Source of the DNA: Ruminococcus sp.
Lineage (GTDB): Bacteria > Bacillota > Clostridia > Oscillospirales > Ruminococcaceae
Assembly (NCBI GenBank): GCA_017542125.1
Contig: JAFXXU010000002.1
Location: 1 to 39,669 of the forward strand
Length of the DNA: 39,669 nt
Direction of reading: 5' to 3'
Positions 1 to 39,669 of this stretch are shown one piece after another (the stretch's first letter is position 1; every line of letters begins with the position of its first letter). Under the pieces are notes generated by a model. The model was not told the DNA's origin, searched no databases, and saw only the letters and a program-made list of their open reading frames with translations. A program made the translations under genes and the position numbers.

Positions 1-34
1 ATTATTAATTATCAATTGTCAATTATTAATTAAA
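1..34. repeat. AT-rich intergenic repeat fragment
   Basis: This is a tract built from ATTATTAATTAT-like units just upstream of the first gene. Closely similar tracts occur at 3113-3151 and 18081-18117, each beside GC-rich palindromes, so it is probably the end of a dispersed intergenic repeat cut by the window edge. Confidence 0.5.
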
Positions 35-54
35 TAAAAGGAGTTGTAAAGAAT

Positions 55-2550
55 ATGGATCCTAACGGCAAGAAGCCTCGTGCGAGAGAAAAACACGTTA
101 CCGAGGGCGTTGCGGACGTCCATAAGGAAGGAGAAGGCCTCGGAACAGGCCCCGTGGGTTCGGCTGACGGCTATGCCTCCCGTAAGGAGGATCATTCCGC
201 TCCCCGTGAGGGCGCCGCTCCCGGTGAGGGCAGGCCCCAGGGGGGGAAGGCTCCCGGCGGGCATCACGGCGGTCCCGGCGGCAGAGGCCCCGGCGGCGAC
301 AGGGTCAGCGTGGCAGGCTTCGACCTCTCCGACCCGAAGATAAAGAAGCTGGCGATCATCGCGGCTGTTCTTATCCCCATCCTCATCATCGGCTTCATCA
401 TATTTATGAAGACCAGCGGCGGCGAGGGCGGCATCGGCGGGACGATCAGCAGCCTCATAGGCGGAAACACCCTCCCCAGCGGCTTTGCCGGCGAGCAGGA
501 GGGGGGCTATACCCAGGCTGCCGCAGTAGAAGCGGATAAGACCGTGGCCTCCGGCTCCCGCGCCAAGAGGACCCAGATCCAGGGCGGCGGCAAGGATACC
601 GTCACCATAATGGTATATATGTGCGGCACCGACCTGGAATCCCGCAGCGGTATGGCTTCCTCCGACCTTTCGGAGATGGCTGCCGCGGATATCAGCGATA
701 AGGTGAATATCATCGTCTACACCGGCGGCTGCAACGGCTGGAAGACCTCGGGCATAAGCGCTAAGGTCAACCAGATATACAAGGTCACCAAGGGCGGCCT
801 CCAGCAGCTGGTAGCCGATGACGGCAGCAAGGCCATGGTAGACCCTGCCACCCTGACAGGCTTCATCAAGTACTGCAAGGATAACTTCCCCGCAAACCGC
901 AACGAGCTGATCTTCTGGGATCACGGCGGGGGATCCGTCACCGGCTACGGCTATGACGAGAAGAACAAGTCCAAGGGCTCCATGGATCTGGCGGGCATAA
1001 ACAAGGCGCTGAAAAACAGCGGTATGACCTTTGACTTCGTGGGCTTCGACGCCTGCCTTATGGCTACTGCCGAGACAGCCCTTATGCTCAACGACTACGC
1101 CGACTATATGATCGCCTCGGAGGAGACCGAGCCCGGCATCGGCTGGTATTATACCAACTGGCTCAACAAGCTCTCCAAGGATACCTCAATGTCCACCGTG
1201 GATCTGGGCAAGATCATCGTTGACGACTTCGTCACCACCTGTGACGCCAAGTGCCGCGGTCAGCAGACCACCCTTTCGGTCATCGACCTGGCTGAGTTCG
1301 CAAACACCGTTCCCTCAAAGCTCTCGGGCTTCTCCAAGTCCGTTACCGGCCTTATCGACAAGAAGGAGTACAAGACTGTCTCCGATGCCAGATACGCCAC
1401 CAGAGAGTTCGCCCGCAGCTCGGGCATAGATCAGGTGGACTTCGTGGATCTTGCCGACAAGCTGGGCACCGAGGAGGGCAAGGCGCTTGTATCGGCACTT
1501 AAAGGCGCTGTCAAGTACAACCGCACCTCCTCCAATATGACCAATGCCTACGGCGTTTCCATCTACTTCCCCTATCAGAGAGCCTCTATGGTAGACTCGG
1601 CAGTCTCCACCTACAACGATATAGGTATGGACAGCGAGTACGCCAAGTGCATAAGGCAGTTCGCCAGCCTTGAGACCAGCGGACAGATCGCGGTACAGGG
1701 CGCATCCAATCCCATTGCCTCGCTGCTGGGCGGCGTCTCCGGCGGTTCCTCCGGCAGCTCCGACCTGATAGGCTCACTGCTCTCAGGCTTCCTGGGAGGC
1801 GGCGGAGGCAAGTCCATACCCGGCCTTGACAGCGGCAACACCGACTTTATGAAGGAGCTGGATCAGCAGTCGGCAGCTGAGTACCTGGCAGCCAACTACT
1901 TCGATGTCAGCAATCTCAAATGGAAGACCCAGGGCGAGAGCTACTATCTCGACATCCCCGAGGAGCAGTGGAAGCTGGTCCACAAGCTGGATCTCAACAC
2001 CTTCGTTGACGACGGCGCGGGCTACATTGATCTGGGTCTGGATAACGTCTATACCTTCGACGGCAACAAGCTGATCGCAGATACCTCCCGCACCTGGCTC
2101 GCCGTTACCGGCACCGTGGACGGCGAGAAGAAGAGCCAGGCTGTGGCCTACTACCACACCGATACCGTTGACGACGGCTCACGCTATACCACCAACGGCT
2201 ACATCCCCGCCCTGCTCAACGGCGAGAGAGTGAAGATCCTGGTGGCCTTCGATACCGAGCATCCCGACGGCTACATCACCGGCGCCGAGAGAGACTACCG
2301 CGAGGGCGAGACCGAGACCATTGCCAAGAGCACCGCGGGTCTTGAGGTGGGCGACACAATCCGGTTCCTCTGCGACTACTACGACTATAACGGCAACTAC
2401 ACCGACAGCTACCAGCTGGGCGGCCTCTACACCGTTACCGAGGATATGGCACTCTCGAATATGTCCCTGGGCGACAAGAAGCTGAAGCTCACCTACCGCT
2501 TCACCGATATCTACAATCAGGAATACTGGACAGAGGCCATCGACAAGTAA
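55..2550 (+). CDS. Clostripain-family (C11) cysteine peptidase, membrane anchored
   Basis: This 831-residue protein reads as a C11 clostripain-like peptidase, a family that cleaves after basic residues. The catalytic His lies in a WDHGGG motif at about residue 290 and the catalytic Cys in a FDACLM motif at about residue 334, the usual clostripain pairing. Residues 1-95 form a charged, Gly/Pro/Arg-rich tail with no signal peptide; one hydrophobic segment follows at about 99-118. By the positive-inside rule the tail is probably cytoplasmic and the peptidase outside. A Gly/Ser-rich linker occurs near residues 560-600, and the last 220 residues form a separate unrecognised domain. The ATG follows a GGAG site at 40-43. 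A strong hairpin terminator follows at 2564, so it is probably transcribed alone or as the last gene of its unit. The substrate is unknown. Confidence 0.85.
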   Translation: MDPNGKKPRAREKHVTEGVADVHKEGEGLGTGPVGSADGYASRKEDHSAPREGAAPGEGRPQGGKAPGGHHGGPGGRGPGGDRVSVAGFDLSDPKIKKLAIIAAVLIPILIIGFIIFMKTSGGEGGIGGTISSLIGGNTLPSGFAGEQEGGYTQAAAVEADKTVASGSRAKRTQIQGGGKDTVTIMVYMCGTDLESRSGMASSDLSEMAAADISDKVNIIVYTGGCNGWKTSGISAKVNQIYKVTKGGLQQLVADDGSKAMVDPATLTGFIKYCKDNFPANRNELIFWDHGGGSVTGYGYDEKNKSKGSMDLAGINKALKNSGMTFDFVGFDACLMATAETALMLNDYADYMIASEETEPGIGWYYTNWLNKLSKDTSMSTVDLGKIIVDDFVTTCDAKCRGQQTTLSVIDLAEFANTVPSKLSGFSKSVTGLIDKKEYKTVSDARYATREFARSSGIDQVDFVDLADKLGTEEGKALVSALKGAVKYNRTSSNMTNAYGVSIYFPYQRASMVDSAVSTYNDIGMDSEYAKCIRQFASLETSGQIAVQGASNPIASLLGGVSGGSSGSSDLIGSLLSGFLGGGGGKSIPGLDSGNTDFMKELDQQSAAEYLAANYFDVSNLKWKTQGESYYLDIPEEQWKLVHKLDLNTFVDDGAGYIDLGLDNVYTFDGNKLIADTSRTWLAVTGTVDGEKKSQAVAYYHTDTVDDGSRYTTNGYIPALLNGERVKILVAFDTEHPDGYITGAERDYREGETETIAKSTAGLEVGDTIRFLCDYYDYNGNYTDSYQLGGLYTVTEDMALSNMSLGDKKLKLTYRFTDIYNQEYWTEAIDK

Positions 2551-2563
2551 GTGATACAAGCAG

Positions 2564-2602
2564 CGGCAGCAGTACAAAAAAATGTACTGTTGCCGTTTTT
2601 CT
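2564..2602 (+). terminator. Rho-independent terminator of the clostripain gene
   Basis: A 13-bp stem (arms 2564-2576 and 2583-2595, with G-T wobble) is followed directly by TTTTT, 14 bases after the peptidase stop codon. Confidence 0.85.
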
Positions 2603-2622
2603 CATCCCATCGTCAAAAACTG

Positions 2623-2652
2623 AAAAAGCCCCCCGAAAAGGGGAGCTTTTTT
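2623..2652 (-). terminator. Terminator for rnpB, possibly bidirectional
   Basis: The hairpin has AAAAAGC and CCCC paired with GGGG and GCTTTTT around a short loop. It lies just past the 3' end of the RNase P RNA on the minus strand. The A/T tracts on both sides let it act in either direction. Confidence 0.75.
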
Positions 2653-2656
2653 CTTT

Positions 2657-3009
2657 GCCGCCTGACCTGTAAGCCGGGTTCTGTCGGGTACGGTAATCTA
2701 TCTGGACCGACCGTCGCCGGCCGGCTCTAGCCACCTACAGCCCTGAGCCTGACGAGCAGCCATTAGCTCAAAAAGCTGCCATTGGTGTTGCACCGGATAA
2801 GGTTTACATGGCAGCGCCGTCTCCGGCGCTCCGGTGAGCTCTTACCTCGCCTTTCCACCCTTACCCCCGCCGTAAACGGCTGAGGCGGTATATCTCTGTT
2901 GCACTTGCTCGGAGGTCGCCCTCGGCTGATGTTATCAGCTATCCTGCTCTGCGGTGCCCGGACTTTCCTCATGAACTGAAGCGTTCACGCTACCGTACAG
3001 CCCGGCGGC
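2657..3009 (-). ncRNA. rnpB: RNase P RNA (catalytic subunit)
   Basis: The minus strand carries the hallmark RNase P elements. The 5' conserved GAGGAAAGTCCGGGC block reads from about 2971 to 2957. The 3' block ACAGAACCCGGCTTA reads from about 2683 down. The ends pair as the P1 helix: GCCGCC at 3009-3004 with GGCGGC ending at 2657, which fixes the boundaries to within a few bases. The length of about 353 nt fits bacterial RNase P RNA, which processes tRNA 5' ends. A perfect-spacing promoter lies just upstream and a hairpin terminator just downstream. Open reading frames across this stretch are therefore not real. Confidence 0.95.
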
Positions 3010-3016
3010 AATGCTT

Positions 3017-3045
3017 ATTATAGCACATTTTGGGCTTGCTGTCAA
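3017..3045 (-). promoter_or_regulatory. SigA-type promoter of rnpB
   Basis: On the minus strand a consensus TTGACA (3045-3040) is separated by 17 bases from a consensus TATAAT (3022-3017). Transcription would start near 3010, exactly where P1 of the RNase P RNA begins. Part of the -35 box lies in the CAATGCAC repeat that starts here. Confidence 0.9.
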
Positions 3046-3151
3046 TGCACGATTCACAATGAAGGTACCGGCGCTCCGCATCGATGTTATGCGCATCCGC
3101 GCAGCGGACACCTTCAATTATTAATTATTACTTGTTAATTATTAATTATAA
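3043..3151. repeat. Dispersed intergenic repeat mosaic (copy B)
   Basis: The stretch combines a CAATGCAC-ATTCACAATG unit, a GC-rich part containing GCGCAGCGGACA, and ATTATTAATTAT tracts. The GC-rich part resembles the copy at 20286-20311, and the AT tracts resemble 1-34 and 18081-18117. No open reading frame of interest crosses it. Confidence 0.6.
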
Positions 3152-3155
3152 ATCA

Positions 3156-3752
3156 TCACCTGTCGAAGGACGGGTTGAACGCATAGAAGTTCTTCGAGTC
3201 CAGCATATCCTGTACGAGGCGGAGCCCTTCTCCGAAGCGCTGGAAGTGGACTATCTCCCGCTCCCGGAGAAATTTCAAAGGATCCCGGACGTCCGGGTCG
3301 TCTACGAGGCGCAGCAGATTGTCATAGGTGGTGCGGGCCTTTTGCTCCGCAGCCAGATCCTCGTGGAGATCGGTGAGAGCATCCCCCTTGGATTGGAAGT
3401 AAGCCGCCGTAAAGGGCACTCCCGAGGCCGCCTGGGGGTATATCCCCGTGGTGTGATCCACGAAATAGGCGTCAAAGCCCGCAGCCTTGATCTCCTTCAT
3501 CGTCAGGTTCCTGGTGAGCTGGTAGAGTATGGCCGAGATCATCTCCATATGAGCCAGCTCCTCGGTGCCGATGTCGCTGAGTATCGCCTGAACCTCCCGG
3601 CAGGGGGCGGAGTAGCGCTGATTGAGATAGCGCATGGAGGCGCCCAGCTCACCGTCCGGACCGCCAAGCTGCGAGATTATCACCTTAGCCAGCGCCGGGT
3701 TGGGGTTTGCGATCTTTACGGGATATTGGAGTTTCTTTTCATACTGCCACAT
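3156..3752 (-). CDS. cotJC: Spore coat protein CotJC (manganese-catalase family)
   Basis: This 198-residue protein matches CotJC, a ferritin-like/manganese-catalase fold protein of the spore coat. Candidate di-metal ligands are seen in EELAHME near residue 66 and EREIVHFQ near residue 164. It is the last gene of a three-gene operon: its ATG overlaps the stop codon of cotJB by one base (TGATG), which implies translational coupling. In Bacillus the three CotJ proteins form a coat complex made in the mother cell. The presence of all three supports an endospore-forming ancestry for the host, though not that it sporulates today. Confidence 0.93.
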   Translation of the reverse strand: MWQYEKKLQYPVKIANPNPALAKVIISQLGGPDGELGASMRYLNQRYSAPCREVQAILSDIGTEELAHMEMISAILYQLTRNLTMKEIKAAGFDAYFVDHTTGIYPQAASGVPFTAAYFQSKGDALTDLHEDLAAEQKARTTYDNLLRLVDDPDVRDPLKFLREREIVHFQRFGEGLRLVQDMLDSKNFYAFNPSFDR

Positions 3753-4018
3753 CAGTCCTCACCTCCTTCATTTTCCGAGAGCTCCCAGGGGAAGGGCTCG
3801 GTGACCCACTCCCACTTTTTCGTCCCCTCGGAGGCGCAGGCCGTGAGGGGGCCGAATCTTTCCTGATATTCCTTGACCAGCTCATCGTACTTGGCCTTGT
3901 GCTCCCGGTAGTAGGCCAGACCCTCCCGGCAGGCGGGGTGGCTGTCAAGGTAGAGGTTGGCTTCGGTGAGGGCAAAGCCCGCCGCCTGTATCCGCAGCAT
4001 CAGCTTGTGCTTATCCAT
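3752..4018 (-). CDS. cotJB: Spore coat protein CotJB
   Basis: This is an 88-residue protein of normal CotJB length, rich in Leu, Tyr and Glu, with the family's LRIQAAGFALTEANLYLD-like opening helix and a HPACREGLAYY segment. It overlaps the end of cotJA by 8 bases and is followed by cotJC with a one-base overlap, the standard cotJABC order. Its biochemical role is undefined; in Bacillus it is part of the inner coat with CotJA and CotJC. Confidence 0.9.
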   Translation of the reverse strand: MDKHKLMLRIQAAGFALTEANLYLDSHPACREGLAYYREHKAKYDELVKEYQERFGPLTACASEGTKKWEWVTEPFPWELSENEGGED

Positions 4019-4256
4019 TCTTCACAGCCTCCTCCCCGATAAAGGGCTTGTCGAGGCAGGGGAAAGCCGTCCCCCGCTGCAGGGCAGCCTCGCAGTCATA
4101 GGGCTTCTCCCAGGGCTGAAAGGGCACATATGCCATAGCATAGGGCATCTCCCGGGGGAGCTTTGTCTTGGGTACAGGGCAGCTCTCTGCCTCACGGGGG
4201 AGCTCGTCGTCCCCGGAGAGAAGCATCCCCAGCAATGTTTTATCTTTATTATCCAT
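4011..4256 (-). CDS. cotJA: CotJA-like spore coat associated protein
   Basis: This 81-residue protein is the first gene of the cotJ operon. The call rests mainly on position, size and the Pro/Tyr-rich MAYVPFQPWEKPYD segment with a C-terminal GTAFPCLDKPF, both typical of CotJA. The frame stays open upstream to 4325, but the ATG at 4256 is preceded by a strong AGGAGGT site (4267-4258 region), so the shorter form was chosen. It carries a longer N-terminal part than minimal CotJA proteins. Confidence is lower than for its neighbours because CotJA is small and variable. Confidence 0.8.
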   Translation of the reverse strand: MDNKDKTLLGMLLSGDDELPREAESCPVPKTKLPREMPYAMAYVPFQPWEKPYDCEAALQRGTAFPCLDKPFIGEEAVKNG

Positions 4257-4294
4257 AGTTACCTCCTGTCTGACCGCTCGGCGCGGCCTTGGTA

Positions 4295-4322
4295 TATAGT
4301 ATGCCGGGGCTTGTTGTTTAGT
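4295..4322 (-). promoter_or_regulatory. Possible SigK/SigE-type sporulation promoter of cotJABC
   Basis: On the minus strand a CATACTATA sequence (4303-4295) fits the SigK -10 pattern CATAnnnTA, and an AC dinucleotide sits 17 bases upstream at 4322-4321. The SigE and SigK -10 patterns are similar; Bacillus cotJ is SigE-dependent. The start would lie about 30 bases before the cotJA start codon. Confidence 0.5.
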
Positions 4323-4369
4323 CAATGATCATCCCCGCCTCCCGGACAAAGAAAATTTCCCTCTCCCCC

Positions 4370-4398
4370 TTGAAAAACTCGGGGAAATCTGCTAATAT
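4370..4398 (+). promoter_or_regulatory. SigA-type promoter of the FkbH-ACP operon
   Basis: TTGAAA at 4370-4375 is followed after 17 bases by TAATAT (4393-4398). An overlapping TATAAT at 4398-4403 has poor spacing. The start codon of the first gene is 32 bases downstream, behind an AGGAGGA site. Confidence 0.65.
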
Positions 4399-4429
4399 AT
4401 AATGAGAACCTTTATTCAGGAGGATAAAT

Positions 4430-6217
4430 ATGAAAGAATTGCAGTATCCCTTCGACAGCGAATGGATAATGAAAAAGAAAAAGTCTCTGAAACGTAATCT
4501 GCTGGGGGACGGCTCCCAGAGGATAAAGAAGCGCATCGCCGTCCTCGGAGGCTCCACCACCGACGACGTTATCGCAGCCCTGGAGCTTTTCCTGCTGGAC
4601 GCAGGCATAGAGCCGGAGTTCTATCAGTCGGAGTACAGGCAGTACTGGCAGGATGCGGTCTTCGGCAATCCCGAGCTGGATGAGTTTGGGCCCGATGTGG
4701 TCTATATCCATACCACCCAGAGGAATGTGGACTTTATGCCCAATGTCCGTATGTCCGTTGAGGAGATCGACGCCGCTCTGGACGAGCGCTTCAAGCGCCT
4801 GGAGCAGATGTGGCAGGCTTTGGGCAGGTTCCGTTGCCCCATAATACAGAACAATTTCGAGATGCCCTATTTCAGGCTCCTGGGCAGCCGTGACAGCTAT
4901 GACCCCCACGGCCTTACCAATTTCACCTCACGCCTGAACGAGAAGCTCAATGCCTACGCCCAGACTCACGAGGGGTTCTATATCAACGATATCAACTGGC
5001 TGGCAGCCACCGTCGGCCTGGAGAAGTGGGCGGATACCAAGTACTGGTTCATGTATAAGTACGCTATGTCGGTGGACGTTATCCCGGAGCTGGCCTATCA
5101 GACCGCAGCCATCATCCGCTCGCTGTTCGGCAAGAACAAGAAGTGCATAGCCGTTGACCTTGACAACACTATGTGGGGCGGCATCGTCGGAGACGACGGC
5201 GTGGAGAAGCTGGAGATCGGTCAGGAGACCGGCACCTCCCAGGCCTTCTATGAGTTCCAGCAGTATGTCAAGGCTCATAAGGATCTGGGCATCATCCTCA
5301 CCGTCTGCTCCAAGAACGAGGAGGAGAATGCAATAGCGGGCTTGAAGCACCCCGAGGGCGCCGTCACCCCCGACGATTTCACCATCATCAAGGCCAACTG
5401 GGAGCCCAAGAGCATCAATCTTGAAAACACCGCCCAGGAGCTCAATATAATGCCCGACGCCATAGTCTTTGCCGACGATAACCCCGCCGAGCGGGAGATC
5501 GTAAGGCAGCAGACCCCCTGCTCCGTCCCGGAGATAGGGGAGGTCACCGACTATATCAAGGTGCTGGACCGTTCCCAGTTCTTTGAGGTCACCACCCTCT
5601 CGGCGGATGACCTGAAGCGCAGCGAGATGTATAAGGCCAATATCCAGAGAGCCCAGGCTCAGGCCAAGTTCGCCAGCTATACCGACTACCTGCTTAGCCT
5701 GGAAATGACCGCCGAGATAGGCCCCTTCAAGGATATCTATCTGGCGAGGATAGCCCAGCTCACCAACAAGAGCAACCAGTTCAACCTCACCACCCTCCGC
5801 TGCACTCAGGAGCAGATGGCCGAGTTCGCAGCCTCAAATGACCACATCACCCAGTACGGCAAGCTGCTTGACAAGTTCGGCGACAATGGCGTAGTCTCGG
5901 TAGTAGTGGGGCAGAGGGGCAGCCACCCCGTCACCGGCGAGGAGTGCCTTGATATCATCCTCTGGCTCATGAGCTGCCGGGTATTGAAGCGGGATATGGA
6001 GCTGGCAATGCTGGACGGCCTCGTTAAGCAGGCCAAGGCCGCGGGCTATACCAAGCTCATCGGCAGATACCTCCCCACCGCCAAGAACAAGATGGTCAAG
6101 GACTTCTACCCCGACACCCTGGGCTTCTCCAAGCTCAGCGAGGACTCCGAGGGCAACACCGTCTGGGAGCTGGATATCACGGGGTATGAGGATAGAAACC
6201 ACGTTATCAAGGTGTGA
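4430..6217 (+). CDS. FkbH-family HAD-IIIC phosphatase/acyltransferase
   Basis: This 595-residue protein has the full FkbH architecture. An N-terminal SGNH-hydrolase-like part begins at IAVLGGSTTDD near residue 36. A HAD phosphatase core carries DLDNT (Asp243, Asp245, Thr247) followed by WGGIVGDDG. HAD motifs VCSKNEEENA and ADDNPAER follow. A C-terminal GNAT-like region contains LIGRYLPTAKNKMVKDFY. Characterised FkbH proteins take 1,3-bisphosphoglycerate, remove phosphate and load a glyceryl group onto an acyl carrier protein. An ACP gene follows 88 bases downstream, which supports that chemistry here. No ketosynthase, dehydrogenase or MBOAT acyltransferase is adjacent, so the acceptor of the glyceryl group is unknown. 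Confidence 0.88.
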   Translation: MKELQYPFDSEWIMKKKKSLKRNLLGDGSQRIKKRIAVLGGSTTDDVIAALELFLLDAGIEPEFYQSEYRQYWQDAVFGNPELDEFGPDVVYIHTTQRNVDFMPNVRMSVEEIDAALDERFKRLEQMWQALGRFRCPIIQNNFEMPYFRLLGSRDSYDPHGLTNFTSRLNEKLNAYAQTHEGFYINDINWLAATVGLEKWADTKYWFMYKYAMSVDVIPELAYQTAAIIRSLFGKNKKCIAVDLDNTMWGGIVGDDGVEKLEIGQETGTSQAFYEFQQYVKAHKDLGIILTVCSKNEEENAIAGLKHPEGAVTPDDFTIIKANWEPKSINLENTAQELNIMPDAIVFADDNPAEREIVRQQTPCSVPEIGEVTDYIKVLDRSQFFEVTTLSADDLKRSEMYKANIQRAQAQAKFASYTDYLLSLEMTAEIGPFKDIYLARIAQLTNKSNQFNLTTLRCTQEQMAEFAASNDHITQYGKLLDKFGDNGVVSVVVGQRGSHPVTGEECLDIILWLMSCRVLKRDMELAMLDGLVKQAKAAGYTKLIGRYLPTAKNKMVKDFYPDTLGFSKLSEDSEGNTVWELDITGYEDRNHVIKV

Positions 6218-6225
6218 CATTTAGA

Positions 6226-6287
6226 TTCAATGCACAATTCACAATGCACAATTCACCGCTTCCCGAAACGGGAGATTGTGAATTGAA
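6226..6287. repeat. Dispersed intergenic repeat (copy C) with hairpin
   Basis: Two direct copies of CAATGCACAATTCAC are followed by a hairpin TCCCG-AAA-CGGGA and a closing GTGAATTGAA that can pair back with the first units. The CAATGCACA unit recurs at 3043, 14200 and, inverted, 20325. It lies between the FkbH gene and the ACP start inside the operon and could affect their relative expression. Confidence 0.6.
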
Positions 6288-6305
6288 AAGAAAGGACAGA
6301 TATTT

Positions 6306-6551
6306 ATGACAAGAGATCAGGTATTCGACAGACTTGAAGAGGTTTTCCGCGACGTTTTTGACGATGACGGCATCGTGCTCTATGAGGACACCACCGCCGA
6401 CGATATCGACGACTGGGATTCCATCGAGCATATCACCCTTATCGCCGCCGTTGAGAAGGAGTTCGGTATGAGCTTCACCATGGGCGAGGTAAGCGGTATG
6501 AAGAACGTGGGCGAAATGGTAACTATCATTTCCCAGAGGGCAAGGCGTTGA
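6306..6551 (+). CDS. Acyl carrier protein
   Basis: This 81-residue acidic helical protein has the phosphopantetheine attachment motif DDWDSIEH, with Ser39 as the modified residue. Its size is normal for a free-standing ACP. Being downstream of an FkbH-type gene, it is most likely the carrier of the glyceryl group rather than the fatty-acid ACP; the WDSIEH variant instead of the DSLD of fatty-acid ACPs agrees with this. An AAAGGA site lies about 9 bases before the ATG. Its stop codon overlaps the TTG start of the next gene (TTGA). Confidence 0.92.
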   Translation: MTRDQVFDRLEEVFRDVFDDDGIVLYEDTTADDIDDWDSIEHITLIAAVEKEFGMSFTMGEVSGMKNVGEMVTIISQRARR

Positions 6552-7147
6552 GCTTCAATACTATTGAGGGCGTAGTGCTGGGGCAGAAGGCGCTGGAGGG
6601 GGTATGCTCCTCCTATCAGCTCTGCGAGAACAGTATGATCGACTCCGTCCTCTCAGCGGAGCTCATCGAGCCCTTTCTCAAAAGGGGAGTGAAGCTCCTG
6701 CCCGAGCCCCACTTCTTCTTTATGGAGGTGCCCTGCACCGAGGATGAGGAAAAGGAGCTCCGCAAGCCCGGGGAGGAACGCTATCACCGTAAGGTCTATT
6801 ACCTTGACGGCTGCACCGAGCCGGTTTCACAGGCCATAATCAAGCGCTACGGCGGGCTGCTCATCAACGACGGCCTCACCCGCTTCGGCTTCGGGTCCAA
6901 CAGGAGCAATGAGGAGATCTACGTCCTCGACTATCAGGAGATACAGGTCTATGCCGAGGACCTGCGCTTTGAGGCTCTCTTCAAGGAGCTGGGCGCGGAG
7001 AAGGTCTCGAAACTAAAGACCGTATGGGATAATCTCACCCCCGAGAACGTCGGCGTATGCATCGCCGTGGAGGTCGAGGGCGAGCAGTGCTGCGACATAC
7101 CCGAGCGCCTCAAAAAAGAGGGTATGTACTACGCAGAAACACGATAA
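6548..7147 (+). CDS. Unrecognised 199-residue protein of the FkbH-ACP operon
   Basis: I do not recognise this family. The protein appears soluble and acidic, with no signal peptide or membrane segment. Visible features are a Pro/Phe-rich PEPHFFFMEVP near residue 53, a YGGLLINDGLTRFGFGSN segment near 100-117, and six or so scattered cysteines without a CxxC. It starts with TTG overlapping the ACP stop codon, so it is translationally coupled to the ACP, and pyrophosphatase starts 15 bases after its end. The tight coupling suggests it acts with the glyceryl-ACP, perhaps as an accessory or transfer protein, but this is only context. An ATG start is absent nearby; a later start cannot be excluded. 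Confidence 0.8.
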   Translation: MSFNTIEGVVLGQKALEGVCSSYQLCENSMIDSVLSAELIEPFLKRGVKLLPEPHFFFMEVPCTEDEEKELRKPGEERYHRKVYYLDGCTEPVSQAIIKRYGGLLINDGLTRFGFGSNRSNEEIYVLDYQEIQVYAEDLRFEALFKELGAEKVSKLKTVWDNLTPENVGVCIAVEVEGEQCCDIPERLKKEGMYYAETR

Positions 7148-7162
7148 GCAGGAGGGAAAACT

Positions 7163-7693
7163 ATGAACATCTGGCATGACATCTCACCCAAGCATATCAA
7201 CAAGGACGAATTTTCCGCAGTTATCGAGATACCCAAGGGCTCGAAGGTAAAGTACGAGCTGGATAAGGAGACAGGTCTGCTGCGTATGGACAGGATTCTT
7301 TACACATCCACCCATTACCCTGCAAACTACGGCTTCATCCCCCGCACCTATGCCGACGACGGCGACCCCCTGGACGTCCTAGTCCTCTGCTCCGAGACCC
7401 TGGCACCCCTCTCGCTGGTGGAGTGCCGCCCCATAGGAGTTATCCTGATGCTGGATAACGGCGCCAACGACGAGAAGATCATCTGCATCCCCACCAAGGA
7501 TCCCAACTACAACCAGTACACCGATATAGCCAACCTCCCGAAGCATATCTTCGACGAGATGTCCCACTTCTTCAGCGTTTACAAGCAGCTGGAGGACAAG
7601 GACACGGTAATAGACGACGTCCGCGACGCCGCTGCCGCCAAGGCCATAGTGCAGAGCTGCATAGATAACTATGTGGAGAAGTTCTGCCGGTGA
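7163..7693 (+). CDS. ppa: Inorganic pyrophosphatase, family I
   Basis: This 176-residue protein hydrolyses pyrophosphate to two phosphates. The family I signature DGDPLDVL lies near residues 66-73, preceded by HYPANYGFIPRTYAD, and both carry the metal-binding acidic residues. The length matches prokaryotic soluble pyrophosphatases. A GGAGG site lies 8 bases upstream of the ATG. It is the last gene of the FkbH-ACP operon and ends at a strong terminator. Removal of pyrophosphate could help drive an upstream adenylylating or phosphopantetheinylation step, but a general housekeeping role is the simpler reading. Confidence 0.96.
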   Translation: MNIWHDISPKHINKDEFSAVIEIPKGSKVKYELDKETGLLRMDRILYTSTHYPANYGFIPRTYADDGDPLDVLVLCSETLAPLSLVECRPIGVILMLDNGANDEKIICIPTKDPNYNQYTDIANLPKHIFDEMSHFFSVYKQLEDKDTVIDDVRDAAAAKAIVQSCIDNYVEKFCR

Positions 7694-7723
7694 GGGCGTT
7701 TGGTATAATTCAGACTGTTGATC

Positions 7724-7754
7724 GACCCGCAGGTTTTCCCCTGCGGGTCTTTTT
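7724..7754 (+). terminator. Terminator of the FkbH-ACP-ppa operon
   Basis: A perfect 10-bp GC-rich stem (GACCCGCAGG at 7724-7733 with its complement at 7740-7749) is followed by TTTTT. Confidence 0.95.
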
Positions 7755-7876
7755 GCGTCCGGGAATGTTAATTGAAGGCGGGTATTGCGGAATGTTTACA
7801 AAAAATTTAAAAACATATGTTTGAATTCCTTTGTAATAATTAAATGAGATAACAAAACCTGCTTCGGCATAATACT

Positions 7877-7896
7877 CCCTGTTTGGACAGGGTTTT
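7877..7896 (+). terminator. Weak hairpin with short T tract
   Basis: CCCTGT at 7877-7882 pairs with ACAGGG at 7887-7892 around TTGG, followed by TTTT. An upstream AAAACCTG (7854-7861) could pair with the right arm instead, so alternative folds exist. The surrounding 7755-7968 stretch is AT-rich and otherwise empty to my reading. Confidence 0.35.
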
Positions 7897-7968
7897 CAAA
7901 AACAAGTACAAAAAAACGAACCGCATAAATAATGTTTTGTAAAATTGTGCTTTTTTACATAAAACCAG

Positions 7969-7997
7969 TTGACCTATACAAGATATTGTGGTATAAT
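7969..7997 (+). promoter_or_regulatory. Strong SigA-type promoter in the mraZ upstream region
   Basis: TTGACC (7969-7974) and consensus TATAAT (7992-7997) are separated by exactly 17 bases. The start site would be near 8004, about 350 bases before mraZ, and no gene begins soon after it. Confidence 0.8.
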
Positions 7998-8003
7998 ATA
8001 TTT

Positions 8004-8210
8004 GACGTAAAGTCACAGTTTAAAGCGCGAACCTATGTTCGTGAGAACGCATATTCTCCGATATCCCGACAGAATGATTAACAATTCGTTCAAAGGTTAC
8101 AAATGGGTTAAGCGATTTCGGGGAATTATTACAAATGCCGCCCCTCCCGGACAGGCTTTTGCCCTCCGATCTGCCGATCAGAGGGTGAAGCGGGCAAAAA
8201 ACTTATAATA
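8004..8210 (+). ncRNA. Possible structured leader or small RNA of unknown class
   Basis: About 210 bases lie between a strong promoter and the mraZ-proximal promoter with no plausible gene. The sequence can form CGAAC-CTAT-GTTCG (8028-8041 region) or the competing GTTC-GTGA-GAAC, which has a GNRA-type loop. It also has a long arm near 8159-8200 in which TTTTGCCC pairs with GGGCAAAA around CCTC/GATC complementarity. No match to a riboswitch consensus was seen. It could be an extended mraZ leader or an independent RNA; 6S RNA was considered but not established. Confidence 0.3.
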
Positions 8211-8215
8211 AAAGG

Positions 8216-8244
8216 TTGCATTTTCCGTTTTTGTGGTGTATAAT
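8216..8244 (+). promoter_or_regulatory. SigA-type promoter of mraZ and the dcw cluster
   Basis: TTGCAT (8216-8221) and consensus TATAAT (8239-8244) have a 17-base spacer. The predicted start near 8251 coincides with the first MraZ box, so repressor binding would block this promoter. Confidence 0.88.
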
Positions 8245-8250
8245 GATAGC

Positions 8251-8280
8251 AAGAGTGGTAAAAAGTGCGAAAAAGTGGTG
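8251..8280 (+). promoter_or_regulatory. MraZ operator: three 10-bp direct repeats
   Basis: Three consecutive 10-base units at 8251, 8261 and 8271 share AARAGTGSKR, with GTG at identical positions in each. MraZ of other bacteria binds promoter-proximal direct repeats with this 10-base period (AAAGTG-type in Mollicutes, TGGGN in E. coli). The array begins just downstream of the -10 box, which predicts negative autoregulation of the dcw cluster. An upstream frame extension of mraZ would run through it and is therefore unlikely to be coding. Confidence 0.85.
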
Positions 8281-8357
8281 AACGACCCCTAAATCTTTAC
8301 CGAATAGCACTGAAAACCCAAACTACGCTGTCAGGCCGCGAAACGGAGGTGAACACT

Positions 8358-8804
8358 TTGTCTGAGAACGAGCGCGGTAAGCACACCCTTATGGGTACAT
8401 TCTATCAGTCTATGGACGCCAAGGGCAGGATGACCTTCCCCGCAAAGCTGCGTGAGATCATCGGGGAAAGGTTCATCGTTACCAGAGGGAGCGACGGGTG
8501 CCTGTTCGTCTACTCCTGCGAGGAGTTCGAGCAGAGAGCCGAGAGGATCGGCAAGCTGCCCATGTCCCAGGCAAGGAACTTCCAGCGCGTCTTTATGGCT
8601 AATGCAGGCGAGGTCGAGGCCGACAAGCAGGGAAGGATACTCATTCCCCCCGCTCTCCGTGAGCTTGCGGGGCTCGACAAGGAAATAGTTGTTGCGGGCG
8701 TATCCGACAGGTGCGAGATCTGGGACAGACAGAAATGGGAGGAATTCAACGGCAGCGTTGACCTCGGCGCACTTATGGACGCTCTGGAGGGACTTGATTT
8801 TTAG
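8358..8804 (+). CDS. mraZ: Transcriptional regulator MraZ
   Basis: This is the first gene of the dcw cluster, encoding a DNA-binding AbrB/MraZ-fold regulator that represses its own operon. The duplicated MraZ signature is seen as MDAKGRMTFPAKLRE and, about 55 residues later, VEADKQGRILIPPALRE. A TTG start at 8358 was chosen because a perfect GGAGGTG (8345-8351) precedes it by 6-7 bases; the frame is open further upstream to 8265, but that would lie in the operator. The product is 148 residues, near the family length, with a short extra N-terminus; the ATG at 8391 has no good ribosome site. Its stop codon overlaps the GTG start of rsmH (TAGTG). Confidence 0.93.
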   Translation: MSENERGKHTLMGTFYQSMDAKGRMTFPAKLREIIGERFIVTRGSDGCLFVYSCEEFEQRAERIGKLPMSQARNFQRVFMANAGEVEADKQGRILIPPALRELAGLDKEIVVAGVSDRCEIWDRQKWEEFNGSVDLGALMDALEGLDF

Positions 8805-9736
8805 TGGAATTCCGCCATTACTCGGTAATGCTCCGGGAGAGCATCGAAGGGCTCTGCATAAGACCCGACGGGATATATGTTGACGGCACCGCAGGCGGCG
8901 CAGGTCATTCGAGGGAGATAGCCAAGCAGCTCACCCCCGGGCAGGGAAGACTCATTGCCCTTGACCGCGACCCCGAGGCCATTGCCGTAGCGGCTGAGAG
9001 GCTCAAGGGCCTCCCCGCGCAGGTGATAAAGGCCAATTATTCCGAGATAAGAACGGTGCTTTCGGACCTGGGTATAGACCGGGTGGACGGCGTGCTGATG
9101 GATCTGGGAGTTTCAAGCTATCAGCTGGACAACGGTGAGAGAGGCTTCTCCTATCATCAGGACGCTCCTCTGGATATGAGAATGAGCAGCGAGGGCATCT
9201 CCGCCCGGGACATTGTTAATGAGTACACCGCCGAGCAGCTCTCGAAGATCATCTTCGAGTACGGCGAGGAAAAATTCGCCCGGAGCATCGCGGCGAATAT
9301 AGTTAAGGCAAGGGCGCAGAAGCCTGTGGAGACCACCTCGGAGCTGGCTGAGATCATCAAGAGCTCCGTTCCCCAGAAGGCAAGGCGTGAGAAGAACCCC
9401 TGCAAAAAGACCTTCCAGGCTATCAGGATCGCCGTCAACGACGAACTCTCCCACCTGGACAGGGCGCTGGACGAGGCATTCGATGTCCTGAAGCCCGGCG
9501 GCAGGATGGCGATAATTACCTTCCACTCTTTGGAGGACAGGCTGGTGAAGCAGCGCTTCAAGACCTTCGCTGCGGGCTGTATCTGCCCGCCGGAGTTCCC
9601 CGTATGTGTCTGCGGGAGGACGCCCCGTGGCAGGATAATCACGAATAAGCCCATCGAGCCCTCGGAGGCCGAGCTTGCGGAGAACCTCCGCAGCCGCAGC
9701 GCCAAGCTGAGGATAATAGAAAAGATAAAGGACTGA
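8804..9736 (+). CDS. rsmH: 16S rRNA (cytosine(1402)-N(4))-methyltransferase RsmH
   Basis: This 310-residue S-adenosylmethionine-dependent methyltransferase acts on C1402 in the decoding centre of 16S rRNA. The sequence shows the RsmH opening EFRHYSVMLRESIEGL, the SAM-binding DGTAGGAGHS, DLGVSSYQLD near residue 103, and ITFHSLEDRLVKQRF near the C-terminus. Start is GTG, overlapping the last base of mraZ, and its length is normal. It is in its standard place after mraZ. A small GGATG-CAC-GCATCC hairpin directly follows the stop codon and has no T tract. Confidence 0.97.
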   Translation: MEFRHYSVMLRESIEGLCIRPDGIYVDGTAGGAGHSREIAKQLTPGQGRLIALDRDPEAIAVAAERLKGLPAQVIKANYSEIRTVLSDLGIDRVDGVLMDLGVSSYQLDNGERGFSYHQDAPLDMRMSSEGISARDIVNEYTAEQLSKIIFEYGEEKFARSIAANIVKARAQKPVETTSELAEIIKSSVPQKARREKNPCKKTFQAIRIAVNDELSHLDRALDEAFDVLKPGGRMAIITFHSLEDRLVKQRFKTFAAGCICPPEFPVCVCGRTPRGRIITNKPIEPSEAELAENLRSRSAKLRIIEKIKD

Positions 9737-9776
9737 GGATGCACGCATCCTTCGGATAAACGGATCGGTGATAGGT

Positions 9777-10280
9777 ATGGCAGAGATGAAGCAGAACAAT
9801 CTCGCTTTTGATTACAGTGTATATGACGAGGCTGTCCGTAGCGGCAGCATCGACGAAGATAATACCTCCGAGACCCGCGCAGCTGTTGTAAAGGAGCCCT
9901 CGGCTCACAGAACGACCAGTATAATCAAGGCCTTTTTCATCGCGGTAGCCGTTATGGGCATACTCTTTGCGATGATCTACGGCAGGGTAGAGCTCACCGC
10001 CCTCTATTCGCAGCAGAGCGATATGGAGGCCGAGCTCACAAGGCTCCGCAACGAGAATGTCAGCCTGGAGTCGGAGCTGGCTCAGAAAACGGGTCTTACC
10101 AAGATCGAGGATTACGCCGAAAATCAGCTGGGTCTCAAAAAGCTCGACCGCACTCAGATAGAGTACGTCGAGGTGCCCAAGACGGCAGTTGCCAAGGCTG
10201 CCGAGACCGGCGAGGATAATTTCTTCGTAAGCATAAAGCATTGGTTCAACAGCGTTCTGGAATATATCGGGGCGCAGTGA
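9777..10280 (+). CDS. ftsL: FtsL-like septal membrane protein
   Basis: This is a bitopic protein of about 167 residues: a cytoplasmic N-terminus of some 45 residues, one membrane segment (IIKAFFIAVAVMGILFAMIYG), then an extracytoplasmic leucine-zipper-like coiled coil (about 75-105) and TKIEDYAENQLGLKKLD, the typical FtsL/DivIC ending. It sits between rsmH and the class B PBP, the ftsL position. FtsL holds FtsW, the PBP and FtsQ together at the septum. The C-terminal extension after the coiled coil, about 40 residues with NFFVSIKHWFNSVLEYI, is longer than usual. The ATG at 9777 follows a GGTG-type site; a GTG at 9768 is the alternative. Confidence 0.82.
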   Translation: MAEMKQNNLAFDYSVYDEAVRSGSIDEDNTSETRAAVVKEPSAHRTTSIIKAFFIAVAVMGILFAMIYGRVELTALYSQQSDMEAELTRLRNENVSLESELAQKTGLTKIEDYAENQLGLKKLDRTQIEYVEVPKTAVAKAAETGEDNFFVSIKHWFNSVLEYIGAQ

Positions 10281-10292
10281 AATACAATTATA

Positions 10293-10327
10293 AAGAAAGC
10301 ACGGGGATACCCCTGCTTTCTTGTTTG
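10293..10327 (+). terminator. Attenuator-like hairpin between ftsL and the PBP gene
   Basis: AGAAAGCA and GGGG pair with CCCC and GCTTTCT around ATA, followed by the weak tract TTGTTTG. The hairpin is strong but the T run is broken, so partial termination inside the dcw operon is plausible. Confidence 0.55.
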
Positions 10328-10367
10328 CGTTTGATAAGCATTTGACAGGTATGCGAGGGAGCATAGG

Positions 10368-12722
10368 ATGAGAGACCACAACAACAGAACGGATGTCCCG
10401 AATAAAATAATGAGAAACCGCCTGACGCGCTATGTAGTCATAGTGATGCTGCTGGTGGTCATATGGATAGTCATTCAGCTGTTCAAGGTGGCAGTCACCG
10501 AGGCTGACAAGTGGCAGGAGCTGGCTAACTCACAGCAGGTGAGAAGCACCGTCACCCCCGCCTCCCGCGGCACTATCTACGATGTGAACGGTCAGGTCAT
10601 GGCAAGGAGCGCCACGGTCTATAACGTCTACGTTGACCCCGTGATGCTCTGGGACGACTACCTGAACAAGCGTGACGAAAGGATCAAGGAGCTGAACGAG
10701 CTCATCGAGAGCGAGCGCGATTCCGCCAAGCTGGAGCGCTACAAGCAGAAGCTTGCCGATACAAAATCCACCAAACAGACCTTCGACGAGCTGGTGCATT
10801 ACCTCTCCGCCACCCTGGGCGTGGAGACCGCCTCGGTGAGAGAGAAGTGTGAGAACACAGACTCCCGCTACGAGATAATCAAGAAGAACGTTGAAAAGAC
10901 CGTAGCCGTGCAGATAGAGGAATACCTCACCAATGAGGATCTGGACGGCGTAAGGTGCGAGCCTACCACCAAGAGGTTCTACCCCCAGGGCTCTCTGGCG
11001 TCAAACGTAATCGGGCACCTGAGCTACGACGGCGACGGCATCTACGGCCTTGAAGCCTATTACGACGACTACCTCAGGGGCATCGACGGCAGAGTCATCA
11101 CCGCCACCGCCCGCGACGGTACGGAGATACCTTACAGATACAGGCAGTCCTACGACGCACAGGACGGCGACTCGCTGATCCTGAACATTGATGTGAACAT
11201 CCAGTATCAGCTTGAAAAGGCTATGGAGAAGGCCGTCGAGAAGCATAAGCCCACCGACAGAGCCTGCGGCATCATTATGGACCCCAAGACCGGTGCGGTC
11301 CTGGCCATGGCTACAAATTACAGCTACGATCCCAACTATCCGGCTATAATCACCGATGAAAAGGCTGCCGCCAAGCTGGCCGGCCTTGACGAGAATTCCA
11401 AGGAGTACGAAAAGGTCAAGCTGGAGGCCTGGAGCACCCAGTGGAAGAACAAGGCAGTCTCAGAGCTGTATAACCCCGGCTCGGTATTCAAGGTCATCAC
11501 CGGCTCCTCCGCACTGGAGGAAAAGGCCATATCCCTTGAGGATACCTTCGCCTGCAACACCGCTATCAAGGTAGCTACCGAGACCATGCACTGCTGGTCT
11601 GACAGAGACCACGGCTTCCAGAACCTGGCTCAGGCAATGACCAACTCCTGCAACCCCGCATTTATCCAGATAGGCCAGAGGCTGGGCGCAGAGAGCTTCA
11701 GCAAGTATTTCAAGGCCTACGGCTTCACCGAGAAGACGGGCATAGACCTCCCCGGCGAGGCGGATTCCATCTACCACAGAGCCGAGAATATGTCGATAGT
11801 TGACCTGGCTGCTTCAAGCTTCGGTCAGTCAAATAAGGTAACGCCCATACAGATGGCTGCCGCCTACTGCGCGGTCATCAACGGCGGCTACCTCGTGACC
11901 CCCCAGGTGGTGGATAAGATAATCGACCCCAAGGGCAACGTGGTAGTGGATAACGAGCCCGTTATCAAGAGGCAGGTCATCTCCGAGACGGTATCCGCTC
12001 AGATGAGAGCGATACTTGAAAACGTGGTAAACTCCGCACAGGGCTCAAACTCCTACATCAAGGGCTACCGCATAGGCGGTAAGTCCGGTACCTCCCAGAA
12101 GCTGGACGAGGACAGAACGGGCGAGACCTACGTCGCCTCCTACTGCGCCTTTGCTCCCGCCGACGACCCGGAGGTGCTGATGCTGGTAATGGTCGATCAC
12201 CCCACCGGCGAGGATTACTACGGCTCACAGGTAGCGGCGCCTATCTGCGTCGAGGTGTTCGAGGAGATACTCCCCTATATGGGCTACTTCCCCCAGTACA
12301 CCGACGAGGAGCTGGCACAGCTCCAGGTCAACATCCCCAACGTGGAATTCACCCAGCCCAACGACGCCAGAAAGACCCTCACCGAGCTCGGCCTTAAGGT
12401 CAGAGTCGTGGGCAACGGAAACACAGTATATAAGCAGGTGCCCTCGGCAGTTATGGCTGAGAAGAGCAGCACCGTTATCCTCTACACAGAGAAGGATTAC
12501 ACCGAGCTTCCCGTCATCGTCCCGAATTTGAAGGGACTCACCAGAGCGGAGGCTAAGGAGGCGCTGGAAAGAGTGGGGCTGAACCTCACCTCGGAAGGCA
12601 GCGCCGTGGACCAGGAGGACGCCGTCGCCTCCGACGACCAGAGCGTGGCGGCAAACACCCCCACCCCCGTCGGAACGGCGGTAAAGGTCACCTTCGTGGC
12701 AAAGAACGTAAGCTCACAGTGA
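10368..12722 (+). CDS. Class B penicillin-binding protein with PASTA domains (FtsI/SpoVD type)
   Basis: This 784-residue transpeptidase cross-links septal peptidoglycan with FtsW. It has an N-terminal membrane anchor (YVVIVMLLVVIWIVIQLF, about 20-38), a dimerisation region starting at RGTIYDVNGQVMARS, and all three penicillin-binding motifs: SxxK as SVFK (Ser372), SxN as SCN (Ser427) and KSGT (Lys572). Two PASTA repeats follow, one from about residue 650 and one from PNLKGLTRAEAKEALERVGL. PASTA repeats distinguish Gram-positive division and sporulation PBPs (PBP2X, PBP2b, SpoVD). A single class B PBP here, instead of the pbpB-spoVD pair of Bacillus, may serve both vegetative division and sporulation. 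It contains an insertion near residues 100-180 rich in charged residues. Confidence 0.93.
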   Translation: MRDHNNRTDVPNKIMRNRLTRYVVIVMLLVVIWIVIQLFKVAVTEADKWQELANSQQVRSTVTPASRGTIYDVNGQVMARSATVYNVYVDPVMLWDDYLNKRDERIKELNELIESERDSAKLERYKQKLADTKSTKQTFDELVHYLSATLGVETASVREKCENTDSRYEIIKKNVEKTVAVQIEEYLTNEDLDGVRCEPTTKRFYPQGSLASNVIGHLSYDGDGIYGLEAYYDDYLRGIDGRVITATARDGTEIPYRYRQSYDAQDGDSLILNIDVNIQYQLEKAMEKAVEKHKPTDRACGIIMDPKTGAVLAMATNYSYDPNYPAIITDEKAAAKLAGLDENSKEYEKVKLEAWSTQWKNKAVSELYNPGSVFKVITGSSALEEKAISLEDTFACNTAIKVATETMHCWSDRDHGFQNLAQAMTNSCNPAFIQIGQRLGAESFSKYFKAYGFTEKTGIDLPGEADSIYHRAENMSIVDLAASSFGQSNKVTPIQMAAAYCAVINGGYLVTPQVVDKIIDPKGNVVVDNEPVIKRQVISETVSAQMRAILENVVNSAQGSNSYIKGYRIGGKSGTSQKLDEDRTGETYVASYCAFAPADDPEVLMLVMVDHPTGEDYYGSQVAAPICVEVFEEILPYMGYFPQYTDEELAQLQVNIPNVEFTQPNDARKTLTELGLKVRVVGNGNTVYKQVPSAVMAEKSSTVILYTEKDYTELPVIVPNLKGLTRAEAKEALERVGLNLTSEGSAVDQEDAVASDDQSVAANTPTPVGTAVKVTFVAKNVSSQ

Positions 12723-12755
12723 TATTCGCGGACTTTCAAGGGAGAAGGACTGAAT

Positions 12756-14189
12756 ATGAAACTTTATGATCTTATAAAAGGAATAGCGCAGACATCTCTG
12801 CCGGACAGAGAGATCACAGACGTCACCTCGGACACCCGCAAGGAGCTGCCCGCAGGCTTTGTGTTCGTGTGCATCAAGGGCAATACCTTCGACGGCCACA
12901 ATGCCGCAAAGGATATGCTGCAAAAGGGCGCGGCGGCAGTCATCACCGAGCGCGACCTGGGTCTGCCCGAGCAGATAATCGTCGAGGACACCAGAGCCGT
13001 TTACCCCGAGCTCTGCGCCAGATATTTCGGCGACCCCCAGAACAGCTTAAAGCTCATAGGCGTCACCGGCACCAACGGCAAGACCACCATCACCACCGTT
13101 ATGAAAAAGGTGCTTGACGGCTTCGGCAAGAAGGTGGGTCTCATAGGCACCTGCCAGAACGAGATCTGCGATAAGACGGTCCCCACCGACCGCACCACCC
13201 CCGAGCCTTACGAGCTCTTTGAGCTTTTCAGGAAGATGGCGGATGCGGGCTGCGAGTATGTCATAATGGAGGCATCCTCTCAGGGTCTGGAGCAGAAGAG
13301 GCTGGGTCCCTGCGAGTTTGCGGTGGGCATATTCACCAACCTCACCCAGGATCACCTTGATGTCCACGGAACTATGGAGAACTACTATCAGGCCAAGAAG
13401 CTGCTCTTTGACGTTTCGGCTCAGGCCATAATCAATATCGACGATTTCTACGGCAGGCGCTATCTTGAGGAGATCAGCTGCCCGAAGAACACCTACTCCG
13501 CAGAGCAGAAGGCGGATTTCTATGCCGAGGATATCCTCCTTTCGGCAAGCGGCGTAAAGTACGTCTACTGCGACGGCAAGAGCAAGCACAATGTTGATTT
13601 CAAAATGCCCGGAGTGTTCAACGTCTCCAACTCCCTGGCGGTCATCGCCTGCTGCGAGACTTTGGGCTTCGGTGCCGAGGCTGTTATCAGGCAGCTCAAT
13701 AATATGCAGGGCGTCCGCGGCAGAGCAGAGGTAGTCCCCACAGGCCGGGATTTCACCGTTATCTGCGACTACGCCCACACCCCCGACGCGCTGGCTAACG
13801 TCCTCTCGGCTATCAGAACGGGTGCAGAGGGCAAGGTAAAGTGCCTCTTCGGCTGCGGCGGCAACCGTGACGCCACCAAGCGCCCCCTAATGGCAGCAGC
13901 AGCGGCGGACAATTCCGATTTTCTCATCGTTACCTCCGATAACCCGAGAAATGAGGATCCCGAGGAGATAATCTCCGAGATCCTCACGGGTCTCGAGGGC
14001 AAGGATACCCCCTACATCAAGATCACCGACAGGCGCGAGGCCATCCACTGGGCGATCAAGAACGCCGAGAAGGATGACATCATCGTGCTGGCAGGCAAGG
14101 GTCACGAGGACTATCAGATCCTCGCCGGCGGCGTGAAGATCCACTTCGACGAGCGCGAGGTAGTCGCCGAGGCTCTGGCAGAGTGCTGA
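12756..14189 (+). CDS. murE: UDP-MurNAc-L-Ala-D-Glu:meso-diaminopimelate ligase MurE
   Basis: This 477-residue Mur ligase adds the third residue of the peptidoglycan stem peptide in the cytoplasm using ATP. The P-loop GVTGTNGKTT lies at about 102-111, the carbamylated-lysine region in the middle domain, and the specificity motif DNPRNEDP at about 395-402. DNPR with the following acidic residues is the pattern of meso-diaminopimelate-adding enzymes, so the wall should be DAP-type. Length is normal. An AGGGAGAAGG site precedes the ATG, 33 bases after the PBP stop. Confidence 0.97.
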   Translation: MKLYDLIKGIAQTSLPDREITDVTSDTRKELPAGFVFVCIKGNTFDGHNAAKDMLQKGAAAVITERDLGLPEQIIVEDTRAVYPELCARYFGDPQNSLKLIGVTGTNGKTTITTVMKKVLDGFGKKVGLIGTCQNEICDKTVPTDRTTPEPYELFELFRKMADAGCEYVIMEASSQGLEQKRLGPCEFAVGIFTNLTQDHLDVHGTMENYYQAKKLLFDVSAQAIINIDDFYGRRYLEEISCPKNTYSAEQKADFYAEDILLSASGVKYVYCDGKSKHNVDFKMPGVFNVSNSLAVIACCETLGFGAEAVIRQLNNMQGVRGRAEVVPTGRDFTVICDYAHTPDALANVLSAIRTGAEGKVKCLFGCGGNRDATKRPLMAAAAADNSDFLIVTSDNPRNEDPEEIISEILTGLEGKDTPYIKITDRREAIHWAIKNAEKDDIIVLAGKGHEDYQILAGGVKIHFDEREVVAEALAEC

Positions 14190-14195
14190 TCATTA

Positions 14196-14219
14196 TTCAA
14201 TGCACAACTGTGCATTGAA
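14196..14219. repeat. Perfect 11-bp inverted repeat between murE and murF (copy D)
   Basis: TTCAATGCACA is followed by AC and its exact complement. The arms match the CAATGCACA unit of the dispersed intergenic repeats at 3043, 6226 and 20315. In RNA it forms a hairpin just before the murF ribosome site, without a T tract. Confidence 0.7.
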
Positions 14220-14236
14220 ACAAAGGAGACGGTAGT

Positions 14237-15589
14237 ATGGACAAAATGACGCTTGGCGAGATCGTCGCGGCAGTGGACGGCAGCTTCGGCTACCCGTCGG
14301 ATGCGGATGTTCTGAGCATATCCACCGATACGCGGAAGATCACGGAGGATTCTGTGTTCCTGGCGCTCAAGGGCGATAACTTCGACGGTCACGACTTCGC
14401 AGCCAAGGCTATGGAGCAGGGCGCTCTTGCCGTCATAACCGAAAGACCCGTTGAGGGGGCTAAGTGCATTATTGTAGACTCCACAGCAAAGGCTCTCCTT
14501 GACCTGGGGCATTATTACCGTATGAAATTCGATATCCCCCTGGTGGGCATCACCGGCTCGGTGGGCAAGACCACTACCAAGGATATGATTGCCTGCGTGG
14601 TCTCCGGCAGGTATAAGACCCTTAAGACCGCCGGCAACCACAATAACGAGATAGGCGTCCCCCAGACCCTTTTCGGTCTTGACAGCAGCTATGAGGCCGC
14701 GGTCATCGAGATGGGTATGAACCACGCGGGGGAGATGTCCCGCCTCTCCACCTGCTCGGCACCCAACTGCTGCGTCATCACCAATATAGGCGTTTCCCAT
14801 ATCGAGAACCTGGGCTCTCAGGAGAATATCCTCCGGGCCAAGCTGGAGATACTGGACGGCGCCTCCCCCGACGCCCCCCTCATCCTGAACGGGGACGATA
14901 AGCTGCTGGCTTCGGCAGAGCTCCGGGGCAGGGAAGTCATCTACTATTCGCTCAAGGATAAGGACTGCGCCGTTTTCGCCTCGGATGTAAGAGCCGAGGA
15001 GGGCGCCGTAAGCTTTGATATCAACTATGAGGGGAAGAAATACCCCGCAGTGGTCAATGCTTTGGGCGAGCATAACGTCCGCAACGCGCTGGCAGCATTC
15101 ACCGTCGGCGTAAGGCTGGGCATCGACCCCGAAGCCTGTGCTGAGGCTCTGGCTGATTACAAGCCCGAGGGTCTCCGCCAGAACATCAAGGTCAGAAACG
15201 GCATCACTATGATCGTCGATTGCTACAACGCAGCCCCTGATTCCATGAGAGCCGCCTTCAATGTGTTATCACAGGTCAGGGTGGGCGAGGGCGGCAGGCG
15301 CTTCTGTGTCCTGGCCGATATGCTGGAGCTGGGCAAGAACTCAAAGACCTACCATAAGCAGGTAGGCAAATACATCAAGGCTGATATGCTGCTTTGCTAC
15401 GGCGAGAACTCGGCTTTCTATATCGAGGGCGCCGTAAAGAAGGGCTTTGACGAAAGCTGCTGCCGCCATTTCGACGACAAGCAGGAGCTCGCGGCGTTTC
15501 TGAAGTCACAGCTCCGTGAGGGTGATGCGGTGCTCTTCAAGGGCAGCCGCGGTATGAAGCTCGAGGAGGTCATCGAGAGTCTTGAATGA
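14237..15589 (+). CDS. murF: UDP-MurNAc-tripeptide:D-alanyl-D-alanine ligase MurF
   Basis: This 450-residue ATP-dependent ligase adds D-Ala-D-Ala to the UDP-MurNAc-tripeptide. It shows the P-loop GITGSVGKTTTK (about 104-115), the MurF-specific TAGNHNNEIGVPQTL, EMGMNHAGE and a DCYNAAPDSM segment in the C-terminal domain. The ATG follows AAAGGAGA by 8 bases. It directly follows murE as in most dcw clusters. Its last codons overlap the TTG start of the next gene. Confidence 0.97.
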   Translation: MDKMTLGEIVAAVDGSFGYPSDADVLSISTDTRKITEDSVFLALKGDNFDGHDFAAKAMEQGALAVITERPVEGAKCIIVDSTAKALLDLGHYYRMKFDIPLVGITGSVGKTTTKDMIACVVSGRYKTLKTAGNHNNEIGVPQTLFGLDSSYEAAVIEMGMNHAGEMSRLSTCSAPNCCVITNIGVSHIENLGSQENILRAKLEILDGASPDAPLILNGDDKLLASAELRGREVIYYSLKDKDCAVFASDVRAEEGAVSFDINYEGKKYPAVVNALGEHNVRNALAAFTVGVRLGIDPEACAEALADYKPEGLRQNIKVRNGITMIVDCYNAAPDSMRAAFNVLSQVRVGEGGRRFCVLADMLELGKNSKTYHKQVGKYIKADMLLCYGENSAFYIEGAVKKGFDESCCRHFDDKQELAAFLKSQLREGDAVLFKGSRGMKLEEVIESLE

Positions 15590-16622
15590 GCTTCTTGATC
15601 TGCTTTTTCGCGTATGCGTGCCGCTTGCCTTTGAGGCGGCCTCGGTATTCCTGCTAGGGTTTGCGCTGATTCCTCTCCTACGCGCAAAAAAGACCGGCAG
15701 GATGGAAAGGCGCCTGGGCAAGCGGTTTGCTGCCGACGGGAGCGAGCCCTCTATGGGCGGGGTGCTTATGGGGCTCGCCTTCGCGGTGTGGTATCTGCCC
15801 AACTGCTTTGCGGCAAGGCTGGCCTCCACCGCTGTCTCACAGGACAGCTGCGGGGGACTTATATCCGCCGGCGTTTACGCCTTGCTGATAATGCTCATAG
15901 GCGTTTACGAGGACAGAGAAAAACAGTTCCGGGGGAGACCCTTCGCCTTAAAGCCCACTCTGCGGCTGCTGGCCGAGCTTATGCTGAGCCTGACGCTGCT
16001 GATCTCCATAAGCCTTTTCGGCGGGCGGGATACGGCGGTGATGCTGCCTTTCAGGCTGGGATATCTGGAGCTTGGGATATTCTATTACCCCCTGACCGCC
16101 ATTATTATGACATTGGCGATCCACGCCTTTGACCTGCACTTCTGCGCAGGGTCAGACCAGAGCAAGTCTGTGGGAGGGCTCAACGAGGTCTCGGGTGCCT
16201 TGACCTTTATTACCCTTGCCCTCTGCTGCGAGACTGCTTACAGCCTGGCAGGGTCGTTCCTTGCGGTGTACGCCGCAGCCTGCTGCACAGGTATGCTTAT
16301 GTGGACGTTCCCCCCGGCAAAGCTCATCACCGGTCAGTCGGGAGCTATGCTTACGGGAGGGCTCTTCGCAGCCTGCGTCGTCCTCTCGAAAATGGAGCTG
16401 CTGTTCTTTACCGCAGCCCTGCCCCAGCTCATAAGCGGGGCATATGTCCTGATATGCCATCTTAAAAAGAACAAAACAGACCAGCCCCGGAGTTTTTCCG
16501 AAAAGCTCCGTCAGGCCGGTCTTACCGATATAAGGATACTGCTGGTATCCGCTGTTATGAGCCTGGTGGGCGGGGCGCTGTCCCTGCTGCTGGCTCTCTA
16601 CGCACATTCCACCCGTCTGTGA
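15582..16622 (+). CDS. Degenerate MraY-like membrane protein (catalytic residues missing)
   Basis: This 346-residue multi-pass protein aligns by eye with MraY (phospho-MurNAc-pentapeptide transferase), which makes lipid I, and sits where mraY normally lies. Matching landmarks: EPSMGG (55-60) for the MraY PTMGG, GVYEDREK (107-114) for the DDxxK loop, HAFDL at 181 for NAVNLTDG, ITGQSG at 249-254 for MGDxGS, and a C-terminal LRQAGLTDIRILL for the PxHHHxE-KGW region. At the key sites the first Asp of DDxxK is Glu110, the Asn/Asp of NxxNxTDG are lost, the third catalytic Asp is Gln252, and the His triad is absent. It therefore probably lacks transferase activity. The frame is intact, so this looks like a conserved pseudoenzyme, not a decayed gene. 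Start TTG overlaps murF, behind GAGGAGG. A true mraY should exist elsewhere. Confidence 0.75.
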   Translation: MNELLDLLFRVCVPLAFEAASVFLLGFALIPLLRAKKTGRMERRLGKRFAADGSEPSMGGVLMGLAFAVWYLPNCFAARLASTAVSQDSCGGLISAGVYALLIMLIGVYEDREKQFRGRPFALKPTLRLLAELMLSLTLLISISLFGGRDTAVMLPFRLGYLELGIFYYPLTAIIMTLAIHAFDLHFCAGSDQSKSVGGLNEVSGALTFITLALCCETAYSLAGSFLAVYAAACCTGMLMWTFPPAKLITGQSGAMLTGGLFAACVVLSKMELLFFTAALPQLISGAYVLICHLKKNKTDQPRSFSEKLRQAGLTDIRILLVSAVMSLVGGALSLLLALYAHSTRL

Positions 16623-16640
16623 TCCGAGGAGGTCAGCCCA

Positions 16641-17888
16641 TTGGAAGGATATACCGAAAACGATGCCCTCACGGTCCCCCGGGAGGAAGCCCCCGCTCCG
16701 GAGCCCCCGAAGCAGAAGGAAGCCTCCCCAAAGATCGCCCAGGCACGCAAAAAATTCAATCTCAGAGTTATCAGGAAGGAAATAGATAAGCCCTTCTGCA
16801 TCCTGATCCTGGCTCTGCTGGTCTTCGGCATCGTGATGATGTTCTCGGCGAGCTATGCCAGAGCCATCGCCGAGCTGGGCGACGGCTATTACTACGTCAA
16901 GAAGCAGATATTCTCGGCTGTGCTGGGTCTTATCTTTATGATAGTGGTGTCCTTCATCGACTACCACTTCTTCCAGACCACCTATATCGCCTACGGCTTC
17001 TTCTTGGGCTCGGTGGCGATATCCATCTATACCGTCGTCTTCGGCACCTCTACCGCCGACGCTACCCGCTGGCTGGATCTTGGCTTTATCCAATTGCAGC
17101 CTTCGGAGATAATGAAAGTGGGCTTCATAATCATCTTCGCCTTCATTATGGCGGTGAACTTCCCCTACTTCAAGAGCTGGCGGTATTCGACCCTGCCCTT
17201 TGCCATTATAATGGCTATCGTAATGGGCATACTGGTGCTGCAAAGGCATATGTCGGCGGTACTGCTCATGGGTATCATCGGCCTCACGATGATGTTCGTC
17301 AGCGGGATGCCCAAGAAGCATTTCTTCATATTCATCGGCCTCGCCGCTCTGGCGGGAGGTCTGCTCATCCTTTACAAGATGTTCGTGGATAAGGACTTCG
17401 GCTACATAACCGACCGTATCCAGAGCTGGAGAGACCCCCTCTCCGACCCCACGGATAAGACCCTGCAGACCTACAACTCCCTGATAGCCATAGGCTCCGG
17501 CGGAGTATTCGGCCTGGGCTTCGGCGAATCAAGGCAGAAGTATCTCTACCTCCCCGAGTCCCAGAACGACTTCGTGTTCTCGGTAGTCTGCGAGGAGCTG
17601 GGGCTTATCGGAGCCCTCTGCGTGATACTCCTGTTCGTGATGTTCATTCTCAGAGGCTTCTATATCGCCTCCCGGGCAAAGGATCGCTTCGGTATGCTAA
17701 TGGCTACCGGCATCACCGTACAGATAGGCGCTCAGGCGCTTCTGAACATCGCCGTTGCCAGCAACGCCTTCCCCAACACGGGAATATCCCTGCCGTTTTT
17801 CAGCTACGGCGGCACCGCGCTGCTGATCCAGTTGGCCGAGATGGGCATACTGCTCAGCATCTCGCGGCAGTCGAACACGGCGAAATAA
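16641..17888 (+). CDS. ftsW: SEDS peptidoglycan glycosyltransferase FtsW
   Basis: This 415-residue polytopic membrane protein belongs to the SEDS family, which polymerises lipid II and works with the class B PBP encoded upstream. After a Pro-rich cytoplasmic N-terminus (about 50 residues) it has some ten membrane segments, MMFSASYARA in the first periplasmic loop, the SEDS loop ESQNDFVFSVVCEELG with its conserved Asp, and the terminal PNTGISLPFFSYGG signature. The TTG start follows GAGGAGG by 8 bases. Its dcw position argues for FtsW (or the sporulation variant SpoVE) instead of RodA. Confidence 0.93.
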   Translation: MEGYTENDALTVPREEAPAPEPPKQKEASPKIAQARKKFNLRVIRKEIDKPFCILILALLVFGIVMMFSASYARAIAELGDGYYYVKKQIFSAVLGLIFMIVVSFIDYHFFQTTYIAYGFFLGSVAISIYTVVFGTSTADATRWLDLGFIQLQPSEIMKVGFIIIFAFIMAVNFPYFKSWRYSTLPFAIIMAIVMGILVLQRHMSAVLLMGIIGLTMMFVSGMPKKHFFIFIGLAALAGGLLILYKMFVDKDFGYITDRIQSWRDPLSDPTDKTLQTYNSLIAIGSGGVFGLGFGESRQKYLYLPESQNDFVFSVVCEELGLIGALCVILLFVMFILRGFYIASRAKDRFGMLMATGITVQIGAQALLNIAVASNAFPNTGISLPFFSYGGTALLIQLAEMGILLSISRQSNTAK

Positions 17889-18117
17889 TATATGATATAT
17901 AAGTAACAATTAATGATTTGAGGTGCGCCTCTTCGCGTCGGCTATGGCCATCCGGCTGCCGCAGACAGCGCTGGCCGGAGGCTCTTAACATTTATCAAGC
18001 TATGACATGGTTTTGCAAGGTCACCGACCCGCACTCCGCAGTCTGCGCGTATGCGCATCCCGTGCGCCGCAGGCGCACTCCATAATTATTAATTATTAAT
18101 TGTAAATAATTAATTAG
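17889..18117. repeat. Intergenic repeat mosaic between ftsW and murG (copy E)
   Basis: No gene is seen in this gap. It holds a GTGCGCC-GCA-GGCGCAC palindrome (18062-18078) followed by CACTCCATAATT and ATTATTAATT tracts to 18117, which is the reverse complement of the layout at 20252-20285. A TGCGCGTATGCGCA palindrome-like stretch lies near 18044-18057, and GC-rich sequence with GAGGTGCGCCTC near 17929-17941. It interrupts the dcw operon and explains the need for a promoter before murG. Confidence 0.6.
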
Positions 18118-18146
18118 ACCCCAAGCGGGTAAAACCAAATAAAGCC

Positions 18147-18175
18147 AAAATACGGATTGACAAATCCGTATTTTT
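18147..18175 (+). terminator. Hairpin with T tract upstream of murG
   Basis: A 12-bp stem (AAAATACGGATT at 18147-18158 with its complement at 18163-18174) has loop GACA and runs straight into T residues. It could end transcription from ftsW. The loop contains most of the -35 box of the promoter below. Confidence 0.7.
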
Positions 18176-18185
18176 AGTATATCAT
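18157..18185 (+). promoter_or_regulatory. Candidate promoter of murG embedded in the terminator
   Basis: Consensus TTGACA (18157-18162) and TATCAT (18180-18185) have a 17-base spacer. Transcription would start near 18192, giving a very short leader that begins at the murG ribosome site. Confidence 0.55.
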
Positions 18186-18203
18186 AAAACTGGAGTGATA
18201 TGT

Positions 18204-19340
18204 ATGCTCAGAGTATTGTTGGCAGGCGGAGGTACTGCGGGTCATATAAACCCCGCCCTCGCTATTGCGGAGATCATAAAGGAACACCACCCGGATGCGG
18301 AGTTCTGCTTTGCAGGGCACCCCGATAAGCTGGAGGCCAAGCTTGTCCCCCAGGCGGGCTACCGATTTGAGCCCATTAAGATCGAGGGTCTGCAGAGAAA
18401 GCTCACCGTGGGCAACGTGGGCAGGAATTTCAAGGCGGCTCACTATCTCCTCTGGTCGGGGAGAAGAGCAGGGCAGATCATCAAGGATTTCAAGCCCGAT
18501 CTCGTTGTGGGTACGGGGGGCTATGTCTCCGGACCCGTGGTGAGAAAAGCCGCTAAAATGGGTATCAAGACAGCTATCCACGAGGCCAATGCCTACGCCG
18601 GGATGACCACCAAGCTGTTAAGCAAGCAGGTGGATAAGATAATGCTCACCGTCAAGGAGACCAAGAATCTCGACGAGAGCGTTATGGATAAGGTGACTGT
18701 CACCGGGCTGCCCGTAAGGCACGCCTTTGAGAAGCGCTCAAAGTCCGAGGCCAGAAAGGAACTGGGCTTCTCCGACAGCGATACCGTTATACTCTCCTGC
18801 GGAGGCAGCCTGGGTTCCAAGACCATCAACGAGAACGTCAAGAGGCTGTTCAAGTGGTATCAGGAGACGGGCAGGAACGTCTGCCATATCCATTCCTACG
18901 GCACCTATAAGGACTATGAACATTTCATCGACGAGCTTGAAGCCGAGGGCGTGAAGATCAAGGGCAACAGCCGCTATATCGTCAGCGAGTATGTAAATAT
19001 GCCCCTGGCCCTCACCGCCTGCGACCTGGTCATCACCCGCTGCGGTGCCAGCACCCTCACCGAGATAGAAGCCGTGGGCAGGGGGTCGATACTCATCCCC
19101 TCACCCATCGTCGCCGAGAACCACCAGTACCATAACGGTATGGTGCTCGAAAAGGCAGGGGCGGGCTTCGTCTTCGAGGAAAAGAATATAGGGGAGAATA
19201 CAATTACAGATAAAGTCGCCGAGCTGCTGGATGCTCCCGAGAAGCTCGCTGAGCTCTCAAGAAATGCCGCAGCCCTCTATATAGGCGATACCAACGAAAG
19301 GATCTACGAGACCGTAAGACCTCTCATCGAGGGAAAATGA
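18204..19340 (+). CDS. murG: UDP-GlcNAc:lipid I N-acetylglucosaminyltransferase MurG
   Basis: This 378-residue GT28 glycosyltransferase converts lipid I to lipid II at the inner face of the membrane. It shows the N-terminal AGGGTAGHINPALA loop, GTGGYVSGP, the second glycine loop SCGGSLGSKTIN and the donor-binding TRCGASTLTEIEAVGRGS. The ATG at 18204 was chosen because TGGAGTG ends 6 bases upstream and MLRVLLAGGG is the normal beginning; a GTG at 18195 would place the start inside the ribosome site. Its product MurG acts directly after MraY, whose local copy looks inactive. Confidence 0.97.
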   Translation: MLRVLLAGGGTAGHINPALAIAEIIKEHHPDAEFCFAGHPDKLEAKLVPQAGYRFEPIKIEGLQRKLTVGNVGRNFKAAHYLLWSGRRAGQIIKDFKPDLVVGTGGYVSGPVVRKAAKMGIKTAIHEANAYAGMTTKLLSKQVDKIMLTVKETKNLDESVMDKVTVTGLPVRHAFEKRSKSEARKELGFSDSDTVILSCGGSLGSKTINENVKRLFKWYQETGRNVCHIHSYGTYKDYEHFIDELEAEGVKIKGNSRYIVSEYVNMPLALTACDLVITRCGASTLTEIEAVGRGSILIPSPIVAENHQYHNGMVLEKAGAGFVFEEKNIGENTITDKVAELLDAPEKLAELSRNAAALYIGDTNERIYETVRPLIEGK

Positions 19341-19386
19341 TCTTATTGCCTCCGGGAGCGGAGCAATACAAAAAAAGGAGATAAGA

Positions 19387-20247
19387 ATGGGACGCGATAA
19401 AAGAAATTCAATGGATTCAATAAAGCTTCCCGACAAGGATTCTATAAACAACCTTTCGGGCGGTTATGTCAACAGCCGCCGCGTCTACAAGGAGCGAGGC
19501 GTTGACGATTTCACCAATGCCGTCAGAGCCGATTTCGACCAGGCTGCGCCCATAAAAGTCCCGGAGCGCACCGAGGCTCCCGAGCCCAAGGATGAGTTCG
19601 ATCAGCTCATCGAGAAGGAAAAGGCCAAGAACTCCGACGAGACTAAGAAAAAGAAGATCCGCGGCTATAAGGTGGGTAAAAAGTACATCCCCGCCTGGCT
19701 GGTGAGAAGGATAGCGATAATCGTGGTGAGCGTGCTTTTCGTGCTTATCACTTTCTTCCCGCCCATAACCATGTCCACCTCCGAAGGCTATGTCAGCGAT
19801 GCCGAGATCTTCGGCACCCAGAGCATATCCCAGGTAAAGGAGAGCATCCTCGCCAACGACTATGTCTATGACATCGAGAATATGTCCAGCGAGAATCCCA
19901 ACAACTACCGTGTCTGCACCGTAAATGTAGACCTGAAGAACTTCTCGCCCTATCCGGTGAAGCTCCCGGGCTTCAGCATCGTCAAGTGCGACCCTATGTA
20001 TAAGGATAAGATCATATCCGTCAGGATCGCCGGCGGAGAGGTGGAAATGAGCCCCTTCTCGGTAAAGACCGTCACCGTTGAAGTGTTTATGAATGTGGTA
20101 GACCTGACCCCCGAGCAGTTCGACGACGCTATGACCAGCCTCGTCCTCCGCACCAACGGTCTGCGCAAAATGATCGGACCCATAGCCATCCCCACGATGC
20201 CCGGCTTTGTCTTTGTTTCCGACTCCCTTGAATACCACCTTAAGTAA
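19387..20247 (+). CDS. Unrecognised bitopic membrane protein in the dcw cluster
   Basis: I do not recognise this 286-residue protein. Residues 1-110 are charged and probably disordered and cytoplasmic (KKKKIRGYKVGKKYIP ends this part). One membrane segment follows at about 114-135 (IAIIVVSVLFVLITFFPP). About 150 residues then lie outside; they look like a beta-rich domain with VNVDLKNFSPYPVKLPGF and AGGEVEMSPFSVKTVTVEVFMNV, reminiscent of Ig/LEA-type beta sandwiches, though I would not assign one. The topology matches other divisome subunits (FtsL, FtsQ, DivIC). It lies between murG and murA, 46 bases after murG, with an AAAGGAG site. A role in the divisome is inference from position. Confidence 0.85.
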   Translation: MGRDKRNSMDSIKLPDKDSINNLSGGYVNSRRVYKERGVDDFTNAVRADFDQAAPIKVPERTEAPEPKDEFDQLIEKEKAKNSDETKKKKIRGYKVGKKYIPAWLVRRIAIIVVSVLFVLITFFPPITMSTSEGYVSDAEIFGTQSISQVKESILANDYVYDIENMSSENPNNYRVCTVNVDLKNFSPYPVKLPGFSIVKCDPMYKDKIISVRIAGGEVEMSPFSVKTVTVEVFMNVVDLTPEQFDDAMTSLVLRTNGLRKMIGPIAIPTMPGFVFVSDSLEYHLK

Positions 20248-20250
20248 TTC

Positions 20251-20334
20251 AAAATATATAATTTTGGAGTGCGCCTCCGGCGCACGTTATCTGCACGCGA
20301 AGCGGACATCTTAATTGTGCAGCTGTGCATTGAA
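20251..20334. repeat. Intergenic repeat mosaic before murA (copy F)
   Basis: It holds a GTGCGCC-TC-CGGCGCAC palindrome (20269-20285), then GCGAAGCGGACATCTTAATTG similar to part of copy B at 3100-3118, and a terminal TGTGCAGCTGTGCATTGAA related to copy D. The murA reading frame is open through it, but the codons here are repeat, not protein. Confidence 0.6.
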
Positions 20335-20400
20335 ACAGATTGTCAAACCACCCTCCCCAAGCATAGTATAGAACAAACCGAAGTGAAGGGGAGCGGTCCT

Positions 20401-21663
20401 ATGCAGAAGCTGATAATCGAGGGAGAAAAGCGCCTTTACGGCGAGGCTTTGGTGCAGGGAGCCAAGAACAGCGCACTGCCTCTGCTGGCAGCCTGTCTGC
20501 TCTGTGAGGGTGAGACCCTGCTGCATAACTGCCCGAAGCTCAGCGACGTCTATGCCGCCTGCCGGATACTCGGCTGCCTGGGCTGTGAGTGCAGAGCACA
20601 GGGGAACGATATAACCGTGAGGGCAGACGCCCCCTGCGGCTGCTGCGTCCCCGACGATCTTATGCGGGAGATGCGCTCCTCCATCGTCTTTCTTGGGGCT
20701 GTCCTGGGCAGAACGGGGGAGTGCTCCCTTTCATTCCCCGGGGGCTGCGAGTTGGGTCCCAGACCCATAGATATGCACCTTGCCGCTCTGCGCCGTATGG
20801 GTGCCGAGATCACCGAGCGCCACGGCGTACTGCGCTGTACCTGCCCCACGGGGCTGAAGGGTACGGGCATAATACTGCCCTTCCCCTCGGTGGGAGCTAC
20901 CGAGAATATCATCCTCGCCGCTGCTCTGGCGGAGGGGACTACCGTCATAAAGAATGCCGCCCGGGAGCCGGAGATCGCCGATCTCTGCTGCTTCCTCCGC
21001 GCCTGCGGAGCCCGCATAATAGGGGAGGGCAGCGATACCGTGGTCATTGAGGGCGTGGGATCGCTCCAAGGCTGCGAATATACCGTTATGCCCGACAGGA
21101 TAGTCGCCGCAACCCTTATGTCCGCCGCCGCGATAACGGGCGGGGAGGTCTCCCTCATCGGAGCCCGCAGCTCGGATCTGGACGCGGTCATACCCGTGTT
21201 TGAGGAAATGGGCTGCCGCATCTATACCTGCCCCGACAGGCTGTTCATCACAAGAAAGCTGCCCCTCAGCTCGGTGAGAACTGTCAGGACCATGCCTTAC
21301 CCCGGCTTCCCCACGGATGCCCAGGCGCTGGTCACGGCGGTGCTTGCCAAAGCAAAGGGTACAAGTATAATTGTCGAGAATATTTTCGAGAACCGCTTCC
21401 GCCATGTTGACGAGCTGGTGCGCATGGGGGCGCGGATAAAAGCCGAGGGCAAGGTCGCCGTCATAGACGGGGTGCCCAAGCTCTACGGCGCTAAGGTCAG
21501 AGCCTCCGACCTGCGCGGGGGTGCTGCCCTCGCAGTAGCGGCCCTTGCCGCCGAGGGCGTCACCGAGATCGGGAACGTGGGCTTTATCGACCGGGGCTAT
21601 GAGGCTCTGGAACGTCAGCTGTCCTCCCTGGGGGCATCGGCAAGTCGCGAGTGTAAGATCTAA
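20401..21663 (+). CDS. murA: UDP-GlcNAc 1-carboxyvinyltransferase MurA
   Basis: This 420-residue enzyme transfers enolpyruvate from PEP to UDP-GlcNAc, the first committed step of peptidoglycan synthesis. It shows GAKNSALPLLAA near the N-terminus with the conserved Lys-Asn, and the catalytic loop PGGCELGPRPIDMH with Cys116, the residue attacked by fosfomycin in enzymes of this type. PYPGFPTDAQ and NRFRHVDEL also match the family. The ATG at 20401 follows AAGGGGAG; the 44 upstream in-frame codons come from an intergenic repeat and were excluded. Place between murG and divIB recalls murB/murA positions in other Firmicute dcw clusters. Confidence 0.96.
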   Translation: MQKLIIEGEKRLYGEALVQGAKNSALPLLAACLLCEGETLLHNCPKLSDVYAACRILGCLGCECRAQGNDITVRADAPCGCCVPDDLMREMRSSIVFLGAVLGRTGECSLSFPGGCELGPRPIDMHLAALRRMGAEITERHGVLRCTCPTGLKGTGIILPFPSVGATENIILAAALAEGTTVIKNAAREPEIADLCCFLRACGARIIGEGSDTVVIEGVGSLQGCEYTVMPDRIVAATLMSAAAITGGEVSLIGARSSDLDAVIPVFEEMGCRIYTCPDRLFITRKLPLSSVRTVRTMPYPGFPTDAQALVTAVLAKAKGTSIIVENIFENRFRHVDELVRMGARIKAEGKVAVIDGVPKLYGAKVRASDLRGGAALAVAALAAEGVTEIGNVGFIDRGYEALERQLSSLGASASRECKI

Positions 21664-21676
21664 GGAATGTGAAGCT

Positions 21677-22639
21677 ATGAAGGATGTCGTTAAAAGTCAG
21701 GTCAATGACGAATATAAGGTCATAAACGGCAGAAAGGTCAAGGTCTCCCGCCGGAGAAGGCGCTCGAACCTGATGACCTACTGTGCCCTTGCCATTGCCG
21801 GCTTTTCAGCGGTGGCGCTCATAATAAGCCTCTGGTTCCTCTTTGATATCAAGGAGGTGCGCATAGGCGGGGTCTCCCTCTATACCAACGAGCAGATACT
21901 CCTGGTGGGCGGCGTGGAAAAGGGCGCGAACCTCATCAGAACGAATACGGATATCATCGAGCAAAGACTGGTGGATACCCTCCCTTATGTGGAGACTGCC
22001 GTGGTGGGCAAGGATTACCCCAACTCCCTTGATATCACCATCACCGAGGCCAAGAAGGCCGCCGATATCGAGCTTGACCGGAGATATTTCGTCGTGTCCT
22101 CCCAGGGCGTCCTGCTGGAGACCGAGAACCTCGACCGGGATACCTCCATACCCCTGGTTACCGGCTTTCAGCTGAAGGAGCCCAAGCTCAACGAGAAGAT
22201 CGCCTCCGAGGACGGGGGCAAGGCCAAGGTGCTGATGCAGATACTCGACTCAATAGAGAGCACCCGCTTCGGCGGCATCACCCAGATAAATATCACCAAG
22301 CGCACCGACCTGATACTCACCTATCAGAACAGGATAGAGATCAAGCTGGGAAGCGCCATTGATATGAGCTATAAGCTCAGCTTCATCAAGACCATCATCG
22401 ACACCGAGCTGGAGGAGGACTTCGAGGGAACGCTTATCTATAACGGCGCCAACATCGGAGTTTCCTGCATCTCAAAGGCCGCACAGGAGGCCGCCCGGAA
22501 CAATTCCGGCCAGGCTGCAAAGACCTCCAACGGCAGCCTGAGGATGTCCACCACCCACGACTTTGACACTTCTGCACAGCAGCAGAATACCGAAAATAAC
22601 GGCGAAACACAGCAGGAGGACTATACGGGCTGGCAGTAA
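21677..22639 (+). CDS. ftsQ: Cell division protein FtsQ/DivIB
   Basis: This 320-residue bitopic protein has a basic cytoplasmic N-terminus (SRRRRRSN), one membrane segment (about 33-56), and immediately a POTRA domain beginning FDIKEVRIGGVSLYTNEQIL. The beta domain follows (LPYVETAVVGKDYPNSLDITITEAK). The last 50 residues are Ser/Thr/Gln-rich and disordered. FtsQ/DivIB binds FtsL and DivIC and regulates septal synthesis. The ATG at 21677 is 13 bases after the murA stop; the ribosome site is weak (AAGGAA at 21662-21667), and the upstream open frame overlaps murA, so it was excluded. Confidence 0.92.
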   Translation: MKDVVKSQVNDEYKVINGRKVKVSRRRRRSNLMTYCALAIAGFSAVALIISLWFLFDIKEVRIGGVSLYTNEQILLVGGVEKGANLIRTNTDIIEQRLVDTLPYVETAVVGKDYPNSLDITITEAKKAADIELDRRYFVVSSQGVLLETENLDRDTSIPLVTGFQLKEPKLNEKIASEDGGKAKVLMQILDSIESTRFGGITQINITKRTDLILTYQNRIEIKLGSAIDMSYKLSFIKTIIDTELEEDFEGTLIYNGANIGVSCISKAAQEAARNNSGQAAKTSNGSLRMSTTHDFDTSAQQQNTENNGETQQEDYTGWQ

Positions 22640-22652
22640 GCCCGTATATTGT
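22623..22652 (+). terminator. Hairpin at the end of ftsQ
   Basis: ATACGGGCT (22623-22631) and AGCCCGTAT (22639-22647) pair perfectly and span the stop codon; the following ATTGTTGTG is only a weak T tract. It probably reduces read-through into ftsZ. Confidence 0.55.
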
Positions 22653-22735
22653 TGTGTAATTTGAACAATATGACCAAAAAAACGTACCCGTTTTTATTCA
22701 CTTGCTAAAATTTTACGTTTTGGGCTGTAACATTC

Positions 22736-22764
22736 TTTACATTTTTAAGGGTTTGTGTTAGAAT
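22736..22764 (+). promoter_or_regulatory. SigA-type promoter of ftsZ
   Basis: TTTACA (22736-22741) and TAGAAT (22759-22764) are 17 bases apart in an AT-rich 230-base gap. The leader to the ftsZ start would be about 100 bases. A separate promoter fits the high and independent expression usual for ftsZ. Confidence 0.7.
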
Positions 22765-22871
22765 ATTTATATATCTATGTTATATGGGATCATTGTGTCC
22801 TTTTAACCGAGAAGTCATCTGAATTGTTAAAAATTTCGGACGGATAAAATCACACTAGGAGGAAACAGATT

Positions 22872-23993
22872 ATGTCTTACGAGTATGTTGAAGCACCTGT
22901 TGAGGGAGCAAGGATCAAGGTCATCGGTGTTGGCGGCGGCGGCGGAAACGCTCTTAACTGTATCGCAAGCCAGGGCATCACCGGAAACGTTGATTATATC
23001 GCTATAAATACCGATATCCAGGCACTCAAGAATTCCAAGGCGACTGAGAAGATACAGATCGGCGCTAAGCTCACCCACGGTCTCGGCGCAGGCGCAAAGC
23101 CTGAGATCGGCGAGGCTTCCGCTCAGGAGAGCAAGGAAGAGATCAGCGAGGTCATCAAGGACGCCGATATGGTATTCATCACCGCAGGTATGGGCGGCGG
23201 TACCGGTACAGGCGCAGCTCCCGTGGTAGCTCAGATAGCTCAGGAGATGGACAAGCTCACCGTTGCGGTAGTTACCAAGCCCTTCAAGTTCGAGGGCCCC
23301 AAGAAGATGGAAAAGGCTGAAAAGGGCATCGCTGCAATGCTGGCTCACGTTGACGCTCTTATCGTCATCCCCAACCAGAACCTCCTTACCGGCGGCCAGA
23401 AGCTCACTATGAGACAGAGCTACGCCCTCGCAGACGAGGTACTTAAGAACGACGTTATCTCCATCGCAGAGATCATTACCAGACACGACGAGATCAACGT
23501 TGACTTCGCAGATATAACCACTATCATCAAGAACGCCGGCTTCGCTCATATGGCTAAGGGCCACGGCACCGGCAAGGATAAGGTTGCTGACGTTGTTTCT
23601 CAGGTGATCGCCAGCGACCTGCTCGAGACCTCTATCAAGGGCGCAAAGAGACTGCTCGTAAATATCACCATGAGCGAGGATATCGTTGTTGACGAGATCG
23701 ACGAGCTCACCAATGCCATCACCGAGGCTGTGGACGACGATGCAGAGATCATCTTCGGTAACGGCTACGATCCCGATGCCAACGACGAGGTATATGTTAC
23801 CGTTATCGCCGCTGACTTCGACGATGCAGCCAGACAGGCCGAGAGCACCAAGAGAGCTGCGTTCTCAGCAAGCTACAGACCCTCTGAGGCTGACGCTAAG
23901 GCAGATGCCGAGGCAAGACATAAGGCGGGCGTTAAGGCTGCCGATAATCCGGACTATTACGACGACATTTTCAACATATTCAAGACTAAGTAA
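22872..23993 (+). CDS. ftsZ: Cell division GTPase FtsZ
   Basis: This 373-residue tubulin homologue forms the Z ring. The GTP-binding signature GMGGGTGTGAAP lies at about 106-117, the glycine-rich GVGGGGGNALN at 19-29, and the T7 loop NVDFADI that supplies the catalytic Asp at about 209-215. The C-terminal linker after the core is short and charged (SEADAKADAEARHKAG), and the protein ends DDIFNIFKTK, a variant of the usual conserved C-terminal peptide that binds FtsA, SepF and ZapA-like partners. No ftsA precedes it, unlike in Bacillus. A GGAGG site lies 8-12 bases before the ATG. Codon choice is noticeably more biased than in the rest of the cluster, as expected for an abundant protein. Confidence 0.98.
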   Translation: MSYEYVEAPVEGARIKVIGVGGGGGNALNCIASQGITGNVDYIAINTDIQALKNSKATEKIQIGAKLTHGLGAGAKPEIGEASAQESKEEISEVIKDADMVFITAGMGGGTGTGAAPVVAQIAQEMDKLTVAVVTKPFKFEGPKKMEKAEKGIAAMLAHVDALIVIPNQNLLTGGQKLTMRQSYALADEVLKNDVISIAEIITRHDEINVDFADITTIIKNAGFAHMAKGHGTGKDKVADVVSQVIASDLLETSIKGAKRLLVNITMSEDIVVDEIDELTNAITEAVDDDAEIIFGNGYDPDANDEVYVTVIAADFDDAARQAESTKRAAFSASYRPSEADAKADAEARHKAGVKAADNPDYYDDIFNIFKTK

Positions 23994-24002
23994 TATCGTA
24001 TG

Positions 24003-24036
24003 GGACGGACATTAAGGTGTTCGTCCTGTTCATTTT
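24003..24036 (+). terminator. Probable terminator of ftsZ
   Basis: GGACGGAC (24003-24010) pairs with GTTCGTCC (24019-24026), one wobble, and is followed by TGTTCATTTT. The T tract is imperfect. Confidence 0.6.
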
Positions 24037-24140
24037 ATTATCAAGAGTTCGTAACCCTTTATTAACATAGGAATAATGCACAAATCAGCAGCGCCGTTTT
24101 TGTGACTATCTATGAACTTTTGGAAATTACTTTAAATCAG

Positions 24141-24169
24141 TTGAAAAACTAACTAAATCATTGTATAAT
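24141..24169 (+). promoter_or_regulatory. Strong SigA-type promoter of the DivIVA-like gene
   Basis: TTGAAA (24141-24146) and consensus TATAAT (24164-24169) are separated by 17 bases, 36 bases upstream of the start codon. Confidence 0.88.
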
Positions 24170-24205
24170 AAATGTATATAAATTATCTTATGGAGGTAGT
24201 TGAAA

Positions 24206-25159
24206 ATGGCAAATAACGGTTATCTCAGAACGGTCAGAATGGGCGGTTTCGATAAGTCTGACGTTCTTGCATATGTTGACGACCTGAACTCGAAGATCTA
24301 TAATCTCGAGAATAAGGTCAAGGATCAGGAGGAGACTATCGCTCGCCTCGAGAGATCTGCCGGTGACGTCAATGCTGATTTTGAGGGCAAGGCCGAGCTG
24401 GAAAAGAAGGTCGAGGAGGCTAAGAATAAGGTAGCAGAGCTGATGGCTTCCACCGATACCATGAAAGTACAGATCGCTGACTATGAGCAGGTCATCTCCG
24501 AGAAGGAGGCTGAGCTCGAAAAGCAGAAGAATGAGATCGAGGATCTCAAGGAAAAGCTGGAGCAGGCTGAGGCTAACGCAGGCTCCGCTCCCGCAGCTCC
24601 CGCATTCGACCTCGGTACCGTATTCATCGAGGCTCAGAATACCGCCAATAAGATAGTTTCCGAGGCTAAGAAGGCCGCTAAGAATATGACCGATGAGGCT
24701 GAGGCTCAGGCCAACCAGATCATCGACGACGCCAATGCCCAGGCCGAGACCACCGTTACCGGCGCTCAGGCTGAGGCTACCAGAACTCTCGAGACCGCAA
24801 GATCCAGCGCTGCTGCTATGACCTCCACCGCTAAGGCAGAGGCTGATGCAGTTACCGCTAAGGCTAACAACGATGCTGCCGAGGTCACCGCTAAGGCTAA
24901 CAGCGAGGCTGCTGCTACCACAGCTCAGGCTCAGGCTCAGGCCAAGAAGATGATCGACGACGCTACCGCCGAGGCCGGCATCATCAGAGCTAAGTCCGCC
25001 GATCTCAGAGCTTCCGTTAAGAACGAGTATTCTACTCTCAGCGAGAATATCACTCAGGTGATCTCTTCGCTGAACGACCTCTTCGGCGCAAGCATCGGCT
25101 CCGCCAACAAGGCAAGAGACCTTATCGACGACGGTCTTGCTCTTGTTGAGGAGGAGTAA
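24206..25159 (+). CDS. DivIVA-like coiled-coil protein with Ala-rich helical repeats
   Basis: This 317-residue protein starts with a segment (RTVRMGGFDKSDVLAYVDDLNSKI) like the membrane-curvature-sensing N-terminus of DivIVA/GpsB proteins. It then shows a long coiled coil to about residue 120, an Ala/Pro linker (GSAPAAPA) and a second, very Ala-rich helix with near-hendecad repeats of the A-x-AxAKANxEAA kind to about 275. The end is amphipathic (LRASVKNEYSTLSENITQVI). DivIVA-type proteins mark poles and septa, and the gene follows ftsZ with its own strong promoter, so a division or envelope-scaffold role is likely. The ATG follows GGAGGT by 8 bases. Its stop codon overlaps the next start (TAATG). 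The repeat part resembles LEA/apolipoprotein helices; homology there may be only compositional. Confidence 0.7.
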   Translation: MANNGYLRTVRMGGFDKSDVLAYVDDLNSKIYNLENKVKDQEETIARLERSAGDVNADFEGKAELEKKVEEAKNKVAELMASTDTMKVQIADYEQVISEKEAELEKQKNEIEDLKEKLEQAEANAGSAPAAPAFDLGTVFIEAQNTANKIVSEAKKAAKNMTDEAEAQANQIIDDANAQAETTVTGAQAEATRTLETARSSAAAMTSTAKAEADAVTAKANNDAAEVTAKANSEAAATTAQAQAQAKKMIDDATAEAGIIRAKSADLRASVKNEYSTLSENITQVISSLNDLFGASIGSANKARDLIDDGLALVEEE

Positions 25160-25716
25160 TGTCCGAGCCCGTAAAGGTCAGCGTATCCGAGCTGCGGGAG
25201 AAGGCTCCCACCCTTCGGTGCGGTGATAAGATACTTCTCACGGGTACCGTCTATACCTCCCGCGATGCCGCGCATAAAAGGATAATGGCCCTGATAGATG
25301 AGGGCAAAGAGCTCCCTTATGATATGAAGGACGCCGTTATCTACTACGCAGGGCCCACTCCGGCTCCGGAGGGGAAGCCCATCGGCTCCTGCGGTCCCAC
25401 TACCTCCGGCAGAATGGACCGCTTCGCACCCAGGCTCCTGGATATGGGTCTGGTGGCTATGATCGGTAAGGGCGAGCGCAGCAAAGAGGTCAGGGACGCC
25501 ATCGTGAGAAACAAGGCTGTTTATCTTTGCGCCGTGGGCGGCGCAGGTGCATTGGCCTGCAACTGTATAAAAAGCTGTGAGGTCATTGCCTTTGAGGATC
25601 TCGGCTGTGAGTCGGTAAAACGGCTGCAGGTCGAGGATTTCCCCCTGATAGTTGCAAATGACTGCCTGGGCGGCGATATATTTGAGCGCGGCAGAGCGGA
25701 GTTTGCAAGGCTATAG
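25159..25716 (+). CDS. fumB: Fumarate hydratase class I, beta subunit (Fe-S hydro-lyase C-terminal type)
   Basis: This 185-residue protein matches the beta subunit of two-subunit class I fumarases and tartrate dehydratases. It shows LRCGDKILLTGTVYTSRDAAHKR at the start, YAGPTPAPEGKPIGSCGPTTSGRMD around residues 56-80, and MIGKGERSKEV. The alpha subunit, which carries the cysteines of the 4Fe-4S cluster and is normally directly upstream, is not in the window; a DivIVA-like gene with a one-base stop/start overlap is there instead. The alpha gene may be elsewhere in the genome. The symbol is given by family, and tartrate or mesaconate specificity cannot be excluded. Confidence 0.88.
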   Translation: MSEPVKVSVSELREKAPTLRCGDKILLTGTVYTSRDAAHKRIMALIDEGKELPYDMKDAVIYYAGPTPAPEGKPIGSCGPTTSGRMDRFAPRLLDMGLVAMIGKGERSKEVRDAIVRNKAVYLCAVGGAGALACNCIKSCEVIAFEDLGCESVKRLQVEDFPLIVANDCLGGDIFERGRAEFARL

Positions 25717-25735
25717 AATTATGAAGCTTTTCAAT

Positions 25736-25771
25736 GCGCCTGTGCCCGAAACTGCGGCATAGGCGCTTTTT
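25736..25771 (+). terminator. Terminator of the DivIVA-fumarase unit
   Basis: GCGCCT and TGCC pair with GGCA and AGGCGC (25736-25766) around a nine-base loop, followed by TTTTT. Confidence 0.88.
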
Positions 25772-25866
25772 ATGGCGGTTATTCGTCAAAATAACTATGA
25801 TAGCTTCGGGAAATATGTTGAATGATACAAATATTTCTTAATTATTAAGTTTTTTTAAAACTTTAC

Positions 25867-25895
25867 TTGACATTAAATTTTCCAAATGTTATTAT
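25867..25895 (+). promoter_or_regulatory. SigA-type promoter of the sigH-like gene
   Basis: Consensus TTGACA (25867-25872) and TATTAT (25890-25895) are 17 bases apart, about 35 bases before the start codon. Confidence 0.88.
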
Positions 25896-25929
25896 ATAAA
25901 TACATCTTGGATCGGCGAGGTATGTGCTG

Positions 25930-26490
25930 ATGGACGTTGGTGCTACGGCTTCACTCAGGGAGCTTTGCAATGAGGATCTTATCTCTCTGTGCAGGGAGGA
26001 TGACCGCAGTGCGCTTTCCGAGCTGATAGTCCGCTTCGCACCCTCTGTAAGAAAGCGCGCCGAATCCTTTGCAGGCACCGCTCACGATGACCTGATGCAG
26101 GAGGGCTTTCTGGCTCTGCTGGATGCAGTGAGAAATTATTCTCCCGACAGGGGGGCATCCTTTGCCACCTTTGCTTCAGCGTGCATCAGGAACAGAATGA
26201 TCAATGTCAGCAAAAGGATCGGTCTCGACCACGATGAGCTCCCCGATGAGCTGGATATCCCCGATGACCCCTCGGAGATCCCCGAGAATATCCTTATGGA
26301 GAATGAGGGCTTGAAGGAGCTCTACCATAAGATCGAGGGGACGCTGTCAAGCCTTGAAATGAAGGTCATGAGGTACTATGTCGCGGGGCACAGCTACCGC
26401 TGTATCGCGGAGCAGCTGGGTATCGAGGAAAAGTCGGTGGATAACGCGGTGCAGAGGATGAGGCATAAGCTGAGAGCCGTCCTGAGATGA
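25930..26490 (+). CDS. sigH: RNA polymerase sigma factor, SigH-like
   Basis: This 186-residue sigma-70 family protein has region 2 (DDLMQEGFLALLDAVRNYSPDRGASFATFASACIRNRM, about residues 55-92) with the core-binding and -10-melting elements, and a C-terminal region 4 helix-turn-helix (YRCIAEQLGIEEKSVDNAVQRMRHK). Its size and motif spelling best match SigH/Spo0H, which switches on early sporulation in Bacillus and Clostridia. The ATG at 25930 is 9 bases after GAGG; a GTG at 25924 is the alternative. The rpmG-secE-nusG genes that often follow sigH are not present here. The call fits the CotJ operon elsewhere in the window. Confidence 0.85.
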   Translation: MDVGATASLRELCNEDLISLCREDDRSALSELIVRFAPSVRKRAESFAGTAHDDLMQEGFLALLDAVRNYSPDRGASFATFASACIRNRMINVSKRIGLDHDELPDELDIPDDPSEIPENILMENEGLKELYHKIEGTLSSLEMKVMRYYVAGHSYRCIAEQLGIEEKSVDNAVQRMRHKLRAVLR

Positions 26491-26497
26491 AGATATA

Positions 26498-26567
26498 GCC
26501 AACGTAGCTTAATTGCAGAGCGTTGTTAGAAATTCTACAAAGATGCCGGTGCAAGTCCGGTCGGGGC
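26498..26567 (+). pseudogene. Degenerate tRNA-like sequence
   Basis: Directly after the sigH-like stop codon lie 70 bases laid out like a tRNA. The start is GCCAACG-TA. A D-arm-like block GCTTAATTGCAGAGC (26507-26521) and a T-arm-like block GCCGG-TGCAAGT-CCGGT (26545-26561) sit at roughly the correct distance. The start and D arm resemble Firmicute tRNA-Thr-type genes. However, the acceptor strands (GCCAACG and TCGGGGC) pair poorly, the anticodon arm is irregular (TTGT/ACAA with a bulged inner AGA/TCT), the D loop has GC in place of GG, and the T loop has TG in place of TT. It is therefore a decayed tRNA or an RNA mimicking one; a functional tRNA is unlikely. The T-arm-like block also resembles part of a cobalamin riboswitch core, but the rest is missing. 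Confidence 0.4.
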
Positions 26568-26593
26568 AAAATTTTTTAGCGAGGTAAAGAATC

Positions 26594-26872
26594 ATGTACG
26601 AGGACAAGACATTAGTATGTAAGGATTGCGGAAATGAGTTCGTATTCACCGCAGGCGAGCAGGAGTTTTTTGCTGAGAAAGGCTTCACCCACGAGCCCGT
26701 TCGCTGCAAGAATTGCCGTGACGCAAGAAAGAATGCGTCCAGAGAGGGCAGGCAGATGTATGACGCTGTTTGCGCTAACTGCGGCAAGGAAGCAAAGATC
26801 CCCTTCAAGCCCAGAGAGGACAGACCCGTTTACTGCAGCGAGTGCTTCGCTCAGATGAAGCAGGATCAGTGA
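26594..26872 (+). CDS. Small zinc-ribbon protein with four CxxC motifs
   Basis: This 92-residue protein has CKDC near residue 10, CKNC near 37, CANC near 56 and CSEC near 79, enough for two zinc ribbons; each pair brackets 20-odd residues. It belongs to the CxxC-x-CxxC zinc-ribbon proteins common in Clostridia and related to cold-shock-associated small proteins; the exact function is not known. It is basic in the middle (RDARKNASREGRQ), which suits nucleic-acid binding. The ATG follows GCGAGG by about 10 bases, and the tRNA-like sequence forms the start of its leader. A strong terminator follows. Confidence 0.85.
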   Translation: MYEDKTLVCKDCGNEFVFTAGEQEFFAEKGFTHEPVRCKNCRDARKNASREGRQMYDAVCANCGKEAKIPFKPREDRPVYCSECFAQMKQDQ

Positions 26873-26889
26873 TCTATATACGTAAATGT

Positions 26890-26923
26890 CAGCTCCGAGG
26901 GGAAACTCTCGGAGCTTTTCTTT
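26890..26923 (+). terminator. Terminator of the zinc-ribbon gene
   Basis: AGCTCCGAG (26891-26899) pairs perfectly with CTCGGAGCT (26908-26916), followed by TTTCTTT. Confidence 0.9.
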
Positions 26924-27044
26924 GTATATGCTGCATAGTTCCACGGATGTGAATTTGTGCATCTCTACAAAGTTTGAAAAAAGTGAGTGAAATCGTCACG
27001 TTTGTCGTATAAAGAGATATAAGAATTTTAAAGGAGGTATCCTT

Positions 27045-28160
27045 ATGAAAATATCATTTTTATGTCTCGCAGTATCCGTTATGGCACTTACTTCCTGCTC
27101 CGGCTCCGACAGCACCAAAAACCCGGACGTCGATCTCACCGCCGTTGAGGCCAGACAAGCCTTCAAGGGCGCCGAGGAGCTTATGGGTCAGGACTACGGC
27201 AGCTTCACAATGCCCGCGGCCTTCGACATCCCGCAGCTAAGCGAGGTCTACGAGATCAGCTACAACACCGAGTTCCCGGACTATGACAAGCAGAAGCTCT
27301 CAGACCTCTTCACAAAATTCGGCGGCGAGCTTTTTGATAAAAGCCAGCTGTCAGAGGACGGCACGGGCGGCTACTATTTCGGCAGCGATAAGCTGAATTG
27401 CTCCTATCTCACCGGTATGCTCGATATGTCCTTTGTCAACGAGCAGCCCGACCCGGAGACCCAGGCCGAACAGCCCGAAATGAAGCTGCTGGGGCATTAC
27501 AGCGTCGGCAGCCAATTCGATGAGACGGTAACTCTCAACGGGATCGACACCTCCGTCGGGCAGCTGGCGGGATTTCTGGATGCTGAGCTCAACCAGCTTT
27601 TGGTGGGCTTCACCGAGCCCTACGAGCTCCGTGCCCAGGTCATCGAGGCCTACAACACAAGCAATGTGTTCGCAAACTGCGCCTACACTTTGGAGGGCAT
27701 CCCCCTGCAGAACTGGCGCTCAGCCTCCAGACGTCTGATCGAGGGCAAGGGAGTGGAGTATTTCGACTGCTTCAACGTCAACGCCGAGCTGCAGAGCACC
27801 GATAAGATCAGCCTTGTATACAGCTGGGGCGGGCCTCCGAACATCCTCGAAAAGAAAAAGCTGGAATCTATCATCCCCCTGAAACGGGCGGTCGGCATAC
27901 TGCAAAGCACCCTCGACCCCGCCGATCTTTATAACTTCAAGGATGTGCAGCTGATGTACTGCGGAACAGTCGTCAACCCGAGGACCAGCGACATAGTCAA
28001 CGATGCGGAGGTGGATTCCCAGCAGCAGGCCGCCTTCCGTGCCGAGACCAAGACCCTGAGACCCATGTGGTGCTTCTTTGTGGACTTTGACAGTGATAAC
28101 TACAATGAGCAGGTCATCAGGGTCAACGCCGTCACCGGCGAAGTTATCCTCGATCTGTAA
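27045..28160 (+). CDS. Lipoprotein paralogue 1 of a tandem triplet, unknown function
   Basis: This 371-residue secreted lipoprotein has a signal peptide with lipobox LTSC (lipidated Cys18). It shares the full layout of the next two genes: a x-QAFKGAEELMGQ-like motif near residue 40, a LSEVYEISYNT-like strand, a central FLDAELNQL helix, IPLKRAVGILQ, DVQLMYCG, LRPMWCFF and a final VNAVTGEVILDL. The TGEV ending is seen in PepSY/YycI-like beta domains, which suggests a related fold, but I do not assign the family. It is the most divergent of the three. The ATG follows AAAGGAGGT. The three genes form one unit with gaps of 13 bases. No clear SigA promoter is seen in the 120 bases upstream. Confidence 0.85.
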   Translation: MKISFLCLAVSVMALTSCSGSDSTKNPDVDLTAVEARQAFKGAEELMGQDYGSFTMPAAFDIPQLSEVYEISYNTEFPDYDKQKLSDLFTKFGGELFDKSQLSEDGTGGYYFGSDKLNCSYLTGMLDMSFVNEQPDPETQAEQPEMKLLGHYSVGSQFDETVTLNGIDTSVGQLAGFLDAELNQLLVGFTEPYELRAQVIEAYNTSNVFANCAYTLEGIPLQNWRSASRRLIEGKGVEYFDCFNVNAELQSTDKISLVYSWGGPPNILEKKKLESIIPLKRAVGILQSTLDPADLYNFKDVQLMYCGTVVNPRTSDIVNDAEVDSQQQAAFRAETKTLRPMWCFFVDFDSDNYNEQVIRVNAVTGEVILDL

Positions 28161-28243
28161 AGGAGGCAGCTTTATGAAAAAACACTTGCTGTGCCTTATT
28201 GCAGGCGCGATGATACTTGCCTCCTGCTCCTCCTCGGAGAGCA
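28155..28243 (+). repeat. 89-bp perfect direct repeat, copy 1
   Basis: The sequence from the last codons of lipoprotein 1, through the spacer and ribosome site, to codon 24 of lipoprotein 2 is identical to 29275-29363, base for base over 89 bases. The coding regions outside it differ widely, so this reflects recent gene conversion or unequal crossover at the gene junctions. Confidence 0.95.
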
Positions 28244-29280
28244 GCAATGCGGGGGGCTACGACCTTTCTATGGTGGGGGTGAAGCAGGCATTTACGGGGG
28301 CTGACGAGCTTATGGGGGCTTACTATGAGAAATTCACTCTGCCCGAAAGCTTCGGCACCCCGGAGATCACCGAGCTCTATGAGCTTACCGTCAACACCGC
28401 CGATACCGACCTGGGTTCGGACAGGGTCAAAAGGCTGTTTTACGATTATCTCGGTGAGGGCGCAGAGTACGGCAGCTTTGTGACTGTGGGGAACAATACT
28501 GGGTATCATCTGGGTTTTACGGATGTTTCGGATCCCATAGGGAGCTGTAGCTATACAGGGAATAAGTTCAGGCTGTATCATACATATAAGCGTATCGATA
28601 CCGGCGAGACCTTCCCGGAGCATTATCGATGCCTCATCGGCAGCGGCACCGATACCGATATGACCATCATCGGCAAGCCCACCACCTCCGAGCAGGAGGC
28701 GGCGTATATCGAGAAATACCTCGATGAGCTGTTTGAGGGCTGCTTCGATTTTGGCATCAAGACCCAGCTTCTTGACGCATATTCAAACGGCGACATCACC
28801 GCCAACTGCGCCTTTGCTTATGCCGGGGTGCCGATCCAATCCTTTGAGACAGCCTACAGCGGCAAGGCGGGCAATTCCGGGAAGGAATACTATGCGTATT
28901 TTAATGCCGAGGTGGGGCTCGCCGGAAATAACGTGTTCTGGAGCATCGTTACCACACGGATCCCCCGGCTGGTGGATAAGCAGAGCATCGAACAGATCAT
29001 CTCACTGAAAAGGGCGGTGGGCATACTCCAAAACGTCCTTGACACCGACGAGGTCTACACCTTCAGCGATGTTAGGCTGATGTACTGCGGCAAGGAGGAG
29101 GATCACAGGACAGAAACCTCCAAAGCAGAGCTCAAGGAACAGGAGGAAAAGGAGTTCGATCTGCAGGAGCGGGTGCTCAGACCGATGTGGTGCTTCTTTA
29201 TCCTTGACCCCGACAGCATTTACACCGACCGCTGCATCAAAGTCAACGCCGTAACCGGAGAGGTCATCCTCGACCTGTAA
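28174..29280 (+). CDS. Lipoprotein paralogue 2 of a tandem triplet, unknown function
   Basis: This 368-residue lipoprotein starts MKKHLLCLIAGAMILASC (lipidated Cys18); the frame is open earlier, but this ATG has a perfect AAAGGAGG and a proper signal peptide. It shares QAFTGADELMG, ITELYELTVNT, IEKYLDELFEG, ISLKRAVGILQ, DVRLMYCG and KVNAVTGEVILDL with its neighbours. The middle (about residues 100-170) differs most from the other copies, consistent with diversification of a ligand or surface region. Function is unknown; all are predicted to be anchored to the outer face of the membrane. Confidence 0.85.
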   Translation: MKKHLLCLIAGAMILASCSSSESSNAGGYDLSMVGVKQAFTGADELMGAYYEKFTLPESFGTPEITELYELTVNTADTDLGSDRVKRLFYDYLGEGAEYGSFVTVGNNTGYHLGFTDVSDPIGSCSYTGNKFRLYHTYKRIDTGETFPEHYRCLIGSGTDTDMTIIGKPTTSEQEAAYIEKYLDELFEGCFDFGIKTQLLDAYSNGDITANCAFAYAGVPIQSFETAYSGKAGNSGKEYYAYFNAEVGLAGNNVFWSIVTTRIPRLVDKQSIEQIISLKRAVGILQNVLDTDEVYTFSDVRLMYCGKEEDHRTETSKAELKEQEEKEFDLQERVLRPMWCFFILDPDSIYTDRCIKVNAVTGEVILDL

Positions 29281-29363
29281 AGGAGGCAGCTTTATGAAAA
29301 AACACTTGCTGTGCCTTATTGCAGGCGCGATGATACTTGCCTCCTGCTCCTCCTCGGAGAGCA
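29275..29363 (+). repeat. 89-bp perfect direct repeat, copy 2
   Basis: This is identical to 28155-28243 and spans the junction of lipoproteins 2 and 3. The offset of 1120 bases equals one gene plus spacer, so recombination between the copies would delete or add exactly one lipoprotein gene in frame. Confidence 0.95.
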
Positions 29364-30433
29364 ATTCGGATGGTTCAGATACTCCCTCAGGCGGCAGCGA
29401 TAACTCCTTTGAGATAGACCTTACCGCAACGGAAGCGCGGCAGGCATATAAGGGTGCCGAGCTGCTTATGGGGCAGGCCTTTGAGCAGTTCATCATGCCT
29501 GATACCTTTGAGATACCTCAGATAACCCAGCTCTATGAGCTGACCGTCAACACCGCAGCGGCCGATATCGACAGGGAGAGGCTGCAAAAGCTGTTCAGCG
29601 ATTTCGTCGGCGAGGGCTACGACCCCCAGCGCTTTATCGTCATCGGCAGCGACCTCGGCTATATGTATTCGGGGGAGGGTGAAAACGCTGCCTTCTGCAA
29701 ATATCAGGGGAACAGCTTTTTGCTGACCAATTTCGCCCTCTTTCCGGACGGTGAGGGCAGCCGGAACATATGGAGCGGCTTTACCGGTATAAACAGCGAT
29801 GAGGTGATTGACCTCGGTGAGCTACAGACCTCTGTGGGGCAGCAGGCAGCCTTTTTTGATAAAAAGCTGAATGAGCTGTTCGAGGGCATCCTCGACCCCT
29901 TTGAGATCAAGGCGGGCTATTTCGATGTGATCTCCGACGGCGGCATTTCTGCGGACTGCGCCCTGACTCTGGAGGGCATACCCCTCCAGGCCTGGGAAAC
30001 AGGCTTGCAGATGCAGCTGGCTTCCATTGACCCTGCAAAGCGCAGCGGCTCCGAGGAATACTTTGCGAATTTCGGGGTCAGTGCCGTGCTGCTGGGCGGG
30101 GAGCAGTTCGGGCTGATATCGGTATCCTCGGTGCCGAGGCTCCTTGAAAAGAGGGAGCTCAGTTCAGTCATCTCGCTGCAAAGGGCGGTGGGCATCCTGC
30201 AAACCGAGCTGGACAACGATACAGCCTATACCTTCAGCGATGTTTCGCTGATGTATACCGGGCTCATCACCGCTCCCCCGGATGCCGCCAACGCAAGGCA
30301 GCAGGAGGCCTACGCCGCCGAACCCGTCACCCTAAGACCCATGTGGTGCTTCTTCATCGAGTCCGGCAACGATACTCGGAGAGATTGCATTAAGGTAGAT
30401 GCCGTAACCGGAGAGGTGATCCTCGACCTCTGA
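29294..30433 (+). CDS. Lipoprotein paralogue 3 of a tandem triplet, unknown function
   Basis: This 379-residue lipoprotein has a signal peptide identical to that of paralogue 2 (Cys18 lipidated), followed by a Ser/Gly/Asp-rich linker (SDGSDTPSGGSDNSF). It then shows TEARQAYKGAELLMGQ, ITQLYELTVNT, FFDKKLNELFEG, ISLQRAVGILQ, DVSLMYTG, LRPMWCFF and VDAVTGEVILDL. Its N-terminal core is nearer to paralogue 1 while the leader equals paralogue 2, as expected from gene conversion. It is the last gene of the unit; no clear terminator follows, only AAAATTTC. Function is unknown. Confidence 0.85.
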   Translation: MKKHLLCLIAGAMILASCSSSESNSDGSDTPSGGSDNSFEIDLTATEARQAYKGAELLMGQAFEQFIMPDTFEIPQITQLYELTVNTAAADIDRERLQKLFSDFVGEGYDPQRFIVIGSDLGYMYSGEGENAAFCKYQGNSFLLTNFALFPDGEGSRNIWSGFTGINSDEVIDLGELQTSVGQQAAFFDKKLNELFEGILDPFEIKAGYFDVISDGGISADCALTLEGIPLQAWETGLQMQLASIDPAKRSGSEEYFANFGVSAVLLGGEQFGLISVSSVPRLLEKRELSSVISLQRAVGILQTELDNDTAYTFSDVSLMYTGLITAPPDAANARQQEAYAAEPVTLRPMWCFFIESGNDTRRDCIKVDAVTGEVILDL

Positions 30434-30460
30434 CCCCCTCCCCAAAATTTCAAAAGGGTA

Positions 30461-30489
30461 TTGCAATTTTGCCGCAAATGTGGTATAAT
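30461..30489 (+). promoter_or_regulatory. SigA-type promoter of the DUF1858 gene
   Basis: TTGCAA (30461-30466) and consensus TATAAT (30484-30489) are 17 bases apart, 55 bases before the start codon. Confidence 0.88.
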
Positions 30490-30543
30490 AAATATACCGA
30501 AACAGTAAACATTCGGGAAAGCAAAAGGAAGGGAGTAATAAAA

Positions 30544-30747
30544 ATGGCTTTTGAAGTTACCAAGGATACTATAATCGGCGATATAATGAATGCCGACGAT
30601 ACCACCGCAGAGATCTTTATGTCTATCGGTATGCATTGCCTCTTCTGCCCCTCTGCAAGAGGCGAGACCCTTGAGCAGGCTTGCATGGTACACGGCGTTG
30701 ATGCCGATGAAATGGTGAAAAAGCTCAACGAGCATATCAACGGCTGA
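30544..30747 (+). CDS. DUF1858-domain redox-disulfide protein
   Basis: This 67-residue protein is a complete DUF1858 domain: a conserved N-terminal helix (VTKDTIIGDIMN), MSIGMHCLFCPSA with a CxxC pair, and a C-terminal HGVDADEMVKKLNEHI helix. The family is also described as the hybrid-cluster-protein-associated redox disulfide domain, and the cysteine pair suggests redox or sulfur chemistry. No hybrid cluster protein is adjacent. The ATG at 30544 follows GGGAG; the upstream open frame crosses the promoter and was excluded. Confidence 0.9.
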   Translation: MAFEVTKDTIIGDIMNADDTTAEIFMSIGMHCLFCPSARGETLEQACMVHGVDADEMVKKLNEHING

Positions 30748-30754
30748 GCTTCGG

Positions 30755-30785
30755 GCTGCCGCTATACTGCGGCAGCTTGTTTTTT
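30755..30785 (+). terminator. Terminator of the DUF1858 gene
   Basis: GCTGCCGC (30755-30762) pairs perfectly with GCGGCAGC (30769-30776) and is followed by TTGTTTTTT. Confidence 0.92.
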
Positions 30786-30811
30786 AGCAGCTCATATGGA
30801 GGCGCTGTCTT

Positions 30812-31084
30812 TTGAATATCTTAGCTGACGACAGCTCGGCGAAGGATAAGTGGGGCAAGCTCGGTGAAGTCATCGGCGATGCGAGCAAGGCTGTATACGT
30901 TTATATACTGGTTATCGTAGTCCTTGTCATACTTATTGCCGCGCTGATTATCGCATATGTCACAAAGCGCAGGCATCCGAAGGGCACAGGTGAAGATAAA
31001 AAGAAAAACACGGCGTTAAGGATAGTTATATACATCCTTGCCGGGATGCTGTTCCTGGTCCTTTTTCCTTTGATCGTTTTATGA
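30812..31084 (+). CDS. Small membrane protein with two transmembrane segments
   Basis: This 90-residue protein is not recognised. It has a short N-terminus, a membrane segment at about 30-50 (YILVIVVLVILIAALIIAYV), a lysine-rich loop (KRRHPKGTGEDKKKN) and a second segment at about 69-90 that ends the protein. The loop is probably cytoplasmic. The TTG start follows TGGAGG. Its ATGAG end lies 12 bases before trmK, so it is probably the first gene of the trmK-nif3-rqcH unit. Confidence 0.72.
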   Translation: MNILADDSSAKDKWGKLGEVIGDASKAVYVYILVIVVLVILIAALIIAYVTKRRHPKGTGEDKKKNTALRIVIYILAGMLFLVLFPLIVL

Positions 31085-31096
31085 GAGGTGATCGCA

Positions 31097-31798
31097 TTGA
31101 ATGACCACAGGCTCCTTGCCTGCGCTTCGCTCTGCGTCAGGGGCAAGACCGCCGACGTCGGCACCGACCACGGCTACCTGCCCGTTTATCTCGTTGAGCA
31201 GGGAATTGCAGAGCGCTGCATCGCCTGCGACATCAACGAGGCGCCCCTTGCCTCGGCAAAAGAGAATATCGCCGCAGCCGGCCTCTCCGACAGGATAGAT
31301 ACCATCCTCTCCGACGGCCTGGATAACATCCCGCCGGAGGGTATAAGGAACGTGGTCATCGCCGGGATGGGCGGCGAGCTTATCGCGGATATTATCTCCC
31401 GGGCTGAATGGCTCCGGGAGGGGGTAAACCTCGTGCTCCAGCCCATGACCAAGTGGGATCATCTCCGGGAGTACCTGGCCCAGAACGGCTTTGAGGTCCT
31501 GGAGGAAAAAGCCTGCCGGGAGGGGAAGTTCGTCTACTCGGTGATAAGAGCTGTCTGGACGGGCAGAGCCCGGGAGGAAAAATGCACCCTTGCATACCTC
31601 TACGGCGGAAGGGTCTCCCCCGATACCGAGGAGGGCAGAGCCTATCTGTTAAGGCAGGCTCAGAGGCTTGAAGCCGTGGGCAGAGGCGTCGCATCCTCCC
31701 CCGACAGGGCAGAGGATGCAGAGCGGTATCTCTCGGCAGCAGCAGAGCTCCGTCAGCGGGCTGAAATACAGGAAACAATAAATACTGATATGAGGTGA
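31097..31798 (+). CDS. trmK: tRNA (adenine(22)-N(1))-methyltransferase TrmK
   Basis: This 233-residue S-adenosylmethionine-dependent enzyme methylates A22 in the D loop of tRNAs. The SAM-binding start DVGTDHGYLPVYL, CDINEAPLASAKENI, and the family's VVIAGMGGELI and LQPMTKWDHLREYL are all visible. The TTG at 31097 was chosen because AGAGGTG ends 6 bases earlier and NDHRLLACASLC fits the family beginning; a GTG at 31088 lies in the ribosome site. The stop overlaps the ribosome site of the next gene. The trmK-Nif3 pair is conserved in Firmicutes (yqfN-yqfO in Bacillus). Confidence 0.93.
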   Translation: MNDHRLLACASLCVRGKTADVGTDHGYLPVYLVEQGIAERCIACDINEAPLASAKENIAAAGLSDRIDTILSDGLDNIPPEGIRNVVIAGMGGELIADIISRAEWLREGVNLVLQPMTKWDHLREYLAQNGFEVLEEKACREGKFVYSVIRAVWTGRAREEKCTLAYLYGGRVSPDTEEGRAYLLRQAQRLEAVGRGVASSPDRAEDAERYLSAAAELRQRAEIQETINTDMR

Positions 31799-31803
31799 AG
31801 AAA

Positions 31804-32562
31804 ATGACAACAGTCAAGGATATCTACAACTACATCGACAAGATCGCACCCTTTAAGAATCAGGAGAGCTACGATAACTCCGGCATCAATATCGGCTGGG
31901 GCGACGATGAGGTCAAGGCCGCAATGATCGCTCTGGATGCCACCGCCGACGTCGTCCGTGACGCAGAGCAGGTGGGAGCACAGCTGCTCATCACCCACCA
32001 CCCGGTCATCTTCGACCCCATCAGGCAGATCAGCTTCAAGTCGGTGGCGGGCAGACTTGCCTTTGACGGTATCAATGTCATCAGCGCCCATACCAATTTC
32101 GATTCCGCAAAGCTCAACGATATCCTCTGCGATAAGCTGAACCTTATCCCCACCGAGCCCATCAGGGTCGATAACGGCGTGCCCATAGGCTATATCTGCG
32201 AGTGCGCAAATATGAGCCCCGAAAGGCTCGTTACCAGGATACAGGCAGCTCTGGGCACCACCTGCGTCCGCTATAACAATATGGGCGGCGAGATCAACCG
32301 TACCGCAGTATGCTCCGGCAGCGGCGGCAGCCTCCTTCCGGACGTTATCGCCAAGAATGTTGACTGCCTCATCACCGGCGACGTAAAGCACAGCGTGTTC
32401 ATCGACGCCTTCAATGCCGGCGTTATGGTCATTGATGCGGGGCATTACCATACCGAGCAGCTCTTCTGCGAGTATATGAGAAATGTGCTCTCGGAAAAGT
32501 TCCCCGGCGTTCATTTCGACATCGCGCCCTCTGAGCGTGATATTCTTAGCTACCAGTTCTGA
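31804..32562 (+). CDS. Nif3-like dinuclear metal centre protein (DUF34)
   Basis: This 252-residue protein belongs to the Nif3/YqfO/YbgI family, which forms toroidal hexamers with two metal ions per subunit. Metal-ligand motifs are visible: ITHHPVIF near residue 64, AHTNFDSA near 98 and IDAGHYHTEQLF near 217. The molecular role is unsettled; proposals include nucleotide hydrolysis and metal handling. It lacks the extra PII-like insertion of the Bacillus YqfO. The ATG follows GAGGTG by 6 bases. Confidence 0.93.
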   Translation: MTTVKDIYNYIDKIAPFKNQESYDNSGINIGWGDDEVKAAMIALDATADVVRDAEQVGAQLLITHHPVIFDPIRQISFKSVAGRLAFDGINVISAHTNFDSAKLNDILCDKLNLIPTEPIRVDNGVPIGYICECANMSPERLVTRIQAALGTTCVRYNNMGGEINRTAVCSGSGGSLLPDVIAKNVDCLITGDVKHSVFIDAFNAGVMVIDAGHYHTEQLFCEYMRNVLSEKFPGVHFDIAPSERDILSYQF

Positions 32563-32573
32563 GGAGATAATCT

Positions 32574-34325
32574 ATGGCTCTTGACGGAGTATTTTTAAGA
32601 CAGGTCAGGCTTGAGCTCATGCCGCTCATCGGCAGCAGAGTTGAGAAGATTCATCAGCCCTCCCGGGAGGAGCTGCTCATCACACTGCGCACCCGTGACG
32701 GCGCATACAGGCTGCTGATAAATACCGGCGCAGGCACCGCCCGCGTCCACGTTACCAAAGAGGACATCGAGAACCCAAAGGTGCCCCCTATGTTCTGTAT
32801 GCTCATGCGCAAGCAGCTGCAAAGCGGCAAGCTGGCCGATATCCGTCAGGACGACCTGGAGCGTATCCTCTATTTCGATTTCGACTCGGTCAACGAGCTG
32901 GGCGACCTCTGCCGCCTCACCCTCGCCGTGGAGATAATGGGCAGGCATTCAAACCTTATCCTTATCAACAGCAGCGGCAGGGTGGTTGACAGCATCAAGC
33001 GGGTGGGGCAGGATATGTCCCAGGTGAGACTGGTGCTCCCGGGGATAGAATATACCCTCCCCCCCAAGGAGCAGCGCCTCTCCCTTATCGACGACGACCC
33101 CGCCGAGATAGTCCGCAGAGTGCGGGAGCTGCCACAGATGAAGCTGCCTAAAGCTCTGATGACCGTAATGGAGGGCATCTCTCCCGTATTTGCCAGAGAG
33201 GCCGAGTTCTATACCGGCAGAGGCAGCGAGCTCACCGTCTCGGAAATGACCGAGGACGGCTTTGACCGCCTCGCCTTCTATCTGGGCAAGACCGCCCGGG
33301 AGCTTGCCGAGGGGACTAATCACTATACCATCCTCCGCACAACCGACGGGCAGTTCAAGGACTTCTGCTTTACCGATATCAGGCAGTACGGCAGCCTTAT
33401 GATAACCTCCGAGGCGGAGTCCGCCTGCGATACCCTTGACCGCTTCTTCTCCGAGAGAGACAGAACAGCAAGGGTCAAGCAGAAAGCTCAGGACCTTTTC
33501 AGACTGCTGGTGAATACCTCAGAGCGTATCTCCCGCAGGACAGCCAACCGTGAGCTGGAGCTCAAGGAGTGCGCTGACCGGGATAAGCTGAAACGCTGCG
33601 GCGACCTGATAATGTCGAACCTCTACCGCCTTGAAAAGGGCGATGCCGAAGCCGTCGTCGAGGACTATTTCGAGGAGGGCAGCCCCACCGTCCGCATACC
33701 GCTGGAGCGCAGGCTCACCCCATCCCAGAACGCCCAGCGCTATTATAAGGAGTACCGCAAGGCCGATACCGCCGAAAAGAAGCTGATAGGCCTCATCGCC
33801 GAGGGCGAGCAGGAGCTATTGTATATCGACTCGGTGTTCGATGCACTGACCAGAGCCCAGGGCGAGAGCGATATCGCCGAGCTGCGGGCAGAGCTGGCGG
33901 AGCAGGGATACATCAAGCGGGGCAGATCAAAAGACAAGCCCCCCAAGGCTCAGCCGCCCCTCCGATTCGTGTCCTCGGACGGGTACGAGATACGGGTAGG
34001 CAGGAACAATAAGCAGAACGACCGCCTCACCTGCAAGGACTCGGAGAAGCTGGATATATGGCTTCATACGAAGGACATAACGGGGTCGCATACGGTGATA
34101 TCCTGTCACGGGGAGGAGCCTCCGGAGAGAACGATCGAGGAGGCCGCGATAATAGCGGCGTACCACTCCAAGGGACGTGCATCGGCGCAGGTGCCGGTCG
34201 ATTATACGCTGATAAAGTATGTAAAGAAGCCGGCGGGAGCGAAGCCCGGGATGGTGATATTCACGAACAACAGAACGCTGTATGTAAAGCCGGATGAGGC
34301 AACGGTAGAGAAGCTGAAGAAATAA
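32574..34325 (+). CDS. rqcH: RqcH (NFACT-domain ribosome quality control protein)
   Basis: This 583-residue protein matches RqcH/Rqc2, which recruits alanyl-tRNA to stalled 50S subunits and adds C-terminal alanine tails. It shows the NFACT-N start (ALDGVFLRQVRLEL, SRVEKIHQP), CMLMRKQLQ, EIMGRHSNLILIN, helix-hairpin-helix and coiled coil regions, and the NFACT-R domain (VGRNNKQNDRLTCK to IKYVKKPAGAKPGMVIFTNNRTLYV). The position equivalent to Bacillus Asp97-Arg98 reads Glu96-Arg97, a conservative change. Codon choice changes sharply over the last roughly 100 codons (see findings). The ATG follows GAGGAGA. Confidence 0.95.
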   Translation: MALDGVFLRQVRLELMPLIGSRVEKIHQPSREELLITLRTRDGAYRLLINTGAGTARVHVTKEDIENPKVPPMFCMLMRKQLQSGKLADIRQDDLERILYFDFDSVNELGDLCRLTLAVEIMGRHSNLILINSSGRVVDSIKRVGQDMSQVRLVLPGIEYTLPPKEQRLSLIDDDPAEIVRRVRELPQMKLPKALMTVMEGISPVFAREAEFYTGRGSELTVSEMTEDGFDRLAFYLGKTARELAEGTNHYTILRTTDGQFKDFCFTDIRQYGSLMITSEAESACDTLDRFFSERDRTARVKQKAQDLFRLLVNTSERISRRTANRELELKECADRDKLKRCGDLIMSNLYRLEKGDAEAVVEDYFEEGSPTVRIPLERRLTPSQNAQRYYKEYRKADTAEKKLIGLIAEGEQELLYIDSVFDALTRAQGESDIAELRAELAEQGYIKRGRSKDKPPKAQPPLRFVSSDGYEIRVGRNNKQNDRLTCKDSEKLDIWLHTKDITGSHTVISCHGEEPPERTIEEAAIIAAYHSKGRASAQVPVDYTLIKYVKKPAGAKPGMVIFTNNRTLYVKPDEATVEKLKK

Positions 34326-34336
34326 CAAATGAAGCC

Positions 34337-34640
34337 ATAAGTCAAGGCACAAAGCCCATATTGCGCAGGTCAAGCTTTATTCCTCGGCTACGCTCGGAAT
34401 AAAGCGGGGGGCGAAGCCTCCCTTGCGAGGTTTGGGGCTCTGTATCACCTGACCCGCAAATACTCAACAAGCTAAAAACCATAATCGGCGCTGCATCCCC
34501 CAAAAACACAAAAGGGACGCAGACGCCGGTTTTTCTATTCAAACTATCAAGGAAATGCCTTATGCAGCTCCGAATTGGGATCCCACCCAAACCCCGCAAG
34601 GGGGTTTACCGAGGTCTGTTTGGTTTTGTGCCTTGATTAT
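34337..34640. repeat. Inverted-repeat-bounded structured intergenic element
   Basis: No gene is seen in the 397 bases between rqcH and the ECF sigma gene. The stretch is bounded by an imperfect inverted repeat of about 20 bases (34337-34356 and 34622-34640, sharing TCAAGGCACAAA). A second inverted pair lies inside (34419-34437 with 34586-34604). Local hairpins are GCTTTATTCC/GGAATAAAGC (34374-34405) and AAACCCC/GGGGTTT (34589-34607). It could be a MITE-like element or a structured RNA. Confidence 0.55.
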
Positions 34641-34669
34641 TACTTTGCTTGTATTTTTTTCATTCTCCT

Positions 34670-34702
34670 TGAAACTATTTCCCGCTTTTTCCACACTATA
34701 TA
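34670..34702 (+). promoter_or_regulatory. Possible ECF-type promoter (autoregulation)
   Basis: TGAAACTATTT at 34670-34680 resembles the ECF -35 consensus TGAAACnTTT. A clear ECF -10 (CGTx) is lacking; CACACTATATA lies at the right distance. Autoregulation of the downstream sigma gene is a hypothesis. Confidence 0.35.
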
Positions 34703-34722
34703 TATGAAAGGAGGCGAGCCCC

Positions 34723-35250
34723 GTGGATCGTGAAGAAAAAGCCCTCGCTGAATTCAGAACTATATATTCCTCTACCTGTAAATATGTCTTCCGCGCCGCA
34801 GTCGCAGGCTCGCGCTCCGTCTCCGATGCTGAGGACGTCTTCCAGGAAACCTACGTCGAGCTCCTTTCCCAGCTCCGGCGCGGTAAAACTATCCGCGACC
34901 CCCAGAGCTATCTCACTTCCATCCTTCGGCGTAAGCTCTGGGCATCCTACCAGTCCTCGCCCGCCTCGGAAATATCCTCCGCTATCCTCGACTTCTCCGA
35001 CGCTCCCTCCGAGCCCCCCGATGACCTGGATATCGAGGAAAGTATCATCACCGAACAGCTCTATGAGCAGGTCGCCCAGCGCCTCCGCTCCAAGGACGAG
35101 ACAGTCAGGAGGATATTCTATATGTACTATTCCCTTGAAATGAAGCTCCCCGATATCGCAGAGCAGCTGGATATCCCGCTCCAGAGCGTTAAAAACAAGC
35201 TCTACCGAACGCTCGCCGAGCTTCGCAAGCTATACGGAGGTGACAAGTAA
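34723..35250 (+). CDS. ECF-type RNA polymerase sigma factor
   Basis: This 175-residue sigma factor has only regions 2 and 4, the ECF layout. Region 2 includes DAEDVFQETYVELLSQL and YLTSILRRKLW; region 4 includes IFYMYYSLEMKLPDIAEQLDIPLQSVKNKLYRTLAEL. An acidic, Ser/Pro-rich linker lies between. The GTG start follows AAAGGAGG by 7 bases. Its stop overlaps the start of a membrane protein (TAATG), the usual coupling of a sigma factor with its anti-sigma factor. Confidence 0.9.
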   Translation: MDREEKALAEFRTIYSSTCKYVFRAAVAGSRSVSDAEDVFQETYVELLSQLRRGKTIRDPQSYLTSILRRKLWASYQSSPASEISSAILDFSDAPSEPPDDLDIEESIITEQLYEQVAQRLRSKDETVRRIFYMYYSLEMKLPDIAEQLDIPLQSVKNKLYRTLAELRKLYGGDK

Positions 35251-36836
35251 TGAAAGAAAGTGAATTCTATAAAAAGGTGCTGGAGCGCAGCTTCGAGCCG
35301 GATTTCGATGACCTCTCAGCCCGGATAATCGCTTCGGCAGGGGAGCCCGCCGAGCCCCCCGCCAAGAAAGTCCGGCTAAGGACGGGCTTTATCGTTGCGG
35401 CCTGCTTTGCGGCTATGCTGGCCATTGGTGTGGTAATAGGTCTCAACGCTGTCAGGGTGCTGCCCGATACAGGCGACGACTCCCTCCCCGACAAGGCCTA
35501 CGATATCACAGCATCCTCCGCTGACAGCAGCTCTGCCGACAGCTCCAAGCCCGTTTCCGACAGCTCGTCCCAGGAAACAACAGTCGTCCCCGACGGCAAG
35601 ATGTTCATAGTGTATCACGGCGTTCATTATCTTTACTATGCAAATCAGGAGCACATCTATCTCAACGAAAGCGATGACTATATTCCCATCCCGGACGGCT
35701 ATGATTTTCTTGGCCTCATAACCAGCCTCATCACCGATCCGTGGGCAACATCAAAAATCGCTCCGCGCCTCAGTACGAATATCCCTGGGGTGTTAAAGGG
35801 TTCCGCTGTCTTTTACAATGAGGAAAAGGACGCTTTCTGTGTATGGATCCAGACCGCCAGCTCTTGGGGAGACCTGAAATTTCTCAGCAGCACTCCTGTT
35901 GAGGAAGCCGATTTTGCTGTCCGTTACGAGCCTACCTACGGCGTAGAAGCTACCGATACAGGCCACAGCATATATGAAGCAGACTTGGACGTCAAGGAGA
36001 AAAATGCCATAAGATACGCTGTTTACGACGGCATAAGAACTACCGTCAAGCAGATAAATCAGGACGGCACCCTCCTGCTGACCCTTGACCGCTCGACTCT
36101 CAAGGATCCCGGCGACAAGCGCTTCCCTGACGAGATGACCTTTATGTTCACGGGCAGTACCGAGGAAGAGGCAGCCGGCTACAACGAGTACACCCTATAT
36201 AAACCCGAGCAGGTGAATGTGGGCGATGTCCTCTGGATACAGGTGACGGCCTATTTCGATTCCAGTAACATCTACCTTATCAAGGACTCAGAGGGAACAT
36301 TTTCCCGTATCGAGACCAGATATTTGCTGAAATACGATCTTATCCCCGTTGACCGTACCTCCTACACAGGTCCCTTAGACAGTGAAACAGACAGCTATGA
36401 TACGGCCTTCTACGGTGTTGAGGCTACCAATACAGGCAAAAGCGTATTGGATGAGACTTTAGACTTTAAGGAGCAAAATGCAATAAAGTACGGCGTCAAA
36501 GACGGCATAAGGACTGCCGTCAAGCAGATAAACCAAGACGGCACCCTCCTGCTGACCCTTGACCGCTCCACACTCTCGAACCCCGATGACAAACGTTTCC
36601 CCGATGAGCTGACCTTTAAATTCGCAGGTGTGACCGAGGACGAGGCGGCAAGCTATAACGAGTACAATGTCTATAAAACCGAACAGGTAAAGGTGGGCGA
36701 TACCCTCTGGATAGAGTTAAGCTCTTATTACAACGATATGACCAAATCTAACCTTATCAAGGACGAAAACGGTATCTTCTCCCGTATCGAGAGCAAGTAT
36801 GCTATGAGATACGATCTTATCCCCGTCAAAAAATAA
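35250..36836 (+). CDS. Putative membrane anti-sigma factor with duplicated extracytoplasmic domain
   Basis: This 528-residue protein has a short cytoplasmic N-terminus (about 45 residues, SFEPDFDDLSARIIASAGEP), one membrane segment (about 49-68), a Ser/Asp-rich linker and a large outer part. Residues 230-367 and 388-526 are a clear tandem duplication: both start YGVEAT-TG, share VKQINQDGTLLLTLDRSTL, NEY-YK-EQV-VGD-LWI and end YDLIPV. Between membrane and repeats lies another unrecognised domain. Coupling to the ECF sigma gene suggests it holds the sigma factor and senses an outside signal; no classical zinc anti-sigma motif (HxxxCxxC) is seen, so this is inference. Confidence 0.75.
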   Translation: MKESEFYKKVLERSFEPDFDDLSARIIASAGEPAEPPAKKVRLRTGFIVAACFAAMLAIGVVIGLNAVRVLPDTGDDSLPDKAYDITASSADSSSADSSKPVSDSSSQETTVVPDGKMFIVYHGVHYLYYANQEHIYLNESDDYIPIPDGYDFLGLITSLITDPWATSKIAPRLSTNIPGVLKGSAVFYNEEKDAFCVWIQTASSWGDLKFLSSTPVEEADFAVRYEPTYGVEATDTGHSIYEADLDVKEKNAIRYAVYDGIRTTVKQINQDGTLLLTLDRSTLKDPGDKRFPDEMTFMFTGSTEEEAAGYNEYTLYKPEQVNVGDVLWIQVTAYFDSSNIYLIKDSEGTFSRIETRYLLKYDLIPVDRTSYTGPLDSETDSYDTAFYGVEATNTGKSVLDETLDFKEQNAIKYGVKDGIRTAVKQINQDGTLLLTLDRSTLSNPDDKRFPDELTFKFAGVTEDEAASYNEYNVYKTEQVKVGDTLWIELSSYYNDMTKSNLIKDENGIFSRIESKYAMRYDLIPVKK

Positions 36837-36846
36837 CACTCCCCCT

Positions 36847-36880
36847 CAAAAAAAGACCCGGGCACTCGGTGCTCGGGTCT
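36847..36880 (-). terminator. Terminator of the minus-strand aminotransferase, shared with the convergent gene
   Basis: AGACCCGGGCAC (36854-36865) pairs with GTGCTCGGGTCT (36869-36880) with one mismatch. On the minus strand it runs into seven T residues (36853-36847). It separates convergent genes and probably acts in both directions, more weakly on the plus strand. Confidence 0.9.
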
Positions 36881-36885
36881 GTCTG

Positions 36886-38103
36886 TTATTTCTGCCTGTA
36901 GTCCGCAAGGAACTCCGCCATCTTGGCGGAAGCCTCGGAAAGCACCTCCACGGTAGGGAGGTAGACGATACGGAAGTGGTCGGGCTGCTCCCAGTGGAAG
37001 CCGCCGCCGTGAACTAGAAGTATCTTCTTCTCACGCAGCAGGTCAAGGACGAACTGCTCGTCGTTTGTGATATTGAACCTTTGAGCATCTATCCTCGGGA
37101 AGATGTAGAAGGCAGCCTTGGGCTTTACCGCCGACATACCCTCGATAGAGTTCATAGCCCTCCAGATGCACTCCCGCTGCTCGTAAACTCTCCCGCCCGG
37201 TTTGAGCAGGGGGTCAGCCGAGGCAGGGGTCTCCAGCGCGGCCTTGATTATGTACTGCGCCTGAACGTTTGAGCAGAGCCTCATGGAGGAGAGCATATTC
37301 AGCCCCTCGATGTAGCCCGCAACACGGCTCTTGTCGCCGCTCAGCACCATCCAGCCGCAGCGGTAGCCCGCCACCATATGGGACTTTGAGAGCCCGTTGA
37401 AGGTGATGCAGAACAGGTCGGGGCAGAGGGATGCGATGGAGGTGTGCTCCACGCCGTCCATAAGCAGGCGGTCGTATATCTCATCCGAGAAGATGATGAG
37501 CTCGTGCTCACGGGCAAGGTCAGCTATCTGTAAAAGCAGCTCCTTGGGATAAACAGCGCCGGTGGGGTTGTTGGGGTTTATGAGGACGATAGCCTTGGTC
37601 TTGTCGGTGATCTTCGAGCGCATATCCTCGATATCAGGGTTCCACTCGCTTCTCTCGTCACAGATGTAATGGATGGCCTCGCCCCCCGAAAGGGTAACGG
37701 CAGCCGTCCACAGGGGGTAATCCGGGGCGGGGACGAGTACCTCATCGCCGTTGTTCAGGAGCCCCTGCATTACCATAACGATAAGCTCCGAAACGCCGTT
37801 TCCGGTGTAGATATCGTTGATCCCGATGCCCTCGATGCCCTTGGAGGTGTGGTAGCTGATGATAGCCTCACGGGCCTCCTCGATGCCCTTTGAGTCGGAA
37901 TAACCCTCGGCGTTGACGAGGTTTTGCTTCATAGCCTCCAGGATGTTATCGGGGGTGCGGAAGCCGAAGGGTGCAGGATTGCCGATGTTGAGTTTCAATA
38001 TCTTCTCGCCGGCGGCGATCATCTCATTGGCGGCATCCATTACCGGACCTCTTATATCGTAACAGACGTGGTCAAGCTTTGTCGATTTTGCAAATGTTCT
38101 CAC
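36886..38103 (-). CDS. alaA: PLP-dependent aminotransferase, AlaA-like
   Basis: This 405-residue class I/II aminotransferase closely resembles E. coli AlaA (glutamate-pyruvate transaminase): KLDHVCYDIRGPVMDAA, KLNIGNPAPFGF, GYSDSKGIEEAREAI, LINPNNPTGAVYP, SDEIYDRL and NGLSKSHMVAGYRCGWM with the PLP lysine at 240. The GTG at 38103 was chosen: GGAGTG precedes it by 6 bases, and it gives exactly the 405-residue AlaA length. An ATG at 38133 has no good ribosome site. It has its own promoter and is divergent from the flavodiiron gene. The likely role is alanine synthesis from pyruvate and glutamate. Confidence 0.93.
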   Translation of the reverse strand: MRTFAKSTKLDHVCYDIRGPVMDAANEMIAAGEKILKLNIGNPAPFGFRTPDNILEAMKQNLVNAEGYSDSKGIEEAREAIISYHTSKGIEGIGINDIYTGNGVSELIVMVMQGLLNNGDEVLVPAPDYPLWTAAVTLSGGEAIHYICDERSEWNPDIEDMRSKITDKTKAIVLINPNNPTGAVYPKELLLQIADLAREHELIIFSDEIYDRLLMDGVEHTSIASLCPDLFCITFNGLSKSHMVAGYRCGWMVLSGDKSRVAGYIEGLNMLSSMRLCSNVQAQYIIKAALETPASADPLLKPGGRVYEQRECIWRAMNSIEGMSAVKPKAAFYIFPRIDAQRFNITNDEQFVLDLLREKKILLVHGGGFHWEQPDHFRIVYLPTVEVLSEASAKMAEFLADYRQK

Positions 38104-38146
38104 AAATAACACTCCGTTCTGATCATTTGGCATAACACCAATTTAT

Positions 38147-38175
38147 ATTCTATCACAACCCATTACAAAATGCAA
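38147..38175 (-). promoter_or_regulatory. SigA-type promoter of the alaA-like gene
   Basis: On the minus strand TTGCAT (38175-38170) and TAGAAT (38152-38147) are 17 bases apart, about 44 bases before the start codon. Confidence 0.85.
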
Positions 38176-38255
38176 GTATAACCGCACAAAATTGCAATTT
38201 TGGTTCTTTTAGACAAAAACAGAGCCTCTCCCGAAACATTTTTTGCCTCCGGCTA

Positions 38256-38284
38256 TTGATTTACAGGGCTGATTATGGTATAAT
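38256..38284 (+). promoter_or_regulatory. SigA-type promoter of the flavodiiron gene
   Basis: TTGATT (38256-38261) and consensus TATAAT (38279-38284) are 17 bases apart, with the start codon 39 bases downstream. Confidence 0.88.
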
Positions 38285-38322
38285 ATTCTTACAGATTTTT
38301 AAAATGATCGGAGGAATATCCT

Positions 38323-39483
38323 ATGAAAGACATTACTATATCCGAAAGCGTTGTCTATATCGGCGTAGACGACAAGGAGCTTGACCTCTTCGAGAGCCAG
38401 TATGAGGTGCCCAACGGCATGGCCTATAACTCCTATGTCATCCTGGATGACAAGATCGCCGTTATGGATACCGCCGACAGCCGTGTTTCCGAGATCTGGC
38501 TGGGCAATCTGGAATTCGCTTTACAAGGCCGCAAGCCCGACTATCTCGTAGTAGACCACGTGGAGCCCGACCACTCCGGCTCCATCGCTGCTATGCTGGA
38601 AAAGTACCCCGACACCGTTCTGGTGGGCAATGCCAAGACCTTTGCCTTCTTAGAGCAGTTCTATCCCGGCCTTAAATGCGAGAAGCTCACCGTCAAGGAG
38701 GGCGACACCCTCTCTCTGGGCTCCCATACCCTCACCTTCTATATGGCTCCCATGGTTCACTGGCCGGAGGTAATGGTAAGCTATGAGTCCTCGGAGAAGC
38801 TGCTGTTCGCCGCCGATGCCTTCGGAAAGTTCGGCACCCTCGATACCGATGAGGATTGGGCCTGCGAGGCAAGGCGCTATTACTTCAACATCTGCGGCAA
38901 GTACGGCGCACAGGTTCAGGCTCTGCTGAAAAAGGCCGCCGCTCTGGAGATCAATATGATCCTCCCCCTCCACGGACCCCTGCTGAAAGAGGACCTCTCC
39001 TACTATATCGGCCTTTACGATACCTGGAGCAAGTACGAGCCGGAGAACAAGGGCATATTCATCGCCTGCGCCTCCATCCACGGCAACACCCTCGCCGCTG
39101 CCGAGAAGCTGAAAGCTATGCTTGAGGAAAGAGGCGCCGAGAAGGTCTCCCTCTCGGATATCACCCGTGAGGATATGGCTGAGGCTATCGAGGATGCTTT
39201 CAGATACGACAGGCTCGTTATAATGTCCGCCTCCTATGACGGCGGCGTGTTCCCCGTAATGGAGGAGTTCCTTGCACACCTCCGCGACAAGACCTACCGC
39301 AACCGTAAGGTGGCTATCGTGGAGAACGGCAGCTGGGCTCCATCCGCCGGCAGAGTTATAAAGGGCTATCTCGATCAGCTCAAGGGCATTGAGCCGGTGG
39401 AGCCTATGGTAACTATCAGGTCAGCCCTCACCCCCGAGACCGAAGCCAAGCTCGCCGAGCTTGCCGACGCTCTTACCAAGTAA
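38323..39483 (+). CDS. FprA/flavodiiron protein (A-type flavoprotein)
   Basis: This 386-residue flavodiiron protein reduces O2 to water and/or NO to N2O in anaerobes, protecting oxygen-sensitive enzymes. The metallo-beta-lactamase-like domain carries all seven diiron ligand positions: His79, Glu81, Asp83 and His84 (HVEPDH), His146 (MVHWPE), Asp165 (ADAFG) and His217 (LPLHGP). A flavodoxin domain follows, beginning IFIACASIHGNTLAAAEKL near residue 244. No rubredoxin is fused or adjacent, so the electron donor is encoded elsewhere. The ATG follows GGAGGA. A strong terminator follows. Confidence 0.96.
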   Translation: MKDITISESVVYIGVDDKELDLFESQYEVPNGMAYNSYVILDDKIAVMDTADSRVSEIWLGNLEFALQGRKPDYLVVDHVEPDHSGSIAAMLEKYPDTVLVGNAKTFAFLEQFYPGLKCEKLTVKEGDTLSLGSHTLTFYMAPMVHWPEVMVSYESSEKLLFAADAFGKFGTLDTDEDWACEARRYYFNICGKYGAQVQALLKKAAALEINMILPLHGPLLKEDLSYYIGLYDTWSKYEPENKGIFIACASIHGNTLAAAEKLKAMLEERGAEKVSLSDITREDMAEAIEDAFRYDRLVIMSASYDGGVFPVMEEFLAHLRDKTYRNRKVAIVENGSWAPSAGRVIKGYLDQLKGIEPVEPMVTIRSALTPETEAKLAELADALTK

Positions 39484-39488
39484 AGAAA

Positions 39489-39524
39489 AAACGGTGTGTG
39501 CTTTTGCGGCACACACCGTATTTA
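39489..39524 (+). terminator. Terminator of the flavodiiron gene
   Basis: ACGGTGTGTGC (39491-39501) pairs perfectly with GCACACACCGT (39509-39519), followed by ATTT. Confidence 0.88.
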
Positions 39525-39530
39525 ATGATG

Positions 39531-39669
39531 TTAAGGCAACACCGCACGACCCGCGGCTAACGCCTCTGCACATCATCTGCTTGCCAGCTTTCCGTCATAT
39601 CACCCAAATTCTCCTTGACTTGCGTCAGCAAGCCTGCGTCGAATTTAGGCAATCTGACGAAAATCTGGA
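39531..39669. repeat. Palindromic element cut by the right window edge
   Basis: Non-coding, with nested imperfect inverted repeats. CCAGCTTTCCGTCATAT (39584-39600) pairs with 39652-39668 at 14 of 17 positions. CCCAAATTC (39603-39611) pairs with GAATTTAGG (39641-39649) at 8 of 9. The left part starting TTAAGGCAACACCGCAC would be expected to have its partner beyond the window. Confidence 0.5.

What the first reader, a model, noticed from the sequence alone, without database searches (positions are those of the whole stretch)
15582..16622. MraY-like protein at the mraY position has lost the catalytic aspartates and His triad
The gene between murF and ftsW aligns with MraY landmark by landmark, but the DDxxK motif reads EDREK, the NxxNxTDG loop reads HAFDL, the MGDxGS aspartate is Gln252, and the HHH loop is gone. 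The frame is open for 346 codons and starts inside murF, so the gene appears to be maintained. A pseudoenzyme in place of mraY could be a scaffold that couples MurF, FtsW and MurG, a regulator of lipid I supply, or a lipid-phosphate binding protein. I have not seen this described.
Basis: partly seen in the sequence, partly recalled or inferred. Interest (0 to 1): 0.75.

Follow-up and report, generated by a model that had tools for sequence, protein, structure and literature searches.

The report
Dead MraY kept, replacement elsewhere
In Ruminococcus-type gut bacteria the cell-wall enzyme MraY has lost its active site at its usual chromosomal place, yet natural selection still preserves the protein, while a distant cousin elsewhere in the genome appears to make lipid I instead.

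Summary
The gene between murF and ftsW is an MraY homologue by profile but keeps one of eight residues essential in B. subtilis MraY. I found such a dead copy ("D") at that place in 28 genomes, including two Ruminococcus albus isolates; the Mg-binding Asp of MGDxGS is missing in 27 of 27 scored and in the 28th by eye. It is not plain decay: all 28 frames are open, murF-D-ftsW order holds in 22 of 22 contigs long enough to show it, and dN/dS is 0.09-0.16 in the 7 pairs tested.
All 28 also carry a second MraY-type gene ("S"), outside dcw, with seven of the eight residues; 12 of them were found through S. S is the only PF00953 match in ten of 25 S-bearing genomes, five of them isolates, so it very probably makes lipid I. 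Six genomes have lost D cleanly and join murF to ftsW, so D is dispensable there.
Best reading: S displaced MraY, and D persists as a non-catalytic membrane protein, most likely a docking partner for neighbouring wall enzymes. Takeover and selection are well supported; docking is inferred. My paper searches showed no description.

The parts
12756..14189 (+). murE
   Evidence: NCBIfam NF001126 563 bits, over cut-off
14237..15589 (+). murF, upstream neighbour, overlaps D by 8 bases
   Evidence: NCBIfam TIGR01143 412 bits, over cut-off
15563..15569 (+). GAGGAGG, likely ribosome-binding site of D, inside murF
   Evidence: sequence read; role inferred
15582..16622 (+). D: MraY homologue without its active site, 346 aa, TTG start
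   Evidence: PF00953 and TIGR00445; profile match to canonical MraY
15681..15761 (+). residues 34-60, loop A: R34, T38, R48 and D52 are new and invariant in the clade (DGSEP in place of K-GTP)
   Evidence: R34, T38, R48, D52 in 21 of 21 lineage-1 copies, G53 19, S54 20, E55 18; P56, G59, G60 also 21 of 21 but shared with canonical MraY; within-clade identity 0.62. Loop name recalled
15909..15914 (+). residues 110-111, E-D in place of the catalytic DD
16026..16091 (+). residues 149-170, periplasmic hairpin RDTAVMLPFRLGYLELGIFYYP, more conserved in D than in canonical MraY
   Evidence: identity 0.55 against 0.36. Topology recalled
16122..16145 (+). residues 181-188, HAFDLHFC in place of the NxxNxTDG loop
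16335..16337 (+). Q252 in place of the Mg-binding Asp of MGDxGS
   Evidence: Asp in 0 of 27 D copies, 17 of 17 canonical, 36 of 36 S
16497..16502 (+). residues 306-307, S-E in place of the first two His of HHH
16641..17888 (+). ftsW (SEDS), downstream neighbour, own GAGGAGG at 16626-16632
   Evidence: NCBIfam TIGR02614 322.6 bits, just under cut-off 337.5; sequence
18195..19340 (+). murG
   Evidence: NCBIfam TIGR01133 245.5 bits, just under cut-off 250.25

Best explanation
The protein is the genome's original dcw-encoded MraY after it lost catalysis. A distant MraY-type phosphotransferase (S, contig C70:4300-5238, outside the window) makes lipid I in its place; it probably entered these lineages by transfer among Clostridia. 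D is kept by selection as a non-catalytic membrane protein. I think it most likely serves as a docking platform: its loop A, on the cytoplasmic side, and its periplasmic hairpin hold partners of the wall machinery (MurF, MurG, FtsW or S itself) at the membrane. Shown by calculation: active-site loss, open frames, purifying selection, presence of S, clean losses of D. Inferred: that S is the lipid I synthase, that D is inactive, that S came by transfer, and the docking role. My separate estimates: takeover by S 0.9; D non-catalytic but functional 0.75; docking as the function 0.4.
For: Active site: of D98, D99, K116, N171, D174, D231, H289, H290 (list from PMC5039524, passages; the mapping by alignment is mine) the window protein keeps D99 only; over 27 D copies D231 is kept in 0, N171 in 0, H290 in 0, and no copy keeps more than 4 of the 8. 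Selection: D omega 0.09-0.16 in the 7 pairs tested, 2dlnL against omega 1 of 61-182. S: 7 of 8 residues in 36 of 36 rows; present in 16 of 16 genus genomes; the single PF00953 match in 10 of 25 S-bearing genomes, including 5 isolates, in three g47 genomes of 99% completeness, and in G004 and G012 of the genus. In 119 family genomes S (382-480 bits) occurs in 16, of which 13 show no canonical-type match; 94 others show only a canonical-range one (44-88 bits); 9 show none. Docking: in lineage 1 loop A keeps its conservation (ratio to canonical 0.99) and the hairpin exceeds it (1.53), while loops B, C and E fall to 0.45-0.58. A review notes that loop A was unresolved in the A. aeolicus MraY structure and may need a cytoplasmic partner, and proposes a MurF-MraY-MurG complex (PMC4929429, passages).
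Against: D has the highest omega of the genes compared in all 7 pairs, 1.4 to 2.9 times the next, and it is absent from six genomes with murF next to ftsW, so it is not essential. Some active-site residues persist: D99 in 26, H289 in 17, D174 in 15, K116 in 9 and D98 in 5 of 27. 9 of 21 lineage-1 copies have Glu at both D98 and D231, so altered catalysis is not excluded. S lacks the second His of HHH (Asp in 36 of 36) and scores 76.5 bits against the TIGR00445 cut-off of 192. The regional comparison was made after looking at the alignment; 101 of 5000 circular shifts reach it. Nothing here shows a partner, expression or a structure.
Confidence: 0.55

Rival explanations
1. D is a relic in slow decay: S made it redundant and it has simply not been lost yet.
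For: Highest omega in 7 of 7 pairs; clean loss in G004, G012, G078, G092, G155, G208; lineage-2 copies and the G079 copy are very diverged.
Against: Omega 0.09-0.16, far below 1, between copies that lack the Mg-binding Asp on both sides of each pair; 28 of 28 frames open, one of them cut by a contig end; four new residues invariant in 21 of 21.
Confidence: 0.15
2. D is a pseudo-subunit of S: it pairs with S as MraY pairs with itself, and tunes its activity or its lipid supply.
For: MraY is in monomer-dimer equilibrium and dimerisation goes with binding of C55-P (PMC9046198, passages); all 28 D genomes have S. For 12 of these S is there by construction, since they were found through S; D without S was not searched for in general.
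Against: S works without D in S-only genomes; D and S are only distantly alike and lie on different contigs or far apart in the genomes where both were placed.
Confidence: 0.2
3. D still has chemistry: a carboxylate set E-D-E or a new active site acts on another lipid phosphate or another sugar nucleotide.
For: In 16 of 21 lineage-1 copies D98 is Glu, in 20 of 21 D99 is Asp, in 11 of 21 D231 is Glu, both Glu together in 9 of 21; loop A carries a new acidic motif.
Against: In the window protein the Mg position is Gln; at that position lineage 1 has E, Q, V, T and H and lineage 2 has R, S, Q and A; N171 and H290 are gone in 27 of 27.
Confidence: 0.1
4. D is kept only so that ribosomes reach ftsW: a spacer for coupled translation.
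For: 8-base overlap with murF and an 18-base gap to ftsW.
Against: Selection acts on amino acids; ftsW has its own likely ribosome-binding site; murF and ftsW sit together without D in six genomes.
Confidence: 0.04

Closest known systems
MraY (phospho-N-acetylmuramoyl-pentapeptide transferase, TIGR00445; structures 5jnq, 4j72, 8g01)
   Same: Sequence profile, length and place between murF and ftsW; a profile of 12 D copies finds 5jnq at 1e-25 and 4j72 at 5e-18; similar hydropathy segments.
   Different: 7 of 8 essential residues changed in the window protein; 43 bits against a 192-bit cut-off; new residues in loop A. No structure of D was obtained.
S-type PNPT of Lachnospiraceae and Ruminococcus
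   Same: MraY-type protein in the same genomes; seven of eight essential residues in 36 of 36 rows.
   Different: Outside dcw, 312 aa in this genome, HDH in place of HHH, a shorter stretch after DD; own clade at 100/100.
dcw genes SpoVE/SpoVD of Clostridia, repurposed for sporulation (PMC10693644, passages)
   Same: A dcw gene that has given up its usual role while something else does the job.
   Different: SpoVE and SpoVD are described as enzymes; D has lost its active site. spoIVA occurs in 37 of 39 genomes, D-bearing and D-less, so sporulation does not separate them.
Membrane pseudoenzymes such as the inactive rhomboids (recalled, no call)
   Same: Membrane fold kept, catalysis lost, role taken to be binding.
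   Different: Unrelated family; function of D untested.

Membership tests
PNPT superfamily, Pfam PF00953 | score over the curated cut-off (27 bits) | tested here: met
   47.8 bits, 2e-12
MraY as an enzyme (TIGR00445 equivalog) | score over the curated cut-off (192 bits) | tested here: not met
   43.2 bits
MraY as an enzyme (TIGR00445 equivalog) | catalytic Asp pair DD | tested here: not met
   E110-D111; the second Asp is kept
MraY as an enzyme (TIGR00445 equivalog) | Mg-binding Asp of MGDxGS | tested here: not met
   Q252; Asp in 0 of 27 D copies
MraY as an enzyme (TIGR00445 equivalog) | HHH motif of loop E | tested here: not met
   S306, E307 in the window protein; first His kept in 17 of 27 D copies, second in 0
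MraY as an enzyme (TIGR00445 equivalog) | lipid I synthesis | not testable with these tools
   no assay
descendant of dcw mraY | place between murF and ftsW, and grouping with dcw MraY in a tree | tested here: met
   order in 22 of 22 contigs long enough; lineage 1 beside canonical MraY of the family at 87/81, not a starred branch, midpoint root
S as MraY enzyme | score over the TIGR00445 cut-off (192 bits) | tested here: not met
   76.5 bits for this genome's S, 106.9 for that of L. phytofermentans
S as MraY enzyme | all eight essential residues | tested here: not met
   7 of 8 in 36 of 36; H290 is Asp in 36 of 36
S as MraY enzyme | only PNPT in a peptidoglycan-making genome | tested here: met
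   one PF00953 match in 10 of 25 genomes (one of the ten, G079, also has a D copy that PF00953 does not see) and in three g47 genomes; MurF, FtsW and MurG present in g47

The most novel reading that the evidence does not exclude
An essential, near-universal enzyme was displaced by a distant cousin, and its dead original was turned, perhaps more than once, into a dedicated non-catalytic subunit of the dcw wall-synthesis machinery. That would separate the binding role of MraY from its chemistry and make the long-suspected MurF-MraY-MurG complex testable in a natural knock-out series.
Probability: 0.35. Interest if true: 0.78.

Novelty: new variant of a known kind. Interest (0 to 1): 0.62.

Why it matters
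MraY is usually taken as single-copy, essential and fixed in the dcw cluster (recalled); one study found the mraY tree the most congruent of the dcw genes with the species tree (PMC8871954, passages), and it is an antibiotic target. Here the gene an annotator would call mraY is probably not the enzyme, and the likely enzyme is a divergent protein under the curated MraY cut-off. The series canonical plus S (G033), dead plus S (R. albus and this genus), and S alone (g47, G004, G012, G078) is a natural experiment on whether MraY has a role beyond making lipid I.

Tried and rejected
Structure of D: not obtained; the prediction tool was not accepting jobs. Viral contigs as a source of relatives: none with the D alignment; one partial match with canonical MraY, not used. 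Sporulation as the reason for keeping D: spoIVA in 37 of 39 genomes, six D-less ones included, so uninformative. A single origin of all D copies: lineage 1 and lineage 2 fall in different places, but one clade is not rejected (AU p 0.117), so I do not claim two losses as shown. dN/dS in lineage 2: dS saturated or without bound, not used. In one search I chose seven pairs, not all; R. albus AR67 and G005 each serve in two. dS is above 2, or without bound, for some genes in the G002/G007, G005/G008, G010/G005 and albus/G077 pairs, so the albus, G003/G009 and G070/G072 pairs weigh most. The D profile over 295 order genomes matched 289, mostly canonical MraY, and cannot by itself tell D from MraY. 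Spacer and misannotation were rejected on selection and on profile evidence.

Papers: eight searches were answered. I saw only the rows listed, by title and start of abstract (in and 79 more papers matched than were listed). Passages only were read of PMC10693644, PMC5039524, PMC9046198, PMC11915815, PMC4929429, PMC6606608, PMC7738495 and PMC8871954; in PMC6606608 the 'MraY paralog' is human GPT. The library holds open-licence papers only, so print elsewhere is not excluded.

Full report
What is there. The frame at 15582-16622 (+) codes 346 residues, starts with TTG, overlaps murF by 8 bases and ends 18 bases before ftsW. A GAGGAGG lies 12 bases before the start and another before ftsW. Third-position GC is 0.70; its neighbours have 0.71-0.78. 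NCBIfam names the neighbours murE, murF, ftsW, murG, murA and ftsZ, and a SpoVD-type PBP upstream (ftsW, murG and the PBP score below their curated cut-offs). I call the gene D.

Is it MraY? By descent, very probably. Pfam PF00953 matches at 2e-12. NCBIfam's best hit is mraY but at 43.2 bits against a cut-off of 192. A profile of 12 D copies against ten canonical MraY of the order gives E = 3e-45 over 325 columns, and against the PDB it finds MraY chains first, 5jnq at 1e-25. The single sequence finds 5jnq at 2e-4, followed by chance antibody hits.

Is the active site gone? A review lists eight residues shown to be catalytically important in B. subtilis MraY: D98, D99, K116, N171, D174, D231, H289, H290 (PMC5039524, passages). 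I mapped them by alignment. The window protein has E, D, R, D, F, Q, S, E: one of eight kept. In 27 D copies (21 of lineage 1, 6 of lineage 2) the residues are kept as follows: D98 5, D99 26, K116 9, N171 0, D174 15, D231 0, H289 17, H290 0; each copy keeps one to four of the eight. So the loss is complete for the Mg-binding Asp, N171 and H290 and partial elsewhere. One copy, G015, is cut by its contig end before the His motif. All 17 canonical rows used keep all eight; three WecA-like rows were left out of that set. A 28th D copy, in G079, was read by eye and has Lys at the Mg position; it is not in these counts.

Who else has it? In the window's genus 13 of 16 genomes have D. Of the other three, G004 and G012 have murF followed directly by ftsW, with short gaps, and the dcw cluster of G013 was not found (63% complete). 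D also lies at the same place in R. albus AR67 and KH2T6 and in nine further genomes whose records are labelled Ruminococcus, in three genomes of genus g50, and in G079. The eleven and G079 came to hand through a scan for S, below. Order murF-D-ftsW holds in 22 of 22 dcw contigs that run far enough, of 24 examined with D. G078 and three g47 genomes have no D between murF and ftsW. So six genomes lack it cleanly.

The second gene. The genome holds another PF00953 protein at C70:4300-5238, 312 aa. I call its type S. S is in 16 of 16 genus genomes. It keeps seven of the eight residues in 36 of 36 rows; the eighth, H290, is Asp in all 36. It too scores below the MraY cut-off (76.5 bits), but the solved structures that it matches are MraY chains only (five in each). 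A scan of named genomes found S in Ruminococcus, R. albus, Butyrivibrio, Lachnospira, Lachnoclostridium phytofermentans and [Clostridium] fimetarium among others (best 80 of at least 544 kept). Of 25 such genomes, ten have a single PF00953 match, S itself; five of these are isolates. The count misses very diverged copies: G079 is among the ten and yet has a D. In g47, at 99% completeness, S is the only match while MurF, FtsW and MurG are present. A wall-making cell needs lipid I, so S is very probably the MraY enzyme there; this is inference from absence and not an assay. It relies on genomes being complete: G182 (99% complete) has no PF00953 match at all, and 9 of 119 family genomes lack any match to the S profile, so a missing match alone is weak.

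Association. In 119 genomes of the family, 16 hold S (382-480 bits; next best match 87.8). Three of these, G033, G373 and G396, also have a match in the canonical range; 13 do not. Another 94 have only a canonical-range match and 9 have none. In G033 the canonical copy was read and its motifs are intact. Of the 13, I have seen the dcw place in four: D in G000, G014 and G251, nothing in G092. All 28 D genomes have S, but for the 12 found through S this is by construction; the 13 of the genus and the 3 of g50 are free of that.

History. Trees put S in one clade at 100/100. Lineage 1 of D (13 genus plus 8 Ruminococcus rows) is one clade at 100/100 and sits beside canonical MraY of the family (87/81). 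Lineage 2 (g50 and G083, G074, G075) sits near the intact copy of G033 (99/89; 85/89, where the G079 copy is also inside). That suggests two losses of the active site, but a single D clade is not rejected (AU p 0.117), and branches are long. S of g50 groups with Butyrivibrio (99/99; 88/90), which fits separate arrival of S; not proven.

Decay or use? I fitted a pairwise codon model in a script. Omega of D is 0.111, 0.140, 0.114, 0.164, 0.159, 0.134 and 0.092 in seven chosen pairs, and each rejects omega 1 (2dlnL 61-182). The neighbours and S lie at or below 0.084, and D is 1.4 to 2.9 times the next highest gene of its pair. So D is under clear purifying selection, looser than its neighbours. 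The R. albus pair is closest (dS 0.19); dS is saturated for several genes in the more distant pairs. Both members of each pair already lack the Mg-binding Asp, so the selection measured is on the dead protein.

Where is the constraint? In lineage 1, R34, T38, R48 and D52 are invariant in 21 of 21 and differ from the canonical consensus; G53, S54 and E55 follow in 19, 20 and 18. With the inherited P56, G59 and G60 this gives DGSEPxxGG where canonical MraY has KxGTPxMGG. Mean pairwise identity in loop A is 0.62 against 0.63 in canonical MraY, in the periplasmic hairpin 0.55 against 0.36, but in loops B, C and E 0.39, 0.40 and 0.32 against 0.67, 0.76 and 0.71; loop D has 0.52 against 0.75. Region limits are mine and the topology is recalled; the regions were chosen after looking, and 101 of 5000 circular shifts do as well.

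What it does. A review reports that Mur enzymes recognise MraY and MurG, that loop A was not seen in the A. aeolicus structure and may need a cytoplasmic partner, and proposes a MurF-MraY-MurG complex (PMC4929429, passages). D keeps constraint in loop A and a place between murF and ftsW. The simplest function is docking. A partner role with S is the main rival, since MraY dimerises with C55-P (PMC9046198, passages). Loss of D in six genomes says that it can be useful and not essential.

Known or new. Paper searches with MraY plus Ruminococcus, pseudoenzyme, paralog, Lachnospiraceae, and phrases such as 'second mraY' and 'inactive mraY' showed nothing on this in the rows listed. A recent study of the MraY-like family shows no mention of it in the passages that I read (PMC11915815). 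Repurposed dcw genes are known in C. difficile (PMC10693644, passages). I score it a new variant of a known kind.

Noticed in passing
L003:4300-7927 (own genome, C70): S is followed by genes for an LPG_synthase_TM protein, a CDP-alcohol phosphatidyltransferase and a phosphatidylserine decarboxylase. Of 80 S loci 14 have all three downstream, 9 the last two, 1 the transferase alone, 1 an LPG-type hit on the other strand, 55 none (some loci end soon after S).
   Followed up: partly
S rows: The middle of HHH is Asp (HDH) in 36 of 36 S proteins; the two S proteins scanned score under the curated MraY cut-off, so annotation may miss the working enzyme.
   Followed up: partly
G033 (L226, L233), G081, G085: Genomes with both a canonical-motif MraY and S: a possible state before loss of the active site.
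   Followed up: partly
G182; nine genomes: Genomes without a PF00953 match (G182, 99% complete) or without a match to the S profile; assembly gaps or very divergent enzymes.
   Followed up: no
window 19387-20247: 286-aa protein between murG and murA with no NCBIfam match at 1e-5.
   Followed up: no
G033, G251, G288, G352: Two strong ftsW/spoVE-type genes: one in dcw, one beside murA.
   Followed up: no
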